From assembly GCF_021533215.1 (NCBI RefSeq), contig NZ_JAJNKA010000014.1:118543-182542 (forward strand): a stretch of DNA of 64,000 bases. Direction: 5' to 3'. How positions within the stretch are numbered: the stretch's first letter is position 1; every line of letters starts with the position of its first letter. Both the position numbers and the translations under genes were made by a program. The DNA comes from Portibacter lacus. GTDB lineage: Bacteria; Bacteroidota; Bacteroidia; Chitinophagales; Saprospiraceae. Positions 1 through 64,000 of this stretch are shown here, in pieces. The notes under the pieces are model-generated. The model had not been told where the DNA came from. It saw nothing but the letters and a program-made list of their open reading frames with translations, and searched no databases.

Positions 1-41
1 TCACTTTTCACCTGATTCCTCGTTAAATAATTAATTTTTAA

Positions 42-236
42 TTAAAGACAAAGCATGTCTTTTACTCGTCCCATGTCTGATTTATCAACTAATGTTGATC
101 CTACCAATCTTGTCTTCGCCTTATTAGACTTCTTTCTTAATAAGTGAGAAGTACCAGCTTGGAATCTTTTAATTTTACCAGAACCTGTTACTTTGAATCT
201 TCTTTTTGCACCTGAGTGCGTCTTCATTTTTGGCAT
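42..236 (-). CDS. rpmI: 50S ribosomal protein L35
   Basis: The 64-residue product is the usual length for L35. It has the family's basic N-terminus (MPKMKTHSGAKRRFK) and the central 'SHLLRKKSNKAKTRL' region. L35 is a small protein of the large ribosomal subunit. The gene lies downstream of infC on the same strand, the conserved infC-rpmI-rplT order; rplT would lie beyond the left edge of the window. A Bacteroidota-type promoter about 40 bp upstream suggests it can be transcribed separately from infC. Confidence 0.97.
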   Translation of the reverse strand: MPKMKTHSGAKRRFKVTGSGKIKRFQAGTSHLLRKKSNKAKTRLVGSTLVDKSDMGRVKDMLCL

Positions 237-273
237 AATAAAATATTTAATGCACGTTTTTTCAAATAGTGTG

Positions 274-281
274 CAAAGATA
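274..281 (-). promoter_or_regulatory. Bacteroidota-type -7 box before rpmI
   Basis: The minus strand reads TATCTTTG followed by C, an exact match to the Bacteroidota -7 consensus TAnnTTTG. It lies 38 bp before the rpmI start. No clear TTG is seen at the expected -33 distance, so the promoter is supported mainly by the -7 box. Confidence 0.5.
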
Positions 282-431
282 CGAATTAAATTGATAATTG
301 AAAATGCACCTCTTACAATTTTATATACGACTATAAAAATTACATTTCAATCAACCTTGTACGATTGTATTTTTCTGAGACTCCGCTAGATTATTAACTT
401 CACTAAAGTCTAGCTTTCTTTTTTATATGGA

Positions 432-1016
432 TTAACTCTTCTTTTTCTTCTTAGGAGATACAATTACGATCATTCTTCGTCCTTCCATCTTTGGTAAAGC
501 CTCCGCTGCACCATATTCCTCTAATTCTTTCAAGAATTTTAGTAACAATAACTCTCCTCTATCTTTAAACACGATCGTTCTTCCTCGAAAATGAACATAA
601 GCTTTAACTTTTGCTCCGTCTTCTAAGAACTTCATTGCATGCTTTACTTTGAAATCAAAATCATGGTCATCTGTATTAGGGCCAAATCTAATCTCCTTAA
701 TTACAGTCTTTGCAGTCTTTGCTTTGATTTCTTTCTCCTTCTTCTTCTTATTATAAAGGAATCTCTTATAATCTATGATTTTACATACGGGTGGCTTAGC
801 ATTAGGGCTAATTTCTACCAAATCCATACCTAACTCTTCCGCCCATTTTTTCACTTTATAAGTGTCATAAATTTCAGGTAAGATTTTTTGACCAGCTACT
901 TCACTTACATCGTCTAAATTATCTCCGACTAGTCTGATTTTTGGGATTCTAATGTTTTCGTTGATTCTGTGTTCTGCTTCTTTGCGAACTACTTTGCCGC
1001 GTGTTCTTCTTGCCAA
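432..1016 (-). CDS. infC: Translation initiation factor IF-3
   Basis: IF-3 binds the 30S subunit, prevents premature 50S joining and checks initiator tRNA and start codon. The 194-residue product has both domains: an N-terminal part with 'EHRINENIRIPKIRLVGDN' and 'LDLVEISPNAKPPVCKIIDY'-type sequence, and a C-terminal part with 'KEIRFGPNTDDHDFDFK', ending in a poly-Lys tail. The start that gives the family N-terminus (MARRTRGK) is TTG at 1014-1016; I see no in-frame ATG nearby. A non-AUG start is a known feature of infC in other bacteria and allows IF-3 to repress its own translation. rpmI follows after a 195-bp gap. Confidence 0.96.
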   Translation of the reverse strand: MARRTRGKVVRKEAEHRINENIRIPKIRLVGDNLDDVSEVAGQKILPEIYDTYKVKKWAEELGMDLVEISPNAKPPVCKIIDYKRFLYNKKKKEKEIKAKTAKTVIKEIRFGPNTDDHDFDFKVKHAMKFLEDGAKVKAYVHFRGRTIVFKDRGELLLLKFLKELEEYGAAEALPKMEGRRMIVIVSPKKKKKS

Positions 1017-1063
1017 ATGTTTTTTTATTTAATTAATTAATATTGTTTTATTTCAAAATTGAA

Positions 1064-1099
1064 ATAAGAAGTACTCCTTAACTAAGGAATACTTCTTAT
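1064..1099 (-). terminator. Hairpin downstream of clpC
   Basis: A near-perfect 16-bp stem (ATAAGAAGTA-C-TCCTT paired with AAGGA-A-TACTTCTTAT, one mismatch) with a 4-nt loop lies 18 bp after the clpC stop and before infC. There is no strong T-tract directly after it on the minus strand, so it may act as a terminator or as an mRNA 3' processing signal. Confidence 0.6.
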
Positions 1100-1116
1100 T
1101 GAAAGTTCATTTTAAT

Positions 1117-3663
1117 TTATTTTTTAATATCCTCCGACTTCGTTTTTTTAGCGAATTCAATAACTAACCCATCTTTTTCCTTATTCATCTTAGCAACTAA
1201 TTTGCTCTTTTCATCAGGATTATGAGTTAATATAAATTCAGCCAAAGGATCTTCAATATACTTCTGTATAGCTCTATTTAATGGTCTTGCTCCATATTGT
1301 GGATCAAACCCTTTCTCAGCAACAAACTCTTTTGCTGGGTTAGATAATTCAAGATCATAGTTCATTCCTTCTAACCTTTTGAATAGGTCTGAAAGACTGA
1401 TATCAATAATTTTGAAGATATCTTCTTGACTTAAACTATTAAAGATTACTAAATCGTCTATTCTATTCAAGAATTCTGGCGAGAAAGTTCTTTTTAGTGC
1501 ACCCTGAATAACAGATTTAGAATGCTCTTCTGTCGAATCTTTTCTCGATTTAGTCGCAAACCCTACACCTTGACCAAAATCCTTTAATTGTCTAACTCCA
1601 ATGTTAGAAGTCATTATAATTAGTGAGTTTTTGAAATCAACTTTTCTACCAAGTCCGTCTGTTAACTGTCCATCATCTAATACTTGTAATAAGATATTAT
1701 ACACATCTGGATGCGCTTTTTCTATCTCATCAAGAAGTATAACAGAGTAAGGCTTTCTTCTTACTTTTTCAGTTAACTGACCACCTTCTTCATAACCTAC
1801 ATATCCTGGAGGCGCTCCTATCAATCTACTTACAGAAAATTTCTCCATGTACTCACTCATATCTATTCGGATCAATGAATCTTCATTATCGAACATATAT
1901 CGAGCTAGTGCTTTTGCTAATTCCGTCTTCCCAACTCCCGTTGGTCCTAAGAAAATAAACGAACCAATAGGTTTCTTTGGATCCTTCAACCCTACCCTAT
2001 TTCGCTGTATAGCTTTCGTAATCTTCTTTATCGCTTCATCTTGTCCGATCACCATTTTCTGGAGATCTTCACCCATATGAACCAACTTATTACTTTCACT
2101 TTGAGCAACACGAGAAACTGGAATACCAGTCATCATCGCAATGACTTCAGCAATATTCTCTTCTATTACTGGATAACGCTTAGACTTAGCTTCTTCTTCC
2201 CAATCTGCCTTACCTTGTTCTAGTTTCCTAATCAACTTAGACTCACTATCTCTTAAATCAGCTGCTTTTTCATATTGCTGATTCTTCACTGCTTGATTCT
2301 TAGATTCTTTAATATCCTCGATCTTCTGCTCTAACTCTTCTATATATTTAGGAACATGAATATTCTTCAAGTGTGTTCTGGCACCTACTTCATCTAAAAC
2401 ATCAATAGCTTTATCTGGAAGGAAACGATCACTGATATATCTATCACTGAATTTCACACATGCTTCTATCGCATCGTCAGAATAATCTACATTATGAAAT
2501 TCTTCATATTTAGACTTGATATTATGCAAAATGTGAATCGCCTCTTCTGGTGATGGCGGCTCGATCAATACTTTCTGAAATCTTCTATCTAAAGCTCCAT
2601 CTTTTTCAATGTGCTGACGGTATTCATCTAAAGTAGAAGCTCCGATACATTGCAATTCACCTCTTGCTAGTGCTGGCTTAAAGATATTACTTGCATCTAA
2701 AGAACCTGTAGCTCCACCTGCTCCTACGATAGTGTGAATTTCGTCAATGAAAAGAATCACATCTCTAGATTTCTCTAGCTCGTTCATAATCGCTTTCATT
2801 CGCTCTTCAAACTGACCTCTATACTTAGTCCCAGCTACTAATGCAGCAAGATCAAGCATCACCAATCTTTTATTAAAAAGTGACCTACTTACTTTCTTCT
2901 GATTAATTCTAAGCGCTAATCCTTCTACGATGGCCGTTTTACCAACTCCAGGTTCTCCGATCAAAATAGGATTATTCTTTTTCCGCTTACTCAATATCTG
3001 AGATACACGCTCTATTTCTTTTTCACGCCCTATAATAGGATCTAATTTTCCTTCCAAAGCTAATTTCGTAACATCTCTGCCGAAATTATCTAGTACTGGT
3101 GTTCTTGACTTAGAAGTACTCTTTCTTGAGTATCCTTCTGATCCTGCATCTTCTTCCATAGGCACATCTGAATCGGATGGTGTTTCATCCATATATTCTG
3201 TAAAAAATTCGTTTTCTTCCTGACTCACGTATTCTAACTCACTTTTAAAGTTTTCATAATCAATATCGTACTCATAAAGCACTTTGGCTGCTAAATTTTC
3301 ACGATGTCTTAGAATGGAAAGCATTAGATGCTCAGGACTTATTTCATCATTCTTGTACATCTTAGCTTCTAAAAAAGTAACCTTTAATACTTTTTCAGCT
3401 TGTCTATTCAGTGGAATGTTTCCTACATTCAACTTTGTATCACCAGACTTATTAGAACTGGTATTCTCTTCTACCTTGTATTTAATCTCATTTAAGTCAA
3501 TATCCATCGAACCCAAGACTTTTACTGCTAAGCTTTCTTTGTCCTTTAAAACGCCTAACAATAAATGTTCCGTGCCGATATAATCATGACCTAATCGTAA
3601 AGCTTCATCCCTGCTATGAGAAATGATTTTCTTTACTCTAGGTGAAAATTTCTTATTATTCAT
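1117..3663 (-). CDS. clpC: ATP-dependent Clp protease ATPase ClpC
   Basis: This is a Hsp100/AAA+ unfoldase that feeds substrates to ClpP. An N-terminal double Clp-N domain (about residues 1-140) is followed by a first AAA+ domain with Walker A GEPGVGKT near 236-243 and Walker B 'LFIDEIH'. A UVR-like coiled segment (about 430-475) follows, then a second AAA+ domain with GPTGVGKT near 573-580, '[12 protein letters not shown]', and a C-terminal D2-small domain. I chose the ATG at 3661-3663 (848 aa, [12 protein letters not shown]) because it gives the family N-terminus; an upstream TTG at 3684 would add seven atypical residues. Confidence 0.96.
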
Positions 3664-3898
3664 ATATTTATTTAGGTATAACAATTATACTATTAATTCT
3701 GTTAGTTATCAATAGTAACTATGTTCTATTTACTAAAAAAAACGTGCCACTGTAAATTAACTGTTAAAATGGCGTACATTTAAGAACCATTTTACTTAAT
3801 AAAAGTTAACAAGAGGAACAATTTTAACGCAAATATAACGGTTCACTTATAAATGTGTTCATTATCAGGAATTTATATCTTTATTGTAAATTTATACT

Positions 3899-3927
3899 TT
3901 GAAGTCATTTTATTTTAAATAAATTTG
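3899..3927 (+). promoter_or_regulatory. Promoter of the STAS-rnz operon
   Basis: TTG at 3899-3901, an 18-nt spacer and TAAATTTG at 3920-3927 match the Bacteroidota sigma-A consensus. It lies 47 bp before the STAS gene start, in the 310-bp region between the divergent clpC and STAS genes. Nothing else identifiable was seen in that region. Confidence 0.6.
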
Positions 3928-3973
3928 CAAAGATTGCTATTCCCAAAACCGCTTAACATAAAAGTCAACATAG

Positions 3974-4354
3974 ATGAAATACAATGTAGATAAGGAAGAT
4001 AAGTATTCTGTTTTTCAATTACAGGAAGAAAATCTTAACTCTTTAATCGCCCCGAATTTAAAGTCAGAATTCGTTTTTCTGAGAAATGAAGGTGTTAGAA
4101 ATTTAATTTTTGATTTATCAGGCGTAAAGTATGTCGATTCGTCAGGCTTGAGTGCCATTTTGACCGCAAACCGACTATGGAAAGGTTACGGATCATTTGT
4201 ATTAACTGGAATCGACCACCCAAGTGTGCAGAGATTAATCGAAATTTCTAGGTTAGAAACCATTCTAACACTTATGCCATCTTTACAGAAATCGATAGAT
4301 TACGTCGATACTGAAGAAATAGAACGAACCTTAGATAAGGAGGTAGAGGATTAA
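3974..4354 (+). CDS. STAS-domain anti-sigma factor antagonist
   Basis: This 126-residue single-domain protein resembles SpoIIAA/RsbV. The core 'NLIFDLSGVKYVDSSGLSAIL' pattern includes the DSSGLS motif at 55-60, whose serines (56/57) are the usual phosphorylation site in this family. Such proteins bind anti-sigma or switch kinases when unphosphorylated. No kinase or phosphatase partner is in the window. The rnz start lies two bases after the stop, so the two genes are probably co-transcribed and possibly translationally coupled. The acidic C-terminus (EEIERTLDKEVED) is not part of the core fold. The specific target is unknown. Confidence 0.85.
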   Translation: MKYNVDKEDKYSVFQLQEENLNSLIAPNLKSEFVFLRNEGVRNLIFDLSGVKYVDSSGLSAILTANRLWKGYGSFVLTGIDHPSVQRLIEISRLETILTLMPSLQKSIDYVDTEEIERTLDKEVED

Positions 4355-4355
4355 T

Positions 4356-5276
4356 ATGAGCTTAACGCTTACAATTTTGGGCTGCAATTCTGCAGTCCCA
4401 ACTCTTTCTCGTTTTACAACTTCTCAAGCGCTCCAAAATAGCAGCAAGACCTATCTTATCGATTGTGGTGAAGGTGCTCAAATTCGCCTGAAAGATCTTA
4501 AAATCAAAAGAACTAAAATTCACGAAATCTTTATTAGCCACTTGCATGGTGATCATTTTTTCGGCCTACCCGGTTTAATCACTTCACTTAACTTATCAGG
4601 AAGATTAACACCTCTGACCATCTATGGCCCTGCAGGCCTATCCAAGTTCATCCATACACTTAAAGAAATAGGAAGTATTTATTTGAACTTCGAACTAATC
4701 ATCCATGAATTGCAAGCAGATGTCTTCCAGAAAGTATTCGAGGATCAATATTTAGAAGTATATTCTATCCCTCTAAAACATAGAATACCTACTACTGGCT
4801 TTCTTTTTAAAGAAAAAGAGCACCCTCGGAATATTTTGCCTCCTTCTATAAAAAAACATAAGCTTTCTATTGAAGAGATCAAAACATTGAAAAACTCTAA
4901 AGATGTTACTCGTCCTGATGGTTCTACACTTTATTATATGGATCACACCATCATCGCCAATAAAGCTGAATCCTATGCTTTTTGCTCAGACACCATCTAC
5001 GATGAAGAATTAATTCAATACATCCAAAATGTGGATTTACTCTATCATGAAGCGACCTACTTACATGAATTAAAAACTAAAGCAAGAGAAAGAGGTCATG
5101 CAACTGCTCACGAAGCTGCATTGATTGCACAAAAATCAGGAGCGAAAAAACTTATTTTAGGCCATTATTCATCCAGATATAAAGATCTTTCTGTTTTTAT
5201 TGATGAAGCTGAGAAAATATTTTCGAATGTTGATTTAGCGCTGGATGGCAAGGTTTTTCAAGTATCTGAGCACTAA
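4356..5276 (+). CDS. rnz: Ribonuclease Z
   Basis: This is a metallo-beta-lactamase-fold endonuclease that removes 3' trailers from tRNA precursors. The 306-residue length is typical of short-form RNase Z/ElaC. The zinc motif HLHGDH is at residues 62-67, preceded by 'LIDCGEGAQ'. Further ligands are suggested by 'LYHEATY' and the terminal 'LILGHYSSRY' motif. It directly follows the STAS gene, and a tRNA-Lys gene lies 137 bp downstream. Confidence 0.95.
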   Translation: MSLTLTILGCNSAVPTLSRFTTSQALQNSSKTYLIDCGEGAQIRLKDLKIKRTKIHEIFISHLHGDHFFGLPGLITSLNLSGRLTPLTIYGPAGLSKFIHTLKEIGSIYLNFELIIHELQADVFQKVFEDQYLEVYSIPLKHRIPTTGFLFKEKEHPRNILPPSIKKHKLSIEEIKTLKNSKDVTRPDGSTLYYMDHTIIANKAESYAFCSDTIYDEELIQYIQNVDLLYHEATYLHELKTKARERGHATAHEAALIAQKSGAKKLILGHYSSRYKDLSVFIDEAEKIFSNVDLALDGKVFQVSEH

Positions 5277-5334
5277 TTGCACCTTCCAATTTTAATCTTT
5301 TTTCAAAAAAAATAAATTTTCTAAATCAAACTTC

Positions 5335-5364
5335 TTGGAAATTTTAGATATACTTCTATCTTTG
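5335..5364 (+). promoter_or_regulatory. Promoter of tRNA-Lys
   Basis: TTG at 5335-5337, a 19-nt spacer and TATCTTTG at 5357-5364 form a textbook Bacteroidota promoter. The -7 box ends 49 bp before the tRNA 5' end. Confidence 0.7.
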
Positions 5365-5413
5365 CAATCCCATTTGAGAAATCAAGTGTTTCTGATCATT
5401 TCAGAAATGGATT

Positions 5414-5486
5414 GATCGGTTAGCTCAGCTGGTAGAGCAACGCCCTTTTAAGGCGTGGGCCCTGGGTTCGAGCCCCAGACCGATCA
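5414..5486 (+). tRNA. tRNA-Lys (anticodon TTT)
   Basis: The full cloverleaf is visible. The acceptor stem is GATCGGT/ACCGATC with discriminator A. The D-arm contains GCTC-AGCTGGTA-GAGC. The anticodon stem is ACGCC/GGCGT with loop CTTTTAA, which places TTT at the anticodon. The T-arm is CTGGG-TTCGAGC-CCCAG. CCA is not encoded. It has its own promoter and terminator. Confidence 0.97.
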
Positions 5487-5492
5487 CTTCTT

Positions 5493-5529
5493 AAAGACTC
5501 AATAATTAATTTTATTGGGTCTTTTTTTA
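5493..5529 (+). terminator. Rho-independent terminator after tRNA-Lys
   Basis: AAAGACTCAATA pairs with TATTGGGTCTTT (one G-T pair) around an AT-rich loop and is followed by a run of Ts. It begins 7 bp after the tRNA. Confidence 0.8.
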
Positions 5530-5695
5530 TACACCCTATTCTCGGAATTGAAATAAATAAATTAATTGGACACCTTTCACTCTTCGTATCCGATTGAAAG
5601 CAAAACTATAGACCTAAAAAAAATAGAATAATGAAATGCTGGTCACTCATTAATGAATTACCTTCTCAAGGCATGCTTTAACATTGACCTAAATA

Positions 5696-6454
5696 TTAAT
5701 GCGCTCCTCCGAACCAGTTCTTAAAATCACTTACTCTCTCCCGACTAACGACCACCTCATCTGAAAATTCAGGATCAAGGGAAAGTTTTAATCGCCTATT
5801 AGAATGCACAATTACATCACTTATCGAAGAAATATTGACAATAAAGCCTCTATTAATCCTTTTAAATCTCGAAGCATCCACAAACCCTTCAATCTCCTCG
5901 ATCGTATATTCAATTAAAAACTTTCTTCCAGATTGATGAACCAATAGGACGTCCCTTCCTTCCGCATAGAAGTAATGGATTTCATTTGTCAATATAGATT
6001 GAATGTGATTCCCCTTCTTAACTAGAAATCTCTGTTTATATCCTTTCTGTTTTATTTGCGTCAGCACTGGTCTTGAAATCGGCTGTGTATATTGACTCTT
6101 CAGATTATCATACTTAATCAGTGCCTTGGACAAAGACGTAAAACTGATCGGCTTTAACAAATAATCGATGCTATTCACCTTGAATGCATCTATGGCATAC
6201 TCATCGAAGGCAGTCGTAAAAATCACTGGTTTTGTTACGTTCACTTTAGAAAATATTTCGAAACTAAGCCCATCCGCTAACTGGATATCCATGAAAAAGA
6301 GATCTACTTCATCATGATGGTCCATTATCCACGTAATACTCTCTTTTATGGATGTCAATTTCACCAGCAGTGTGATATCGATAGAACATTTATCAAAATA
6401 CCTTTCCAGCTTCTCCGCAGCTAGTGGCTCATCTTCAATTAATACTACTTTCAT
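5696..6454 (-). CDS. LytTR-family response regulator
   Basis: This 252-residue regulator has an N-terminal receiver domain with acidic pocket 'LIEDEP', phospho-acceptor Asp56 in 'LFFMDIQLADG', the conserved 'TTAFDEYA' and 'YLLKPIS', and a C-terminal LytTR DNA-binding domain from about residue 150 ('FLVKKGNHIQSI', 'FKRINRGFIVNI'). It is the last gene of a four-gene minus-strand operon; its start lies inside the end of the preceding kinase-like gene (20-nt overlap). It probably receives phosphate from the LytS-type kinase at 7466-8446. Its target genes are not evident. Confidence 0.93.
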   Translation of the reverse strand: MKVVLIEDEPLAAEKLERYFDKCSIDITLLVKLTSIKESITWIMDHHDEVDLFFMDIQLADGLSFEIFSKVNVTKPVIFTTAFDEYAIDAFKVNSIDYLLKPISFTSLSKALIKYDNLKSQYTQPISRPVLTQIKQKGYKQRFLVKKGNHIQSILTNEIHYFYAEGRDVLLVHQSGRKFLIEYTIEEIEGFVDASRFKRINRGFIVNISSISDVIVHSNRRLKLSLDPEFSDEVVVSRERVSDFKNWFGGAH

Positions 6455-7469
6455 AGAGTTGGAGTTTTGGCAATGAAATCACTTTTTCATCAATGGTTTC
6501 CTTCAAATGTATTTCTTGATCTGAATAGATTCTATATTTTTCGACGACTGGATTCAATGTTTCGGTGGTCAATCTCGAGTTCAACTTTTCAACAGGTACA
6601 TATTTAATAACAATTCTACCTGAATCAAATCCAATATTTATACGCATTGGTTCTGCTAAAGCGTAAATCGTACTTCTAATAATCTTCTCAAAGATAAATA
6701 TCATGCTGCCAGGCGGCACATATCCTTCCAGATCTTGACGATACGCCACCTCCGTTTTTCGGTACGGCATTGCATTATAAATTCTGATGAGGATTTCGAC
6801 CATCTCTATCTCCTCATTGACCTCCACCAACTCTCGATCCATTTTTAATAAGTTGTATCGATACAGTTGAGAAAAATCGTCTGTCAATCGTTCTGCCATA
6901 TCTGGATCTTCCTTCATGATCACAATTAATGTCTCCAGACAGTCGTACAGCAAGTCAGCATTGATCTTATGACTGTAATCAATAAAATCATGTCTTACTT
7001 TTTTAATCAAGGCCTTCTCCCCTTCTAACTTATGTTTATTAATCGTATACATTAACTGATTCCCTTTATATAACAACAAATACATAAGCGTAATAAAGCC
7101 AAAAATGGAATTAAAAATGAGGAGCTCTCGCAAATTTGGCGTGTAACCTAGCACTTTACTAAAATATAGATTTATGGAAAAGGTTACTATCAAAACCGAT
7201 CCAACGATAATCACTAAAAACTGAAATATTGTCCTTATGATTAAGGCATCTAGTTTATCAAACTTGGCAAAGATCAGTAATGAAAACCGACTGTATTCTT
7301 GAATAATAAATGCTAAACCTATGCAAACGTATAGTTCTTGGCCAAGGAAATTTTCACTTAACTGTTCTACATTGTTATTGATTAGCAACATTAACAAATA
7401 GACAATTATTCCGCTAAACAAGGGACTTAGCAATCGAAAGAATGGAAGATGTATGAACAGTTTCTTCAT
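6435..7469 (-). CDS. Membrane protein related to LytS-type kinases, without the phospho-acceptor motif
   Basis: The first 155 residues hold about four hydrophobic segments, as in 7TMR/LytS-like sensors. A cytoplasmic part follows in the place of a kinase core. Where the neighbouring kinase has 'LSPHFLFN', this protein has 'KKVRHDFIDYSHKINADLL', and no clear N/G1/G2 ATP-binding boxes are seen. It overlaps the kinase upstream (ATGA, 4 nt) and the regulator downstream (20 nt). I infer a non-catalytic partner that could heterodimerise with the kinase; the family is not firmly recognised. Confidence 0.6.
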   Translation of the reverse strand: MKKLFIHLPFFRLLSPLFSGIIVYLLMLLINNNVEQLSENFLGQELYVCIGLAFIIQEYSRFSLLIFAKFDKLDALIIRTIFQFLVIIVGSVLIVTFSINLYFSKVLGYTPNLRELLIFNSIFGFITLMYLLLYKGNQLMYTINKHKLEGEKALIKKVRHDFIDYSHKINADLLYDCLETLIVIMKEDPDMAERLTDDFSQLYRYNLLKMDRELVEVNEEIEMVEILIRIYNAMPYRKTEVAYRQDLEGYVPPGSMIFIFEKIIRSTIYALAEPMRINIGFDSGRIVIKYVPVEKLNSRLTTETLNPVVEKYRIYSDQEIHLKETIDEKVISLPKLQLYESSIN

Positions 7470-8446
7470 TTAATCAATGGTAAGTACACGGTAAAATCAC
7501 CATTACTTTCGACTCTGATCGCTTGTTCAGAAATTAGCTCGTATCTTTCAGCAATATTCTGAAGTCCCACTTTTGTAGAATGCCGAACGGATTCTTTCAG
7601 GTTTTTCTTGTTAGAAATTTGTAAATGGTCATTCTGATCTTTAATGCTAACCACTAGTTCATTTTCTGCATTCATCAAGTTATGCTTGACTGCATTTTCC
7701 AAAAGCATCTGCAAGGTCAAAGGTGGAATTTTGGATTTTAAAGCCTCTTCTCCTACAGTTGTAATAAGCTGCAAATGCTTTCCGAACCTGATTTTCATCA
7801 TTTCCACATAAGAGTCAACAAACTTTAACTCGGTGTCAACATTGACCAAAGGACTATCGTATCGCTTTAATACATAATCAAATGATTTCGCCAATGATCT
7901 GATAAATTTTTCAGCTTCCTCCACATCCTTGTGAAATAGTGCCGAAAGCGCATTCATGCTATTGAATAAAAAATGCGGACTCAATTGAGACTTTAATGCT
8001 GCTAGCTGCAAGGTAGTTTGCTTCCTTTGGAGTACTTGATGTTCTAGCTGTCCTTTGTTATATTCATAATAAGAATAGAATATGAAATAAATGATATTAA
8101 AAAAGATCGATAAGCACAACATGATGATAAGCAATTTGATATGTATACTTGTCACCGTCTGACCAAAAACATTAAGAAAAACAATGCACATCAGGGATGG
8201 CAAAAGAGCAAGCGTAATGATGCCGACTAACATGCGTAGCCCTACATTATTTCTCCAGCTGATATACCGGTCTAACTTTAGAGAAACCCATCCTGACAGG
8301 TATGCGATCATAATTCCTAGCACAGCACACATCATCATTTCTAAAGGGTCGTTTTCTGCGTCAATATTCAAAAAAACATACACAGAAATACCCAATAAAA
8401 TACCGAGCCCAATTTTCAGAAGATTCATTATTTTCCGTAAATGCAT
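7466..8446 (-). CDS. LytS/YehU-type sensor histidine kinase
   Basis: This 326-residue protein has four predicted membrane segments (about 7-28, 36-58, 70-94, 102-124) and a short linker, then the His_kinase domain. The acceptor is His158 in 'LKSQLSPHFLFNSMNAL'. The ATPase part has 'IPPLTLQMLLENAVKHN' (N box) and 'KVGLQNIAERYELI'. The sensor part is almost entirely within the membrane, so the signal is probably membrane-borne or passed by a partner. It starts 21 bp after the SDH-repeat gene and overlaps the next gene by 4 nt, so the four genes likely form one signalling unit. Confidence 0.93.
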   Translation of the reverse strand: MHLRKIMNLLKIGLGILLGISVYVFLNIDAENDPLEMMMCAVLGIMIAYLSGWVSLKLDRYISWRNNVGLRMLVGIITLALLPSLMCIVFLNVFGQTVTSIHIKLLIIMLCLSIFFNIIYFIFYSYYEYNKGQLEHQVLQRKQTTLQLAALKSQLSPHFLFNSMNALSALFHKDVEEAEKFIRSLAKSFDYVLKRYDSPLVNVDTELKFVDSYVEMMKIRFGKHLQLITTVGEEALKSKIPPLTLQMLLENAVKHNLMNAENELVVSIKDQNDHLQISNKKNLKESVRHSTKVGLQNIAERYELISEQAIRVESNGDFTVYLPLIK

Positions 8447-8467
8447 TCCCTAATTTAGGGAATAAAA

Positions 8468-9880
8468 TTATTTAATTGCGTTTAGAGCTCTTTCTTTACT
8501 GTGATCCGAACTGATTTCATCAGCAGCTTTCCGATAGGCCTCTTTTACTTGATTAGAACTGCTTCTTACTGTGGGACTAAATGAAATAAGCACTTCAGAA
8601 ATAGTATGATCTGAATCTATAAATTTGATCGCATTTAAGATATTAACTAAGCTTGCCTCTGACAATTTCTTATCATTAAACGACCTAAATGTTTCACCTT
8701 GTAAATGACTAGAATCCATGCTAAGATTAGCTCGAATTAACTTTTCTATAATGGATGGAGTGAGTTGCTGGTTATTTATTATGTTCCTTAGAACTTCACT
8801 TTTCTGATGTTCAGAATTAACGTCTTCCGTTACTAACATTAAAACTCTATCTAATTCATTTTCACTAAGATCCTCATCTAACATATTCAACAATATATCG
8901 GCTCTATGATGATCTGAGTCAATGTTATCTAGTAAATCTAAAAACAATTCATATCCACTTTCAGAAATCCCAGGCATACTCAAGGCGATCTTTAACAAGT
9001 CAGCCTTATGATGATCTGAATTGATTTCATCTGCCGATTTCAAGACCAGGTCAATGTTTCTCGGATTCATTTTCTTCGTTCTAAGAATTTCTCTAATAAT
9101 ATCCGCTTTGTGGTGATCTGATTCGATTTCATCTAAGATTGAACATAAAGGTTCGAGCTCATCGTCATTGATCAGCTCCGATCTGACTGCTGTCTTCAAG
9201 ATTTCAGCCTTATGATGATCTGAATCTATAGATCCCACTGTTTTTATATATTCAGTAGTTACGTATTTATTACGAAGAAAGCTATTCATATTATATTTCA
9301 GAATATCTGCCTTATGATGGTCAGAATCTATATCTGAAATTTCTTCTAAAAGTGGAATATAATCTTCATTCCTTAAATTTTTATTCAATAGCAACTTCAG
9401 ATACTGTGATTTGACGTGATCGCTATTGATTTGCTTTACTTCATTCACTACTGCAGTTGCACCACCATTAGCAAACAGTCGATCGACCCTCTTCTCCGAA
9501 CCTAAGGTCGTTGTTCTAACCACTTCTAGTAAAATCTCTGCCATCCATTTCTGACCTTCAGGACTAAACGGCACCTCTTTCGTCCCTACATAATATGTCT
9601 TCACTAACCTGCCTCCTTCCTCTTCTATATAAACTCTCCGCCTACTTCCAAATGCGGATTTCTTAATCTCCATAAAACCACCATCTGAAATAGCAATTAC
9701 ATCAGAATCATCATCTGAAAGAGTGATCTCCCCTTCATACTCTAAAGAAAAATTAGCTCCATTCTCGGTTTTCACTTTCATAGTGGTTTTACCATTCGTC
9801 TGATTAATGCTAATCGAAGAAGACTGACTGTAACCGATTAGTGGAATACTTAGTATGAGAATAGTTATTAGTGTTTTCAT
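8468..9880 (-). CDS. Secreted protein with ten 'SDH' repeats
   Basis: A signal peptide (MKTLITILILSIPLIGYSQ) is followed by a beta-rich region (about 25-110) and ten helical repeats of 33-35 residues. Each repeat is centred on I(D/N)SDHHKA(D/E)IL; in the 476-residue form the SDH triplets fall at 159, 192, 227, 260, 295, 328, 362 (SEH), 396 (SSH), 429 and 464. I chose the ATG at 9878-9880; an upstream in-frame ATG at 9898 would add six residues. The gene is first in the operon with the kinase pair and LytTR regulator, so it may be a periplasmic or surface sensor. The His/Asp pairs could bind metal, but that is inference. Confidence 0.75.
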   Translation of the reverse strand: MKTLITILILSIPLIGYSQSSSISINQTNGKTTMKVKTENGANFSLEYEGEITLSDDDSDVIAISDGGFMEIKKSAFGSRRRVYIEEEGGRLVKTYYVGTKEVPFSPEGQKWMAEILLEVVRTTTLGSEKRVDRLFANGGATAVVNEVKQINSDHVKSQYLKLLLNKNLRNEDYIPLLEEISDIDSDHHKADILKYNMNSFLRNKYVTTEYIKTVGSIDSDHHKAEILKTAVRSELINDDELEPLCSILDEIESDHHKADIIREILRTKKMNPRNIDLVLKSADEINSDHHKADLLKIALSMPGISESGYELFLDLLDNIDSDHHRADILLNMLDEDLSENELDRVLMLVTEDVNSEHQKSEVLRNIINNQQLTPSIIEKLIRANLSMDSSHLQGETFRSFNDKKLSEASLVNILNAIKFIDSDHTISEVLISFSPTVRSSSNQVKEAYRKAADEISSDHSKERALNAIK

Positions 9881-10077
9881 TTTTAAATATTTAGTCATTC
9901 AATGGTTTAAAGGTGAGTCTTTTATATTCATTGAAAAAAAAGAATGTATTGAATTGGCCTATTTCTGTAGTGAATCGTACAGCTTTCTATTATTGTCAAT
10001 GTTAAATTCGAATTTCCGATAGTGGTATATGCATTTATATGTATCTATAATTATACCCAGTACCTAAATAATTAGAA

Positions 10078-10479
10078 ATGAATATCCAATACCCTGCCCT
10101 TGGCCTGCTTATATTATTTATAAGCGTATTATTAATACATAGTTGTGATCTAAACAGTGCAACTTCATCTGACAAAGATCTCCTTATCGGTGACTGGCGG
10201 ACAACAAGCTTCCAAGTCGATGACAAAGAAAATCTAAATACCATATTTGAATCTGTAGACATGCAATATGATCGTGCTGGTTCTTCTGTTTGGTTATTTA
10301 CTGACTTAGATGGCAAAACAGAATCCGTATCTGGTAAGTTCGAAGTAGAAACTGGAAACCTTAATTCAGTATTGAAGTTTATCGATCCAGAATTTTCCAT
10401 GGTTATCAATGATACTTTGTATTTATCTGGCATATCTGGTAGCAATGCCCAGTATTTTATTAAAGCAGTAAAGTATTAG
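10078..10479 (+). CDS. Small putative lipoprotein
   Basis: The 133-residue product begins with a hydrophobic segment ending in a lipobox-like 'LLIHSC' (Cys at about 23), then 'LLIGDWRTTSFQVDD', the start pattern of lipocalin-like Bacteroidota lipoproteins ('xxGxW'). Alternating hydrophobic stretches suggest a small beta-barrel. A reading frame of similar size on the opposite strand (10035-10445) lacks any recognisable domain and I take it as a shadow. The gene stands alone; function unknown. Confidence 0.6.
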   Translation: MNIQYPALGLLILFISVLLIHSCDLNSATSSDKDLLIGDWRTTSFQVDDKENLNTIFESVDMQYDRAGSSVWLFTDLDGKTESVSGKFEVETGNLNSVLKFIDPEFSMVINDTLYLSGISGSNAQYFIKAVKY

Positions 10480-10786
10480 AATTGCTTCGGATAAATCTTA
10501 TCTGATTGTCAATGTTTTAATAATTCATATTTTGTCACCCTCACTTTTCAAGAATATAATGTTTTGAGAGGAATTCAAATATTCTCTACTCTTCTATTTC
10601 TTTCTTTATAACCATAGCTTAAATTGGCCAGCATTCAGTGTTCGACGCTAATAAAAAAAGATTTAATATACTCGAACACATCACCGCAGCTTAAATTTTA
10701 GGCTCATACAGCTTAATATTTGCTCAAAATTAAATATTGTCCATAAATTCTACGATATTCAAGATTCGTAATTAAAATAGACATAA
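10480..10786. other. Intergenic region, 307 bp
   Basis: AT-rich sequence between the small lipoprotein gene and the DUF1080 gene. I see no gene, tRNA, clear terminator or consensus promoter. Confidence 0.5.
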
Positions 10787-12667
10787 ATGCCAACCACTCG
10801 CTTACTGTTACTGTTAAGTATTTTAATATACTTCTCAAGTTGTAGCATTGATCCTCATACAAATGTATTTAACGATTTAAAAAAGGAAAGCACAACTGCA
10901 ATTTCAACATTCCCTATGGAATCTGTAGACTTAAGCAGTTTCACAACTTTCGAATCCAAGGGAAAAAACTGGCAACTTGTAGGAGACGTATATACTGATT
11001 TCAATGATGGGTCAACATTTGAACTAACTAACGGCACAGGTATCCTTGCCAATAAAATGCTCGACTCAGGAAACGATGCCCTATATTCCACATTTGAACA
11101 TGGTGATATTGAATTGCAATTTGAATATTTAATTCCTAAGAAATCAAATTCCGGAATTTATTTTCAAGGAAGATATGAATTGCAACTTTTCGATAGTTAT
11201 GGAGTCGAGACTCCTAGTGTTTCCGATGCTGGCGCTATTTATGAAAGATGGGATAACAGCAAGCCTGACGGCGAGAATGGATACGATGGTCATCCACCTT
11301 CTGTGATTACAAACAAGGCTCCAGGGTTATGGCAAGAAATGAAAATATTTTTTAGAGCCCCAAGATTTAATAAAAATGGAGAGAAAACACAAGATGCTAG
11401 ATTTGAATCTGTTTTTCATAATGGTATTTTAATCCAAGATAATGTTTCTCTCTCTGGACCGACACGAGGTCCATTTCTAGAAGGGGAAGCAGCTTACGGA
11501 CCAATTGTCATTCAAGGTGATCATGGAAATATTGCCTTTAGGAATATCAAGTTTAAATCTTATACCCAAGATTCGCTTACTTTAAGCGACTTAACTTACA
11601 AATATTTTGAACATCCTTACGATGTTACCTTTCCAGAATTTGACACTGTTAAAATTTTAAAAAATGGATCAGCTACATCGCTTGATCCATCGGTTGCAAA
11701 TGAAAAAGAAGATCATTACGGATTAATCTTTAATGGGAAATTACATGTACCAGTATCAGGAGAATATCTATTTAAGACGGCCATTGATGATGGTGGTGCA
11801 TTATGGATCGATGGCAAGCAAATCGTCCACAATGAAGGTGATCCAGGATATTCTGAGCAAAACGGCATTGCAAAACTCGACAGCGGCGTTACTGATTTTG
11901 AATTAAGATTTTATGATAATGTATGGAGTGCAACCATAAGGATTGATTATGAAGGTCCACAGATTTACCATCACGTACTTGGAAGAAAAGCACCTTCCCC
12001 AAAGGCTAGGAATTCAAATGGTAAAATACTTATTGAGTCTGTTTCTGAACCTGAAATGTATAGAAACTTCACGGTTTATGACGGACAAAAAAGAACACAT
12101 GCCATATCTGTAGGATCGCCAGATAAAATTCATTATGCATACGATCTTGAAGAAGGATCTTTATTAAAATTCTGGCGTGGAGGATTTGCTGACATGACAG
12201 GCATGTGGAAAAATAGAGGCGAACCGCAAATTTTAGAACCAATAAATGCATCCATAGAATCTGTAGCAGGTGTCCCCATCGGAATGCTTACTGAAGATCA
12301 AAAAAAATGGACTTCGTTATCTACTCAGAAGGTTTCATATAGAGGATATGAGATAACTGAGAGTGGCTACCCACTCTTCACCTATGAGTCTAATAATAAC
12401 TCTTGGTCAGACCTCTTACAACCTTCTAGTGATAAAACAATGTTAGTCCGAAAAATATCTGACATCAGAAATACTTCAGAAATATCGATGCGTATAGCAC
12501 AAGGAGAAATCATTAAGAAACTTCCTAATGGCTTATACAGCGTAGATGGCAAGTTTTATCTCAAGCTAGATGAGACCAGTAATCCTAAAATATTGACTAG
12601 TAACCAAAATGAACTTATTGTTTTTCCAGATGATTCTGGTCAAATCACTTACAGCATTTTCTGGTAA
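10787..12667 (+). CDS. DUF1080 / PA14 lipoprotein
   Basis: The 626-residue product has a lipoprotein signal with lipobox 'IYFSSC' (Cys19). It contains a DUF1080 (3-keto-disaccharide hydrolase) domain at about 55-260 ('SGIYFQGRYELQLFDSYG', 'GPIVIQGDHGNIAFRNIK') and a PA14 carbohydrate-binding domain at about 300-395 ('GEYLFKTAIDDGGALWIDG'). A further beta-rich region of about 230 residues is unassigned. Proteins of this type act on or bind sugars at the cell surface; the exact substrate cannot be read here. It precedes the propeller-cupredoxin gene by 15 bp and they likely form an operon. Confidence 0.85.
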   Translation: MPTTRLLLLLSILIYFSSCSIDPHTNVFNDLKKESTTAISTFPMESVDLSSFTTFESKGKNWQLVGDVYTDFNDGSTFELTNGTGILANKMLDSGNDALYSTFEHGDIELQFEYLIPKKSNSGIYFQGRYELQLFDSYGVETPSVSDAGAIYERWDNSKPDGENGYDGHPPSVITNKAPGLWQEMKIFFRAPRFNKNGEKTQDARFESVFHNGILIQDNVSLSGPTRGPFLEGEAAYGPIVIQGDHGNIAFRNIKFKSYTQDSLTLSDLTYKYFEHPYDVTFPEFDTVKILKNGSATSLDPSVANEKEDHYGLIFNGKLHVPVSGEYLFKTAIDDGGALWIDGKQIVHNEGDPGYSEQNGIAKLDSGVTDFELRFYDNVWSATIRIDYEGPQIYHHVLGRKAPSPKARNSNGKILIESVSEPEMYRNFTVYDGQKRTHAISVGSPDKIHYAYDLEEGSLLKFWRGGFADMTGMWKNRGEPQILEPINASIESVAGVPIGMLTEDQKKWTSLSTQKVSYRGYEITESGYPLFTYESNNNSWSDLLQPSSDKTMLVRKISDIRNTSEISMRIAQGEIIKKLPNGLYSVDGKFYLKLDETSNPKILTSNQNELIVFPDDSGQITYSIFW

Positions 12668-12682
12668 TCCATAAATTATAAA

Positions 12683-14620
12683 ATGAAACGTACAATACAT
12701 ATAATCATCTATTTATTTGCAATCCAATTATCAGCTCAAGTAACCAATGCGGTTAAAGAAGATGTATACTACTCTATTCAGGACATATTCATTCCTGAAA
12801 ATATTGAACTAGAAGTAGGTGGTATGGTCTTTAATGATAAAGGAAGCCTAGGAATTACCACGAGAAGAGGTGAATTATGGGAAATCACGAATCCAAGCAG
12901 CAAGCAACCTGTATATAATAGATTTGCTTCCGGTCTACATGAACCTCTAGGATTAAACTGGAAAGATGGTTCGTATTATCTATCACAGCGAGGAGAGCTG
13001 ACCAAATTAACAGATATAAACAAAGATGGTAAAGCTGACAAATATGAAAGCATTTATAGCTGGCCTCTAGAAGGGAACTATCATGAATATTCATACGGGC
13101 CTAAATTTTTACCAAATGGGGATATGCTCGTCAGTCTTAACTTAGGATGGATAGGAAAAGGTGCAAGTTTATCTAAATGGCGCGGATGGATTGTCCAGAT
13201 ATCTCCAGAAGGAGAATTAACACCCATTGCGACGGGAATGCGTTCTCCAGCAGGTTTTGGGTTTAATAGTCAAGGCGACCTCTTCTACACAGAGAACCAA
13301 GGAGACTGGGTCGGTTCAGGTCGGATGACCCACGTTGAAAAAGGAGATTTTGTAGGAAACCCAGAAGGATTAAAATGGTCTGGAGAGGAAGGATCTCCAG
13401 TAAGCTTGAAATTCGAAGATTTCCAAGATTTAGAAGAAACAACTTTGTACGATTATTCTAAAAAAGTAGAAGGCATCAAGCCTCCTTCCGTATGGTTTCC
13501 GCATACACTTATGGGAATATCAACATCTGACCTTGTTGTGATCCCAGAAGGTTTTGGTCCATTCGAAAATCAACTTTTAGTGGGTGATCAAGGACATAGT
13601 AAAGTCATGCGTGTCTTCCAAGAAAAAGTGAATGGTGTATACCAAGGCATTTGTTTTCCATTTAGAGAAGGTTTCGAATCTGGGATACTAAGAATGGTAT
13701 TCGATGATGATCAATCATTGTATGTGGGTATGACAAGCAGGGGATGGTCTTCTACAGGAAAGAAAAAATTTGGATTAGAACGATTGGTATGGAACAAGAA
13801 TCTTCCGTTTGAAATGAAAACAGTTAAGGCAAAGTCATTTGGATTCGAAATTGAATTCACAGACTTAGTGGACAAAGCAAGCGCAACTGACATCGAATCA
13901 TATAGCATAACTGATTTTAACTACAAGTACCACCTGACATATGGTAGTCCTATTATTAATCAGGAAGTGAAAAACATTTCTAAAGTAGAATTAGATGATG
14001 ATCAAAAAACGGTTAGAATCTATATCGACGGAATGCGGAATGGATATATTTATGAAATTGATGCAAAAAGCGTAAACGACAGGTCAGGTTCGCCACTCTT
14101 GCACAACAAAGGTTATTATACCCTTAATGAAATCCCTGCTGGAGAAAATGGCGTTGTAGATCACAGCGCACATAATATGCCTGAAGTTGAAACGAAGGAT
14201 ATTATATCTCCGAAAAGACCTACCGATATGCCTAAGTCATGGACTGAAGGACCAGACCAAATAATTACCATGGGTACAAAACCTGGTTTAAAATTTGACA
14301 TTAGTGAAGTCACGGTTAAAGCTGGTAGCAAAATCAAGTTGGTTTTTAATAACAATGACGATATGTTACATAATATGATCATTGTTAATCCAGAAAAAGC
14401 AGATGAAGTCGCTCAGTTAGCCGTGGAACTTGGATTAAGCGGTTTAGAAAAAGGTTTTATTCCACAATCTGACGAAATCATTGCTCATACGAATTTAATG
14501 CAACCTCACACCTCTGATGCCATTTATTTTAGTGCACCAAGTAAGCCAGGGACTTACCAATATGTTTGTACTTTTCCTGGACATGCAGCCATAATGAGAG
14601 GTATCATGATTGTAGAATAA
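12683..14620 (+). CDS. Secreted beta-propeller protein with C-terminal cupredoxin domain
   Basis: A signal peptide ('IIIYLFAIQLSAQ') precedes a propeller region like PQQ-dependent glucose/sorbosone dehydrogenases and PVC-type membrane-bound dehydrogenases ('GLHEPLGLNWKDGSYYLSQ', 'GMRSPAGFGFNSQGDLFYTENQGDWVG'). The last 110 residues are a plastocyanin/azurin-like domain with a complete type-1 copper set: His563, Cys629, His634 and Met638 (HN...CTFPGHAAIM). This suggests periplasmic oxidation of a sugar or alcohol with electrons passed to the fused copper domain. No haem motif CxxCH is present. It follows the DUF1080-PA14 gene by 15 bp. Confidence 0.85.
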   Translation: MKRTIHIIIYLFAIQLSAQVTNAVKEDVYYSIQDIFIPENIELEVGGMVFNDKGSLGITTRRGELWEITNPSSKQPVYNRFASGLHEPLGLNWKDGSYYLSQRGELTKLTDINKDGKADKYESIYSWPLEGNYHEYSYGPKFLPNGDMLVSLNLGWIGKGASLSKWRGWIVQISPEGELTPIATGMRSPAGFGFNSQGDLFYTENQGDWVGSGRMTHVEKGDFVGNPEGLKWSGEEGSPVSLKFEDFQDLEETTLYDYSKKVEGIKPPSVWFPHTLMGISTSDLVVIPEGFGPFENQLLVGDQGHSKVMRVFQEKVNGVYQGICFPFREGFESGILRMVFDDDQSLYVGMTSRGWSSTGKKKFGLERLVWNKNLPFEMKTVKAKSFGFEIEFTDLVDKASATDIESYSITDFNYKYHLTYGSPIINQEVKNISKVELDDDQKTVRIYIDGMRNGYIYEIDAKSVNDRSGSPLLHNKGYYTLNEIPAGENGVVDHSAHNMPEVETKDIISPKRPTDMPKSWTEGPDQIITMGTKPGLKFDISEVTVKAGSKIKLVFNNNDDMLHNMIIVNPEKADEVAQLAVELGLSGLEKGFIPQSDEIIAHTNLMQPHTSDAIYFSAPSKPGTYQYVCTFPGHAAIMRGIMIVE

Positions 14621-14882
14621 TATATACTTTTAGGAATAAAGCATTGACATTAAAAGCAATAAGTCTTATTATTTTCTGGATAATTTCTTCTTTAGGAATT
14701 GACTCCTAGGAGCATTGCTTTCGCTCTGCATGATCATATTATGATAAATCTTAATGTAATACAGAGTTAATCATTAGAATCAGCGTAGAAAGTGTAAGTC
14801 ATTTGATACAATAATAACACAATGCTAAAAGAGAAGTGAAAGTCTTTCATTTCTAAAACACATCAAATAATGAGTGATTTGT

Positions 14883-16496
14883 TTAGCTAAATGTAATCAT
14901 AATCCATGCAATAATCCCAACTATAGCTAGCGTCGCTATAATATCACCAATTCCATAACTTGCTTTATTCTCAGCTTTTTGTTCATCACTTATCGCTCCA
15001 AAAGTAAGACCTTTGATTTGCTCTTCATCTGGTGGCGAAGACAGCAAACTCACTACTAAAGCAATAAGTACACAAGTGAAAAAGAATAATGCCCCGAAGG
15101 CAAGCCAATTAAACTCAGCAAATCGGTGGATAAATGAACCTGGATTCATGCTGGTGATAAAAGTTTCTGCCATTAATTTGGACATCCCTAATACCATTCC
15201 TGCAACTAAGGCTGCAATAGCACCATTCGCATTCATCCGTTTCCAGAAAATTCCCATTAAGAATACAGCCGCAATAGGAGGTGCTAAATAAGCCTGAACT
15301 TTCTGCAGGTATTCATAAAGGCCGTCAGATAATACAGAGATTACGGGTATCCACAGAATACCTAAAATCACTACTACTCCAGTAGCAATCTTCCCAATAT
15401 TAACCAATGCTTTCTCCGGCTTTTCTGGATACAATCTTTTATAAATATCTAAAGTAAATAGCGTGGAACAAGAATTAAAAACAGACGCTAACGAACTCAT
15501 TAATGCTGCCATAAGCCCTGCTGCCACAAGTCCTCTAAGTCCAGATGGAAGTAAGTGCGTCATCAAAACTGGGAATGCCTGATCAGGAGAATCAAAACTT
15601 ATTTCACCTCGCATCTTTAAAGCTAAAGCCACTATTCCAGGAATCAAGAATAAAAATATCGGCATAATCTTCATGGCTGCACCGAAGATCGTTCCTCGTC
15701 TGGCTTCTTTTAAATTTTTCGCAGTCAAAACTCTTTGAACAATTACCTGATCTGTACACCAATACCACACACCTACCACAGATGACGTAAACACGAGTGG
15801 CAACCAAGGAAAATCAGGATCAGAATTCGGTCTCCACATATTCATATACTCAGGAGTAACAGTTTCCTTTAAACTACTCCACCCACCGACTGCATCTAAT
15901 CCCATAAATGTTAATGTTGCAGCACCTATTATCAACACGATTGCTTGCACGGTTTCCGTATAAACCACCGCCTTCATCCCTCCTAATATGGTATATATTC
16001 CAGTTAAGACCACCGTAGATATCGCACCGACCCAAAATGGAATGCCCAGTAACGTAGAGACTACAATTCCTCCTGCAAATATGGTTACGGAAACTTTAGT
16101 TAGTACATAGGCAATTATGGAAACAACAGATAAAACCCACCTCGATCTGGCATCAAATCTTCTTTCTAAAAATTCAGGCATGGTAAATACTTTGCTTCTT
16201 GCATAGAATGGAAGAAATAACCACCCAAGCATCAGTACAATCCATGAGTGAAGCTCGTAAATTAACAGCGGCATCTTATCTCCAGCACCATTACCTGCTA
16301 GTCCTACCACATGCTCAGAACCAATATTAGATGCAAAAATAGATGCACCAACCACAAACCAACCTACATTCCTTCCTGCTAAGAAATAATCCTCTGTATT
16401 TGTATTTTTTTGTCTTATTACCCACCAAGCTATCCCTAAAAGGATTACAAAATAAAGACTTAATACAACCCAATCTAAGGAATCTAAACTTGTCAT
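14883..16496 (-). CDS. Sodium:solute symporter (SSS family)
   Basis: This 537-residue inner-membrane protein has about 14 hydrophobic segments. SSS/SGLT hallmarks are 'TEDYFLAGRNVGWFVVGASIFASNIGSEH' near the N-terminus, a 'LGGMKAVVYTETVQ' loop and the 'GLVAAGLMAALMSSLASVFNSCSTLF' Na+-binding helix. It probably imports a sugar or related organic solute with Na+. It is convergent with the DUF1080/propeller operon, so it may serve the same catabolic function, but the substrate is not defined. Confidence 0.93.
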   Translation of the reverse strand: MTSLDSLDWVVLSLYFVILLGIAWWVIRQKNTNTEDYFLAGRNVGWFVVGASIFASNIGSEHVVGLAGNGAGDKMPLLIYELHSWIVLMLGWLFLPFYARSKVFTMPEFLERRFDARSRWVLSVVSIIAYVLTKVSVTIFAGGIVVSTLLGIPFWVGAISTVVLTGIYTILGGMKAVVYTETVQAIVLIIGAATLTFMGLDAVGGWSSLKETVTPEYMNMWRPNSDPDFPWLPLVFTSSVVGVWYWCTDQVIVQRVLTAKNLKEARRGTIFGAAMKIMPIFLFLIPGIVALALKMRGEISFDSPDQAFPVLMTHLLPSGLRGLVAAGLMAALMSSLASVFNSCSTLFTLDIYKRLYPEKPEKALVNIGKIATGVVVILGILWIPVISVLSDGLYEYLQKVQAYLAPPIAAVFLMGIFWKRMNANGAIAALVAGMVLGMSKLMAETFITSMNPGSFIHRFAEFNWLAFGALFFFTCVLIALVVSLLSSPPDEEQIKGLTFGAISDEQKAENKASYGIGDIIATLAIVGIIAWIMITFS

Positions 16497-16712
16497 CTTT
16501 GCGTTTTATAGTTTTACTTATTGGTCTTCTGAAATACCTAGATATATTAAATTCATATGTCTTCCTATCCTATTCTTCTTAATTTAAGAACACAAAATCT
16601 ATTACATCTACTTTAAATTCGGTTCTTTCTTAATTTCACTCAGAAAGAGTTTGCAATTGTAAGTTATTTCTGCTAATAAATTTTAATATTTGGGTAAACT
16701 TAAAATTTAATC

Positions 16713-17381
16713 ATGATAAAACCAATAGCAATCCTTCTAAGTTTCTGTTTAATCACAGCATTTTCAACCAAACAAAAAAAAGTCATCTTTTTTGGTGATT
16801 CTATTACTCAAGCTGGAGTGAACGATATTGGATACATTACTAAAATGCAAAAGATTGCAAAGGACGAAGGCTTTGCAGATAAAGTGGAATTAATCGGAAA
16901 AGGAATCGGTGGCAATAAAGTCTATGACCTATATTTAAGAATGTACGATGATGTCCTTTCCCATAATCCAGACATCGTTTATATTTATATCGGTGTAAAT
17001 GATGTATGGCACAAGCAAAGTCATGGTACTGGAACTGATGCGAATAAATTCGAAAGATTTTATCAGGCTATCATAGATTCAATGCAAGCTAGGCAAATTG
17101 ACCTTATTCTAGTTACTCCAGGTGTCATAGGAGAAAAAACAGACTTTAGTAATTCATTGGACGGTGATCTGAACCAATATTCGAAAATCATAAAATCTCT
17201 AGCAGAAAAAAACAATACCGGGCTAATCGACCTTAGAGGAATGATGATTGACCACAACAAAACGAATAATCCTGAAAATATGGAGAAAGGAGTTTTAACA
17301 AGAGATCGAGTCCACTTAAATGAGAAAGGAAATGATTTTGTTGCCAATATTTTCTGGAAAACATTAAAGGATAAATTGTAA
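16713..17381 (+). CDS. SGNH/GDSL-family hydrolase
   Basis: The 222-residue product has an N-terminal signal peptide. Block I is 'IFFGDSITQAG' with nucleophile Ser30, followed by 'GKGIGGNKVYDL' (block II Gly), 'YIYIGVNDVWH' (block III Asn) and 'DRVHLNEKGN' with Asp198 and His201 as the rest of the triad. These enzymes hydrolyse esters, often acetyl groups on carbohydrates. It is divergent from the SSS transporter gene with 216 bp between. It is distinct from the TesA-like gene at 50361. Confidence 0.9.
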   Translation: MIKPIAILLSFCLITAFSTKQKKVIFFGDSITQAGVNDIGYITKMQKIAKDEGFADKVELIGKGIGGNKVYDLYLRMYDDVLSHNPDIVYIYIGVNDVWHKQSHGTGTDANKFERFYQAIIDSMQARQIDLILVTPGVIGEKTDFSNSLDGDLNQYSKIIKSLAEKNNTGLIDLRGMMIDHNKTNNPENMEKGVLTRDRVHLNEKGNDFVANIFWKTLKDKL

Positions 17382-17839
17382 CGTATTTTTCCTAAACCGA
17401 TCTTCATGGGTTTGCAACTATAGCAAACAATAATATCTATTGCATTGGATAGCAAATAATATTACACAACAACTATGTAGTACTTTATGTGCTCTTGTGA
17501 AGGTTTGTTCGTGTTAATTCTTTGGGGTTCTTTCAGATAATCAATGTTTGACCCTTTCTCAATTCACACTCCGAAATTGACACACATTTCTATTCAAAAA
17601 GTTAAAAAACAGCCTTCTAGCTAAAACAATATTTTGATTTCAATGTTAAAGTGCTAAGAAAAAATGACCGTACATCCATCAAGTGCAATTTTATTCTTAA
17701 ATTTTAATCAATTTAAGAATGAAGCAAATCTTAGCCATTCATATTCTGATATATTTCAGAGATAGAAGCATGCAGGAAACGCTTACATTCTAGCATTAAA
17801 AAAGTAAACTTATTCAGAAAAACAACCTGACTATTTACT
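17382..17839. other. Intergenic region, 458 bp
   Basis: Lies between the SGNH hydrolase and the T9SS cargo gene. A minus-strand open frame overlapping the start of the latter (17731-18081) has no family features and I do not call it. No RNA gene or repeat was recognised. Confidence 0.5.
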
Positions 17840-20800
17840 ATGAGCAAAACATCCTTAATAAACCTTCTACTAATTTTGCTCATTCTACCAATTGCCCATT
17901 CACAAGAAAAAATAAAAGTAGAAAACATAGAAGTTACAAGTACAAAAGTCATTAAACTTGGACACTCTGAACCCATTCGTGAATTACAAAAACGTGCAAG
18001 AACGTCACCAATAAAGAGGAGATTAAACAAGCGCAACAAACAAGTACCCGATAATTTCAAAGGTCGAAGAGATCGTAGCAAAGCCGTTCATCTCAATATT
18101 GAACACCTAGGTAATGATCCACTTCGTCAAAAAGAGACATCAGCAGAAAGCACTAAATCACGGATCCTTCATAATTTTAATGGTATAGGAGATTTCGGAT
18201 CTCCCCATGATCCATCTGGAGATGTTAGTGATCGATATTATGTACAAATGATTAACGCTACATATATCGGAGTGTACAATCTGGATGGAGCGTTAATTTC
18301 GGAATTTAGTGCTAACACTTTATGGTTTGAATTTTCTCAGAACTCAGCAGGAGATCCGATTGTACTTTATGATGAAACAGCAGACCGCTGGATCTTAACT
18401 GAATTTTCTAATCCTTCAAACATTCTGATCGCCATCAGTGATAATGGAGATCCACTAGGTAGTTACAGTGCCTACAACTTTAGCACTCCTAATTTTCCAG
18501 ATTATCCGAAATATGGATTAAGTCCTGAATTTCTGACCTTCACATCTAATGAAGAAGGTAGTGGTCAATTACATAATTACTTTATCGACCTAAAAGCGTT
18601 GTATGCAGGTGATAATGAAGTGAATATGCAACGTATCAGAGTTAATGGTAACAACTCGACGGAGGCAGGCTTTTTTGTTACCACTCCAGTAGACTGGAAC
18701 GGTAGAACAGCACCATATGACAATAAACCCATTACCATACTACTTAACGATAGTTCATGGAGTGGTGGCCCTGCTCAAGACCAAATAGAAGTTTTTTCCT
18801 TTGATATCGATTTCTCAAATGAAGGCAATACAGAAGTTACAAAGACAGTAATTCCTACGACTCCATTTGACTCTTATCCTTGTGCAGAGAGTGGGTTTGG
18901 TTTTGCTTGTATTCCTCAGAAAGATGGCCCAGGCTTAGATGGAGTTCCAGAAACCATCATGAATGTTCCGCATCTAAGGAATTTCGGAACACATGAATCA
19001 ATGGTTTTCGCCTTTATAACCGATGCAACAAATGGAGACAATATCTCTGGAATTCGCTGGATGGAATTGAGAAGAACTGGAGCGGACAGCGAGTGGGCAC
19101 TCTATCAAGAAGGCACATTCGCTCCAGATGATGAACTTCATCGCTTTTTACCTTCCATAGCAATAGACGCCAAAGGAAGTATCGGTCTCGCATACAATAT
19201 ATCTAGTCCAGATATTTATGTAGGTGCTCGATACACTGGTCGAAATGCAGCTGACCCATTAGGCAGAATGACCTTAGAAGAAGTAACGATAGTAGACGGA
19301 CTCGATGTTATCTATTCTGGCGAGCGCTTCGGAGATTACTCTCAGATGTCAGTATCCCCTAATCATGACGACACCTTCTGGTGGACATCTGAATATGCAG
19401 GTGAAGGCAGACAGGTTACTCAGACTCGTATTGTGGCCTTTCAGATCAGGCAAGACTCCTTTGACTTAACCGTGAAATCTATTGACAATCCAATAACTTC
19501 ATCTGAATTATCTTCTGAAGAAAAAATTTCAGCTACGATTCTAAATAGTGGATTAAAACAGGTTTCTAATTTTGAAGTTGATCTCTTACTTGATGATGCG
19601 ATAATTGAATCCATTGTGGTTGATCAGAACATTGGCCCAAATGACTTCTTTCAAGTGAATTTTTCTTCACTGATTGACATGTCACTAAAAGCTAATTATG
19701 ATTTTGAAGTAATCGTGAGATCTGATTTTGATGAGAATCTAGCCAATGACACGCTAAAAACAGTTATTCGAAATCTTCATGAACTAGAAATAGATATTAA
19801 AGGACATATCCAACAAGGAAACTGCACAGATACTACACAAACTTCAATTTCTATTCTGAATGATGGTGCTCAGACCATAGATTCTTTAACTTTCGAAGTA
19901 CTCGTTAATGAAGTAGTTTGGGATACTTTCAGACTCAAAGAAACAATTAAATTCGGAGAACGTAAAAATGTAATTTATAAAAGTATTGACTTACCTAACG
20001 GTTTTAATACCATTGATTTTTCATTGCTTTCTATAAATGAAAGTCCTAGTGATGGTATCCCTGAAAACAACAACTTAAGGCTTTCCGCTGAGCAACTGCC
20101 TCAAGACCACTTCATTACCATTAATTTTACAACTGATAAGTTTCCAGAAGAAAGTGGTTGGAACTTGTATAGCCAGAATTCTGGAGAACTTATCGCAAGT
20201 GGGATATTAGAATTACTAGAAACTACCATTTCTACTAATGCGTGTGTTAACCCTGATTCTTGTTTCACATTTATAGCGACAGATACCTATGGAGATGGAA
20301 TCTGCTGTAACTATGGTAGTGGCAATTTTAACATAACCGATAATGAAGGCTTAATAATCGTTGCTAATAATGGTAATTTCGGTCCGCAAGCCGAGATCTC
20401 ATTTTGTGCACGTGGCACAGTATGTTCTTTAACTTATTCAACAGACATAACAGATGCGACCTCGGAATCTGCAGCAGACGGAATTATTCTCATCAATGTT
20501 GATAATGGTATAGCTCCTTATCAGTATAGTATCGACGGGGGAAAAAACTTCCAGACCGATGCAGTTTTCTCAGCACTCTCATCGGGTGACTATGATATCG
20601 TTGTGAAGGATGCATCTGGAATTTGCGAATTAATGGAAACGGTTGCCGTCAGATTTACTTCTCAGGTCTTAGATTACTATGGTAATGAGGTTATTATTGA
20701 TATCAATCCTAATCCCACATCCGACTTAATTAAAATAAACATTTCAAGCCAAGATCTCTTAGAACCAATGATTGAGGTACAAATCCTTGATCTTACTGGA

Positions 20801-20947
20801 CAGATCCTCCAGCAAAGGAAAATCAATAAGTACAGTGGGGTCTATACAGGTACATTTTCTATGATGGCCTACCCTGCCGGAACTTATCTTATCAGAGTAG
20901 ATCAGACATCCTTTAATTACATGCAGAAAGTGATTAAACTCAACTAA
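17840..20947 (+). CDS. Large secreted protein with type IX secretion C-terminal domain
   Basis: The 1035-residue product has a signal peptide ('LILLILPIAHSQ'). A propeller- or lectin-like region (about 100-530) contains 'FSNPSNILIAISDNGDPLG', followed by CARDB-type adhesion modules ('DLTVKSIDNPITSSELSSEE...') at about 550-770. A SprB-like segment follows ('SESAADGIILINVDNGIAPYQYSIDGG', about 870-915), then a T9SS type A sorting domain ('INPNPTSDLIKINISSQ ... YPAGTYLIRV'). It is expected at the cell surface or outside the cell. Catalytic residues were not recognised. The T9SS machinery genes are not in the window. Confidence 0.88.
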   Translation: MSKTSLINLLLILLILPIAHSQEKIKVENIEVTSTKVIKLGHSEPIRELQKRARTSPIKRRLNKRNKQVPDNFKGRRDRSKAVHLNIEHLGNDPLRQKETSAESTKSRILHNFNGIGDFGSPHDPSGDVSDRYYVQMINATYIGVYNLDGALISEFSANTLWFEFSQNSAGDPIVLYDETADRWILTEFSNPSNILIAISDNGDPLGSYSAYNFSTPNFPDYPKYGLSPEFLTFTSNEEGSGQLHNYFIDLKALYAGDNEVNMQRIRVNGNNSTEAGFFVTTPVDWNGRTAPYDNKPITILLNDSSWSGGPAQDQIEVFSFDIDFSNEGNTEVTKTVIPTTPFDSYPCAESGFGFACIPQKDGPGLDGVPETIMNVPHLRNFGTHESMVFAFITDATNGDNISGIRWMELRRTGADSEWALYQEGTFAPDDELHRFLPSIAIDAKGSIGLAYNISSPDIYVGARYTGRNAADPLGRMTLEEVTIVDGLDVIYSGERFGDYSQMSVSPNHDDTFWWTSEYAGEGRQVTQTRIVAFQIRQDSFDLTVKSIDNPITSSELSSEEKISATILNSGLKQVSNFEVDLLLDDAIIESIVVDQNIGPNDFFQVNFSSLIDMSLKANYDFEVIVRSDFDENLANDTLKTVIRNLHELEIDIKGHIQQGNCTDTTQTSISILNDGAQTIDSLTFEVLVNEVVWDTFRLKETIKFGERKNVIYKSIDLPNGFNTIDFSLLSINESPSDGIPENNNLRLSAEQLPQDHFITINFTTDKFPEESGWNLYSQNSGELIASGILELLETTISTNACVNPDSCFTFIATDTYGDGICCNYGSGNFNITDNEGLIIVANNGNFGPQAEISFCARGTVCSLTYSTDITDATSESAADGIILINVDNGIAPYQYSIDGGKNFQTDAVFSALSSGDYDIVVKDASGICELMETVAVRFTSQVLDYYGNEVIIDINPNPTSDLIKINISSQDLLEPMIEVQILDLTGQILQQRKINKYSGVYTGTFSMMAYPAGTYLIRVDQTSFNYMQKVIKLN

Positions 20948-21072
20948 CACGCCTAGCAAATTCACCATTGCTCGTGGACTAGTAAGCTAGCAAGGATAAT
21001 GTCCACAGTACAACAATTACATTTACCGATTAATATTATCTTCACGATTTATTTCAAAATTAACAATAAGTA

Positions 21073-21645
21073 ATGATTGATTTTATATCACAACCCTGGC
21101 ATTGGGCAGTGTCAGGTGCAATGATCGTCGTAGTCATGGTACTACTCACCTACTCAGGAGGACGATTCGGAGTTTCATCTAACCTGCAAACACTGTGCGC
21201 AATGGGCGGTGCAGGAAAGTTTAGTGACTACTTTAGAATAGACTGGAAATCTAATATCTGGAATCTAGTATTCATTGGTGCTTCTGTTATTGGTGGATTT
21301 ATAGCTTCTCAATATTTAGCAAGTCCAGAACCCGTGCAAATTGCTGAAAGCACACAAGCTTACTTGACGACTATCGGTATCGAAACACCACAAACCATGA
21401 GTGAAGGGACAGGCTTTGTACCGTCTGAAATCTTTTCAGAATTGGGAAAACCAGTGAACTGGGTACTGCTTGTACTTGGTGGTTTTCTTGTTGGATTTGG
21501 AACCAGATATGCCGGTGGTTGTACATCTGGGCATGCTATTAGTGGATTAGCTAATTTGCAATTGGCATCACTTATTGCAGTGGTTGGATTTTTTATAGGA
21601 GGTTTATTAATGGCATGGGTTATACTACCCGCAATTTTATCGTAA
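21073..21645 (+). CDS. YeeE/YedE family half-transporter, N-terminal half
   Basis: This 190-residue membrane protein has about four to five hydrophobic segments and two cysteine motifs, 'LQTLCAMGG' (Cys42) and 'AGGCTSGHAISG' (Cys150), the signature of the YeeE/YedE (TsuA-like) sulfur-compound transporter family. The next gene supplies the second half, as in split versions of this family. Its TAA stop overlaps the next ATG (TAATG), so translation is probably coupled. Transported species could be thiosulfate or related sulfur compounds (family inference). Confidence 0.85.
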   Translation: MIDFISQPWHWAVSGAMIVVVMVLLTYSGGRFGVSSNLQTLCAMGGAGKFSDYFRIDWKSNIWNLVFIGASVIGGFIASQYLASPEPVQIAESTQAYLTTIGIETPQTMSEGTGFVPSEIFSELGKPVNWVLLVLGGFLVGFGTRYAGGCTSGHAISGLANLQLASLIAVVGFFIGGLLMAWVILPAILS

Positions 21646-22058
21646 TGAAGTATTTAAAATATATATTGATTGGTATCCTCTTCGGGATCGTAATGACAAA
21701 ATCTGAAGCTATTTCTTGGTTCCGAATTCAAGAAATGTTTCGATTCGAAAGTTTCCACATGTATGGAATTATAGGAACTGCCGTAATTCTAGGAGCCATA
21801 GCTGTTCAGATCATGAAAAGAACACAAATGAAAACCATTAATGGCGAAGCACCCAAATTCACCATTAAAGATGGGGGAGTATTTAGATTAATCGTAGGTG
21901 GAACCATTTTTGGCCTAGGTTGGGCAATGACTGGCGCATGTCCTGGACCTATGTTCGTCCTTATTGGCCATGGCGTTTGGTCTATCCTAATTGTGATCGC
22001 CTCAGCTTTACTCGGAACATTCGTATATGGTCTGATTAAACATAAACTACCACACTAA
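21645..22058 (+). CDS. YeeE/YedE family half-transporter, C-terminal half (DUF6691-like)
   Basis: This 137-residue membrane protein starts at the ATG at 21645, which overlaps the upstream stop by one base; an earlier in-frame start at 21615 would intrude 31 bp into the preceding gene. The motif 'TGACPGPMFVLIGHG' (Cys99) is the family's second cysteine motif. It pairs with the upstream half to form a complete pore. The TauE/SafE gene follows after 3 bp. Confidence 0.85.
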   Translation: MKYLKYILIGILFGIVMTKSEAISWFRIQEMFRFESFHMYGIIGTAVILGAIAVQIMKRTQMKTINGEAPKFTIKDGGVFRLIVGGTIFGLGWAMTGACPGPMFVLIGHGVWSILIVIASALLGTFVYGLIKHKLPH

Positions 22059-22061
22059 TAA

Positions 22062-22790
22062 ATGTCTACACTTGCGATCATTCTCGCCATATCCGCAGCG
22101 CTACTCTTAGGAATCGCTAAAGCAGGACTGAAAGGAACTTCGATACTTATCGTTTCCTTTATGGCCATCGCTTTTGGCGCAAAGGAATCTACTGGTGTCC
22201 TTCTTCCGATTTTAATTGTAGGAGATATTTTAGCCGTTATGTACTATAATCGCCACGCCCAATGGAACATTCTAATTAAGTTCTTGCCATGGATGATTCT
22301 CGGAGTTCTAATCGGTGTCTTCGTAGGTAAAGATCTAGACGAGTTTCTGTTTAAGAAAATGATGTCTGTCATTATTATCATCAGCGTAATCATTATGGTG
22401 TGGTGGGAAAGAAGCAAAAAGCAAATTCCTCAGAAAATGTGGTTTGCCGGTCTTACTGGAACCGCAGCTGGTTTTACGACAATGATTGGAAATCTAGCAG
22501 GCGCATTTGCTAACATCTACTTTTTAGCGATGCGAATTCCGAAAGAGCAATTCATAGGAACAGCTGCTTGGTTATTTTTTATTGTCAATGTTTTTAAAAT
22601 CCCCTTCCATGTCTTCAGCTGGAAAACGATTAATCCTACTTCTTTAATGTACGATTTATATTTGGCACCATTTGTCGTTATTGGCTTTTTCATTGGTGTT
22701 AAAATCGTGTCTTACTTTAATGATCAGGCTTACCGAAATTTTATACTTATCGTTACAGCAGTAGCAGCGATCATCTTACTTATTAGATAA
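22062..22790 (+). CDS. TauE/SafE family sulfite/anion exporter
   Basis: This 242-residue membrane protein has about eight hydrophobic segments and the family pattern 'ALLLGIAKAGLKGTSIL', 'LPILIVGDILAV' and 'TAAGFTTMIGNLAGAFANIYFL'. Members export or import sulfite, sulfonates or other small organic anions. It lies 3 bp after two YeeE/YedE halves, so the three genes form an operon apparently for movement of sulfur compounds. Confidence 0.9.
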   Translation: MSTLAIILAISAALLLGIAKAGLKGTSILIVSFMAIAFGAKESTGVLLPILIVGDILAVMYYNRHAQWNILIKFLPWMILGVLIGVFVGKDLDEFLFKKMMSVIIIISVIIMVWWERSKKQIPQKMWFAGLTGTAAGFTTMIGNLAGAFANIYFLAMRIPKEQFIGTAAWLFFIVNVFKIPFHVFSWKTINPTSLMYDLYLAPFVVIGFFIGVKIVSYFNDQAYRNFILIVTAVAAIILLIR

Positions 22791-22926
22791 GAAGAGCGAT
22801 TAAACAATGAACAATACACGCAAATCATTAATGGGTATAAAGCCATGTATCCTAAATATTATAACAAATTGATTATAAGTAATTAAAAATAATCATATTT
22901 TGACCAAGAATTAAACAATATACATT

Positions 22927-23700
22927 TTGGACGTTCGCTACCCAATTGTTCGATCATTCGTAAAATCTCCTTATTTGGATATTTTTGGCGCTGGATTAAT
23001 CCTAGTCATTTCTATCATCAAAAACTTTCATGGTACCATGTACCAAGGCGGTGAGATCATATTCAATGTTCCCATGTCTGAGATTGTAAGTAAAATGGGT
23101 AATGGCGCATTTCCACTTGGCTTTGTCTCTATAATTTCTGCTATGTTCTCTATGCTTTCGACTAGATTTATAGGCAAGCAAAATAATACTGGTAACATCA
23201 TTGGAGTATTTACAACAATCACTGCAGGAACTATCGATTATTTATTTGGGAACGCTTCAGCGATCATCACCTACCCTCTTACCTTTATCATTATGAATTT
23301 TGCGGTATTCAATTGGGCAAAAGGTGAAAAAATAAGGAAACTAGACTGGAGATATTATACCATCATGGCTATAGGAATAGCGTTAGGTTATGGCTTGGTT
23401 TACCTAGGAGCTTATTTATTCGGAGGGAAAACGGACGCTTTATTTTTAAATACGGTAGCCATCACGTTCGGTCTATCGATTGGTGCTAATATAAGTTCAG
23501 CATTGAAGTATGAAGAGACTTGGCTTTCATGGATGATTTATAATGTAGTGCAATTGGTTAAAAACTTTCTCCAGCTCAATTTTGCCAATGTGGCTAAATA
23601 TATTTTTTACATGGTCAATGCCATTTTTACACTTGTCGACTGGAAATTTAATGGCGACAAGACCAAATCCCATGGAGTTCTAAGCACGAAAACCTCCTAA
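22927..23700 (+). CDS. PnuC-like vitamin precursor transporter
   Basis: This 257-residue protein has seven or so membrane segments and the C-terminal PnuC signature 'NFLQLNFANVAKYIFYMVNAIFTLVDWKFNG'. PnuC-family proteins take up nicotinamide riboside; relatives carry thiamine or riboflavin, and the sequence alone does not decide among them. The assigned start is TTG at 22927; no ATG lies close to the expected N-terminus, so the start is uncertain. No riboswitch was recognised in the 136-bp leader. It is convergent with the SulP gene. Confidence 0.75.
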   Translation: MDVRYPIVRSFVKSPYLDIFGAGLILVISIIKNFHGTMYQGGEIIFNVPMSEIVSKMGNGAFPLGFVSIISAMFSMLSTRFIGKQNNTGNIIGVFTTITAGTIDYLFGNASAIITYPLTFIIMNFAVFNWAKGEKIRKLDWRYYTIMAIGIALGYGLVYLGAYLFGGKTDALFLNTVAITFGLSIGANISSALKYEETWLSWMIYNVVQLVKNFLQLNFANVAKYIFYMVNAIFTLVDWKFNGDKTKSHGVLSTKTS

Positions 23701-23708
23701 AGCATTGA

Positions 23709-25433
23709 TCACCTTCTAAAATTAGTCTGAAGCGCTTTCCCTTTATTTTTAATGGGTTTTCCGGTCTGTAGTTGATCGATAGCCGCATTAATATTCATGT
23801 GGTGCTTCTCTATTTCAGTAAGCATTTGATTTTTGTATAGCATATCACGAACTGGCCCTTTCACACCACACATATGCAATTCTATACCTCTACTTTTCAG
23901 CATAGAGGTGATATCATGAAGAATTTTAATTCCTGTACTATCAATATTATGCATGTTACTTGCATCAAGCACGAAGTATTTCAGCTTAGCATACTTCGGA
24001 ATATTAATAATTTTTGACACTTTATCTTTAAAGTACCCAGCATTCGCAAAGTAAAGTTGCTCATCAAATCTAACAATTACGGTACTTTCATATTCTATTG
24101 CATCCTCGAACCTCTTTATATTCCTAAATTCATTCGTCCCTGGAACCTTCCCCAGAATGGCAACATGCGGTTTACTACTTTTAATCAAAACAGAAGCAAT
24201 ACTGATTACAACACCTATGAGCACACCTTCCTCTATTCCGAATATCAAAGTACAAACAAAAGTCACTACCATCATTAGGAAATCCCTCTTATGGGTCTTC
24301 CATAAGTGAACCACTTCCTTAATATCGAATAACCCTACTACAGCCAATAAAATAATCGCAGCAAGAACAGCAGATGGTAAATAGTAGAATAGAGGTGTCA
24401 AAAATATCAATGTAAGACTAATTAGCCCTACGGTAAAAAAAGCAGCAATGGTGGTTTTCGCACCTGCACTGCTATTAATAGCGGATCTCGAGAAACTTCC
24501 TGAAGAAGGGATGGATTGAAAAAAAGCTCCCACCATTTTAGACGCTCCGATTGCTATTAGTTCTTGGTCTACATCGATGTCATAATCTTTATGCTTAGCT
24601 TGAAGGGTCTTAGCAATACTTACACACTCCACAATTCCGATCGTTGTTACTGTCAGGACAACAGGAATGAGTTGTTTAATTTTACCAATCGAAAGATCAG
24701 GTATAGAAAATGACGGCAATCCCTCAGGAATCACACCTATGATGTCCACACCTTTCTCATCAAGGTTAAAAAAATAAACTAATACTAGACCTATGATAAT
24801 TACAAATAATGCACCTGGTATTTTTTTATTGATCGCTTTCAGAATTAACATGATTGCAATTGCCCCACCACATATTACTGTCGTTAAAAAACTAGTCTCA
24901 CCTAAGTGCTCCATAGTATAACCCAGTCTACTAAAGACTGAATCGAATCTCGGAATAACTATTCCTAGAGCATCTCGAAGCTGAGTAGATAAAATGATTA
25001 CTGCTGCAGCCGAAGAGAAACCTGTAATCACGGGTAATGATATAAAATTGGCAATAAATCCAAGCCTGACCAGGCCTAGCAACCACTGACAAAAACCGAT
25101 CAGGAGTCCAGCGGTGATTACTAAACCGAGAAATTCATCCGTTCCAGGTGTCGCAATGGAGCTGACTCCTGAAAGTACTAATAATGAAGATATCGCTACA
25201 GGACCGATCGCTAACTGCCTAGATGTACCTAATATTGCATAGACGATCAAAGGAACTATTGCTGTATACAACCCATAGATAGGTGGCACACCAGCAAGTA
25301 ATGCATATGCTAATCCTTGAGGAACTAATATCGTTGCTACGGTTATTCCTGCAATAAAATCATGCCTTAACATTGACTTATTATAAGTCCGCAGCGTCTC
25401 TAGGATCGGGATAATATTCCTGATTCTTTTCAT
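23709..25433 (-). CDS. SulP family anion permease with STAS domain
   Basis: The 574-residue protein has an N-terminal transporter region of 10-12 membrane spans ('DFIAGITVATILVPQGLAYALLAGVPPIYGLYTAIVP', 'GSFSRSAINSSAGAKT') and a C-terminal cytoplasmic STAS domain from about 445 ('TVIVRFDEQLYFANAGYFKD', 'DASNMHNIDSTGI'). SulP proteins move sulfate, bicarbonate or other anions across the inner membrane. It is adjacent to YeeE/TauE genes, which favours sulfate as substrate, though bicarbonate is possible. It ends 8 bp from the end of the convergent PnuC-like gene. Confidence 0.93.
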   Translation of the reverse strand: MKRIRNIIPILETLRTYNKSMLRHDFIAGITVATILVPQGLAYALLAGVPPIYGLYTAIVPLIVYAILGTSRQLAIGPVAISSLLVLSGVSSIATPGTDEFLGLVITAGLLIGFCQWLLGLVRLGFIANFISLPVITGFSSAAAVIILSTQLRDALGIVIPRFDSVFSRLGYTMEHLGETSFLTTVICGGAIAIMLILKAINKKIPGALFVIIIGLVLVYFFNLDEKGVDIIGVIPEGLPSFSIPDLSIGKIKQLIPVVLTVTTIGIVECVSIAKTLQAKHKDYDIDVDQELIAIGASKMVGAFFQSIPSSGSFSRSAINSSAGAKTTIAAFFTVGLISLTLIFLTPLFYYLPSAVLAAIILLAVVGLFDIKEVVHLWKTHKRDFLMMVVTFVCTLIFGIEEGVLIGVVISIASVLIKSSKPHVAILGKVPGTNEFRNIKRFEDAIEYESTVIVRFDEQLYFANAGYFKDKVSKIINIPKYAKLKYFVLDASNMHNIDSTGIKILHDITSMLKSRGIELHMCGVKGPVRDMLYKNQMLTEIEKHHMNINAAIDQLQTGKPIKNKGKALQTNFRR

Positions 25434-25462
25434 GAGCTGCCAAGATAACTATTCGAAATAAA

Positions 25463-28120
25463 CTATGCGAATTTCAAAAGCAAGATTAATAGGCATATTC
25501 CAAGCCCGATAAATAGGAAAGATCTTCCCCATGGAGTTGCAGTATGAATGGGAGATACGTCACCATTGATCATAAATCCAGCCCAGTAAATCTCGTCACG
25601 CATTAACGGATCAGCCTTTTCAATGTACTTGATCTTTGATTTTTGCAAGGCAACATCTTTAGGCATTCCATTTTTATAGTTCTTGATAAAGTTTAGGATA
25701 ATCGGTTGCGCTGAATGATCATTGGCGCGCCATAAACTCATCAACACTGACTTCGCACCCGCATACTGAAAAGCACGAGAAAGACTCATTACCCCTTCCC
25801 CTGATTTCAGCCCACCACCTCCTGTCTCACAAGCACTTAACAAAACTAAATCAGCTCTTAGATCCGTATTCATAATCTCATCAGTATGCAAAATTCCATC
25901 TTCCCCTTCTTCCTGTGAGTTAAAATACAAGTACGAATTCAACTCATTCGTTGGGTCTATCTTAGCATGTGTAGCGAAATGAATAAAATTAAAATCTGGC
26001 GCCTTTAAATAGAAGGCTTCCTCTTTTGCATCTTCCCCTTTCAGTACAGTACTTTTAAAATAACTGGCTGCTTTGTCTATTTCAACCGATGCACCTGGCA
26101 GAGGTACTAAATCATTTCTAAATGCAAAATCCTTCGAATCACTTGTTGTTGTCCATGTCGGAGCAATGCCGAGATAATTTAGTTTTGTTGTAAGATCTCT
26201 AGACTTTATCAATGCTTCTATATTCACTTGATATGAAAAAGCGAAGTCATATAAAAAGTAGTCTTGTGTTTCTTGATTTATAATTTCTTCAAAGGATATA
26301 AAATGTATAAATCGATGCGGAACGATGCTTACTCGACTAATCGACTTGTCCTTTAAGTACTCCCATTCCAAGTCAAATGTCAACTCTCCTGTATTCGATT
26401 GTGAGATAAAATCTGTCCCTTCTGAAGTCAGCACAACAGCATAAACACTATCTTCTAAAACGTAGTAATCTATTACGCACATATCTTCATCTATCTGCGT
26501 CTTGATAAAGCTCAATTCTGGTACTTCTAAAGTATACTTTCTCTTATAATACAAGGGGTATTCCATTTCTAATGCGGTCATCCTTTCTTCTAATGCTAGC
26601 ATCATCTCCTCTCCTCCCCTCTTTAATATTTCTATTTCTTCTATCAGATCCGCAGGCACTTTTCCCAAATAAGCTGCATTCTCTTCACTTAAGTTATCCC
26701 AAAAAGAAGCCGACTTTGCCATTTCTATCGTCTTATAAACATCTGCTAGTTGTTCTTCTGTGGGTTTAAGTCGATATTTATCAACAGATAATTCTACAGC
26801 ATAATCAAAAATGCCTTCTAACCTTTCATTAAGGTAATTCTTAGATTCACTTCCTAGATACTTTCGCCTCATTTTAGTCAATACTTCTATCGCTTCATTA
26901 ATAGAAGCCCAAGCCCGATCGACCGATATAGATTTGTCAAGTTTCGAAGACAACACGAGCAATTTTACTTTAGAAAGATCATCTCCATTGACTGAAATGG
27001 CGGTCGCTTCTTGGTAAGCTAACCTAGCACCATCCATATCATTCACTTCTATCTTCCACTCGCATAATCTAAGGAAATTTTCTAAATCTGGATCATCTCT
27101 TAATGCGCTTTCTAAAATTTCTATGCCTTCATCAGGAGCTCCCGAATAGTACTTACAGATCGCAATATTCGACCTTGCGATGGCTTGTTTCCTTACATTT
27201 CCTTTGAATAATTCTGCAGCTTGTTCGAACATCTCCTGCGCTGTTCTAAATTCACCACTTTGAACATATACTCTTGCTGCATCATTCAGGTGAGATCCCA
27301 AATCTTCCTTGCTACCGTATCCTTCGTATACTTTCTCCGCTTTTTTAAAATTGCTTTTTGATTGCTCTAACTGATTTAGTGATGCTTGAACTTTAGCCAA
27401 GTTATCGTAGTATTTTCTTAAACTCGGATGATCCGCTTCATAATTTTTCAGTTTTATCTCTACCGCTTTTTCTGCAAATACTAATGCATTATCAAGGTCA
27501 CCTTTCTTGCGATATGCCTGGCTTAAGGTTAGATAAACTCTATTATAATTCTGATCATCAGGGTCTAATTCTTTATCATAAATCTTTAGAATTTCCTTTA
27601 ATTCATTGATACATTTCACATAATTACCTTGTCCATAATAGTTATTACTATTGTTCATTCTCGTGTATGCAACCTCTTTACTTAACGAACCATATAATTT
27701 CTTTTTTAGGTCAATGGATTTCTGATTCCACAAGATAGATTTAGAAAATTGTCGCTTTCTAGAATATAACACACCGAAATCACCTAAAACTCTAGAAACT
27801 TCATCACTTTCAGGTCCAAATAAGGCTTTACCATCCTCAAGTGTACTACTCAGATAATCTTCACTTTGCTCATAGTTTCGAAGTTTCATATAATTATTCG
27901 CAATCCTGTATTTCACTTTGAATATCAAATTATGAGGAGAGTCAAGCTGTGCTGATCTAATGGCAAGACAAGAGTCAAAAGCAATTGCTGCTTCTCGATA
28001 TTCCGCATCATAATAAAATTTCTTGCCTTGATCATAAAGATCTTGAGCCTTTTCTAGATCTAGACCAGATTGACCTATAAGGAAGTGGCAGGTTAATAAG
28101 AAAATGATTACTATACGCAT
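25463..28120 (-). CDS. TPR-CHAT protein (caspase-like peptidase domain)
   Basis: The 885-residue product has a signal peptide and multiple tetratricopeptide repeats (about 20-400, e.g. 'ALVFAEKAVEIKLKNYEADHPSL'), a linker, and a CHAT caspase-like domain (about 590-850). The His-Cys dyad is visible as His718 in 'IHFATHAKID' and Cys764 in 'LLSACETGGGGLKSGEG'. A membrane segment at 864-883 ends the protein. Its ATG overlaps the stop of the upstream gene (TAATG). TPR-CHAT proteins beside ECF sigma genes are common in Bacteroidota; cleavage targets are generally unknown. Confidence 0.9.
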   Translation of the reverse strand: MRIVIIFLLTCHFLIGQSGLDLEKAQDLYDQGKKFYYDAEYREAAIAFDSCLAIRSAQLDSPHNLIFKVKYRIANNYMKLRNYEQSEDYLSSTLEDGKALFGPESDEVSRVLGDFGVLYSRKRQFSKSILWNQKSIDLKKKLYGSLSKEVAYTRMNNSNNYYGQGNYVKCINELKEILKIYDKELDPDDQNYNRVYLTLSQAYRKKGDLDNALVFAEKAVEIKLKNYEADHPSLRKYYDNLAKVQASLNQLEQSKSNFKKAEKVYEGYGSKEDLGSHLNDAARVYVQSGEFRTAQEMFEQAAELFKGNVRKQAIARSNIAICKYYSGAPDEGIEILESALRDDPDLENFLRLCEWKIEVNDMDGARLAYQEATAISVNGDDLSKVKLLVLSSKLDKSISVDRAWASINEAIEVLTKMRRKYLGSESKNYLNERLEGIFDYAVELSVDKYRLKPTEEQLADVYKTIEMAKSASFWDNLSEENAAYLGKVPADLIEEIEILKRGGEEMMLALEERMTALEMEYPLYYKRKYTLEVPELSFIKTQIDEDMCVIDYYVLEDSVYAVVLTSEGTDFISQSNTGELTFDLEWEYLKDKSISRVSIVPHRFIHFISFEEIINQETQDYFLYDFAFSYQVNIEALIKSRDLTTKLNYLGIAPTWTTTSDSKDFAFRNDLVPLPGASVEIDKAASYFKSTVLKGEDAKEEAFYLKAPDFNFIHFATHAKIDPTNELNSYLYFNSQEEGEDGILHTDEIMNTDLRADLVLLSACETGGGGLKSGEGVMSLSRAFQYAGAKSVLMSLWRANDHSAQPIILNFIKNYKNGMPKDVALQKSKIKYIEKADPLMRDEIYWAGFMINGDVSPIHTATPWGRSFLFIGLGICLLILLLKFA

Positions 28121-28743
28121 TAGTTCTTGCTTTTCATAAGCCTAGAAACATATCCTATCGGTTTTTTAATAAAATTTAAAACCCTGTTGTTGTTTTCAAC
28201 TTGAATATATTGAATTCTAGCATCTTCTAGTAAATAATCGGGAAGATCAATTCTCATATTTAGATGAATCACCCTACCTTTTTTCAATTCAACGGGCTTG
28301 TTGTGTTCATTCAACCCTGTGAATAAGCGTTTAGTTAGACTAACATCGATAACATAAAACCCTGTTTCATCTATATCTATTTTATTGATCAGTGCTTTTT
28401 CGAGTTTATAAGATACGCCAATTTCCTGGAGGTTGCTAAAAATCTTTTGAGCATAAGTGGAATAAGGCAGTTCCTCTTTGTTGAAACTGATATCATCCAC
28501 GACCTTTGCTGAGCTAGCGAAAAGCGTGATAAATTCAGCATATTTTCGATTGTCAAAGGTTTGGTTTTCACTGTCCCAAAAATTACCGACATCCGTGTAT
28601 CTATTTAAAGTGGCTTGAACAACGGCCAATATTTTTTCCTTTTCAGCTTCCGTGATTTTGTCATGAATTGTAAATGCTGGAGATAATTCGGGTTCTATTT
28701 GCTGAGACACGATGGTTAATAAGGCCAAGATTAAGGTTTTCAT
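28120..28743 (-). CDS. Exported protein of unknown function, operon with CHAT gene
   Basis: The 207-residue product has a likely signal peptide (MKTLILALLTIVSQQ). The rest is alpha/beta with no motif I recognise ('VISQKIF', 'VIDVSLTKRLFTGL'). It is the first gene of the operon with the TPR-CHAT gene (1-bp overlap). It is divergent from the ECF sigma gene, and its start is 40 bp from a GGTAAC element shared with the sigma promoter, so it is likely under control of that sigma factor. The C-terminus is rich in basic residues. Confidence 0.75.
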   Translation of the reverse strand: MKTLILALLTIVSQQIEPELSPAFTIHDKITEAEKEKILAVVQATLNRYTDVGNFWDSENQTFDNRKYAEFITLFASSAKVVDDISFNKEELPYSTYAQKIFSNLQEIGVSYKLEKALINKIDIDETGFYVIDVSLTKRLFTGLNEHNKPVELKKGRVIHLNMRIDLPDYLLEDARIQYIQVENNNRVLNFIKKPIGYVSRLMKSKN

Positions 28744-28782
28744 ATTACTACTTTTGTTTCATATATATTTTAGTCTTAAAAA

Positions 28783-28859
28783 GTTACCTTTATGAACAAA
28801 GTTTTTTCATAGAATGAATAAATAGGACCTACAATAAAAATTTAATCACTTAGGGTAAC
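28783..28859. promoter_or_regulatory. Divergent promoter region with paired GGTAAC elements
   Basis: GGTAAC followed by T-rich sequence occurs on the minus strand at 28783-28788 (GGTAACTTTTT) and on the plus strand at 28854-28859 (GGTAACCTTTTT). The elements face outward toward the CHAT operon and the ECF sigma gene, about 40 and 27 bp before the start codons. A shared -35-like element is what an autoregulated ECF sigma factor with a linked regulon would need. This is inference from symmetry and position only. Confidence 0.45.
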
Positions 28860-28885
28860 CTTTTTATTAGCACTGATATTAGTCA

Positions 28886-29455
28886 ATGAGTAAAGACAAA
28901 AATTTAATTTATCTAGAGGGCATAAAAACTCGGAACAGTAAAGTTATTCAGGAAATATACGATGATATATTACCCGGAATAACAAGCTGGGTAAAGCAAA
29001 ATGGAGGTCAATTAGATGATGCTAAAGATTTATTTCAGGAAATGATTATATCAATTTATAAAAAACAACAGCAAGGTGAATTCGAGCTTACCTGTACTTT
29101 CTGGTCTTATTCATTAGTGGTCTGTAGAAATTTATGGTTTGCGAAAAACCGAAAAAAAGATAAGATAAAATATCAAGAAGATGTTGGAAGTGATCACGTT
29201 TCTTTAGATCTAGATATGCAATCGACGATAGAACAGCAGGAACAAATAATGATCTACAGGAAACATTTTAACAGCTTAGCTGAAAAATGTCAAAAAGTAC
29301 TTTCTATGTTTTTCGCCAAGGTGAAAATGTCAGAAATTGCTAAAAAATTAGATACTTCTGAGGCGTACATTAAAAAGAAAAAATTTAAATGTAAAGAAGA
29401 ACTAGTAAGCAGAATTAAGGCCGATGCACTATATGAAGAACTTAGCGAACTATGA
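28886..29455 (+). CDS. ECF-type RNA polymerase sigma factor
   Basis: The 189-residue product has region 2 ('DAKDLFQEMIISIYKKQQ', 'FWSYSLVVCRNLWFAKNRKKDK') and region 4 with a helix-turn-helix ('KCQKVLSMFFAKVKMSEIAKKLDTSEAYIKKKKFKCKEEL'). It overlaps the next gene, a likely anti-sigma factor, by 4 nt (ATGA). The divergent TPR-CHAT operon is its probable target. ECF regions are compact, with no region 1 or 3. Confidence 0.88.
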   Translation: MSKDKNLIYLEGIKTRNSKVIQEIYDDILPGITSWVKQNGGQLDDAKDLFQEMIISIYKKQQQGEFELTCTFWSYSLVVCRNLWFAKNRKKDKIKYQEDVGSDHVSLDLDMQSTIEQQEQIMIYRKHFNSLAEKCQKVLSMFFAKVKMSEIAKKLDTSEAYIKKKKFKCKEELVSRIKADALYEELSEL

Positions 29456-30069
29456 AAAAAGATAACAAATTAGACAAAGTCTTGGCATCTGAATTTTCGG
29501 AAGATGTATTAGATCTTAAAGACAAACTCAATAAAATAACAGGAAGTCAAAGTGCGGAAAAGAAAAAATCCAAACTCCTAACACTAATCCTCCCGATTGT
29601 AAGTATTGCTGCGGTATTTTTATTAGCTATAATATTTCTCCCTTCACTTTTAGATGGAAATTCAGCGAAAGAAGTCTATGCTGCATATTATGAACCTTAT
29701 CCGATGGCCCTTAACCAAAGAGGCGACTCTGAGCAATCTCTAAATGATGCCATAAATGACTACACTTCTAAAAAATTTGAATCTGCTGCACAGAAATTCA
29801 AAATTCTATACACCAAAGATGGAAATAATGTGTTCCTACTTTATGCTGCTAACGCTGAACAAGCAATGGGAAATTATCAATCTGCTATAGACCTATATGA
29901 TCAAATCATCGTTAACAACGATCCGAAAGTCACAGAACAAGCTTCATGGTATAAAAGTCTAGCGCTAATAAAATTAGATAGAAAAGTGTTTGCTCGAGAA
30001 ATTCTGTCTTCGCTGAGCGAAAACCATTATAAGTATGAGGAAGCACAAGCTATCTTAAAATCTCTATAA
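29452..30069 (+). CDS. Membrane anti-sigma-like protein with periplasmic TPR region
   Basis: A cytoplasmic N-terminus of about 40 residues, one membrane helix (about 41-66, 'LLTLILPIVSIAAVFLLAIIF') and a C-terminal helical region with TPR-like repeats ('AAQKFKILYTKDGNNVFLLYAANAEQAMGNYQSAIDLYDQI'). This layout and the ATGA overlap with the ECF sigma gene fit a transmembrane anti-sigma factor, although the classical zinc anti-sigma motif HxxxCxxC is absent. The TPR part may sense partners in the periplasm, possibly the TPR-CHAT protein. Confidence 0.7.
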   Translation: MKKDNKLDKVLASEFSEDVLDLKDKLNKITGSQSAEKKKSKLLTLILPIVSIAAVFLLAIIFLPSLLDGNSAKEVYAAYYEPYPMALNQRGDSEQSLNDAINDYTSKKFESAAQKFKILYTKDGNNVFLLYAANAEQAMGNYQSAIDLYDQIIVNNDPKVTEQASWYKSLALIKLDRKVFAREILSSLSENHYKYEEAQAILKSL

Positions 30070-30082
30070 TAATTGAATTTCA

Positions 30083-30850
30083 TTATAAGTTCGTGACCTT
30101 CACATCTTGAAAAACAAATTCTTTCCTGTTAATCAAGTAAGCTCTAAACTGCTTAGCAAAATGCTGCATGCGCTCTAATTGTTCAGATGTAAAGCCATCC
30201 ACACTAGGCCCATATGCCATGTGATTTTCTGAAATATCACTTTTCTCGCTCAAGCCCATTAAATCCTTATTGATATCAGACATTTCCCAAGGATGATCTA
30301 AACCTAGAAAGTGCCCCATTTCATGTACCAATGTTGTTTTTTTCTCTAATGCTGAATAAGCAAGAAAGATTCGATCGAAGCTGGGTGAAGCATCAGCATA
30401 ATCTTTATGACTAGCACGAAAAATAGGCGTAAAACCCATTAGTTCCGCATTCATTTCTTGAATAACATAACTATCGAAAATATAAATATTAATGGAACCT
30501 TGGTCCTCTATATTTTCTACAAGGCTATCTATCGTTAATTCCTCAACTCCAAAATATTCTTTATGAAGATCTGGTAAGTAAGCATGTCCCTCATTGATGA
30601 AAAAATGATTAACCTCGAAAATGATAGTTTGCTCAAATTCCTCATTGAGATACCTTACATTTTCTCTAATCTGACCTAGTGTCGCCGCGTCCACATCACT
30701 TCTATTCATCATATAAAAATTCACATCCATGACGGGAATCTCTACCATATTTTTTGAAAGATTAATAAAAGGATTCAGATCGCTGGAATTAAAACTAAAT
30801 AAGAGAAGGGCGATCGCCTTAGCAATAATTGTTTTATAGAAATTGGTCAT
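30083..30850 (-). CDS. Secreted matrixin-like metalloprotease
   Basis: From the ATG at 30848-30850 the protein is 255 residues, beginning with a signal peptide ('FYKTIIAKAIALLLFSFNSS'). It carries the extended metzincin zinc motif HEMGHFLGLDH, giving His176, Glu177, His180 and His186. A downstream Met in 'DLMG' could provide the Met-turn. An in-frame start at 30886 would add 12 residues before the signal. The gene is convergent with the sigma/anti-sigma pair and appears to stand alone. Substrate unknown. Confidence 0.85.
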   Translation of the reverse strand: MTNFYKTIIAKAIALLLFSFNSSDLNPFINLSKNMVEIPVMDVNFYMMNRSDVDAATLGQIRENVRYLNEEFEQTIIFEVNHFFINEGHAYLPDLHKEYFGVEELTIDSLVENIEDQGSINIYIFDSYVIQEMNAELMGFTPIFRASHKDYADASPSFDRIFLAYSALEKKTTLVHEMGHFLGLDHPWEMSDINKDLMGLSEKSDISENHMAYGPSVDGFTSEQLERMQHFAKQFRAYLINRKEFVFQDVKVTNL

Positions 30851-31050
30851 GGCACTATTAAATTTTGGGTTAAAAATAAATAGCATTAGAATATACTATA
30901 ACTGAAACGCAAAACTATCGGTTCCCCTTATATTAAAACCGTTAAATAAATAGTTAAATTTTAAATTTGCCTAAAAAGTACGGCTTCTAACTGCAACAAA
31001 AAAATAATTTCAGATGTGTTACCGTCTGATTACCTTTATCTTAGTTACAA

Positions 31051-31623
31051 TTATTTTCTAGTATATGGAAAAATATGTTCTTCTTTCGTACCATCATCAT
31101 TTTCTATGACCACATAAACATTCATTTTATCCTCAGAAACCTTTTCAAAAGTCAATCCATCAAAATAAGCGAATCCATCCTTCAGCTGGACTAGCTTAAA
31201 TTCTACAGACTTATCCTTCTCTTCCCAGCCCGTTAGATCTGCATTGAAATGCTTTATTCTCATGATTAAGGTTTGCTCTTCTTGAGATATCGTCATCAAT
31301 TCATAAATGTACACAGCCTCATCACTATACAGCTTAAACATTCCCATTAGAGAACCGCCAGATGACGCATTCCAAGTTTCTTCCGTATTCCCTCCGAAAG
31401 CAGTCCCCCGCCAGTCACCTTGGATCCAATCAAGAGAAGAAATAGACGCGCTAGGAGAGCCAACGATGCTGTCGTAAAACAAAGTATGCTCAAATTCTAC
31501 GTCCTGTGCATGCATCGCAGGTAATAACAAGATCTGAAAGAACGCGAACCAAACAAAAAATTTAATTACAAAGGAACGACACATGTTAATATTATCATTT
31601 GTAAATATTTCAAAATAATTCAT
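31051..31623 (-). CDS. DUF6265-like secreted protein
   Basis: This 190-residue protein has a signal peptide ending near 'LLPAMHAQ'. The core 'SLDWIQGDWRGTAFGGNTEETWNASSGGSLMGMFKL' resembles the calycin-like DUF6265 family, and beta strands continue to the end ('LIMRIKHFNADLTGWEEKDK'). It may bind a small ligand; this cannot be confirmed. It is divergent from metY with 121 bp between. No catalytic motif is seen. Confidence 0.7.
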   Translation of the reverse strand: MNYFEIFTNDNINMCRSFVIKFFVWFAFFQILLLPAMHAQDVEFEHTLFYDSIVGSPSASISSLDWIQGDWRGTAFGGNTEETWNASSGGSLMGMFKLYSDEAVYIYELMTISQEEQTLIMRIKHFNADLTGWEEKDKSVEFKLVQLKDGFAYFDGLTFEKVSEDKMNVYVVIENDDGTKEEHIFPYTRK

Positions 31624-31744
31624 TTTTTATATAATTTTTTAAACTATAACGTTTTTTATTTAGGATAAGGGGACATAATTATTAAATTCGTTACAATTAT
31701 TTTAATTTAGACATATTAATATAGAAAACATAATTAAACAAAGT

Positions 31745-33016
31745 ATGAAAAAAGAGACGATTTCAATACATGCAGGATATGATACAGAACCCACTACTAA
31801 GTCAGTTGCGGTTCCGATTTATCAGACTGTAGCGTATGAATTTGACAATGCTCAGCACGGAGCAGATTTATTTAATCTTGCAGTGGCTGGAAATATATAT
31901 ACTCGTATTATGAATCCTACGAATGATGTGCTTGAGAAAAGAGTCGCAGCATTAGAAGGAGGTATAGCAGCTCTTGCAGTTAGTTCAGGAGTAGCAGCGA
32001 TTAACTATTCTATTTTGAACATTGCAGAAATGGGTGACAACATCGTTTCTGTGCCGATGCTTTATGGTGGATCGTACACTTTATTCAAGCATATGCTTCC
32101 TAAGCAAGGAATCGATGTTCGTTTTGGAGCATCAGATCAAGCTGCAGATTTAGAAAAATTGATAGATGAAAATACGAAAGCAGTTTTTTGCGAAACAATA
32201 GGTAATCCAGCAGGAAATATTGTAGATCTAGAAGCAATTGCTAAGATGGCACACAAAAATGGTGTTCCATTAATCGTAGATAATACTGTTGCCTCTCCAG
32301 CTGTTCTTAAGCCGATAGAATATGGTGCAGACATCGTTATTCACTCGCTTACGAAGTACATGGGAGGTCATGGTACGACTGTCGCTGGGATCATTGTAGA
32401 TAGTGGTAAATTTCCTTGGGCAGATTATCCTAAGAAATTCCACATGCTTAATGAACCAGAAGAAGCATATCACGGAGTAGTATATACTCAAGCTTTCGAA
32501 GCAGCAGCATATATAGGAAGAGTAAGAACGGTAGCTTTAAGAAATACAGGTTCTGCCTTATCTCCGATGAGTGCATTTTTAATTCTTCAAGGAATAGAAA
32601 CCTTAAGTCTTAGAATGGAACGACACTGTGAAAATGCAATAGCTGTCGCTAAATATTTAGAAGGACATGAAAAAGTAGAATGGGTACAATATGCTGGTCT
32701 AGAAAGCAGCCCTTATTATGAATTAGCTCAGAAATATACCGACGGTAAGCCATCGTCATTGTTGACTTTCGGAATTAAGGGAGGTTATGATGCTGCGGTT
32801 AAATTCTATGATAAATTAGAAATATTCAAAAGATTGGTAAACATCGGAGATGCTAAGTCTCTTGCATGCCACCCAGCTTCTACGACTCACCGTCAATTAT
32901 CCGAAGAAGAGTTAGCTTCAGCTGGAGTTAAAAATGAAATGTTAAGATTATGTGTTGGAATAGAGCACATTGATGATATTATTGGTGATCTTGAACAGGC
33001 TTTTACCGCAGTGTAA
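31745..33016 (+). CDS. metY: O-acetylhomoserine sulfhydrylase / aminocarboxypropyltransferase
   Basis: The 423-residue PLP enzyme of the Cys/Met metabolism family joins O-acetylhomoserine with sulfide to give homocysteine. Visible features are 'YTRIMNPTNDVLEKRVAALEGG', the PLP-binding Lys204 in 'HSLTKYMGGHGTT', Asp179 in 'LIVDNTVASP' and 'SLACHPASTTHRQLS'. The length and the 'KFPWADYPKKFHMLNEPEEAYHG' insert favour MetY over MetB/MetC. The 121-bp leader shows no recognisable SAM riboswitch. A terminator follows 34 bp after the stop. Confidence 0.95.
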   Translation: MKKETISIHAGYDTEPTTKSVAVPIYQTVAYEFDNAQHGADLFNLAVAGNIYTRIMNPTNDVLEKRVAALEGGIAALAVSSGVAAINYSILNIAEMGDNIVSVPMLYGGSYTLFKHMLPKQGIDVRFGASDQAADLEKLIDENTKAVFCETIGNPAGNIVDLEAIAKMAHKNGVPLIVDNTVASPAVLKPIEYGADIVIHSLTKYMGGHGTTVAGIIVDSGKFPWADYPKKFHMLNEPEEAYHGVVYTQAFEAAAYIGRVRTVALRNTGSALSPMSAFLILQGIETLSLRMERHCENAIAVAKYLEGHEKVEWVQYAGLESSPYYELAQKYTDGKPSSLLTFGIKGGYDAAVKFYDKLEIFKRLVNIGDAKSLACHPASTTHRQLSEEELASAGVKNEMLRLCVGIEHIDDIIGDLEQAFTAV

Positions 33017-33050
33017 AAGTTTTCACTTTACATTAATTGTTAGAATTTTA

Positions 33051-33085
33051 AAGCCTTTTGGAGTATGGACCAAAAGGCTTTTTTT
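33051..33085 (+). terminator. Rho-independent terminator of metY
   Basis: AAGCCTTTTGG pairs with CCAAAAGGCTT around a short loop and is followed by six Ts. The T-tract runs into TATATTTG (33085-33092), a possible -7 box for the mscS gene that starts at 33113. Confidence 0.88.
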
Positions 33086-33112
33086 ATATTTGTCTTAAAC
33101 AATTAGACAGAA

Positions 33113-33937
33113 ATGGATACCGAAGCATTACAGGAAATCTTAGTTGAGTACACTGAAACCATAATAGATTTCCTTCCTAGACTTGCGCTTTGCGTAGTCA
33201 TATTCTTAATTGGATCAGCCGTTATAAAAAAGATATTAAGCTTCGCTAATAAGACCATCGAGCATTCTAAGATTAGTCAAAATGTGAAGCCTTTTTTTAA
33301 ATCTTTCCTTAGTATTTCACTGAAAGCGATTCTCTTTTTCGTCATCCTAGCCATCATCGGTGTTAAGACTGCTGGCTTAATGACACTCATTGCTGCACTG
33401 GGATTTGGTATTGCAATGGCGCTCCAAGGCAGTTTAGGAAATCTGGCAGCTGGATTACTTATTATGATTTTCCGTCCCTATAAAATGGGTGACTTTATCA
33501 ATGTGGGTGATCATAGTGGAACTGTGAAAGAGATTCAACTTTTGAATACCATTATCACTAATCTGGATAATAAAGATGTGATTATTCCTAACGGATCAGC
33601 CATCAGTGAAAATGTAACAAATTCTTCTTCTAATGGTTACGTTCGTCTAGATTTCACGGTCTACATGCCCTATAACGAGTCCTTCCCGAAGGTCCAGAAG
33701 TTGCTTTTAGATGCGCTCGAGCAAACTGAATTGATATTAAATGATCCTCAACCACAAATAGGAATACTAGAATTCGATACTCATAGCATAAAGTTAAGTG
33801 TTAAACCCTTCTGCCTTGTTCAGCATATGGAACCTGCTTATTATAATGCGACTGAGACCGTAAAAAAAGCACTTGGTGAAGGCATGATAAAAGTAGCTTA
33901 CTCTGAAGGAGTAGAACTTGGTGAGATCGGAAAGTAA
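33113..33937 (+). CDS. mscS: Small-conductance mechanosensitive channel, MscS family
   Basis: The 274-residue product has three membrane segments in the first 125 residues. The pore helix TM3 has the Gly/Ala pattern 'LGFGIAMALQGSLGNLAAGLLIMIFRPYKMGDFI', followed by the beta domain ('VGDHSGTVKEIQLLNTIIT', 'IIPNGSAISENVTN') and a C-terminal alpha/beta domain. It opens under membrane tension to release solutes during osmotic downshock. Length equals that of E. coli MscS, so no extra regulatory domain is present. Confidence 0.95.
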   Translation: MDTEALQEILVEYTETIIDFLPRLALCVVIFLIGSAVIKKILSFANKTIEHSKISQNVKPFFKSFLSISLKAILFFVILAIIGVKTAGLMTLIAALGFGIAMALQGSLGNLAAGLLIMIFRPYKMGDFINVGDHSGTVKEIQLLNTIITNLDNKDVIIPNGSAISENVTNSSSNGYVRLDFTVYMPYNESFPKVQKLLLDALEQTELILNDPQPQIGILEFDTHSIKLSVKPFCLVQHMEPAYYNATETVKKALGEGMIKVAYSEGVELGEIGK

Positions 33938-34088
33938 AATTGGGGAAGGTTGATTTATTAGAGAGGCTATCTATGTCAATGTTGGAATAAGAGACTTAAG
34001 TTTTCTCTTTTAAAATTAACCCACTCCATTGAACTAATCCACCTTTTTTTAGATTAGAAGAAAACATCAAATTCCAATTTAAAAACTT

Positions 34089-35039
34089 ATGAGTCAGTGG
34101 ATGCCTTGGATTATTTTAATCGGTTATGTTCTCATCTTATTGTTTATTGACTTCTTTGTCCTTCATAAGAAAAATGAAGTTCCATCTGTAAGACAAGTAG
34201 CCTTCGAATCCATATTCTTTATTGCCAATGCTTTAATTTTCTCGGGACTAATTTATTGGTTCTATGAAACAGGATTGGTAGACAATATGAACAACCTAAC
34301 TCCTGGAAATGCCATCGTCAAGTATCTAACTGGTTATGCTATAGAACTATCTCTTAGCATCGACAACTTATTCGTGATTGCAGTCATATTTGCCACTTTT
34401 AAGGTTCCAGACATTCACCAGCATAAACTATTATTTCTAGGTATTCTAGGCGCCCTAGTATTCAGAGCAATTCTAATCGTCCTAGGCTTAGTGCTCATCA
34501 ATAAGATTCAAGGAATGACCTTCATCTTTGGCCTGTTCTTATTATACACTGCGTTCAAAATGCTGTTTCATAAAGATGATTCAGAGAAAGAGAGTAAGCA
34601 AAATTGGATTCTGAAACTGTTCAATATCAGCAACAGAATAGATGGTGGAAAATTCAGAACCAAAGTCAATGGAAAAATGGTCTTCACTTCGCTTTTCGGA
34701 GCTTTGCTGACCATTGAGTTTACTGATTTACTATTCGCACTAGATAGTATTCCTGCAATTTTCGCGGTAACAACTGACCCATTTATCGTTTATAGCTCGA
34801 ACATCTTTGCCATTATGGGCTTAAGATCAATGTACTTTTTCTTGTCTAAGATGCTAGATAAATTTGCCTACCTTAAATACTCCGTTTTTGTAATCCTTCT
34901 ATTTGTTGCCGTTAAATTAATGGCTGCTAATTACCTTCATTTCCCGGAATGGGTTTCGCTAGCTTTCATAGGGTTATCATTAGCTTCGGGCGTTATCTTT
35001 TCGTTAGTAAAAAATCGTCACAATCTTAGTCCACATTGA
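34089..35039 (+). CDS. TerC family integral membrane protein
   Basis: The 316-residue product has about nine membrane helices. TerC hallmarks are 'GYAIELSLSIDNLFVIAVIFATF' and 'LLTIEFTDLLFALDSIPAIFAVTTDPFIVYSSNIFAIMGLRSMYF', containing conserved acidic residues for metal handling. Family members are linked to tellurite resistance and to manganese export or metal loading of secreted proteins. No manganese riboswitch was seen in the 151-bp leader. Confidence 0.93.
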   Translation: MSQWMPWIILIGYVLILLFIDFFVLHKKNEVPSVRQVAFESIFFIANALIFSGLIYWFYETGLVDNMNNLTPGNAIVKYLTGYAIELSLSIDNLFVIAVIFATFKVPDIHQHKLLFLGILGALVFRAILIVLGLVLINKIQGMTFIFGLFLLYTAFKMLFHKDDSEKESKQNWILKLFNISNRIDGGKFRTKVNGKMVFTSLFGALLTIEFTDLLFALDSIPAIFAVTTDPFIVYSSNIFAIMGLRSMYFFLSKMLDKFAYLKYSVFVILLFVAVKLMAANYLHFPEWVSLAFIGLSLASGVIFSLVKNRHNLSPH

Positions 35040-35051
35040 CCTAAAAATAAA

Positions 35052-35915
35052 TCACTTACTCATATCGTAAAAGAAACCTACACTGTAGCTAGGCGCCGCG
35101 GCAATGATCTCCCCTCTAAATGCAGACGCTACAGATGCTGAAAAACCAACTCGCTTAGTTACATACAAGGCTACTTCAGCTCCATAACTCGTGTATTCCG
35201 AATTATTAGAGAAAATACTAGTACTTGAAAAAGTCTCTGCTGTTTCCCCATTTTTCAACGATTCTACCCCATTCACTCTGCCGATGATCCATAATCGATT
35301 CTTTATAAAGGACAATCCTCCTTCTAGTCCATATCTCACTTCATCACTAAAGCCGTTGCTTCTATTGTTAAAACCTCCGTATGTACTAAAGTAAGCAGAA
35401 ACGCCCTTCGAAAGATTGAAACCTTGGCCTGCATCGATTTGCAACATTTGATTAAACTCACCGTCTCCAGTTTGTAAATTTTGCTGACTTCCAGCGGAAG
35501 CGATGCCCGTCGGTAATCCAAGAGTCAGTGAGATGGATACTGGGAATTTCTTATTAATGGCATATTTCAAACTAATATCCACATCGCCTATATTATTGAT
35601 CGCCTCTCCTGGAACGATCACTTCTTTCGTTGTGTTCGACACCAAGTTATTCATGTAATTTCTGCTTAATAATGGCGCATATATGGTTCCTGTTAGTCGA
35701 TTCGTAAGTCCATACTCAGCATAAATAGTAGTGTTATACAATCCGGTAGTAACATTAGGATCTATTAAACCCTGATCCGTATAATGCTGATTAAACACCA
35801 GCCACCATTCCGATACTTTAAAATATAAGTTACCTTTTTTCTGTGGCCATGGCCCACCAGCATGCAGACTGAATCCAAAACTAAGCAAGATTCCTATAAA
35901 GAGTAATTTTTTCAT
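35052..35915 (-). CDS. Putative outer-membrane beta-barrel protein
   Basis: The 287-residue product has a signal peptide ('LLFIGILLSFGFSLHAGG') and alternating amphipathic strands with aromatic girdle residues ('LYNTTIYAEYGLTNRLTGTIYAPLLSRNY', 'VDISLKYAINKKFPVSISLTLGLPTG'), ending in 'YSVGFFYDMSK'. This resembles the phenol-degradation MetA/transporter-type barrels. Its start overlaps the stop of the upstream lipoprotein gene (TAATG), so the pair is co-expressed. Cargo unknown. Confidence 0.75.
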   Translation of the reverse strand: MKKLLFIGILLSFGFSLHAGGPWPQKKGNLYFKVSEWWLVFNQHYTDQGLIDPNVTTGLYNTTIYAEYGLTNRLTGTIYAPLLSRNYMNNLVSNTTKEVIVPGEAINNIGDVDISLKYAINKKFPVSISLTLGLPTGIASAGSQQNLQTGDGEFNQMLQIDAGQGFNLSKGVSAYFSTYGGFNNRSNGFSDEVRYGLEGGLSFIKNRLWIIGRVNGVESLKNGETAETFSSTSIFSNNSEYTSYGAEVALYVTKRVGFSASVASAFRGEIIAAAPSYSVGFFYDMSK

Positions 35916-36595
35916 TATTCTACAATTTCGCCGTGTCCAACTTTCACATTGAACGGTTTACAAAAATATAATACGTATCTATAATCCTCGATACCGACAT
36001 TAGGAATGGTATAAGAATGTGCGCCTGCAAAAACTTCCACGGCTTGAATTTCTAGTGCATCAGCTGTTGTATTCGGATTATTACTTAGATATACAAATAG
36101 ACCAGGCAGTGCCGTGGATGCTTCGTAATCGCTACCAAAATTAAGTTGAAGATCACTACCCACTTCAGCAAGGGTGAAATCACCTTGCAGTTTATAGCTA
36201 CTGGTCGTCTGAACGGTGCCTTTCTTTCCAGTTATTTCCGTTTCTACGGTATTTCCTCCCACACTGACCTGAATGATATCTATCGCTCTGCCACCCTCAT
36301 ATTCATATGATGCCTGAATTTCAGAAGAACCTGCTGCCAGTGCCGTTGCAAAACCCGTATCTGTAATAGATATAATCTCTTCAGATCCACTTGTCCATAC
36401 GGCCGCTATTTGCTCTTCTTGACCAACATTGTTCAAGTACGAAAATTCAAATTGGTAAGATGAATCTATCGCTAGAGAATCAATAGAGTTCGTTATCCTT
36501 AAGACCGGATCTACCCGATCATCGACAAAATCATCGCCTATACACGCACCTAACATGAGCATGCACACGAGAAGTATCCCAAATATATTCTTCAT
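35915..36595 (-). CDS. Lipoprotein with Big-like and DM13-like domains
   Basis: The 226-residue product has lipobox 'LMLGAC' (Cys18), a bacterial Ig-like (Big_2-type) segment ('VWTSGSEEIISITDTGFATALAAGSSEIQASY') and a C-terminal part resembling DM13 ('LPGLFVYLSNNPNTTADAL', 'GAHSYTIPNVGIEDYRYVLYFCKPFNVKVGHG'). DM13 domains are proposed to carry electrons through a conserved Cys, and a single Cys is present in 'LYFCKPF'. It forms a two-gene operon with the barrel protein downstream, suggesting a surface complex. Confidence 0.75.
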   Translation of the reverse strand: MKNIFGILLVCMLMLGACIGDDFVDDRVDPVLRITNSIDSLAIDSSYQFEFSYLNNVGQEEQIAAVWTSGSEEIISITDTGFATALAAGSSEIQASYEYEGGRAIDIIQVSVGGNTVETEITGKKGTVQTTSSYKLQGDFTLAEVGSDLQLNFGSDYEASTALPGLFVYLSNNPNTTADALEIQAVEVFAGAHSYTIPNVGIEDYRYVLYFCKPFNVKVGHGEIVE

Positions 36596-36833
36596 CTTTC
36601 TTTCATCTTTTCTTTATTTAATGATTCACCCCTTTTCTAGTATCCAATCAATTAAGGCAGCTGCATGATCTAAAAACAAGTATGAGTTCATCCTGCTAAT
36701 AGACAAACTGCTGAGTAATGGAAAACGTTGCTTTCGAAATCTGTTATCAAACTAAAATGCAATCGCTCGGACATCTATAAAAAAAGATGCGGTAAAAATG
36801 CTTGGATTATTTATCTTACTGAAAAAATACTTT

Positions 36834-37217
36834 ATGCGTACTAAATGGTTACTTCTATCACTTACTATCCTTGTTTTTTCATCAAGTTTTATTTATATGA
36901 GCATGAATGCTAACAAAGAATTAAGACATGTCGTTCTTTTTAAATTTAAAGAAGGTACTTCCGACACGGAGATCAAAAAAGTAGAAGATGCGTTTTCAGC
37001 ACTTCCTTCTAAAATTCCACAAATACAAGCCTACGAATGGGGACTGAACAACAGTCCAGAAGGTCTTGATAAAGGTTTCACTCATTGCTTCTTTCTGACT
37101 TTTAATAGTGAAGAAGATCGAGCAGTTTACTTGCCACATCCAGATCATAAAGCATTTGGTGCTATTCTCGGGCCTGTCCTAGAGGACGTGCTAGTTGTAG
37201 ACTACTGGACGAAGTAA
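36834..37217 (+). CDS. Dabb-domain (stress-responsive alpha/beta barrel) protein
   Basis: From the ATG at 36834 the protein is 127 residues with a hydrophobic N-terminus ('WLLLSLTILVFSSSFIYM'), then a Dabb domain ('ELRHVVLFKFKEGTSDTEIKKVEDAF', 'FTHCFFLTFNSEEDRAVYLPHPDHKAF', 'VLVVDYW'). An in-frame ATG at 36798 would add 12 residues; either is possible. Dabb proteins are dimeric ferredoxin-like folds, often of unknown role. The gene is monocistronic and convergent with the LytTR regulator. Confidence 0.82.
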   Translation: MRTKWLLLSLTILVFSSSFIYMSMNANKELRHVVLFKFKEGTSDTEIKKVEDAFSALPSKIPQIQAYEWGLNNSPEGLDKGFTHCFFLTFNSEEDRAVYLPHPDHKAFGAILGPVLEDVLVVDYWTK

Positions 37218-37253
37218 AAGCCAATTTGACAGCGCCGTTTCCCCAATAACAAA

Positions 37254-38003
37254 TCAGAATAAATCATTGAGAATCTGGCGCTTGTTACGGCTAACGCTTA
37301 ATCGTTCCCCATTAGATAAGATAACATAACCTCCATCATTTTTAAAGTACTTGCTTAACTCACTAATGTTAACGAGGTGGGACTTATGTATTCTAATAAA
37401 TCCAGACTTTAGATAAGATTCTTCTATGGTCTTCAGCGTTTTACTTACCATCAATTTTCTACCGTCTTTAAAATGAAAAGTAGAATAATTACTGTCCGCT
37501 TTAATGTATAATATATCTGAAGGATCGATGAATTCTACACCATCTTGAACAGGAATTCCTATCTTCTTAGACTGAGATAGATCATCGCGAAGCGCCCGCA
37601 ACATCTGATCATATTGCTGCACGTCTATTTTTTTACGTTTTTCAACGACCTTATCTACGGCCATTCTAAGCTTATTACGATTCACTGGTTTTAGCAAATA
37701 ATGCATAGCTGATAAGTCAAAGGCCTTAATAGCATATTCATCATACGCGGTTACAAAAATCACTTCGAAATCCACAGGCATTAATCGTTCTAATAATTCG
37801 ATGCCACTGGTCGCTTGCAAGTGAATATCTAGAAACAACAAGTCAAATTCTTCTGTTTTTAAAACTTCAAAAGCTTCTTCCGAATCTTGGATCTTTCTCA
37901 CTAGTTCTACATCTGGACAACTCCTACTTAGTTCGAATTCAAGTGTCTTCAAGCAATGATTCTCATCATCTACAGCAATTGCTCTAATTAATTCTTTGGC
38001 CAT
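37254..38003 (-). CDS. LytTR-family response regulator (second system)
   Basis: The 249-residue product has a receiver domain with 'AVDDENH', phospho-acceptor Asp59 in 'DLLFLDIHLQATSG', 'VTAYDEYAIKAFD' and 'YLLKPVNRNKL', then a LytTR domain ('GVEFIDPSDILYIKADSNYSTF', 'FIRIHKSHLVNI'). It overlaps the 3' end of the propeller kinase gene by 16 nt, so the two are a cognate pair. It is separate from the LytTR gene at 5696, with no close sequence identity apart from family motifs. Confidence 0.94.
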   Translation of the reverse strand: MAKELIRAIAVDDENHCLKTLEFELSRSCPDVELVRKIQDSEEAFEVLKTEEFDLLFLDIHLQATSGIELLERLMPVDFEVIFVTAYDEYAIKAFDLSAMHYLLKPVNRNKLRMAVDKVVEKRKKIDVQQYDQMLRALRDDLSQSKKIGIPVQDGVEFIDPSDILYIKADSNYSTFHFKDGRKLMVSKTLKTIEESYLKSGFIRIHKSHLVNISELSKYFKNDGGYVILSNGERLSVSRNKRQILNDLF

Positions 38004-40894
38004 GTTTTGGTTTTTTGATAAGGTATTATGACAGATACTTTCGTACCTATTCCTTTGCCTTCAGCATCTGTAAGATCTTCTATTTCAATGTTATTTGCTA
38101 TTTCTGATCGAGAAAGGCGCTCCTTTGTAATCAGAATTCCGAATGATCTCTTCCTACTGTGTTTCTTTTCTATCACTTGACTCTTAACTCTTCCGACACC
38201 ATCATCTTCGATTGTAATAATCACTTTGTCTGCCACCTTTTTTATATCTATTAACAACATTCCATGCCCTTTCTTGTGTATAAAGCCATGCCATATCGCA
38301 TTTTCTATAAAAGGCTGAAGAGTAAGCGGCTGGATATAAGTGTCTGGTACTTCGTTATTAATCCGGTAGCTAAATTTTTGTTCCAATCTAATATTTTCAA
38401 TATCCATATACAACTCAAGTGCAGACAATTCCTTCTCGATTGGTATAAGCTCTTCTCTACTATTGGCCAATATTAGTCTAATCAAATCTGAAAAGCTCGT
38501 TAAATAATCTGCTGCATCTTCTTTACTATGTTCAATAATATATGACTTAATACTATTCAAAGAATTAAAAATGAAATGCGGATTCATTTGTGCCCTTAAA
38601 GCCTCATTTTCTAATGTGACCATCCTTGATTTCAATCTTGAAACTTCTGCTGCTTTCACTAGCTGGTACTTGTAGTAAAAATAAATCAATAATCCACTGA
38701 CTAACATTATTCCGCCCATAAACCACCACTTTTTCCAGAATGGACTTTTTATTTCAAAAGTCTTGAAAACCGGATTACTCCAGTCTGAAAATTTGTGTTT
38801 CGCACATACTTCGAAGGTATAAACTCCTGGTTTCAAGTCTAAAAAATATACCTCGTTGCCCTGATAATCAGCATTAATCCATGGATTCTCTGGAGATAAC
38901 CTATACTTGTATTTAACGTCAAGGGGCTTAGTCAGGTCGATGGATTCAAACTTAATTTTAATATCGTTTTCTTGAGGTTTTAGGACATCATAATCAACTT
39001 TTGTCTCATTCACTTTGAAAGAGCTGATCTGCACATAAGGAATTTCATTATTAGTGGAAAGGTTTTCTTCGTCTACATAATAAACTCCTTGCGACATAAA
39101 AAATAGATATTGATCTAACCGCTTCATATATGTCCTTCTATCCACATTAATTAAGCCTTCATCTACTCCCCAGAAATTAAAATGGTTGGAGTTATCTTTG
39201 ATAACTTTTATGCCTGCTCTAGTCAGTATAATTTTCGAGTCCTCAAACCCCTGGATAATATCCATACCCTCACTGTAATTATTAAAGTGTTCGCGCTTAA
39301 TTTCATCTGTAATATAAATTCCATCATTCTCCAATTTTCCTTTATAGGTCATACTATTCGCTATAAGCCAAATGTCATCGCCCTCCATTAAAAAATTATC
39401 AATAAATCCTAAACTAGTTTCTTTACCATTCAAAAAAATAGGATACAAAATCTGTTCTTTAGAATCAAAATTAAGAGTAAGAATACCATTTGCAGATGGT
39501 ATTTGGATCATTCCAGCATCATCAACTTTGAGACCACCCATATATACATCACTTCTAGCTGTATAATGAATAGAATCTATTTCAAGTGTTTTTACATTTA
39601 CCCGAAGTATGATTGGATCAGTAATCTTAGAAATGTATAAATGCTCCCCTTTATTGGCTATCAATTTCAATTTATTAGGTCCAGAAAAGAATTCATTATA
39701 TCGATTAAATTCTACTCTTTCGAATTGCTGATTCTTTATGTTATATTTTGCCACTCCATTGCTGAAAGCAATCCATAAATCATCTTTTATCCTTACCATA
39801 CTAAATGGAAATTGTAACTTCTTGTCTTTGTTAAATTTATCCGCAATTTGAACTTTCTTGCCGTCCAGATTTGAAATATGCAATTCATTAGTATAAAATG
39901 ATATAAAACCATATTGGTTATCATTCAATTTCACGACTGAAGTATAAGAATGTTTTTCACTTCCTGGTACTAAATGAAAAAATTGATTCTGTGGATCTAT
40001 TACATTTAATTTATTGTCCTGGGCAAACCAAAGACGACCATTATCCTCAGCATATATTCCAGTTATTTCATTATTCCCAAATTGAAAATATTCCCATTTT
40101 TTTTCATCAACATTAAATTTGACAACTTTAGCATTAGCCTCAGACCAAATCTCACCATTTACGTAGCACATAGAATAAGTTGGACTTTCTTCCTCATCTT
40201 CGTACCATGTTTCTTCCTTCGTTTCTATATTTACTTTGCAAAACCCATATCGATCCAGATTATTAAACCACACATCTCCATTTTCATCAAGTGTCATCTG
40301 AAGTGGCCTATAATTAGAAATAACTGAGATTACGTTTTGCGATATATCATATAAATAGAGACTATCTCCTGCGAGCAACAGTTGATTTGGAACTGAATCC
40401 ACCACCAAGATACTTCTTATTTTAGGTTTCTGAAGCAGGTTTAGAAACACTTGCTTTTCCATATCAAATTCGAATAAGCCATGTTCGGATAAAGAAATAA
40501 AAACACGCCCACCTTCTCCAAATACGGTCTTTGTATGAAACCCTATAGCCTTCTTAAATAGATCAGGCTCTTTAAAAAGATCGAATCTTTCAGTAAACTC
40601 ATTATAAATACCAATGCCATAATCTTGAATAGTAATGAATATTTTACCATCAGGCCTTACTTGAATTTCTGGAATAACGGAGTTTGGTAAATCGTTAAAA
40701 GTCTTGAACGTCTTTCCATCAAAACGATGAAGTCCAAGATTGCTCTCAAACCAAAGAAACCCAGAACTATCCTTAGCCATATTTAAGATCTTCAATTTGG
40801 GAAGACCATGTTGACTAGAAAAAGTAGTGAGAAATGGCGTCTGCTGCGCACACACCCATATAGGAAAAAATAATAAAAAGATCCACTTAATCAT
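37988..40894 (-). CDS. Two-component propeller sensor histidine kinase, LytS type
   Basis: I start at the ATG at 40892-40894 (968 aa), which gives a clean signal peptide ('IKWIFLLFFPIWVCAQQ'); a TTG at 40918 would extend it by eight residues. A periplasmic beta-propeller of Reg_prop-like repeats ('KDSSGFLWFESNLGLHRFDG', 'EDNGRLWFAQDNKL') covers about 20-620. A Y_Y_Y domain (about 640-715) and one membrane helix (about 720-742) follow. The cytoplasmic kinase has acceptor His773 in 'AQMNPHFIFNSLNSIKSY' and ATPase motifs 'PFIENAIWHG' and 'IEDDGVG'. Unlike hybrid polysaccharide sensors it is not fused to its regulator. Ligand unknown. Confidence 0.93.
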   Translation of the reverse strand: MIKWIFLLFFPIWVCAQQTPFLTTFSSQHGLPKLKILNMAKDSSGFLWFESNLGLHRFDGKTFKTFNDLPNSVIPEIQVRPDGKIFITIQDYGIGIYNEFTERFDLFKEPDLFKKAIGFHTKTVFGEGGRVFISLSEHGLFEFDMEKQVFLNLLQKPKIRSILVVDSVPNQLLLAGDSLYLYDISQNVISVISNYRPLQMTLDENGDVWFNNLDRYGFCKVNIETKEETWYEDEEESPTYSMCYVNGEIWSEANAKVVKFNVDEKKWEYFQFGNNEITGIYAEDNGRLWFAQDNKLNVIDPQNQFFHLVPGSEKHSYTSVVKLNDNQYGFISFYTNELHISNLDGKKVQIADKFNKDKKLQFPFSMVRIKDDLWIAFSNGVAKYNIKNQQFERVEFNRYNEFFSGPNKLKLIANKGEHLYISKITDPIILRVNVKTLEIDSIHYTARSDVYMGGLKVDDAGMIQIPSANGILTLNFDSKEQILYPIFLNGKETSLGFIDNFLMEGDDIWLIANSMTYKGKLENDGIYITDEIKREHFNNYSEGMDIIQGFEDSKIILTRAGIKVIKDNSNHFNFWGVDEGLINVDRRTYMKRLDQYLFFMSQGVYYVDEENLSTNNEIPYVQISSFKVNETKVDYDVLKPQENDIKIKFESIDLTKPLDVKYKYRLSPENPWINADYQGNEVYFLDLKPGVYTFEVCAKHKFSDWSNPVFKTFEIKSPFWKKWWFMGGIMLVSGLLIYFYYKYQLVKAAEVSRLKSRMVTLENEALRAQMNPHFIFNSLNSIKSYIIEHSKEDAADYLTSFSDLIRLILANSREELIPIEKELSALELYMDIENIRLEQKFSYRINNEVPDTYIQPLTLQPFIENAIWHGFIHKKGHGMLLIDIKKVADKVIITIEDDGVGRVKSQVIEKKHSRKRSFGILITKERLSRSEIANNIEIEDLTDAEGKGIGTKVSVIIPYQKTKTWPKN

Positions 40895-41072
40895 CACTGC
40901 TAGATATCTAAACTTCAATTAAGATACAATATTGAGCGATTAAGTGTGCTTTTCCCGTTAGTCTTCTTTCTGCTGGACTTATTTAACGGTGATTATTCAG
41001 ATCGAATTGAAATACCATTGACGTATAAAAGGCCTTATCTTTTTTCTTTCTAGGTCAATGTTTATTCCTAAT

Positions 41073-42104
41073 TTATCGATCCCACTTCCTGATGACCAAT
41101 TCATTATTCTGAGGAAAATCTTCAGGCACAGGTTGTGTTACCTTACCCGTTGCTGCCCACTCACTTCCTCTCTGAAGAGTAGTAATAAAAGGAACACTTT
41201 CCATAGAATAATCCATGTGACCTAAGATGGTATGAAAGACTCTTCCTTTTCCATAATCGATAGCCATTAAAACCGGCTCATAATGACCAGTTCTCTTTTC
41301 ATTCACTTTCTTATCTGAAAGTGCTGTAGCCAGAACAGTCATGTTTTTAGCTGGACCACGAAGCTTCTCATAAAGTTCATCTTTCGCATGCTTGAATTCT
41401 GCAGGAAGTCCTCTCATTACGGGATGATCTTTCGCTCTGTTCTGCATAATAAATTCAGATTGTGGCCCATGTGAACCTGCGCTTCCTACCCTTTTATCAT
41501 AAACAAGGGAATCATTTTCATTGTAATAAACATAAGGCCCACTTGCTTCACTTCTATTATCCCATCCGCCAAGGCCGATCATTTCATTGTATGCTTCCCA
41601 GCTTCCCCATGAGTTATCAGCAGCATGTACAACGACTAATCCACCTCCATTTTTGATGAATTGTTCGAAATTCGATTTGACATCATCAGACCAAGTGCTT
41701 GCTTTCCAACCAAAATTCGATAAAACTAAATCGTACTTCGTAAAATCTGGTTGATAATTAGGATCTGGTACAGGATCTTTCACAGAAGTTCTTTCTATTC
41801 CATCGGCAAGTGGATACATCGTTAACAATTGTTGAATGCTATCTACTCCTTCTATTTTATTATGGTGAGGACCTTGCCATATATATTTTGTTCTAGCAAT
41901 ATCTACATCGAACAAGCCCGTTTCTTCTAGATAATCTTTCATCATCATGGTTGTTTTAGGAAATACACCATGATTATTCTCGCCATCTATAATTAATGCT
42001 TTCAGTTTTTGCTTTTCCATTTTTAAGGACTTGACTGATTTTTCACTACAGCTCAACAATACGATTAGCATCCCGAATAAGAGGACTGATATCTTAGACT
42101 TCAT
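41073..42104 (-). CDS. ThuA-domain lipoprotein
   Basis: The 343-residue product has lipobox 'LIVLLSCSEK' (Cys19) and a ThuA (trehalose-utilisation, glutamine amidotransferase-like) fold: 'KALIIDGENNHGVFPKT', 'FIKNGGGLVVVHAADNSWGSWEAYNEMIGLGGW' and 'YGKGRVFHTILGHMDYSMESVPF'. In Bacteroidota such lipoproteins often accompany DUF1080 and sugar dehydrogenase genes, of which there are examples at 10787 and 12683 in this window but not adjacent. The biochemical activity of these secreted forms is not established. Confidence 0.88.
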   Translation of the reverse strand: MKSKISVLLFGMLIVLLSCSEKSVKSLKMEKQKLKALIIDGENNHGVFPKTTMMMKDYLEETGLFDVDIARTKYIWQGPHHNKIEGVDSIQQLLTMYPLADGIERTSVKDPVPDPNYQPDFTKYDLVLSNFGWKASTWSDDVKSNFEQFIKNGGGLVVVHAADNSWGSWEAYNEMIGLGGWDNRSEASGPYVYYNENDSLVYDKRVGSAGSHGPQSEFIMQNRAKDHPVMRGLPAEFKHAKDELYEKLRGPAKNMTVLATALSDKKVNEKRTGHYEPVLMAIDYGKGRVFHTILGHMDYSMESVPFITTLQRGSEWAATGKVTQPVPEDFPQNNELVIRKWDR

Positions 42105-42201
42105 CTGTTATTTTTAAATTTTGCCTAAGATAATTAAATTCCTGATTTCGATGTGCCTCTTTTCTAGAAACACACACCTCCAGCCTACTCCAGTCTATTG
42201 A

Positions 42202-42423
42202 TCTCCAGCGTAGCGACACCTATATGGCATATGATGACTTAGAGTATTACTGATTCCAACGAAGCGCACTTTTATGAAACCCAACTGTGCAGAACATTTT
42301 CACATCCGTGTGTGCTGAAACAATATTGTCTCCAGCGTAGTCAAACCTCTGTAGCCTCAGAGAGGCGTCATCTTCCCAGCTCCAGCGGAGCGACACCTTG
42401 ATAGCGCCAAAGGTGCGACACCT
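42202..42423. repeat. Degenerate interspersed repeats (CTCCAGCG(T/G)AGCGACACCT)
   Basis: Four imperfect copies of a ~20-bp unit lie in a 418-bp gene-free gap: about 42202-42221, 42329-42348, 42379-42399, and a diverged version at 42402-42423 ending GTGCGACACCTT. They share CCAGCG(G/T)AG and the end (C)GACACCT. They look like a dispersed intergenic repeat family rather than coding sequence. Confidence 0.55.
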
Positions 42424-42440
42424 TCATTTCCTTGTACAAC

Positions 42441-42471
42441 AAAAAAAAACCGTTCAAATCAATGAACGGTT
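42441..42471 (-). terminator. Rho-independent terminator of the TPR gene
   Basis: On the minus strand AACCGTTCA pairs with TGAACGGTT around a 6-nt loop and is followed by a nine-base T-tract. It lies about 50 bp after the stop of the gene at 42523-43338. Confidence 0.88.
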
Positions 42472-42522
42472 CTTCCTTATATCTTTCAAACTTGCGATTC
42501 TTAGCAAAATAGGCAACACCTA

Positions 42523-43338
42523 TTACTTACCTCCAAGTTCCTTAATTTTGTATTCAGCTTGCTCTTTATAATCTCCCTCTTTCACTAATTTATAAGCAGA
42601 AATCGCTTCAGACTTCTTACCTAAACCTTCTAATGCAAGACCTTTAGCAACGTAAAACTTATCTTCTATTTTACCAGTCGCCTTTCCAGCTTCTATTGAT
42701 TTCTCAGCAGTTTCTAAAGCCCCTTGAAAATCTTTTTCTTCCACCTGGCATCTTGCTACATAGTACATTACTTCTGGCATGTTCTCGAATTCTTCTACGA
42801 ATTTTCCAGCTTTAATAGCATCTGCATATTTTTTAGCGGCAAATAATTTACCTACAGCTTGCTTAGACCTTTTCTTAGCTTCTGTTACTTTCTTCTCATC
42901 TCCTGCAGCTTTTGCTACTTTTGCTCCTGCAATGTATGCCTCAACAGCACCCACTTTATCACCTTTCGCATTAAGCACTTTTCCTTTTCCAATAAAATTA
43001 GAAGAATACTCAGGATTCATATCCGCTCCATTCTGGTAAAACGTCATCGCCTCATCATAATTCTTAGCTTTCAAAGCCGCATTTCCAGCACTATATGCTG
43101 CTACCGCTCCATTTTTTGTTGCTAATTTGATAACTTTCTCATCTTCGTCTGCTGTCGCTTTCTCTAAAGCTTTGGACATAAAGTCATATCCTTCTGCAAA
43201 TTTCTTTTCTTTCAATAATGCTAATCCATCATTATACAATGAAGCTGCACTAGCCTCAGCATCTTGAGCTGATACAAGAGATAAGCTAAATGCAAATACA
43301 ATAAGAAGTGCAAATAAATTTTTAAACTGAATACTCAT
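42523..43338 (-). CDS. Exported tetratricopeptide repeat protein
   Basis: The 271-residue product has a signal peptide ('LFALLIVFAFSLSLVSAQ') and five to six TPR units of the form 'ALLKEKKFAEGYDFMSKALEKA' and 'ALKAKNYDEAMTFYQNGADMNPEYSS'. It is rich in Lys and Ala. TPR proteins scaffold protein complexes; the partner is unknown. It stands alone with its own terminator; a long 596-bp gap separates it from the porin gene. Confidence 0.82.
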   Translation of the reverse strand: MSIQFKNLFALLIVFAFSLSLVSAQDAEASAASLYNDGLALLKEKKFAEGYDFMSKALEKATADEDEKVIKLATKNGAVAAYSAGNAALKAKNYDEAMTFYQNGADMNPEYSSNFIGKGKVLNAKGDKVGAVEAYIAGAKVAKAAGDEKKVTEAKKRSKQAVGKLFAAKKYADAIKAGKFVEEFENMPEVMYYVARCQVEEKDFQGALETAEKSIEAGKATGKIEDKFYVAKGLALEGLGKKSEAISAYKLVKEGDYKEQAEYKIKELGGK

Positions 43339-43934
43339 TCCTAATTTAATTTTAAATCGTTTATATAATTGAATTTTATAATTCTTCCGTGAAGACCGTA
43401 AAAATAGAAAATTGTTTAAAAAAAACGAAATTCATTATTTCTACGATGCCTTAAACCCAATTTTTAATACGTAATTCCACTTGTTAGAGTTCCACATATA
43501 CTTGTTTAACCTTTATTTAACGGTTTATCAAAATTGTAATTTTATTTCTCCGACCAATGGAATTATCCGCTAATCTAACGGTAATTCACCTCCTAACACA
43601 CTTCTAATCATAATTATTCCATTCTTTAATTTGCTCCAGAAACAACCGATTGCTCTAATTTTCATGATGTATATTTCTGCATAATCCTTCCCCAATTTTT
43701 AACAATTATGCAACTTAACACAAAGTTAACATTGCTTTTACCAATAAATTAAAGTAACAAAATACATTTGCATCATACTATTATGCGGAAGTGGAGATTA
43801 GGTTTCGGACAAGCTTTTTCTCTCCTTTCGCTTATTACATAAAAGATACAATTTCTTAATATAGTGTTAACATTAGAAACCATACTTTTGCATATCGTTT
43901 CTTTTAAAATAATAGTAGATTTATCAATTGTCCG
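43339..43934. other. Intergenic region, 596 bp, with candidate porin promoter
   Basis: AT-rich, divergent region between the TPR and porin genes. On plus, TACTTTTG at 43883-43890 matches the TAnnTTTG -7 consensus 45 bp before the porin start, with only a weak -33 (TTA). A second match, TACATTTG at 43763-43770, lacks a well-spaced -33. No gene or structured RNA was recognised. Confidence 0.4.
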
Positions 43935-45131
43935 ATGTTTAAACCAACACTATTTTTATGGCTCCTCTGTGCCATCACCTCACTCAATGCACAAATTGAA
44001 AGTCCAAAATTCGGTAAAGGATTACTTAACATTACAGCCGCAGACTCTTCATTTACAATGAAAATTGGCTTAAGATTCCAGAATTTAATGATTTCAAATT
44101 GGTCTCAAGATGAAAACAAATCTTTCCAAGATCCTGAATTTAATTTCTTAATTAGGAGGGCACGATTAAAATTTGATGGCTATGCCTTTTCACCTAATCT
44201 AATATACAAGTTTGAGCTTGGTCTTTCTAATAGGGACATGAGCGGTGGAATAACTTCAGATTATAGCAATGCTCCTAGATATATTTTAGACGCCTCTGTT
44301 TTGTATAAATTTTCCGAAAATTGGGCGATCCAGTTTGGACAAGGGAAATTACCTGGAAATAGGGAAAGAGTAATATCCTCTGGTAATCTCCAGTTTGTCG
44401 ATCGATCTCGACTGAATTCTAGGTATACACTTGATCGAGATTTTGGAGTCATGTTAAAACACGAGTCTAAGATTTTGAACAACTTTATTGTGAAGGAAGT
44501 CTTTTCTCTTTCTCAGGGCGAAGGAAGAAATATTACCTCAGGTAATAAAGGAGGTTTAGATTATACTTTCAGAGTAGAAGCATTTCCTTTCGGTGAGTTT
44601 AAATCAAAAGGCGATTACATCGGTTCTGCAATTGTCAGAGAAGCAATACCTAAACTATCTATAGGTGTCACCTATGATATCAATGTTAATACAGCAAGGG
44701 AAAGAGGTCAAGGTGGAAGTTTCATTCCATTTGAAGGTGGCTTCGAGGGTAGAACATTATATACCTGGTTTGTAGATATGATGTTTAAGTATGAAGGGTT
44801 TTCGATGATGGGCGAATATGCTAATAAAAAGGCAGAAGGTGACGACCCAGTTGTCTTGGTGGATGGAAATGAAATAGGTACCTTCTACACTGGTACTGGA
44901 ATTAACCTACAAGCAGGATATTTTCTGAATAAGATACATGAAGTCGCATTCAGATATACCTATATCAATCCAGATGCTGCTGTGGACCAAGACGAAACAA
45001 GATACACACTAGGTTTTTCTAGATTTATAGTGGGCCACAAATTAAAATTGCAGACTGATGTCACCTACCGAGACAGGTCGGTGAGCAATGATGAAATTTA
45101 TTGGAGATTCCAGATGGATCTACATTTTTAA
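43935..45131 (+). CDS. Phosphate-selective porin (OprO/OprP-like)
   Basis: The 398-residue product has a signal peptide ('LFLWLLCAITSLNAQ') and an outer-membrane beta-barrel of the porin O/P family ('FTMKIGLRFQNLMISNWSQDE', 'FLIRRARLKFDGYAFSPNLIYKFELGLSN', 'NWAIQFGQGKLPGNRERVISSGNLQFVDRS'), ending in an aromatic strand ('YWRFQMDLHF'). It is followed 27 bp later by a Na/Pi symporter gene, giving an outer/inner-membrane phosphate uptake pair in one operon. Confidence 0.9.
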   Translation: MFKPTLFLWLLCAITSLNAQIESPKFGKGLLNITAADSSFTMKIGLRFQNLMISNWSQDENKSFQDPEFNFLIRRARLKFDGYAFSPNLIYKFELGLSNRDMSGGITSDYSNAPRYILDASVLYKFSENWAIQFGQGKLPGNRERVISSGNLQFVDRSRLNSRYTLDRDFGVMLKHESKILNNFIVKEVFSLSQGEGRNITSGNKGGLDYTFRVEAFPFGEFKSKGDYIGSAIVREAIPKLSIGVTYDINVNTARERGQGGSFIPFEGGFEGRTLYTWFVDMMFKYEGFSMMGEYANKKAEGDDPVVLVDGNEIGTFYTGTGINLQAGYFLNKIHEVAFRYTYINPDAAVDQDETRYTLGFSRFIVGHKLKLQTDVTYRDRSVSNDEIYWRFQMDLHF

Positions 45132-45158
45132 TATAATACAACTTTAACTTTAAGAATT

Positions 45159-46850
45159 ATGGAATTCGGATTTTGGGATGCTTTACAGATAATCGGTGCT
45201 CTATGCTTTTTCGTCTATGGGATGAAAATGATGAGTGATGGTATTCAAAGGGCAGCAGGTTCTCAGCTAAGGAACATCCTTAGAACAATGACTAAGAATA
45301 GATTCCTAGGAGTAGGAACAGGTTTCTTAACCACAGCATTAGTACAATCTTCTTCAGCGACCACGGTTATGACGGTTTCTTTTGTTAATGCAGGCTTACT
45401 TACTTTAGTCGAGTCCGCTGGAATTATGATGGGGGCTAACATTGGAACTACCATAACAGGTTGGATTGTTTCGATTCTTGGTTTTAAAATCAAATTAAGT
45501 GCTTATTCGATACCGTTATTTGCACTAGGTGTACCCATGCTTTTTTCTAATAGGACAAAATTAAAGTATTGGGGAGAATTTTTGATTGGATTTGCCATTC
45601 TATTCTTAGGATTGAGCTATCTGAAAGGAGCAGTTCCTGATCTGAAGGGAAACCCAGAAGTCTTAGATTTCCTTGCAAATTTCACAAATTGGGGAATTTT
45701 GTCTAGACTTTTATTTGTTTCGATAGGTACATTAGTAACCATTATCGTTCAATCATCTAGTGCTGCAATGGCCATAACACTAACCATGTGTGCTCAAGGA
45801 TGGCTTCCTTTCGAAGTAGCTGCTGCTATGATACTAGGAGAGAACATTGGAACAACAATAACCGCTGAATTAGCTTCCCTCGTAGGTAATACAAATGCTA
45901 AACGATCTGCTAGAATTCACTCTATGTTTAATGTTATAGGGGTCGTCTGGATGGTTATATTACTACCCTATTTCTTGCCATTACTTTCTTCCTTCGGGCA
46001 GCAATTTCTAGGAATGAGTGACCCATACCAAGCGAGTGGAATGCCTATCGGTCTTTCAGCTTTTCATACTGCCTTTAATTTATTGAACGTTATCATTATG
46101 GTGGGTTTTGTGAATACGCTTGTTAAAGTAGCCATATGGAGTGTTCCCGATAAAGAAGATGAGGATGAAGATGAACACAGACTAAAATTCATCAGTGCCG
46201 GTATCAGAACTCCTGAATTGGCTACTGTCGAATTGCAAAAAGAAGCAGCACATTTCGGTGAAGTCGCTAGCAAAATGTCTGGTTTCACTTCTCAGTTGAT
46301 CAATTCAACTGCGGCGAAAGTCAGAAAGAAAATGTACAAGAAACTCCGTAAATACGAAAAGATTACGGATAGAATGGAAATAGAAATCACCGAATACATT
46401 ACTAAAATTTCAAATCAAGAGATCACTCCTCGAACCAGTCAAAAACTGAGAAGTATTCTAAACATCTGTAATGATCTGGAAAGAATCGGTGATATTTACT
46501 ACCAGATTTCTAAGACCATTGAGCTGAAAAATGAAAACAAACAATACTTCCTTCCGGAACAGCGAAACAACCTGAATCATATGATTGAGCTTATCGACAA
46601 GGCATTTGCAGAAATGAATAAAAATCTAGCACTTGATCATTATGATAAGATAAATCTACAAAATGCTCAGGCGCTAGAAAAGGAGATTAACAAATATAGG
46701 ACAGAGCTAAGAGCTGATAATTTAGCCAAAATTGGAACAGAAGGTTATGTTGTTCAATCGGCTATGATTTACAATAACATATTCTCTTCTCTGGAAAGAA
46801 TAGGTGATCATATCATGAATGTGAATGAATCTATTTCAGGAGAGATTTAG
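45159..46850 (+). CDS. Na+/phosphate symporter with PhoU-like domain
   Basis: The 563-residue product contains the two inverted Na/Pi-cotransporter repeats, each with the QSSS and G(A/E)NIGTT motifs ('TTALVQSSSATTVMTVSFVNAG', 'GANIGTTITGW'; 'IIVQSSSAAMAITLTMC', 'GENIGTTITA'). From about 345 a PhoU-like helical domain follows ('SILNICNDLERIGDIYYQIS', 'NIFSSLERIGDHIMNVNESI'). It moves phosphate across the inner membrane, probably after passage through the adjacent porin. A terminator follows 71 bp after the stop. Confidence 0.95.
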   Translation: MEFGFWDALQIIGALCFFVYGMKMMSDGIQRAAGSQLRNILRTMTKNRFLGVGTGFLTTALVQSSSATTVMTVSFVNAGLLTLVESAGIMMGANIGTTITGWIVSILGFKIKLSAYSIPLFALGVPMLFSNRTKLKYWGEFLIGFAILFLGLSYLKGAVPDLKGNPEVLDFLANFTNWGILSRLLFVSIGTLVTIIVQSSSAAMAITLTMCAQGWLPFEVAAAMILGENIGTTITAELASLVGNTNAKRSARIHSMFNVIGVVWMVILLPYFLPLLSSFGQQFLGMSDPYQASGMPIGLSAFHTAFNLLNVIIMVGFVNTLVKVAIWSVPDKEDEDEDEHRLKFISAGIRTPELATVELQKEAAHFGEVASKMSGFTSQLINSTAAKVRKKMYKKLRKYEKITDRMEIEITEYITKISNQEITPRTSQKLRSILNICNDLERIGDIYYQISKTIELKNENKQYFLPEQRNNLNHMIELIDKAFAEMNKNLALDHYDKINLQNAQALEKEINKYRTELRADNLAKIGTEGYVVQSAMIYNNIFSSLERIGDHIMNVNESISGEI

Positions 46851-46921
46851 GCTTATCATCTAGGCTTAAACATGACTTGACCTAAGATAATGAATTTGAA
46901 ACAGGTCAACTCAGAATAATT

Positions 46922-46959
46922 AAAAAGGCACATTAGTTATTACACCGATGTGCCTTTTT
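46922..46959 (+). terminator. Rho-independent terminator of the porin-Na/Pi operon
   Basis: AAAAAGGCACAT pairs with ATGTGCCTTTTT around a 14-nt loop; further Ts follow. It could also act on minus-strand transcripts. Confidence 0.85.
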
Positions 46960-47111
46960 CCTTTTTGCATGGTTTATAGAAGCTTTCTATTTGTCAATTT
47001 TAGGATACTTAATATTGATTAATGTCCTTTAGAAAGTCTTGATTTTCTAATCCTACTGTATATTTCCTAGCAGTCTCTTTATATATGTCAATTTAAAGAC
47101 CAGCCTAACAT

Positions 47112-49631
47112 TTACCCATTATTCCGTAAAATCTCTAAAGGTGGCTTATTCACCACTTCTCTACTATTCGCTAATCCGATAAGTATCGTAATAAGAGTAA
47201 CCAAAATAAAGATGACTAGTATAGGAAGCCATGAAATCGCAAATTCTAATTCGAAGACAAACTTGACCAATAAGAAACTAGAAAGCAGTGCAATGAATAT
47301 TCCTGTGAGCGAACTCAATGCGCCCAGCAACCCATATTCCACCATATTAATTCTTAAGATCTGCTTCTTCACCGCGCCCAATGTTCGCATCAACACACTT
47401 TCATTAATCCGCTGATATTTTGACAAGAATAAAGAACTGATTAACACAATTAGTCCTATCAAAATGCTGAATCCAGCCATAAATTGAATTGCATAACTCA
47501 ATTTAGAGAGAATATCATTTAACGTGACTAAGATAGAGCCTAAGTCTATGATAGAAACATTCGGAAATTTTTGCACGACTTCATTTCTATACGCTGCCGT
47601 CGTTTCAGCATCTGGTGTTTTTGTGACCAATACATGAAACTGCGGAGCCTCTTCAAGTACTCCCAGTGGGAATAGTATAAAAAATCGAGTATCCATGCTT
47701 CGGAAATTAATCTCCCTCAGACTTCCTACATAGGTTTTGATCAGTGCACCTTGGACATTCCACACTATTTCATCTCCTAAGTCTACATCTAGAGATCTGG
47801 CCCAAGATTCCCCTAAGGATACAAAAACGGAATCTCCTGGTTCTACCCTACTGGTATATTCGCCTGCAATAATCTTATCGTTCTTCGAAATCGAATCTGC
47901 GTAACTTACTCGCGCTTCTCTATTAATTGCCCATCTTCTCGCCGTCCTTGTTGTATCTGCTAACCATTCTTGCTTCGTTTTCCCCTTCCAGCCATACAAA
48001 TCCATCGTAATGATAGGTGTTTCTTGCATTAAAGGCATGTCGTAATTCCGGGTGATTTCAGCTAATTCATCCTTTTGCTTCGTTTCGATACCGAACAAGA
48101 TTGTATTAGCCTGATTTCCAGCACCCATTGCACCTACATTTCCAAGAATCAACCCTTGAATGATAAATAAAGTGGTCAATATCGCTGTTCCTAAACCTAT
48201 CGAGACAATTAATGTCCTTGTCTGATTATTAGGCCTATATAGATTCGAAAGTCCCTGACGGAAAATGAAATTCCAATTCCTCGGGAAAAATTTACGAACG
48301 ATGAAAGTTATTAATTTGGCAACGCCGAAAAGAATTCCAAAAGCCACCAGCAACCCGCCAGTAAACATTCCTGCATCTTTTATATTCCCAGTAAGGCTCC
48401 ACAAAAAGCCAAATATAGATAGAATGATCAGGGCATAAATCCCCCACTCTAGTCGGTCAAATTTGCCTTGTTCTTCCTCGTAAGAACTTCTTAATGTTCT
48501 CAATGGACTAATATTTCTGATCCGTATTAGTGGAACCAATGCAAAAAGTAAGGTAATCACTGAACCGACCAATATACCTTCACCTATTGCTCTCCACGAC
48601 ATATTCATATCCACTTCATAAGGGAGGAAACTATCGAAGACGATCGGCAGTAACATTTGTATTCCGCTTCCTATCGCTGCGCCGATGAGCACACTCACCA
48701 AGGAAAGCACAAATATTTGAATAAAATAAATCAAAAATGCTTCGTTTCCATTCATTCCTAAACATCGAAAGATGGCAATCGACTTCACTTTATTCTTCAC
48801 ATAAATCAGAACACTACTCGCGACACCGATACATGCTAAAAGCAGAGATACCAGCGCAATCAAATTCAAGAAATTGTTCAACGACGAAAACGCTTGTTGT
48901 AAGTTTTCTTTCTGTCCTTCCACAGTCTGAATCCGCATGCCATTATCTCTGAAATCATCACGTTTCGAGTCTCTCCATTCATCCGGATTAAAATCATCAG
49001 CCGTTTTCAAGAAAATCGAGTAATCCACCAAACTTCCTGGTTGTATCAGCTCTGTAGCAGCAAGACTTTCACGACCTATGTATACCGTCGGTGCAAATCC
49101 AGATCCTAGATCTACACTTCCGAAGGCATTTTTCAGTCTTCCTCCGATAACAAAAGTCTCCTGGCCCAACTTGATAGAATCACCGATCTCTGCACTGTAT
49201 TGCAGCATCATACCATCATCAACTAAGGCTGTTTTTTCTTTCTGAAAATCTACGTTTTCCGGCTCAGTTAATAATTTCCCATAGAATGGAAACCCGCCAC
49301 CTAGCGCCTTAATTCGTACAAACTGCGACTGACTTTGCTGAGGCAGATAAGCCATAGAAAGCAAAGCAACTTCAGATGCTTTCTCAGCAGGTATCGAATC
49401 CATCACTTTTATCCAATCCTCTTGGAAAGGTTTATTACTTTCGAAAACCAGATCCGCTCCTAGAAGGGACTTGGCTTGATTGTCTATATCATTAACCAGA
49501 TTATAGTTAAAGGAATTAATGGCAACAAGAGCTGCTACGCCAAGTACAATGGACGACATAAACAACACCAGTTTTGACCGATCACGTCTACTATCTCGAA
49601 AGGCATTTTTTAAGAGCAATCCTAATTTCAT
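47112..49631 (-). CDS. FtsX-like ABC transporter permease (YbbP-like)
   Basis: This 839-residue inner-membrane protein has an N-terminal membrane helix, a large periplasmic domain (about 45-245), a first FtsX/MacB core of helices (about 250-390), a second helix block (about 395-500), a second periplasmic domain (about 500-705) and a last FtsX core ('SILIGLIVLISSLFLSKYQRINESVLMRTLGAVKKQILRINM'). The layout and length fit YbbP. It overlaps its ATPase gene by 4 nt (ATGA). The ybbA-ybbP pair beside a TesA-like esterase is the same neighbourhood as in E. coli. Substrate not firmly known, possibly lipid-related. Confidence 0.9.
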   Translation of the reverse strand: MKLGLLLKNAFRDSRRDRSKLVLFMSSIVLGVAALVAINSFNYNLVNDIDNQAKSLLGADLVFESNKPFQEDWIKVMDSIPAEKASEVALLSMAYLPQQSQSQFVRIKALGGGFPFYGKLLTEPENVDFQKEKTALVDDGMMLQYSAEIGDSIKLGQETFVIGGRLKNAFGSVDLGSGFAPTVYIGRESLAATELIQPGSLVDYSIFLKTADDFNPDEWRDSKRDDFRDNGMRIQTVEGQKENLQQAFSSLNNFLNLIALVSLLLACIGVASSVLIYVKNKVKSIAIFRCLGMNGNEAFLIYFIQIFVLSLVSVLIGAAIGSGIQMLLPIVFDSFLPYEVDMNMSWRAIGEGILVGSVITLLFALVPLIRIRNISPLRTLRSSYEEEQGKFDRLEWGIYALIILSIFGFLWSLTGNIKDAGMFTGGLLVAFGILFGVAKLITFIVRKFFPRNWNFIFRQGLSNLYRPNNQTRTLIVSIGLGTAILTTLFIIQGLILGNVGAMGAGNQANTILFGIETKQKDELAEITRNYDMPLMQETPIITMDLYGWKGKTKQEWLADTTRTARRWAINREARVSYADSISKNDKIIAGEYTSRVEPGDSVFVSLGESWARSLDVDLGDEIVWNVQGALIKTYVGSLREINFRSMDTRFFILFPLGVLEEAPQFHVLVTKTPDAETTAAYRNEVVQKFPNVSIIDLGSILVTLNDILSKLSYAIQFMAGFSILIGLIVLISSLFLSKYQRINESVLMRTLGAVKKQILRINMVEYGLLGALSSLTGIFIALLSSFLLVKFVFELEFAISWLPILVIFILVTLITILIGLANSREVVNKPPLEILRNNG

Positions 49632-50311
49632 GCGTTTACTTTTTCGTCCGAAATAATTTTCCCGCCTTTTAATCGGATGATTCTACTTGTTTTTTGCGCT
49701 AATTCCATATCGTGTGTTACGATAACTAAAGTGGTATTGTGCTCCTTATTTAAGTCAAAAAGCAATTTCTCTACGACCACACTTGTTTCATCGTCCAGAT
49801 TTCCTGTAGGTTCATCTGCAAATAAGATTTCAGGTGTATTGGAGAATGCTCGCGCTAACGAAACCCTTTGTTGTTCACCACCAGAAAGTTGGTTCGGATA
49901 ATGATCCATTCGATCACCTAGTCCTACTCTTTCTAGCAATTCTTTAGCTTTCGGTCCAGCTTCTTTCGCTCGATCTTGCAATTCAAGCGGCAACATCACA
50001 TTTTCTAGTGCGGTCAATGTTGGCAACAATTGAAAATTCTGAAAGATAAACCCGATGTGCTTATTTCGGATAGATGCTTTTTCGTTTTCAGTCTTATTGT
50101 TCAGGTTATGACCAGCAAGATTAATATTCCCGAAACTGGAAACATCTAGTCCAGCACAAAGGCCTAGCAAAGTTGTTTTCCCACTTCCAGATGCTCCGAC
50201 GATGGCGACTGTTTCTCCTTTTTCAACTACAAAATTGACCTCATCCAAAACCGTAAGAGAACGATTTACGCTTTTATAAACCTTGGAAACATCATTAACT
50301 TCTAAAATCAT
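49628..50311 (-). CDS. ABC transporter ATPase (YbbA/LolD-like)
   Basis: The 227-residue ATPase has Walker A GASGSGKT at 39-46, Q-loop 'FIFQNFQLLPTLTALEN', signature 'LSGGEQQRVSLARA', Walker B 'ILFADEPTGNLD' and H-loop 'VIVTHD'. It belongs to the MacB/LolD/FtsE group of ATPases that work with FtsX-type permeases, here the overlapping gene at 47112. It is divergent from the tesA-like gene with 49 bp between. Confidence 0.95.
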   Translation of the reverse strand: MILEVNDVSKVYKSVNRSLTVLDEVNFVVEKGETVAIVGASGSGKTTLLGLCAGLDVSSFGNINLAGHNLNNKTENEKASIRNKHIGFIFQNFQLLPTLTALENVMLPLELQDRAKEAGPKAKELLERVGLGDRMDHYPNQLSGGEQQRVSLARAFSNTPEILFADEPTGNLDDETSVVVEKLLFDLNKEHNTTLVIVTHDMELAQKTSRIIRLKGGKIISDEKVNA

Positions 50312-50360
50312 TGAACCTTTTTTCTAATTCTTAAATCAATCTACCTTACCTTTAGCACTT

Positions 50361-51047
50361 ATGAGAAATCGCTTTATAATGCTAACGATCGCCTTGCTTA
50401 TGATACAAGGTTGCAAAGATAAACCAAATAACGAGGTAAAAGTTAACGACAATGAGACAAAAGTTGAAACCTTATCGACCAAACGCGAAAAAACGGGAAA
50501 AAAGCGCATTATGTTCTTCGGTAATAGTCTTACTGCTGGGTATGGATTAGAGGAAGGGCAAGATTTTCCGAGCATTCTTAGACGCCGAGTGGATTCTTTG
50601 GGATTAGAATACGAAGTGATCAATGCGGGATTAAGTGGTGAAACGACTTCGAATGGAATGGAGCGAATTTCATGGGTTTTACGAGAACCGGTGGATATCT
50701 TCATGTTGGAATTAGGTGCCAATGATATGTTGCGAGGGACGAGTGTTAAGGCAACGGATGAGAATCTAAGGGCGATATTGGATATAGTACAAGAAAAAAG
50801 TCCTGAAGCGAAGATTGTGATTGCTGGAATGCAAGCTCCACCGAATATGGGCGCTGACTATGTCAATGTTTTTAACAGTATTTTTCCGAAATTAGCCGAA
50901 GATTACGATGCAGCGTTAATTCCATTCTTTCTAGAAGGAGTAGCTGGAGATCCATCCCTGAACTTGCCAGACCGAAAACATCCCAATATAGAAGGCCAGA
51001 AGATTGTTGCTGAAAATGTATGGGAAGTCATCGAACCACTCCTGTAA
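50361..51047 (+). CDS. tesA: TesA-like arylesterase/lysophospholipase, predicted lipoprotein
   Basis: The 228-residue SGNH hydrolase has nucleophile Ser56 in 'MFFGNSLTAGYGLEEGQDF' (GNSLTAGYG replaces the usual GDSL), block II 'NAGLSGETTSNGM', block III 'LELGANDMLRG' and block V Asp204/His207 in 'DRKHPNIEGQ'. A lipobox 'MIQGCKD' (Cys18) predicts lipid anchoring, unlike soluble periplasmic E. coli TesA. It is divergent from the YbbA/YbbP-like transporter genes, as in E. coli. Likely hydrolyses acyl esters at the envelope. Confidence 0.9.
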   Translation: MRNRFIMLTIALLMIQGCKDKPNNEVKVNDNETKVETLSTKREKTGKKRIMFFGNSLTAGYGLEEGQDFPSILRRRVDSLGLEYEVINAGLSGETTSNGMERISWVLREPVDIFMLELGANDMLRGTSVKATDENLRAILDIVQEKSPEAKIVIAGMQAPPNMGADYVNVFNSIFPKLAEDYDAALIPFFLEGVAGDPSLNLPDRKHPNIEGQKIVAENVWEVIEPLL

Positions 51048-51053
51048 AGTTTC

Positions 51054-51422
51054 CTGATCTTATCGCTTTTTCAGCGATGACATCAGTCTTCTCAGACAAC
51101 AAGAGTAAACTTCCTGATGTTAGCGCTTTTCCAGCGATGACATCAGTTTTCTGATACTTATTATTCGATTACACTTTACCAGCATTGCTTACCTTCCTCT
51201 CGAAACCACATTTGATAGCCTCAGCTGAATGTGAGACCATCAAGTAGTTTCCCTGATGTTAGCGCTTTTCAGCGATGACATCAGTTTTCTGATACTAATT
51301 ATTCGACTATACTTTACCAGCATTAATTACCTCCCACTCGAAACCACGTTTGATAGCCTCAGCTGAATGTGAGACCATCAAGTAGTTTCTCTGATGTTAG
51401 CGCTCTTCAGCGATGACATCAG
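51054..51422. repeat. Four hairpin repeats within a 138-bp tandem repeat
   Basis: Four copies of an imperfect palindrome of 32-33 bp (CTGATGTTAGCGCT...AGCGATGACATCAG) lie at 51054-51086, 51114-51146, 51253-51284 and 51391-51422. Between copies 2-3 and 3-4 the ~106-bp spacers are near-identical, giving a ~138-bp tandem repeat. The array fills the gap between the convergent tesA-like and zinc-ribbon genes, so the hairpins may end transcription from both sides. They do not carry the G^TT junction seen in the cassette array. Confidence 0.8.
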
Positions 51423-51425
51423 TTT

Positions 51426-51779
51426 TCACTTCTTTCTCACAATCAACACTTTCGGAGAGCTAAATAACATATAAGAAAAATCATATATATGATGGTAAGT
51501 CTTCCCTTGATTATTAATCGAATATCCCGTCATATAGGTATAATTAAATTTCTTGCGATCCAAAACCATCTTACTCGTTGTCAATCGTGTCTTATTCTTC
51601 CCCATAATTTCAAGAAGAATAGATCTATTTCGATGAAGAATACTATCAATTCTACTCGTCGCATCAGAATTAACTTTCCTTAATTTATGATGATATTCAT
51701 TCTTGCAAGCAATGCCACAGAATAATTTATCAGAGCGCCCATTGAACTCTTGTTTGCACATTTTACAATTCTTCTTCAT
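51426..51779 (-). CDS. Small zinc-ribbon protein of a Bacteroidota family
   Basis: Using the ATG at 51777-51779 the protein has 117 residues; a TTG at 51812 would add eleven. Four cysteines (CKMCKQEFNGRSDKLFC...C, as CxxC and CxxxC pairs) form a probable zinc ribbon, followed by 'KNEYHHKLRK' and a C-terminal part ending 'VLIVRKK'. The family is familiar from Bacteroidota genomes but has no assigned function. It is divergent from the recombinase gene and lies directly beside it; a functional link is not shown. Confidence 0.7.
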   Translation of the reverse strand: MKKNCKMCKQEFNGRSDKLFCGIACKNEYHHKLRKVNSDATSRIDSILHRNRSILLEIMGKNKTRLTTSKMVLDRKKFNYTYMTGYSINNQGKTYHHIYDFSYMLFSSPKVLIVRKK

Positions 51780-51929
51780 AAGATATTTTTTACTGTCATC
51801 ATCATTCCACAATCGATATACTCAATTATAACCGTTATAATCACTTATATCACTATTATATTGATTTTCAATGTTTTAAAAATTGCAAGTTAACCATTTT
51901 CTACTTATGATTACACCAAATTTAATACA

Positions 51930-53645
51930 ATGCTTAAGATTTTCGACCTATTCCACAAGAACAAAAGACACATCGGCATCAATTTTACGGGTGGACAAAC
52001 AATTAAATCCAAACTGCTAACATTGGACAATATAAGTTATACTGCCACACATACTTGTTACTATATCCCTTACTCTATTCAAGACTATGCAGCATTAAGA
52101 GCGTTAAACATTCCATATACTATTATCACAAGTGGTACCGCTGAAGCATCACCTTCTCTAAGCGATAATTCCACCATAGAAGTAAAAGCTTCGACTCTAG
52201 AAACTCCTAAACCTGAGATCACTCAGCTGGATTCTAGCATAAGTCTGGGAAAAGCACATATCCCTGCAATCTCATGGAGTGGAAAGGCTTTCATTACGAA
52301 TATATCTTACGAACTTGAAGCGGTAACATTTCTTAAGTCACTCAAAGGGAGTTACTGGCATAGTGAAAATAAAGTATGGGTTGTGAAATCAAATATTGAA
52401 AACCTAAAGTCATTGCAGAACTATTTCGCTGGATGGACTGAAGAAGAGTATTTGAAACTATTTGAATTGATCAATTTACAAATGAACCCTCGGATAATAG
52501 AAATATATCTAAGTCCCGAGCGGATCAAATTCATTTATGTAAAACTCCGTGGTTTTGGGATCGATGTATCATTCATTAAAACCTTTGCACACAGAGAATA
52601 TGACAAAGAATTCAAGCGGTGGATTCTACCTTTAGAAAAGGAAACAATAAAAAAGATCACAGACCATTATGAAAAATTAGGCGTTAAGATTATCAATAGA
52701 ATTCCTAAAAAAGACATTGGAGAGTACTACGTTGCGAATCGGAGCATTAAGAGCAAACTATCTTATCTACTTAGCAAATTCCCTAGCTCTTTTCCTGAAA
52801 TCCTAGCAAAATATGTTGATGTCATGTTGCTTCAAAACTACAGTTGGCGCACCATCCAGTCCTACACTGGAAAAATGGCTAAATTTATGGCCCATTACGG
52901 AGATATTTCCATTGCAACCTTAGAAGCGGATGAAGTCAATAAATACTTGACTAAAATTGCACAGACTGGAGTTTCCGAAAGTCTAATCAACATAACTTTA
53001 AGTGCTATTAAGTTTTACTATGAAAAAGTAGAATATAGAAGTAATTTCCATATTGAGCGCCTTGTCCGTCCGAAGAAAGGAAAGTATTTACCAACTATTT
53101 TAAGTGAAGTGGAAGTCGATCGAATTTTTAGGTCAATGTCAAACCTAAAACATTTATGCATCGCATATACCATATACGGCGGCGGATTACGGTTGAATGA
53201 GGTCTTAAATATTAGAGTCCAGGACATCATTTGGGACCGAAATCAAATAATTCTAAAGCAAGCTAAAGGGAATAAAGATCGGATGACGTTGCTGAGTCAT
53301 ACATTGAAGGAGTTAATGAAACGATATATTGAAGAATATCAACCAGAATATTGGTTATTTGAGGGACTCAACAGAAAAACAGCTTATTCATCAAGTAGTG
53401 TACAAAAGATAATTAAAGAAAGTGCCAAAAAAGCAGGTATTAAAAGAAAGGTAACGCCACACACATTACGGCATTGTTTTGCAACGCACTTATTGGATCG
53501 CGGCACAGATATTCGCTTTATCCAAGAATTACTAGGGCATAAGGATATAAAGACGACATTAGTGTACACCCATGTCACCACACGCAGCATGGATAACATC
53601 CAAAGTCCACTTGATCGATTAGGAAAAAATATAACGGAATTGTAA
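51930..53645 (+). CDS. Tyrosine recombinase of the cassette array (non-IntI, with N-terminal extension)
   Basis: 571 residues; about 320-340 is usual for IntI and about 300 for XerC/D. The C-terminal part is a full tyrosine recombinase: core-binding domain about 285-370 and catalytic domain about 385-560, with Arg421 (GGGLRLNE), Lys446 (AKGNKDR), His511/Arg514 (HTLRH), His537 (LLGHKD) and nucleophile Tyr546 (VYTHV). It ends in 'QSPLDRLGKN', like the 'RSPLD' ends of IntI. However, Lys446 to His511 is only 65 residues (72 in E. coli XerD), so the IntI-specific insertion is absent. Residues 1-260 hold two or three repeats of the form W/Y-x4-5-K-x-W-x-x-P (143-150, 224-231). The gene reads toward the array, 42 nt from its first junction. 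Confidence 0.9.
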   Translation: MLKIFDLFHKNKRHIGINFTGGQTIKSKLLTLDNISYTATHTCYYIPYSIQDYAALRALNIPYTIITSGTAEASPSLSDNSTIEVKASTLETPKPEITQLDSSISLGKAHIPAISWSGKAFITNISYELEAVTFLKSLKGSYWHSENKVWVVKSNIENLKSLQNYFAGWTEEEYLKLFELINLQMNPRIIEIYLSPERIKFIYVKLRGFGIDVSFIKTFAHREYDKEFKRWILPLEKETIKKITDHYEKLGVKIINRIPKKDIGEYYVANRSIKSKLSYLLSKFPSSFPEILAKYVDVMLLQNYSWRTIQSYTGKMAKFMAHYGDISIATLEADEVNKYLTKIAQTGVSESLINITLSAIKFYYEKVEYRSNFHIERLVRPKKGKYLPTILSEVEVDRIFRSMSNLKHLCIAYTIYGGGLRLNEVLNIRVQDIIWDRNQIILKQAKGNKDRMTLLSHTLKELMKRYIEEYQPEYWLFEGLNRKTAYSSSSVQKIIKESAKKAGIKRKVTPHTLRHCFATHLLDRGTDIRFIQELLGHKDIKTTLVYTHVTTRSMDNIQSPLDRLGKNITEL

Positions 53646-53675
53646 AAGTTGGAACGATGTATATATATTAGTGGG

Positions 53676-53700
53676 GATAAAGGTGAGTTATCTTCCATAT
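53676..53700 (+). other. Candidate attI (first cassette insertion point)
   Basis: The crossover G is 53687 in AGGTGAG^TTATCTTCC. The right side (GTTATCTTCC) matches the reverse complement of the first cassette's own R'' box (GTAAGATAAC) at 9 of 10 bases, so 53687/53688 is the left end of cassette 1. Unlike the attC sites, no folded hairpin lies to its left, as expected for attI. It is 42 nt downstream of the recombinase stop, on the 3' side of the gene; in classical integrons attI lies at the 5' side of a divergent intI. Confidence 0.75.
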
Positions 53701-54346
53701 TTTAGATTCTTACAGAAACTTAAGTGTAGATTTTCAATAGAGAAAAAACTAATAGTGGTCTTGATTTGAGTGAACACCTTTCGATATTAGATGTAAATTC
53801 TTAGTATTTTTTTGCTCTTCTGGTTTTTTCACACAATCTGTTGTTCTCGCGAGGAAGACTCGACTCAATGCCCTCCGATTTTTATAGACCTTTTCATGCT
53901 TGGCGTTTGCGCTGATCTGGAGATTATATTTTATTTGCAATTTCGATTTTCACTAATACAATCGCCACCACTCTCTTTTAGCAGCCATCTCTCAAATTTT
54001 TTTCCATGCTCGGTATTCTTTCCCTGAGCTTGAAGTAGATCTCTATAAAAGTAAGATTCTTACTAAATCTTATTGGCTAGCAATTGTTTAACACCGATAT
54101 CCAAATTATTTTCCATGATTAATCAACTTCACAATTAAACCTAGCTGCTCAAATTGGTGTCAAAAATAAATTATTGCGACATAAAGTTTAAGTCCATATA
54201 CAAGTTAAAAACAATGAACGTAAGATAACAGGCGATAAGGAAGTAATTTCGCCTTGATAGGTACTTGTCGATATGCAGTTCGAAAAAATTATTAATTTTA
54301 GAGGTAACGAATAGTGGAAGGCGAAACTCCTCCTATCGCGATACCG
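53688..54346 (+). other. Cassette 1, non-coding
   Basis: 659 bp from the attI junction to the first attC junction. The only open frames (63 aa on minus at 53749-53940; 71 aa on plus at 53812-54027) overlap each other and show no family features. I call no gene. The sequence is not obviously related to type A or B cassettes outside its attC. Confidence 0.7.
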
Positions 54347-54352
54347 TTAGTG
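54223..54352 (+). repeat. attC 1 (long type, 130 bp)
   Basis: R'' AGATAAC, left stem GGCGATAAGGAAGTAATTTCGCC, a ~55-nt loop ending TTTAGAGGTAACG, right stem GGCGAAACTCCTCCTATCGC, a short spacer and R' GTTAGTG. The two stems pair with a few extrahelical bases. It ends cassette 1. Confidence 0.85.
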
Positions 54353-54369
54353 AGAATTAAAAATCAATA

Positions 54370-55059
54370 ATGCGAAATCCTGAAGAGCTAAATCAACTAA
54401 TTGAGAATGAATTGCTGCAAAAGACAAATTTTTCGATTGCTTATAAACAAATTATTAATAATGAATTCATGCAAAAGAAATTTGAAGCTCATGTTGGAAT
54501 TAAATGGCAATATTGTGGCATAATAGCAGCATATAGTGGTGTTGCTTTCAGAGACCTAAATCCCTGCTTAAGATCCAAACACTATAAATGTGATAGAAGA
54601 TATGTCAATATACTTTCGGAATTACTAACAGAGTCAATTAACCAACTCCAACAAATGAATGAAGTTGTATTATGCAGAAACGAAGGTCATGTAAACATGG
54701 ATAAAGTCTCACAATGGTATGTTGACCATGTTGGAAATTCTGTTACCTACCCTGGCTTTACTTCAACATCACTAGATTGGCAACCTGTTGAAGATAGAGT
54801 TATATTTAAAGTTAAAACGAAAAAAAATAGTTCAAAAGCAAGAAATATAATACCAGTACTTGAAATCTTTCAACCTGAGAGAGCTAAAAATGAGAAGGAG
54901 ATTCTTTTTGATAAAGACACAACTTTTCTAATTGAGAAAGTAGAAGCCGGAATAATATTCTTATCAGAGATAGATAAATCTAAAGGAAGTTTAAAACTCA
55001 CAAATTGTTACTGGAATTTCTCTGACAAACGACAACAAGATATATTTAAAGATGAATAA
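54370..55059 (+). CDS. Putative mono-ADP-ribosyltransferase (cassette 2, gene 1)
   Basis: The 229-residue product shows the R-S-E pattern of toxin-like ADP-ribosyltransferases: Arg103 in 'VVLCRNEG', Ser132-Thr-Ser134 in 'YPGFTSTS', and Glu175-Lys-Glu177 in 'KNEKEILF' (E-x-E, with Glu177 as catalytic candidate), followed by 'TTFLIEKVE'. Such enzymes transfer ADP-ribose from NAD+ to proteins or nucleic acids and occur as toxins and in anti-phage systems. No signal peptide is seen, so it acts inside the cell unless delivered by other means. It starts 24 bp after the cassette junction and overlaps the HEPN-like gene by 8 nt, so the two are translated together. The family call is by motif only. 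Confidence 0.72.
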   Translation: MRNPEELNQLIENELLQKTNFSIAYKQIINNEFMQKKFEAHVGIKWQYCGIIAAYSGVAFRDLNPCLRSKHYKCDRRYVNILSELLTESINQLQQMNEVVLCRNEGHVNMDKVSQWYVDHVGNSVTYPGFTSTSLDWQPVEDRVIFKVKTKKNSSKARNIIPVLEIFQPERAKNEKEILFDKDTTFLIEKVEAGIIFLSEIDKSKGSLKLTNCYWNFSDKRQQDIFKDE

Positions 55060-55639
55060 ATTTATCAAATACCTAAAAGAAAGGAGATATCATGGAGATA
55101 TTTCAAATTATAAAAATGATTTAGGTCAGTTTGAAAGTGATTTCGAAAAGACCTTTAATTACATTGGAATTTTTCTCAATCAAAATATAATTATAGAGCA
55201 ATACCTTGATGATATTTTGGAATTGCATTTAGCCAAAAATAGGAGTGGAATTAATGGTGCTGCATTTAAATCATTACTACTAAATGGAAGATTTTTTAGT
55301 ATTCATGAAAAACAAAAAATGTTCGGCGATTTAACTAAGTCTACATTCTTACTTTTTAATCTTGTTAGAAAAGATAAATCAAAAAATATTAGGAAACTAA
55401 TTTCAGAAGTAATAGCCCATAGAAATATTATAGCACATAATCGATTTGGAATAGATGTGAATAGTAAAAATCCGATTTTTAAATATTACGAAGGTGGGAA
55501 AATTAAAGAGTATGAATTATCAGAGGAAAAAATGGGAGAAAATCTTGATAATGGAAATATTGTTATTGAATTTCTGCAGGAATTTAAAATTAAATTAAAG
55601 AAACATGAAGATAAAATAGCTCAAAAAAACTCTCACTAA
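55052..55639 (+). CDS. HEPN-like protein (cassette 2, gene 2)
   Basis: The 195-residue, mostly helical protein has 'EVIAHRNIIAHNRFG', containing Arg124-x4-His129, the R-x4-6-H motif of HEPN ribonuclease-type domains. It is paired with an upstream ADP-ribosyltransferase gene (8-nt overlap) within one cassette, an arrangement that suggests a toxin-antitoxin or defence pair. By analogy with HEPN-MNT, where the partner modifies the HEPN protein, the transferase might modify this protein; that is inference. Its TAA stop lies inside the R'' box of attC 2. Confidence 0.65.
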   Translation: MNKFIKYLKERRYHGDISNYKNDLGQFESDFEKTFNYIGIFLNQNIIIEQYLDDILELHLAKNRSGINGAAFKSLLLNGRFFSIHEKQKMFGDLTKSTFLLFNLVRKDKSKNIRKLISEVIAHRNIIAHNRFGIDVNSKNPIFKYYEGGKIKEYELSEEKMGENLDNGNIVIEFLQEFKIKLKKHEDKIAQKNSH

Positions 55640-55700
55640 CATGCCGAGATCACTGAATCCTTCCTTCGGTCGGACTCAGGATTCAGCTATCACGTTGTGC
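55634..55700 (+). repeat. attC 2 (short type, 67 bp)
   Basis: R'' CACTAAC; stem CTGAATCC/GGATTCAG; inner loop containing CCTTCCTTCGG; spacer CTATCAC; R' GTTGTGC. It ends cassette 2 (54347-55694). R'' is perfectly complementary to the first bases of its own cassette. Confidence 0.85.
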
Positions 55701-55726
55701 TTCATTAAGACTAACCAAAATAACCA

Positions 55727-56488
55727 ATGATAAAATTCTTTAGAAAAATTAGACAAAAGTTGCTCTCTGAAAATAAATTCAGCAAGTATCTAATTTACTC
55801 AATCGGAGAAATTATGCTTGTTGTTATAGGAATTCTGATTGCACTACAAATTAATAACTGGAACGAATCGAATAAGGATAGAGAATTGGTGAAAACCTCA
55901 CTAACATCTTTGAAAGTGAATTTGAACGAAGATATCAAAGACCTAAATAAGCAAATTAGCTATAACAAAAGCCTTCTGGATAATATAGATTTTACATTAA
56001 AACTTATTATTTCGCCAAAATTTGAAAATAAGCCTCTCTCCGTTTTTGCTGACAGTATTGGTGATTTAACAAATGAAAGGTTATTCTTGCCAAATATTAC
56101 CACTTTTAAGTCAATGGAATCGGGCTCAATTTTTCCTCTCATAGCTGACCAGAAATTTAAAGAATCTATATACAAATATTATGTGCATCTCGAAAAACTT
56201 TCAAAAATTACAAACGAAAACAATCTATTTGTAAAGAAACATGTTGAGGATTTTGTATATAATGAAATGGAGCTCGGCACCTTCTTCCCTAAATCTAATC
56301 CACACTCGATGAATAGGGATTTACAATTGGATAATACTAATTTATTCAGAAACAACCCTGCATTCGAGAATGTATTGATTGGAAGAAAGTTTCGTGCGGG
56401 AGGAGAAATCTATACGTCCGAGAATGCTATTGTGGTGGCAAATGAATTGATAGAACTTATTGATTATTATTTGGAGTTAAATGATTAA
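55727..56488 (+). CDS. DUF6090-like membrane protein (cassette 3)
   Basis: The 253-residue product begins with the strongly conserved Bacteroidota pattern 'MIKFFRKIRQKLLSENKFSKY' followed by one membrane helix (about 25-43, 'IGEIMLVVIGILIALQINNW'). A mainly helical soluble region of about 200 residues comes after it. The family is present in many paralogs in marine Bacteroidota; function unknown. It is the sole gene of cassette 3 (55695-56564), starting 33 bp after the junction and ending 16 bp before its attC. Confidence 0.8.
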   Translation: MIKFFRKIRQKLLSENKFSKYLIYSIGEIMLVVIGILIALQINNWNESNKDRELVKTSLTSLKVNLNEDIKDLNKQISYNKSLLDNIDFTLKLIISPKFENKPLSVFADSIGDLTNERLFLPNITTFKSMESGSIFPLIADQKFKESIYKYYVHLEKLSKITNENNLFVKKHVEDFVYNEMELGTFFPKSNPHSMNRDLQLDNTNLFRNNPAFENVLIGRKFRAGGEIYTSENAIVVANELIELIDYYLELND

Positions 56489-56503
56489 AAAGAAATAACG
56501 AAA

Positions 56504-56570
56504 GCACAACAATGAAGATGACGTAACTCTAGCTATCGCGTCGAGTATCCGCATCTTCTTACCGTTATAT
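56504..56570 (+). repeat. attC 3 (short type, 67 bp)
   Basis: R'' GCACAAC; stem GAAGATGACG/CGCATCTTC with extrahelical bases; spacer TTACC; R' GTTATAT. It ends cassette 3. R'' is complementary (9/9) to the start of cassette 3. Confidence 0.82.
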
Positions 56571-57109
56571 CCTAGCCATGTAGATCGAGTACCAGCTCTA
56601 ACATTCAAATTAGGCGGCCGCTCTTCTGCACAAATTAAGTGAGATCGAGCGTATTCTGCTTAAACTTTCACACTAAGTACACATGCAAACTTGCAAAAGC
56701 GGCTTACATGCAAATCGAGGAAAAACTAGACAATGCAAACTCGATCTACAGAAATTAAGTACATGTGTACCAATTCAAACATTCAAATTAAACGCCTGCT
56801 CTTTCAAATTAAACATGAGCGTCTTCATTATTATCATGCAAATTAGAATTATTCTCAAACTTGAATAAGCGGCTCGCAAATCTAACATGAGCGTCTTCAT
56901 TTTAGTCTTGCAAAATAAACTTAAACCCAACATGAATAGACGGCTCGCAAACCAAACATGAATTCAGCAAGGAAAAGGGCCAGAATATAACAGGCGATAA
57001 AGAAGTAATTTCGCCAGTAAAACACCATTGACATATTTCATTTCTAAAAAATGTTTAGTTTTATTGACGAGAAGCAGTGAGAGGCGAAACTCCTCTTATC
57101 GCGTTCCCG
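56565..57109 (+). other. Cassette 4, non-coding, with 72-bp internal repeat
   Basis: 545 bp without a credible gene. AACATGAGCGTCTTCATT occurs at 56812-56829 and 56884-56901, and GGCTCGCAAA at 56871-56880 and 56942-56951, giving about two copies of a 71-72-bp unit. The one open frame (56683-56868) runs across repetitive sequence and I do not call it. Confidence 0.7.
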
Positions 57110-57115
57110 TTAGTC
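56985..57115 (+). repeat. attC 4 (long type, 131 bp)
   Basis: R'' ATATAAC; left stem GGCGATAAAGAAGTAATTTCGCC; right stem GGCGAAACTCCTCTTATCGC; spacer GTTCCC; R' GTTAGTC. It ends cassette 4. R'' matches the reverse complement of its own cassette's start over seven bases. Confidence 0.85.
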
Positions 57116-57125
57116 ACAAGGAAAA

Positions 57126-57950
57126 ATGAAAAACAGGATCACAAATATTATGATTGTTCTTTTGACACTCTTGGGTTGCCAAGAACATGAAATCCTAAAC
57201 AACATTAAGATCGTAGATCATATTGATTCATTAGATTGTACTAAGCAAAAACTGACTATCAAAATTGACGAAGCCGGTAAATTATTAGACACAATTCAAA
57301 TTTCTGAGATTAAGGAAAATAAAAATGGAGTGAAATTATTCCAAAAGAATATCAATGATAATGGCGAGACTATATCAGAAATTTACTTTTGGGAAGAAGA
57401 TAGCGAGCCTTTTTTAACCATTACAAACAACGATAAAATAGACCTTCATGTAACAGTAGAATTGTTCAAGAATTCAAAGGGAGACATAGCGGAATTACTG
57501 GTTACAGAAAGTTCTAACGGCAAGATTGATTCTTTCACTTCAAACTATATTAGAACTCATAATATTTTTGGCAAACTGAGGACTATTGAAACAACTTCAG
57601 CTGAAGAAATAAAATCGTTTTCTATTTTTGATAAAGGAAAAGTAGTTTTAGATCTTATAATCATGGAAAATGACACAACGAAAAGAACAGAATATAAGTA
57701 CAGTGACGACAAACTTGAAAGTTCAGAATCTTATAGTTATCTCGGTGATTCAACAATCAGCGTTTCAAAATATATAGATACCAAATTAAGTTCTACCCAA
57801 TTTTATGAAATCGAAAACTCTAGGTCCATACTTCAATCTGCGGTCATTTACCATTATGACGAACAAAGCAAACTAAGTTCGTATATTTCAACAGATTATG
57901 AGACAAATAAAACTGATTCTATCATTATCAAATACCAACCCTGTGACTAA
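57126..57950 (+). CDS. Putative lipoprotein of unknown function (cassette 5)
   Basis: The 274-residue product has lipobox 'LLTLLGC' (Cys18) and then a beta-rich region with repeats of strand-turn-strand type ('ISEIYFWEEDSEPFLTITNN', 'TKRTEYKYSDDKLESSESYSY'), suggestive of a small beta-sandwich or RHS-like strands. No family recognised. It begins only 17 bp after the cassette junction, leaving no room for its own promoter. Its TAA stop is inside the R'' box of attC 5, so the gene fills the cassette exactly. Confidence 0.75.
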   Translation: MKNRITNIMIVLLTLLGCQEHEILNNIKIVDHIDSLDCTKQKLTIKIDEAGKLLDTIQISEIKENKNGVKLFQKNINDNGETISEIYFWEEDSEPFLTITNNDKIDLHVTVELFKNSKGDIAELLVTESSNGKIDSFTSNYIRTHNIFGKLRTIETTSAEEIKSFSIFDKGKVVLDLIIMENDTTKRTEYKYSDDKLESSESYSYLGDSTISVSKYIDTKLSSTQFYEIENSRSILQSAVIYHYDEQSKLSSYISTDYETNKTDSIIIKYQPCD

Positions 57951-58010
57951 CATTATGCATGAAGTAATTCCTCCTATCGTCGGAACTCCTCATGCATTTG
58001 GACGTTATAC
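57945..58010 (+). repeat. attC 5 (short type, 66 bp)
   Basis: R'' GACTAAC; stem ATGCATGAAGTAATTCC/GGAACTCCTCATGCAT with extrahelical bases; spacer TTGGAC; R' GTTATAC. It ends cassette 5 (57110-58004). R'' with flanking bases is complementary to the start of its own cassette (10/10). Confidence 0.87.
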
Positions 58011-58651
58011 TTAATGAATTGACTCCGTCAATTCATCTATGGTGGTACTTAGCCATTTAAAACGCTCAATTCCTTGAAACTTTTTTCGGTCGAGACTAGA
58101 ATTTTGTCAGGAGAAGACGATCAACTTTAACGCGCGCCAGAAAGCAAACCAAACGAGTTCATTTCCTTCAATTCGATAACCAAATCTTGCAACGGTAAAC
58201 TCATCTTTGTCTTTACTCAATTACTCAAATGTGATTTTACTTATTCAGCTTTTCTCTTAACGAATACGGAAACCTTCAACTTTCGCGCTTACAGTTAATC
58301 TAGCAACTTTGGTCACTCCAATCCAATCGTTCAATCTTGTCATGTTCCAACTCGTCTTCTCTTTCGTATTGGCGTTAACTCGACCGAAAAAAGTAGGCCA
58401 ACGCATCGATCTTTGCGAGTCAGATCTTAAATGTTCAACGTATTTATCTCCGTTTGTAGCTTTTTTTTGAACTTACGAATGGCAAACGCAATCGTGTGTC
58501 ATAAGATTTCTTTTTATCACTAAGTATAACACGCGATTAAGAAGTGAATTTCGCCTTAAATAATTCTTACTCCAACACATTTTGTCTAAAATTATAATAA
58601 CTTTAGAAGTAACGATTTGCGGAAGGCGAAACTCCTCTTATCGCTATCACG
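58005..58651 (+). other. Cassette 6, non-coding type A, copy 1
   Basis: 647 bp. Starts TTATACTTA and then a 10-bp perfect hairpin (ATGAATTGAC-TCC-GTCAATTCAT, 58014-58036). A 16-bp perfect inverted repeat (ACTTTTTTCGGTCGAG at 58079-58094; CTCGACCGAAAAAAGT at 58379-58394) encloses 284 nt. No conserved open frame exists among the copies. A structured RNA or DNA element is possible. Confidence 0.8.
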
Positions 58652-58657
58652 TTAGAG
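58524..58657 (+). repeat. attC 6 (long type, 134 bp)
   Basis: R'' GTATAAC; left stem GCGATTAAGAAGTGAATTTCGCC; right stem GGCGAAACTCCTCTTATCGC; spacer TATCAC; R' GTTAGAG. It ends cassette 6. Confidence 0.87.
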
Positions 58658-59289
58658 TGCCACTAATAAAACGATCGCGCAAAAAACCAATGTATTTTTA
58701 ATGTTTATGGTTTCGAATAAATCCACCTTCAAAAAAGCGACACACCTTGCTTATTCAAATGGTTTTTACGCTTGCGATAAGCCTTTGGCATAATTCTGAT
58801 TTCTACTCCAATGAGTTTTTTTGCTCCACACTCATTTCATCCAAACTTCAATGCTCGCACCGAAAGCTGAGTTTGATTTGGCTCCGTCCAACATTAGAGA
58901 TTCGGCTCCTAGCGCAAAACAAACGTTTGACTAGAACGAAAACCTAAACAGCAAAATACGCCTCACCTACCTTATTTGTTATCGCTAAACTCCAATGCAC
59001 GATTCCTGCTCTTATGCTTTCTTGCCCTACGCGCGTTTTTCACTAAATCAGCACTATCCTGCTCAATAAGCGAACATTTGTGGCTTTCAATTCATCTCTG
59101 TTCGGCGCTCGGCACTAATTATTCGTCAACTGTAAACGTATTCCTAAACTTAAAAAAAGCGGCATCTAACATGCGATTAAGGAGTAATTCCGCCTTAAAT
59201 AATTCCCACTCCAATACGCATTTCGTAAAATTGTTTATTTTTAGAGGTAACGTTAGGCGGAAGGCGAAACTCCTCTTATCGCTAAGACG
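58652..59289 (+). other. Cassette 7, non-coding type B, copy 1
   Basis: 638 bp, starting TTAGAGTGCC. Nearly identical to cassette 8. Open frames at 58747-58947 and 58976-59293 are not preserved in the second copy, and the latter runs through the attC, so I call no gene. No similarity to type A is evident outside the attC. Confidence 0.8.
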
Positions 59290-59295
59290 TTAGAG
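59164..59295 (+). repeat. attC 7 (long type, 132 bp)
   Basis: R'' ATCTAAC; left stem GCGATTAAGGAGTAATTCCGCC; right stem containing GGCGAAACTCCTCTTATCGC; spacer TAAGAC; R' GTTAGAG. It ends cassette 7. The match to the cassette start (GTTAGAGTGCC versus GGCATCTAAC) is interrupted by a one-base gap. Confidence 0.85.
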
Positions 59296-59926
59296 TGCCA
59301 CTAATAAAACGATCGCGCAAAAAACCAAGGTATTTTTAATGTTTATGGTTTCGAATAAATCCACCTTCAAAAAAGCGACACACCTTGCTTATTCAAATGG
59401 TTTTTACGCTTGCGATAAGCCTTTGGCATAATTGAGATTTCTACTCCAATGAGTTTTTTTGCTCCACACTCATTTCATCCAAACTTTAATGCTCGCACCG
59501 AAAGCTGAGTTTGATTCGGCTCCGTCCAACATTAGAGATTTGGCTCCTAGCGCAAAACAAACGTATGCATAAACGAAAACCTAAACAGCAAAATACGCCT
59601 CACCTACCTTATTTGTTATCGCTAAACTCCAATGCACGATTCCTACTCTAATACATTCTTGCCCTACGCGCGTTTTTCACTAAATCAGCACTATCCTGCC
59701 CAATAAGCGAACATTTGTGGCTTTCAATTCATCTCTGTTCGGCGCTCGGCACTAATTATTCGTCAACTGTAAACGTATTCCTAAACTTAAAAAAAGCGGC
59801 ATCTAACATGCGATGAAGGAGTAATTCCGCCTTAAATAATTCCCACTCCAATACGCATTTCGTAAAATTGTTTAATTTTAGAGGTAACGTTAGGCGGAAG
59901 GCGAAACTCCTCTTATCGCTAAGACG
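59290..59926 (+). other. Cassette 8, non-coding type B, copy 2
   Basis: 637 bp, a direct neighbour of and near-identical to cassette 7, with scattered single-base changes (for example GATTCGGC for GATTTGGC) and a small indel. The tandem pair suggests duplication or repeated insertion. Confidence 0.8.
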
Positions 59927-59932
59927 TTATAC
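59801..59932 (+). repeat. attC 8 (long type, 132 bp)
   Basis: R'' ATCTAAC; left stem GCGATGAAGGAGTAATTCCGCC; right stem GGCGAAACTCCTCTTATCGC; spacer TAAGAC; R' GTTATAC. It ends cassette 8. Confidence 0.85.
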
Positions 59933-60573
59933 TTAATGAATTGACTCCGTCAATTCATCTATGGTGGTACTTAGCCATTTCTAACGCTCAATTCCTTGAA
60001 ACTTTTTTCGGTCGAGACTAGAATTTTGTCAGGAGAAGACGATCAACTTAAACGCGCGCCAGAAAGCAAACCAAACGAGTACATTTCCTTCAATTCGATA
60101 TCCAAATCTTGCAACGGTAAACTCATCAATGTCTTTGCTCAATTGCTGAAAAGGTGTTTTTATTAATTCAGTTTTTCACTTATTCGATACGGAAACCTTC
60201 AACTTTCGCGCTTACAGTTAATCTAGCAACTTTGGTCAATCCAATCCAATCGTTCAATCTTGTCATGTTCCAACTCGTCTTCTCTTTCGTATTGGCGTTA
60301 ACTCGACCGAAAAAAGGATGCCAACGCACCGATCTTTGCGAGTCAGATCTTAAACGTTCAACGTATTTATCTCCGCTTGTAGCTTTTTTTAGAATTTACG
60401 AATGGCAAACGCGATCGTGTGTCTTAAGATTTCTTTTTATCACTAAGTATAACACGCGATTAAGAAGTGAATTTCGCCTTAAATTATTCCTACTTCAACA
60501 CATTTTACCTAAAATTATATAACTTTAGAGGAAACGATTTGCGGAAGGCGAAACTCCTCTTATCGCTATCACG
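59927..60573 (+). other. Cassette 9, non-coding type A, copy 2
   Basis: 647 bp. The same layout as cassette 6; the inverted-repeat arm reads CTCGACCGAAAAAAGG, so the helix is shortened to 14 bp. A 122-aa open frame (60154-60522) appears only in this copy and is taken as chance. Confidence 0.8.
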
Positions 60574-60579
60574 TTATAG
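60447..60579 (+). repeat. attC 9 (long type, 133 bp)
   Basis: R'' GTATAAC; stems as in attC 6; R' GTTATAG. It ends cassette 9. Confidence 0.87.
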
Positions 60580-60643
60580 ATCATTTTTTTAACCCGAGTG
60601 AAGTATGGGACTTGATTCTTGTGAAGAATATTAAATCATTAAA

Positions 60644-61087
60644 ATGCGGATTGACAAATCAAATAAATCTGAAAAATTAAGAAATTTTGCAGCCTGGGTA
60701 GAGACCTTAGATGAAAGGATAATTGATTGGCTCAACAATTTAGATACTTCAACAAAAATCAAGATGAATTTCTCAATCGATTCCCTCGATGAAGTTGAGA
60801 AGTTTTTGATTAAGAATTTCACATTAGATTCGCTCAATGTTCAATCAAACAAATATGCAATTGATGGAATAGCATCTTATGTTTTGAAAGTATTTGAAAA
60901 ACACTGGAATCCATCACAGTATACGATCGAGCTTGATGACCCAAAGAATATACTCTTTAACAGGCCGGCTATAATAACTCAACCTCAAATAGGAGCTGCT
61001 TTCAGTCCTTACATGTTTATTAGTGGCATAATCAACCTAAAAAGAATTGGGATCTTAAGAAAAAACTTAGAGTCTAGAATGAAATAA
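60644..61087 (+). CDS. Hypothetical protein (cassette 10, gene 1)
   Basis: The 147-residue product is mostly helical, with 'LDERIIDWLNNLDTSTKIKMNFSIDSLDEVEKFLIKNFTLD' in its first half and a more hydrophobic C-terminus ('GAAFSPYMFISGIINLKRIGIL'). No signal peptide and no family recognised. It starts 71 bp after the cassette junction. The following gene in the same cassette starts 94 bp later and has its own leader, so co-transcription is likely but coupling is not. Confidence 0.65.
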   Translation: MRIDKSNKSEKLRNFAAWVETLDERIIDWLNNLDTSTKIKMNFSIDSLDEVEKFLIKNFTLDSLNVQSNKYAIDGIASYVLKVFEKHWNPSQYTIELDDPKNILFNRPAIITQPQIGAAFSPYMFISGIINLKRIGILRKNLESRMK

Positions 61088-61181
61088 TAGCCAAATTGTG
61101 ATATGACAAAACCTTCAACTCGATAACAATGCACTTTCGAAATCATATACACAACTTAATTGAGCTGTACGTTAAAATATT

Positions 61182-61898
61182 ATGAAAAGAAAAACCAATA
61201 TTCAGGAATTTAAAATTGCCAATTCTTGTACTGCTGATTGGAATAAAATGAGTAATGATGAAGCAAATCGACATTGCCAATTATGCAATAAAACTGTTTA
61301 TGATTTTACTAATCTAAAAGAAAATGAAATAATTGACTTCTTTGAAAACCAACATAAACAAGCAAGCAAGACATGCGGTAGATTCAACAAAGATCAACTA
61401 AAGGGTATAAATCTAAGTCTAAACGGCAAATCCAATTATTTAACTCGTGTATCTCCAATTCTTGTTGGACTTATGCTTACAAGTGCAAGTTGTAAAGTAT
61501 ACAAACAAGACCAAATTGTTTGCAATGAGCATATCTCAACAATTGAAATACTCGATCAACTAGATAGTTCTAATCTAGCAGAAAACAAGATTTACGGTCA
61601 GATCTTAGATGAAAATAATGAGCCTCTTCCTTTTGCCACAGCACATATTAAAGGTACCGAACGAGGAGTTGAATCAGACTTCTACGGTAAATTTGAATTA
61701 GACATCAGTGGATTAGATCTTAATGAAACCTATTTGCAAACAAGCTATATTGGATACCATTCATTTGAAGTTAAGTTATTTGATATTAAAGAGAATAAAT
61801 TTAAAATTACCTTAGCTGATCCTCGAGAATTAATGGGAGACGTTATTGTTGTATATAAACCACGAATAAAGAATATATTTAAACGCAAAACAAATTAA
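61182..61898 (+). CDS. CarboxypepD_reg-like protein with N-terminal Cys domain (cassette 10, gene 2)
   Basis: The 238-residue product opens with the Bacteroidota Cys-rich pattern 'CTADWNKMSNDEANRHCQLCNKTVYDFTNLKENEIIDFFE...CGRF..QL'. A membrane or lipobox-like stretch follows (about 90-105, 'ILVGLMLTSASC'), then a CarboxypepD_reg-like beta domain from about 135 ('IYGQILDENNEPLPFATAHIKGTERGVESDFYGKFELDI'). The beta domain is like those of TonB-dependent receptors and envelope proteins. The function of this stand-alone form is unknown. Confidence 0.8.
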   Translation: MKRKTNIQEFKIANSCTADWNKMSNDEANRHCQLCNKTVYDFTNLKENEIIDFFENQHKQASKTCGRFNKDQLKGINLSLNGKSNYLTRVSPILVGLMLTSASCKVYKQDQIVCNEHISTIEILDQLDSSNLAENKIYGQILDENNEPLPFATAHIKGTERGVESDFYGKFELDISGLDLNETYLQTSYIGYHSFEVKLFDIKENKFKITLADPRELMGDVIVVYKPRIKNIFKRKTN

Positions 61899-61905
61899 GA
61901 ACGAT

Positions 61906-61971
61906 CTATAACATGCGACATCGCATAAGCCTTCCTTCGTCTGGCCTCTGGATGTCGCTATCCCGTTATAC
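61906..61971 (+). repeat. attC 10 (short type, 66 bp)
   Basis: R'' CTATAAC; stem GCGACATC/GATGTCGC; loop containing CCTTCCTTCG, as in attC 2; spacer TATCCC; R' GTTATAC. It ends cassette 10 (60574-61965). GATCTATAAC is a 10/10 reverse complement of the cassette start, so both genes between belong to a single cassette. Confidence 0.87.
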
Positions 61972-62613
61972 TTAATGAATTGACTCCGTCAATTCATCTA
62001 TGGTGGTACTTAAGCCATTTATAACGCTCAATTCCTTGAAACTTTTTTCGGTCGAGACTAAAATTTTGTCAGGAGAAGACGATCAACTTTAACGCGCGCC
62101 AGAAAGCAAACCAAACGAGTACATTTCCTTCAATGCGATAACCAAATCTTGCAACGGTAAACTCATCAATGTCTTTGCTCAATTGCTGAAAAGGAGTTTT
62201 TATTTATTCAGATTTTCACTTAATGAATACGGAAACCTTCAACTTTCGCGCTTACAGTTAATCTAGCAACTTTGCTCTCTCCAATCCAATCGTTCAATCT
62301 TGTCATGTTCCAACTCGTCTTCTCTTTCGTATTGGCGCTAACTCGACCGAAAAAAGTTGGCCAACGCACCGATCTTTGTGAGTCAGATCTTAAACGTTAA
62401 ATACATCAATCTCCGCTTGTAGCTTTTTTTAGAATTTATGAATGGCAAACGCAATCGTGTGTCATAAGATTTCTTTTTATCACTAAGTATAACACGCGAT
62501 TAAGAAGTGAATTTCGCCTTAAATAATTCCTACTCCAACACATTTTACCTAAAATTATATAACTTTAGAGGTAACGATTTGCGGAAGGCGAAACTCCTCT
62601 TATCGCTATCACG
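61966..62613 (+). other. Cassette 11, non-coding type A, copy 3
   Basis: 648 bp, near-identical to cassette 6, with the same initial hairpin and inverted-repeat arms (TTTTTTCGGTCGAG ... CTCGACCGAAAAAA). Confidence 0.8.
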
Positions 62614-62619
62614 TTATAC
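62487..62619 (+). repeat. attC 11 (long type, 133 bp)
   Basis: R'' GTATAAC; stems as in attC 6; R' GTTATAC. It ends cassette 11. Confidence 0.87.
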
Positions 62620-63258
62620 TTAATGAATTGACTCCGTCAATTCATCTATGGTGGTACTTTAGCCATTTCTAACGCTCAATTCCTTGAAACTTTTTTCGGT
62701 CGAGACTAGAATTTTGTCAGGAGAAGACGATAAACTTTAACGCACGCCAGAAAGCAAACCAAACGAGTACAATTCCTTCAATTCGAACACCAAATCTTGC
62801 AACGGTAAACTCATCTTTGGCTTTGCTCAATTACTCAAATGTGATTTTACTTATTCAGCTTTTCTCTTAACGAATACGGAAACCTTCAACTTTCGCGCTT
62901 TCAGTATACTAGCAACTTTGCTCTCTCCAATCCAAGCGATCAATTTTATCATGTTCCAACTCGTCTGCTCTTTCGTATTGGCGTTAACTCGACCGAAAAA
63001 AGTAGGCCAACACACCGATCTTTGCGAGTCAGATCTTAAACGTTAAATACATCAATCTCCGTTTGTAGCTTTTTTTAGAATTTACGAATGGCAAACGCAA
63101 TCGTGTGTCATAAGATTTTTTTTATCACTAAGTATAACACGCGATTAAGAAGTGAATTTCGCCTTAAATTATACCCACTCCAACACATTTTGTCTAAAAT
63201 TACATAACTTTAGAGGTAACGATTTGCGGAAGGCGAAACTCCTCTTATCGCTATCCCG
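62614..63258 (+). other. Cassette 12, non-coding type A, copy 4
   Basis: 645 bp, directly following cassette 11 and near-identical to it apart from scattered base changes and short indels. Confidence 0.8.
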
Positions 63259-63264
63259 TTATAT
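63132..63264 (+). repeat. attC 12 (long type, 133 bp)
   Basis: R'' GTATAAC; stems as in attC 6; spacer TATCCC; R' GTTATAT. It ends cassette 12. Confidence 0.87.
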
Positions 63265-63906
63265 TAGAATAAATTGACTCCGTCAATTCATTCTAGTTGT
63301 ACTTAGGCCATTTCTATCGCTCAATTCCTTGAAACTTTTTTCGGTCGAAGCTAAAATTTTGTCAGGAGAAGACGATCAACTTAAACGCGCGCCAGAAAGC
63401 AAACAAAACGAGTGCAATTCCTTCAATTCGATAACTAAATCTTGTAACGGTAAACTCATCTATGGTTTTGCTCAATTGTTGAAAAAGTGTTTCTATTTAT
63501 TCAGATTTTCACTTAATGAATACGGAAACCTTCAACTTTCGCGCTTACAGTTAATCTAGCAACTTTGCTCAATCCAATCCAAACGTTCAATCTTGTCATG
63601 TTCCAACTCGTCTTCTCTTTCGTATTTTCGTTAGCTCGACCGAAAAAAGTATGCCAACGCACCGATCTTTGTGAGTCAGATCTTAAACGTTCAATATATC
63701 AATCTCCGTTTGTAGCTTCTTTTTGAATTTACGAATGGCAAACGCAATCGTGTGTCTTGAGATTTCTTTTTATTACTCTATATAACACGCGATTAAGAAG
63801 TGAATTTCGCCTTAAATAATTCCTACTCCAACACATTTTACCTGAAATTATATAACTTTAGAGGTAACGATTTGCGGAAGGCGAAACTCCTCTTATCGCT
63901 ATCACG
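63259..63906 (+). other. Cassette 13, non-coding type A, copy 5 (variant ends)
   Basis: 648 bp. Differs from the other type A copies at its very start (TTATATTAG) and, matching this, at its own R'' (CTATATAAC instead of AAGTATAAC). The 5' inverted-repeat arm is also changed (GGTCGAAGCTAA) together with the 3' arm (TTAGCTCGACC). Confidence 0.8.
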
Positions 63907-63912
63907 TTATAC
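63780..63912 (+). repeat. attC 13 (long type, 133 bp)
   Basis: R'' ATATAAC; stems as in attC 6; R' GTTATAC. It ends cassette 13. R'' is complementary to the variant start of cassette 13 over seven bases. Confidence 0.87.
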
Positions 63913-64000
63913 TTAATGAATTGACTCCGTCAATTCATCTATGGTGGTACTTAGCCATTTAAAACGCTCAATTCCTTGAAACTTTTTTCGGTCGAGACTA
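63907..64000 (+). other. Cassette 14, type A, copy 6 (cut by the window edge)
   Basis: The first 94 bp match the starts of the other type A cassettes, including the hairpin and the 5' inverted-repeat arm. The array therefore extends beyond the window. Confidence 0.75.

Follow-up and report, generated by a model that had tools for sequence, protein, structure and literature searches.

An integron of Portibacter lacus whose cassettes are probably moved by a tyrosine recombinase without the I2 insertion

In the final 12.1 kb of the window (the whole 64,000-nucleotide stretch of Portibacter lacus contig NZ_JAJNKA010000014.1 that was analysed), a tyrosine recombinase gene, an attI site and an array of attC-ended cassettes make up what is, judged from sequence, probably an integron, in which the recombinase, lacking the IntI-specific (I2) insertion, captures and excises the cassettes itself through folded single-stranded attC. 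The recombinase is likely to move the cassettes itself since the pairing of recombinase and array recurs in many bacteria and on two plasmids.

The I2-less integron-like tyrosine recombinase (571 aa, 51930..53645, + strand) was identified by Pfam domains, structure comparison and tree. Phage_int_SAM_4 covers residues 292-370 and Phage_integrase residues 391-551, the ORF is open, and the catalytic R-K-H-R-H-Y set is complete (R421, K446, H511, R514, H537, Y546), as the sequence-only reading had stated. That reading had also counted 65 residues from Lys to His and taken the canonical IntI insertion to be absent, which holds: a set of 12 canonical IntIs, one truncated, has a spacing of 105-106, and in a sequence match VchIntIA (PDB 2a3v) exceeds the Portibacter protein by 42 residues at the I2 region, the match being interrupted at profile position 464-487 and chain 179-244. 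The same structure was the top Foldseek match (E 1.1e-16). The IntI model TIGR02249 gave 230.4 bits in two pieces, below its cut-off of 265 bits, versus 411-484 bits for five canonical IntIs, while the XerC (TIGR02224) and XerD (TIGR02225) models gave 170 and 173 bits against cut-offs of 335 and 330. Among the other recombinases of the genome, L002 was over the XerD cut-off and L003 was closest to XerC. The 571-aa recombinase is not a canonical IntI: it has no I2 insertion, scores below the TIGR02249 cut-off and lies outside the I2-bearing clade.

The single attI-like site noticed earlier was borne out. Its core, GGGGATAAAGGTGAG^TT (53673..53689, + strand), is a variant of the motif found in relatives, with the crossover after G53687, 42 nt past the recombinase stop codon (gene end 53645), and over 8 nt the cassette start at 53687 and the R'' box of cassette 1 (AGATAAC, ending 54229) are reverse complements of each other. 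Behind it lie 13 cassettes, all on the + strand, the end coordinate of each being its attC junction. Cassette 1 (53688..54346, 659 bp; attC 54223..54352) has no long ORF, cassette 2 (54347..55694; attC 55634..55700) carries two ORFs, one ADP-ribosyltransferase-like (54370-55059) and one of unknown family (55052-55639), and cassette 3 (55695..56564; attC 56504..56570) a DUF6090 protein (55727-56488). Cassette 4 (56565..57109, 545 bp; attC 56985..57115) is again without a long ORF, and cassette 5 (57110..58004; attC 57945..58010) encodes a 274-aa protein (57126-57950) with no Pfam family at E<=0.01. Cassette 6 (58005..58651; attC 58524..58657) belongs to an ORF-less family of about 645 bp, cassette 7 (58652..59289, 638 bp; attC 59164..59295) has no long ORF, cassette 8 (59290..59926; attC 59801..59932) is its near copy, and cassette 9 (59927..60573; attC 60447..60579), of the 645-bp family, has a longest ATG ORF of 85 codons. 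Cassette 10 (60574..61965; attC 61906..61971) carries a 147-aa ORF (60644-61087) and a CarbopepD_reg_2 protein (61182-61898). Cassettes 11 (61966..62613; attC 62487..62619), 12 (62614..63258; attC 63132..63264) and 13 (63259..63906; attC 63780..63912) are ORF-less members of the 645-bp family, and the cassette that follows is interrupted by the contig end.

In nine of the 13 cassettes (1, 4, 6-9, 11-13), ATG ORFs do not exceed 85 codons. The cargo passing Pfam cut-offs consisted of the ADP-ribosyltransferase (PF03496), DUF6090 and CarbopepD_reg_2; of the cargo proposed before, these three stood (the last as CarboxypepD_reg), and the HEPN assignment did not, the ORF at 55052-55639 matching no Pfam family, HEPN included, at E<=0.01. 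Rfam at gathering scores gave a single match in the whole window, a tRNA.

In all 11 informative cassettes, the R'' box is better matched to its own cassette's start than to the following one (the other two cassettes have identical own and next starts), which is what cassettes that had each once been closed circles with a complete attC would show. The earlier count of 13 attC-like sites in uniform orientation with G^TT junctions is thereby upheld, and the 13 one-direction, attC-ended cassettes behind the recombinase are a real array. Because the window stops at the contig end, what is seen here is the beginning of a longer array, which goes on in other contigs of the same genome. With a stem and at least 9 complementary nt demanded, an attC finder made 59 matches per 1.17 Mb of shuffled sequence versus 7 in the window's final 12.1 kb; the contigs L158, L159 and L160 (8.1-9.8 kb) gave 7, 7 and 6 and L161 (4.7 kb) gave 1, a few of the matches in the window and these contigs being spurious by eye.

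Structure models recovered the sites in part. Given 26 short attC sites (of 32 available) in a plain MAFFT alignment, RNAalifold returned no structure. A covariance model was trained on 18 attC sites from other genomes as a held-out test, one of 19 candidates (from L244, probably false) having been removed by hand. In the window, two of its matches were true sites, the best one at 56504-56570 (E 0.0025) and the fourth-ranked one (E 1.3); 11 of the 13 sites were missed, and the other 11 matches up to E 10 were not sites. The covariance scan proposed in the sequence-only reading accordingly found two sites, one of them as best match, and left the rest unseen. When 15 loci of the own genome were scanned, the matches up to E 5 numbered 15 and all fell within L157, L158, L160, L163 and L287 (the last classed as an array stretch partly through these same matches), with none in L162, L164, L165, L166, L171, L172, L285 and L286, and none in the array contigs L159 and L161 either. 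Four matches were obtained over 32 relatives' loci. Given this low sensitivity, arrays were scored by the own-start test.

The substrate would be the folded attC strand, since the pairing is maintained although the paired boxes differ from cassette to cassette: the 14 cassette starts of the window comprise nine distinct 10-nt sequences. For extrahelical bases on the L'' arm of the folded sites, the counts were 19 against 3 in the own genome, 14 against 9 in other genomes and 108 against 121 in shuffled interiors. The recombinase would then cut one attC strand at G^TT and link it to attI at 53687. An ordinary Xer-like recombinase acting on double-stranded attC and attI without folding would also lack I2, like Xer proteins, and typical tyrosine recombinases use double strands according to the available text of PMC7790495, while the XerD and XerC models do reach about 170 bits; this is nonetheless unlikely, given that the R boxes vary with own-cassette pairing kept, that by eye the L and R boxes seem to hold no common sequence usable by a double-strand reader, and that attC stems are kept across genera, an observation that is partly circular since the sites were chosen for their stems (the list of 101 attC sites was filtered to exclude those pairing over more than 10 nt).

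Homologs followed by similar arrays had been suggested as a check, and I2-less relatives were repeatedly found beside attC arrays, in Bacteroidota and beyond. Among 101 non-redundant full-length I2-less loci, a strict array test was positive for 27 in the expected zones, compared with 4 in wrong-strand zones and 4 in one shuffle, and chains of at least two cassettes occurred at 12 of the 101 loci versus none in either control (the array statistics, for 141 loci, left out 8 duplicates, 12 partial loci and 8 other recombinases). Some I2-less relatives have no array. Contig ends lie within 1.5 kb downstream of the recombinase at 16 of 33 loci with a long N-terminus and upstream at one of 33. Two closed plasmids carry cassettes and an I2-less recombinase (484 aa, K-H spacing 64); Rufibacter tibetensis and Pontibacter kalidii have plasmid integrons of this kind.

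Sequence identity between relatives stops at the G^TT of the attI motif. The motif TATA-N3-6-AGTT, of which the attI of the window is a variant rather than a strict copy, lies within 150 nt past the stop codon at 20 of 32 long-N loci, versus 1/32 upstream windows, 0/32 in-gene windows and 1.25 by shuffling. Across 23 loci aligned on the motif, identity was 0.61 before GTT and 0.38 after, the former partly because most of these loci had been chosen by the motif. In the close pair L021/L023, identity was 0.82 over the 40 nt up to the G and 0.32 beyond, as if the first cassettes had been swapped. This drop also bears on whether array and recombinase are fossils, that is, inactive relics. Nine cassettes without a long ORF, many near copies and the relatives without an array would fit such a state, but the open recombinase ORF with intact catalytic residues, the apparent exchange of first cassettes in L021/L023 and attC modules of other genera that accompany different cargo at 91-98% identity (58-59 nt compared) make it improbable.

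For the phylogeny, a careful tree was built from 60 of 123 proteins, hand-picked, with the long-branched outgroup rows L094, L095 and L004 left out. This tree groups canonical IntI and the I2-less enzymes together (100/99), in a clade within which canonical IntI is a branch of its own (100/100) that excludes the 571-aa recombinase; two I2-less proteins join canonical IntI at 98/91, the I2-less proteins are monophyletic in 0% of bootstrap trees, and L002 and L003 of the own genome lie outside the integron-like clade. The sequence-only reading had suggested that the enzyme might stand apart from IntI as a lineage that arrived at folded-site recombination independently. The missing insertion, the added N-terminal region and the shared direction of gene and array speak for it, but canonical IntI is nested among the I2-less enzymes in their common clade, the I2-less proteins never form a single clade, and the attC anatomy and G^TT junction are identical to those of IntI integrons; the proposal is very unlikely. 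The simpler reading would be one integron-like radiation, with the I2 insertion gained later in one branch of older I2-less integrons.

A genome search for canonical IntI, also suggested earlier, turned up nothing above the IntI cut-off across the draft of 43 contigs, 100% complete by the tool's estimate. That such an IntI recombines the array in trans, the adjoining recombinase being a bystander, has very little probability: 5 of the 8 short-class genomes checked (the class without N-terminal units) also hold a canonical IntI, and the own genome is a draft, but none was over the cut-off there or in any of the 22 array genomes checked that encode a recombinase with an N-terminal extension, including the single-contig G518 (5 cassettes in a row) and G731 (3), and the array starts at an attI motif of fixed position relative to the I2-less gene.

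If the I2-less recombinase moves the cassettes, an I2-type grip would have to be supplied otherwise, and three predicted N-terminal units are candidates. Unit 1 (residues 1-68, 51930..52133, + strand) is predicted as strand-strand-helix-strand-strand-helix, with a HARP Pfam match nearby in homolog P0046; unit 2 (about residues 108-170, 52251..52439, + strand) was assigned by prediction and by motif similarity seen by eye; unit 3 (about residues 185-260, 52482..52709, + strand) corresponds to a HARP match in homologs P0021, P0025 and P0038. These four of the 120 listed homologs narrowly passed the HARP (PF07443) gathering score, P0014 and L074 were below it, and the 571-aa recombinase itself had no HARP match at E<=1. 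The predicted N-terminal fold matched HARP structure 4o66 weakly (E 0.27). The HARP domain of SMARCAL1 and the similar XPB domain act on forked or irregular DNA, on which ground, partly general background, the HARP-like repeats are the most likely replacement and may grip folded DNA in the place of I2.

In the available text of PMC7790495, I2 docks the extrahelical bases, and the accepted account in the parts available of PMC7790495, PMC9024848 and PMC9668308 is that acquiring I2 gave IntI folded single-strand recombination; there, I2 also serves to define IntI and to find integrons. In the open-access literature, no description was found of I2-less recombinases serving attC arrays, nor of HARP-bearing integrases in searches where HARP and integrase stood in separate queries. 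The locus is a variant of integron new to the literature searched, one that surveys leave out when they demand the IntI domain, and integrons are probably defined too narrowly in textbooks. Arrays with an I2-less recombinase and no IntI make the I2 account testable, I2 being either dispensable or substituted by another module such as the HARP-like units. Under present definitions, the Bacteroidota integrons and the plasmid integrons of R. tibetensis and P. kalidii would count as integrase-less arrays or escape notice, and the enzyme is a new candidate single-strand recombinase for gene shuffling. More tentatively, and with rather less confidence than the reading of the locus itself, integrons may be older and wider than IntI, I2-less recombinases having first run attC cassette capture, many gripping folded attC by HARP-like modules, with I2 a later gain in one branch and a whole class, common in Bacteroidota and also on plasmids, omitted from surveys whose filter demands I2.

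Compared with canonical integrons (VchIntIA, PDB 2a3v; class 1 IntI1), the Portibacter locus shares the gene-adjacent attI, attC sites with R''-L''-L'-R' and a G^TT crossover, and a one-direction array; its enzyme shares with canonical IntI the SAM_4 core-binding and Phage_integrase domains, the top Foldseek match and a common clade. It differs in that gene and array run in one direction, the enzyme has no I2 (K-H 65 vs 105-106) and carries three HARP-like N-terminal units, and TIGR02249 gives 230 bits at a cut-off of 265. In the reverse integrons of Treponema, integrase and array run in the same direction, as in the Portibacter locus. Spirochaetota IntIs are 'generally in reverse orientation' in the available text of PMC9668308, and these integrases passed a filter demanding the IntI-specific domain, which the Portibacter enzyme does not have. 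Unlike XerC/XerD and archaeal XerA (PDB 5hxy, 4a8e), the enzyme is far below the XerC/XerD cut-offs and is associated with attI and attC arrays. The N-terminal units share their predicted fold with the HARP domain of SMARCAL1 (PF07443, PDB 4o66) and the XPB damage-recognition domain, but the matches are weak and the units are fused to a tyrosine recombinase, not a helicase. Finally, the 'Integron-like' subgroup of Smyshlyaev et al. 2021, for which the insertion is called 'essential for integron function' in the part of PMC8138268 available, differs in that I2-less members here adjoin attC arrays.

The window (C5:118543-182542, on contig C5 of the draft Portibacter lacus genome G000) ends where its contig ends. 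In it, the gene for the 571-aa tyrosine recombinase without I2, the IntI-specific insertion between the catalytic Lys and His, occupies 51930-53645, and a G^TT junction lies at 53687, 42 nt past the recombinase stop. This junction is followed by 13 complete units in a single common direction, each closed by an attC-type site (R''-short spacer-L'' ... L'-spacer-G^TT-R'), so the 13 attC-like sites, uniform orientation and G^TT junctions described in the sequence-only reading were borne out. The attC sites of the window fall into two size classes, about 66-67 and about 130-134 nt. The fourth cassette (56589-56961) carries short degenerate direct repeats with units of 37, 54 and 33 nt.

In a free circular cassette, R'' pairs with an R' whose TT... 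half is the cassette's own start, and therefore the R'' of an integrated cassette should match its own start and not the next one. This was observed in all 11 cassettes whose own start differs from the next one, with 6-10 consecutive matching nt for the own start versus 3-6 for the next start; in the remaining 2 of the 13 the two starts are identical. Among 101 sites drawn from G000 and from further genomes by requiring 9 or 10 own-start nt, a list that excludes pairings longer than 10 nt and has a few spurious entries, 72 pair over 10 nt and 29 over 9 nt.

A sequence stretch conserved among the long attC sites was matched 30 times in G000, and the reversed control pattern 0 times. The matches were located on contigs C5, C6, C18, C20, C21, C23 and C26, and also close to the start of C32, which opens with 124 bases of an ORF-less cassette family of about 645 bp, and own-start sites were found on loci L157-L161, L163 and L287. 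The array is therefore large, and it was probably broken in the assembly because of its repeated cassettes. The ORF-less family has 16 near-full-length copies in G000, 86-100% identical to the query at 62614-63258, which is itself counted; copies in the window lie at 58005-58651, 59927-60573 and 61966-63906, each opening with the short inverted repeat AATTGACTCCGTCAATT, and further copies are on other contigs. These cassettes, which have no long ORF, possibly supply a promoter or an RNA; Vibrionaceae reportedly have promoter-bearing cassettes that lack genes (PMC11014356). More attC-like sites, distant from the recombinase, were observed at about 60.3-64 kb and 130-146 kb of C6 (L163, L287), the former internal to this 153-kb contig and the latter close to its end, and represent either a second, integrase-less array or a piece of a rearranged one.

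Relatives were collected from a genome-contig scan (80 of 247 relatives kept), from whole-genome searches at E<=1e-45, which gave a match in 195/396 genomes of the order and 107/394 of the phylum sample, and from 60 stretches hand-picked for long contigs. The 133 non-redundant loci comprised 33 I2-less recombinases with a long N-terminus, 51 with a shorter one and 17 with none, together with 12 canonical IntI, 8 other and 12 partial proteins. Two near-alike recombinase genes, one with a shorter N-terminus, were present on two contigs of one Saprospiraceae genome bin (Tobar13m-G19; L028 and L033).

A strict array test, requiring at least 9 own-start nt, a stem and a cassette start in a fixed zone, was positive in 7 long-N, 13 shorter-N and 7 no-N loci. 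In this search for homologs with similar arrays, proposed from the sequence alone, 27/101 I2-less loci were positive versus 4/101 in wrong-strand zones and 4/101 in one shuffle each. One shorter-N positive, L039, gave a wrong-strand hit as well and is probably spurious. At least 2 cassettes in a row were found in 12/101 I2-less loci but not in any control; the longest chain has 5 cassettes (L272, on a single contig of genome G518), followed by 4 in L034, L074, L277 and L240 (the last cassette of L240 doubtful) and 3 in L278 (on a single contig of G731). The test is strict, since only 3/12 canonical loci were positive; the window itself was negative. Looser inspection added arrays at L225, L235, L236, L242, L252, L250, L268, L276, L280, L053 and others, and revealed none at L023, L029, L048, L237, L241, L247 or in a termite-gut subclade. 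No convincing array was seen at L046, L049, L050, L051, L054, L039, L041 and L042, an I2-less subclade whose members have a single N-terminal unit and in several cases come from gut Bacteroidales; these enzymes may serve another element. Contig breaks within 1.5 kb were found downstream of 16/33 long-N loci and upstream of 1/33; for the 51 shorter-N loci the counts, 14 versus 9, were not significantly different.

The motif TATA-N3-6-AGTT followed the stop in 20/32 long-N genes (controls 1, 0 and 1.25), 14/51 shorter-N genes (controls 3, 3 and 1.5), 0/17 no-N and 1/12 canonical loci. The window attI is a variant, GGGGATAAAGGTGAGTT, matched only by a looser pattern that is frequent by chance (24/32 vs 10.1). 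When 23 loci (20 chosen by motif, 3 by hand) were aligned on GTT, mean pairwise identity was 0.61 over the 15 nt before GTT, a value inflated by motif picking, and 0.38 after it; for the close pair L021/L023 it was 0.82 before and 0.32 after. L026 and L027 share the same first cassette, and the contigs of L024 and L233 end at most 1 base from the attI GTT. In L029 the attI reads TATAAGGAAGATG after base 11791, with GTT lost, and no array was found within 10 kb downstream; this may be a naturally inactivated attI.

NZ_CP012644.1 of Rufibacter tibetensis and NZ_CP111080.1 of Pontibacter kalidii, two closed plasmids that typing classed as mobilizable, each encode a 484-aa I2-less relative with a catalytic Lys-His (K-H) spacing of 64, followed by short genes in the same direction. 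By the test, the former has 2 separate cassettes, the first from 132 nt past the stop, and one extra match on the wrong strand; the latter has 3 consecutive cassettes with 10-nt own-start pairing, from about 1 kb past the stop. G000, L034 and L240 share attC modules that are 58-59 nt long and 91-98% identical, with differing cargo. Acinetobacter and related plasmids (matches H10-H12) encode a protein with 48% identity across the catalytic part, named TnpF in one annotation.

In four loci of the short class (about 275 aa, without I2 or N-terminal units; L058, L060, L062, L269), a divergent array begins 77-86 nt upstream of the start codon. The IntI family model TIGR02249 scored above cut-off in 3/23 and 2/7 array genomes of two sets checked. 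All five are short-class genomes (5/8 of those checked), and the 22 array genomes with an N-terminally extended recombinase gave no match above cut-off. Because IntI co-occurred in the short class only among the genomes checked, the evidence from that class is weak and that from the extended class strong.

A careful tree built on 60 proteins supported the integron-like clade at 100/99, canonical IntI at 100/100, and IntI together with two I2-less proteins (L069 from Nitrospirota and L081 from Woesearchaeota) at 98/91; a single clade of I2-less proteins appeared in 0% of bootstrap trees. The outgroup rows likewise lack I2 (K-H 56-76), and a quick tree of 123 proteins was concordant, with the integron-like clade present and IntI as one clade. 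By parsimony, I2 would have been gained inside an I2-less radiation. That arrays existed before I2 is a hypothesis because the deepest forks lack resolution.

In passages of earlier work, the extra domain is what distinguishes IntI (PMC9024848) and was demanded by archaeal and earlier surveys (PMC9668308, PMC2426708), and the I2 helix is credited with enabling single-strand recombination (PMC7790495); a passage of PMC8138268 describes the insertion as incompletely conserved in a subgroup, yet essential for integron function. For the Bacteroidetes themselves, the one complete integron named from the dataset of PMC9024848 is that of Salinibacter ruber. The system described here is integron-like: an attI beside the recombinase gene, an array of attC-bounded cassettes and the pairing of R'' with the own cassette start are all present, but its enzyme fails the IntI tests.
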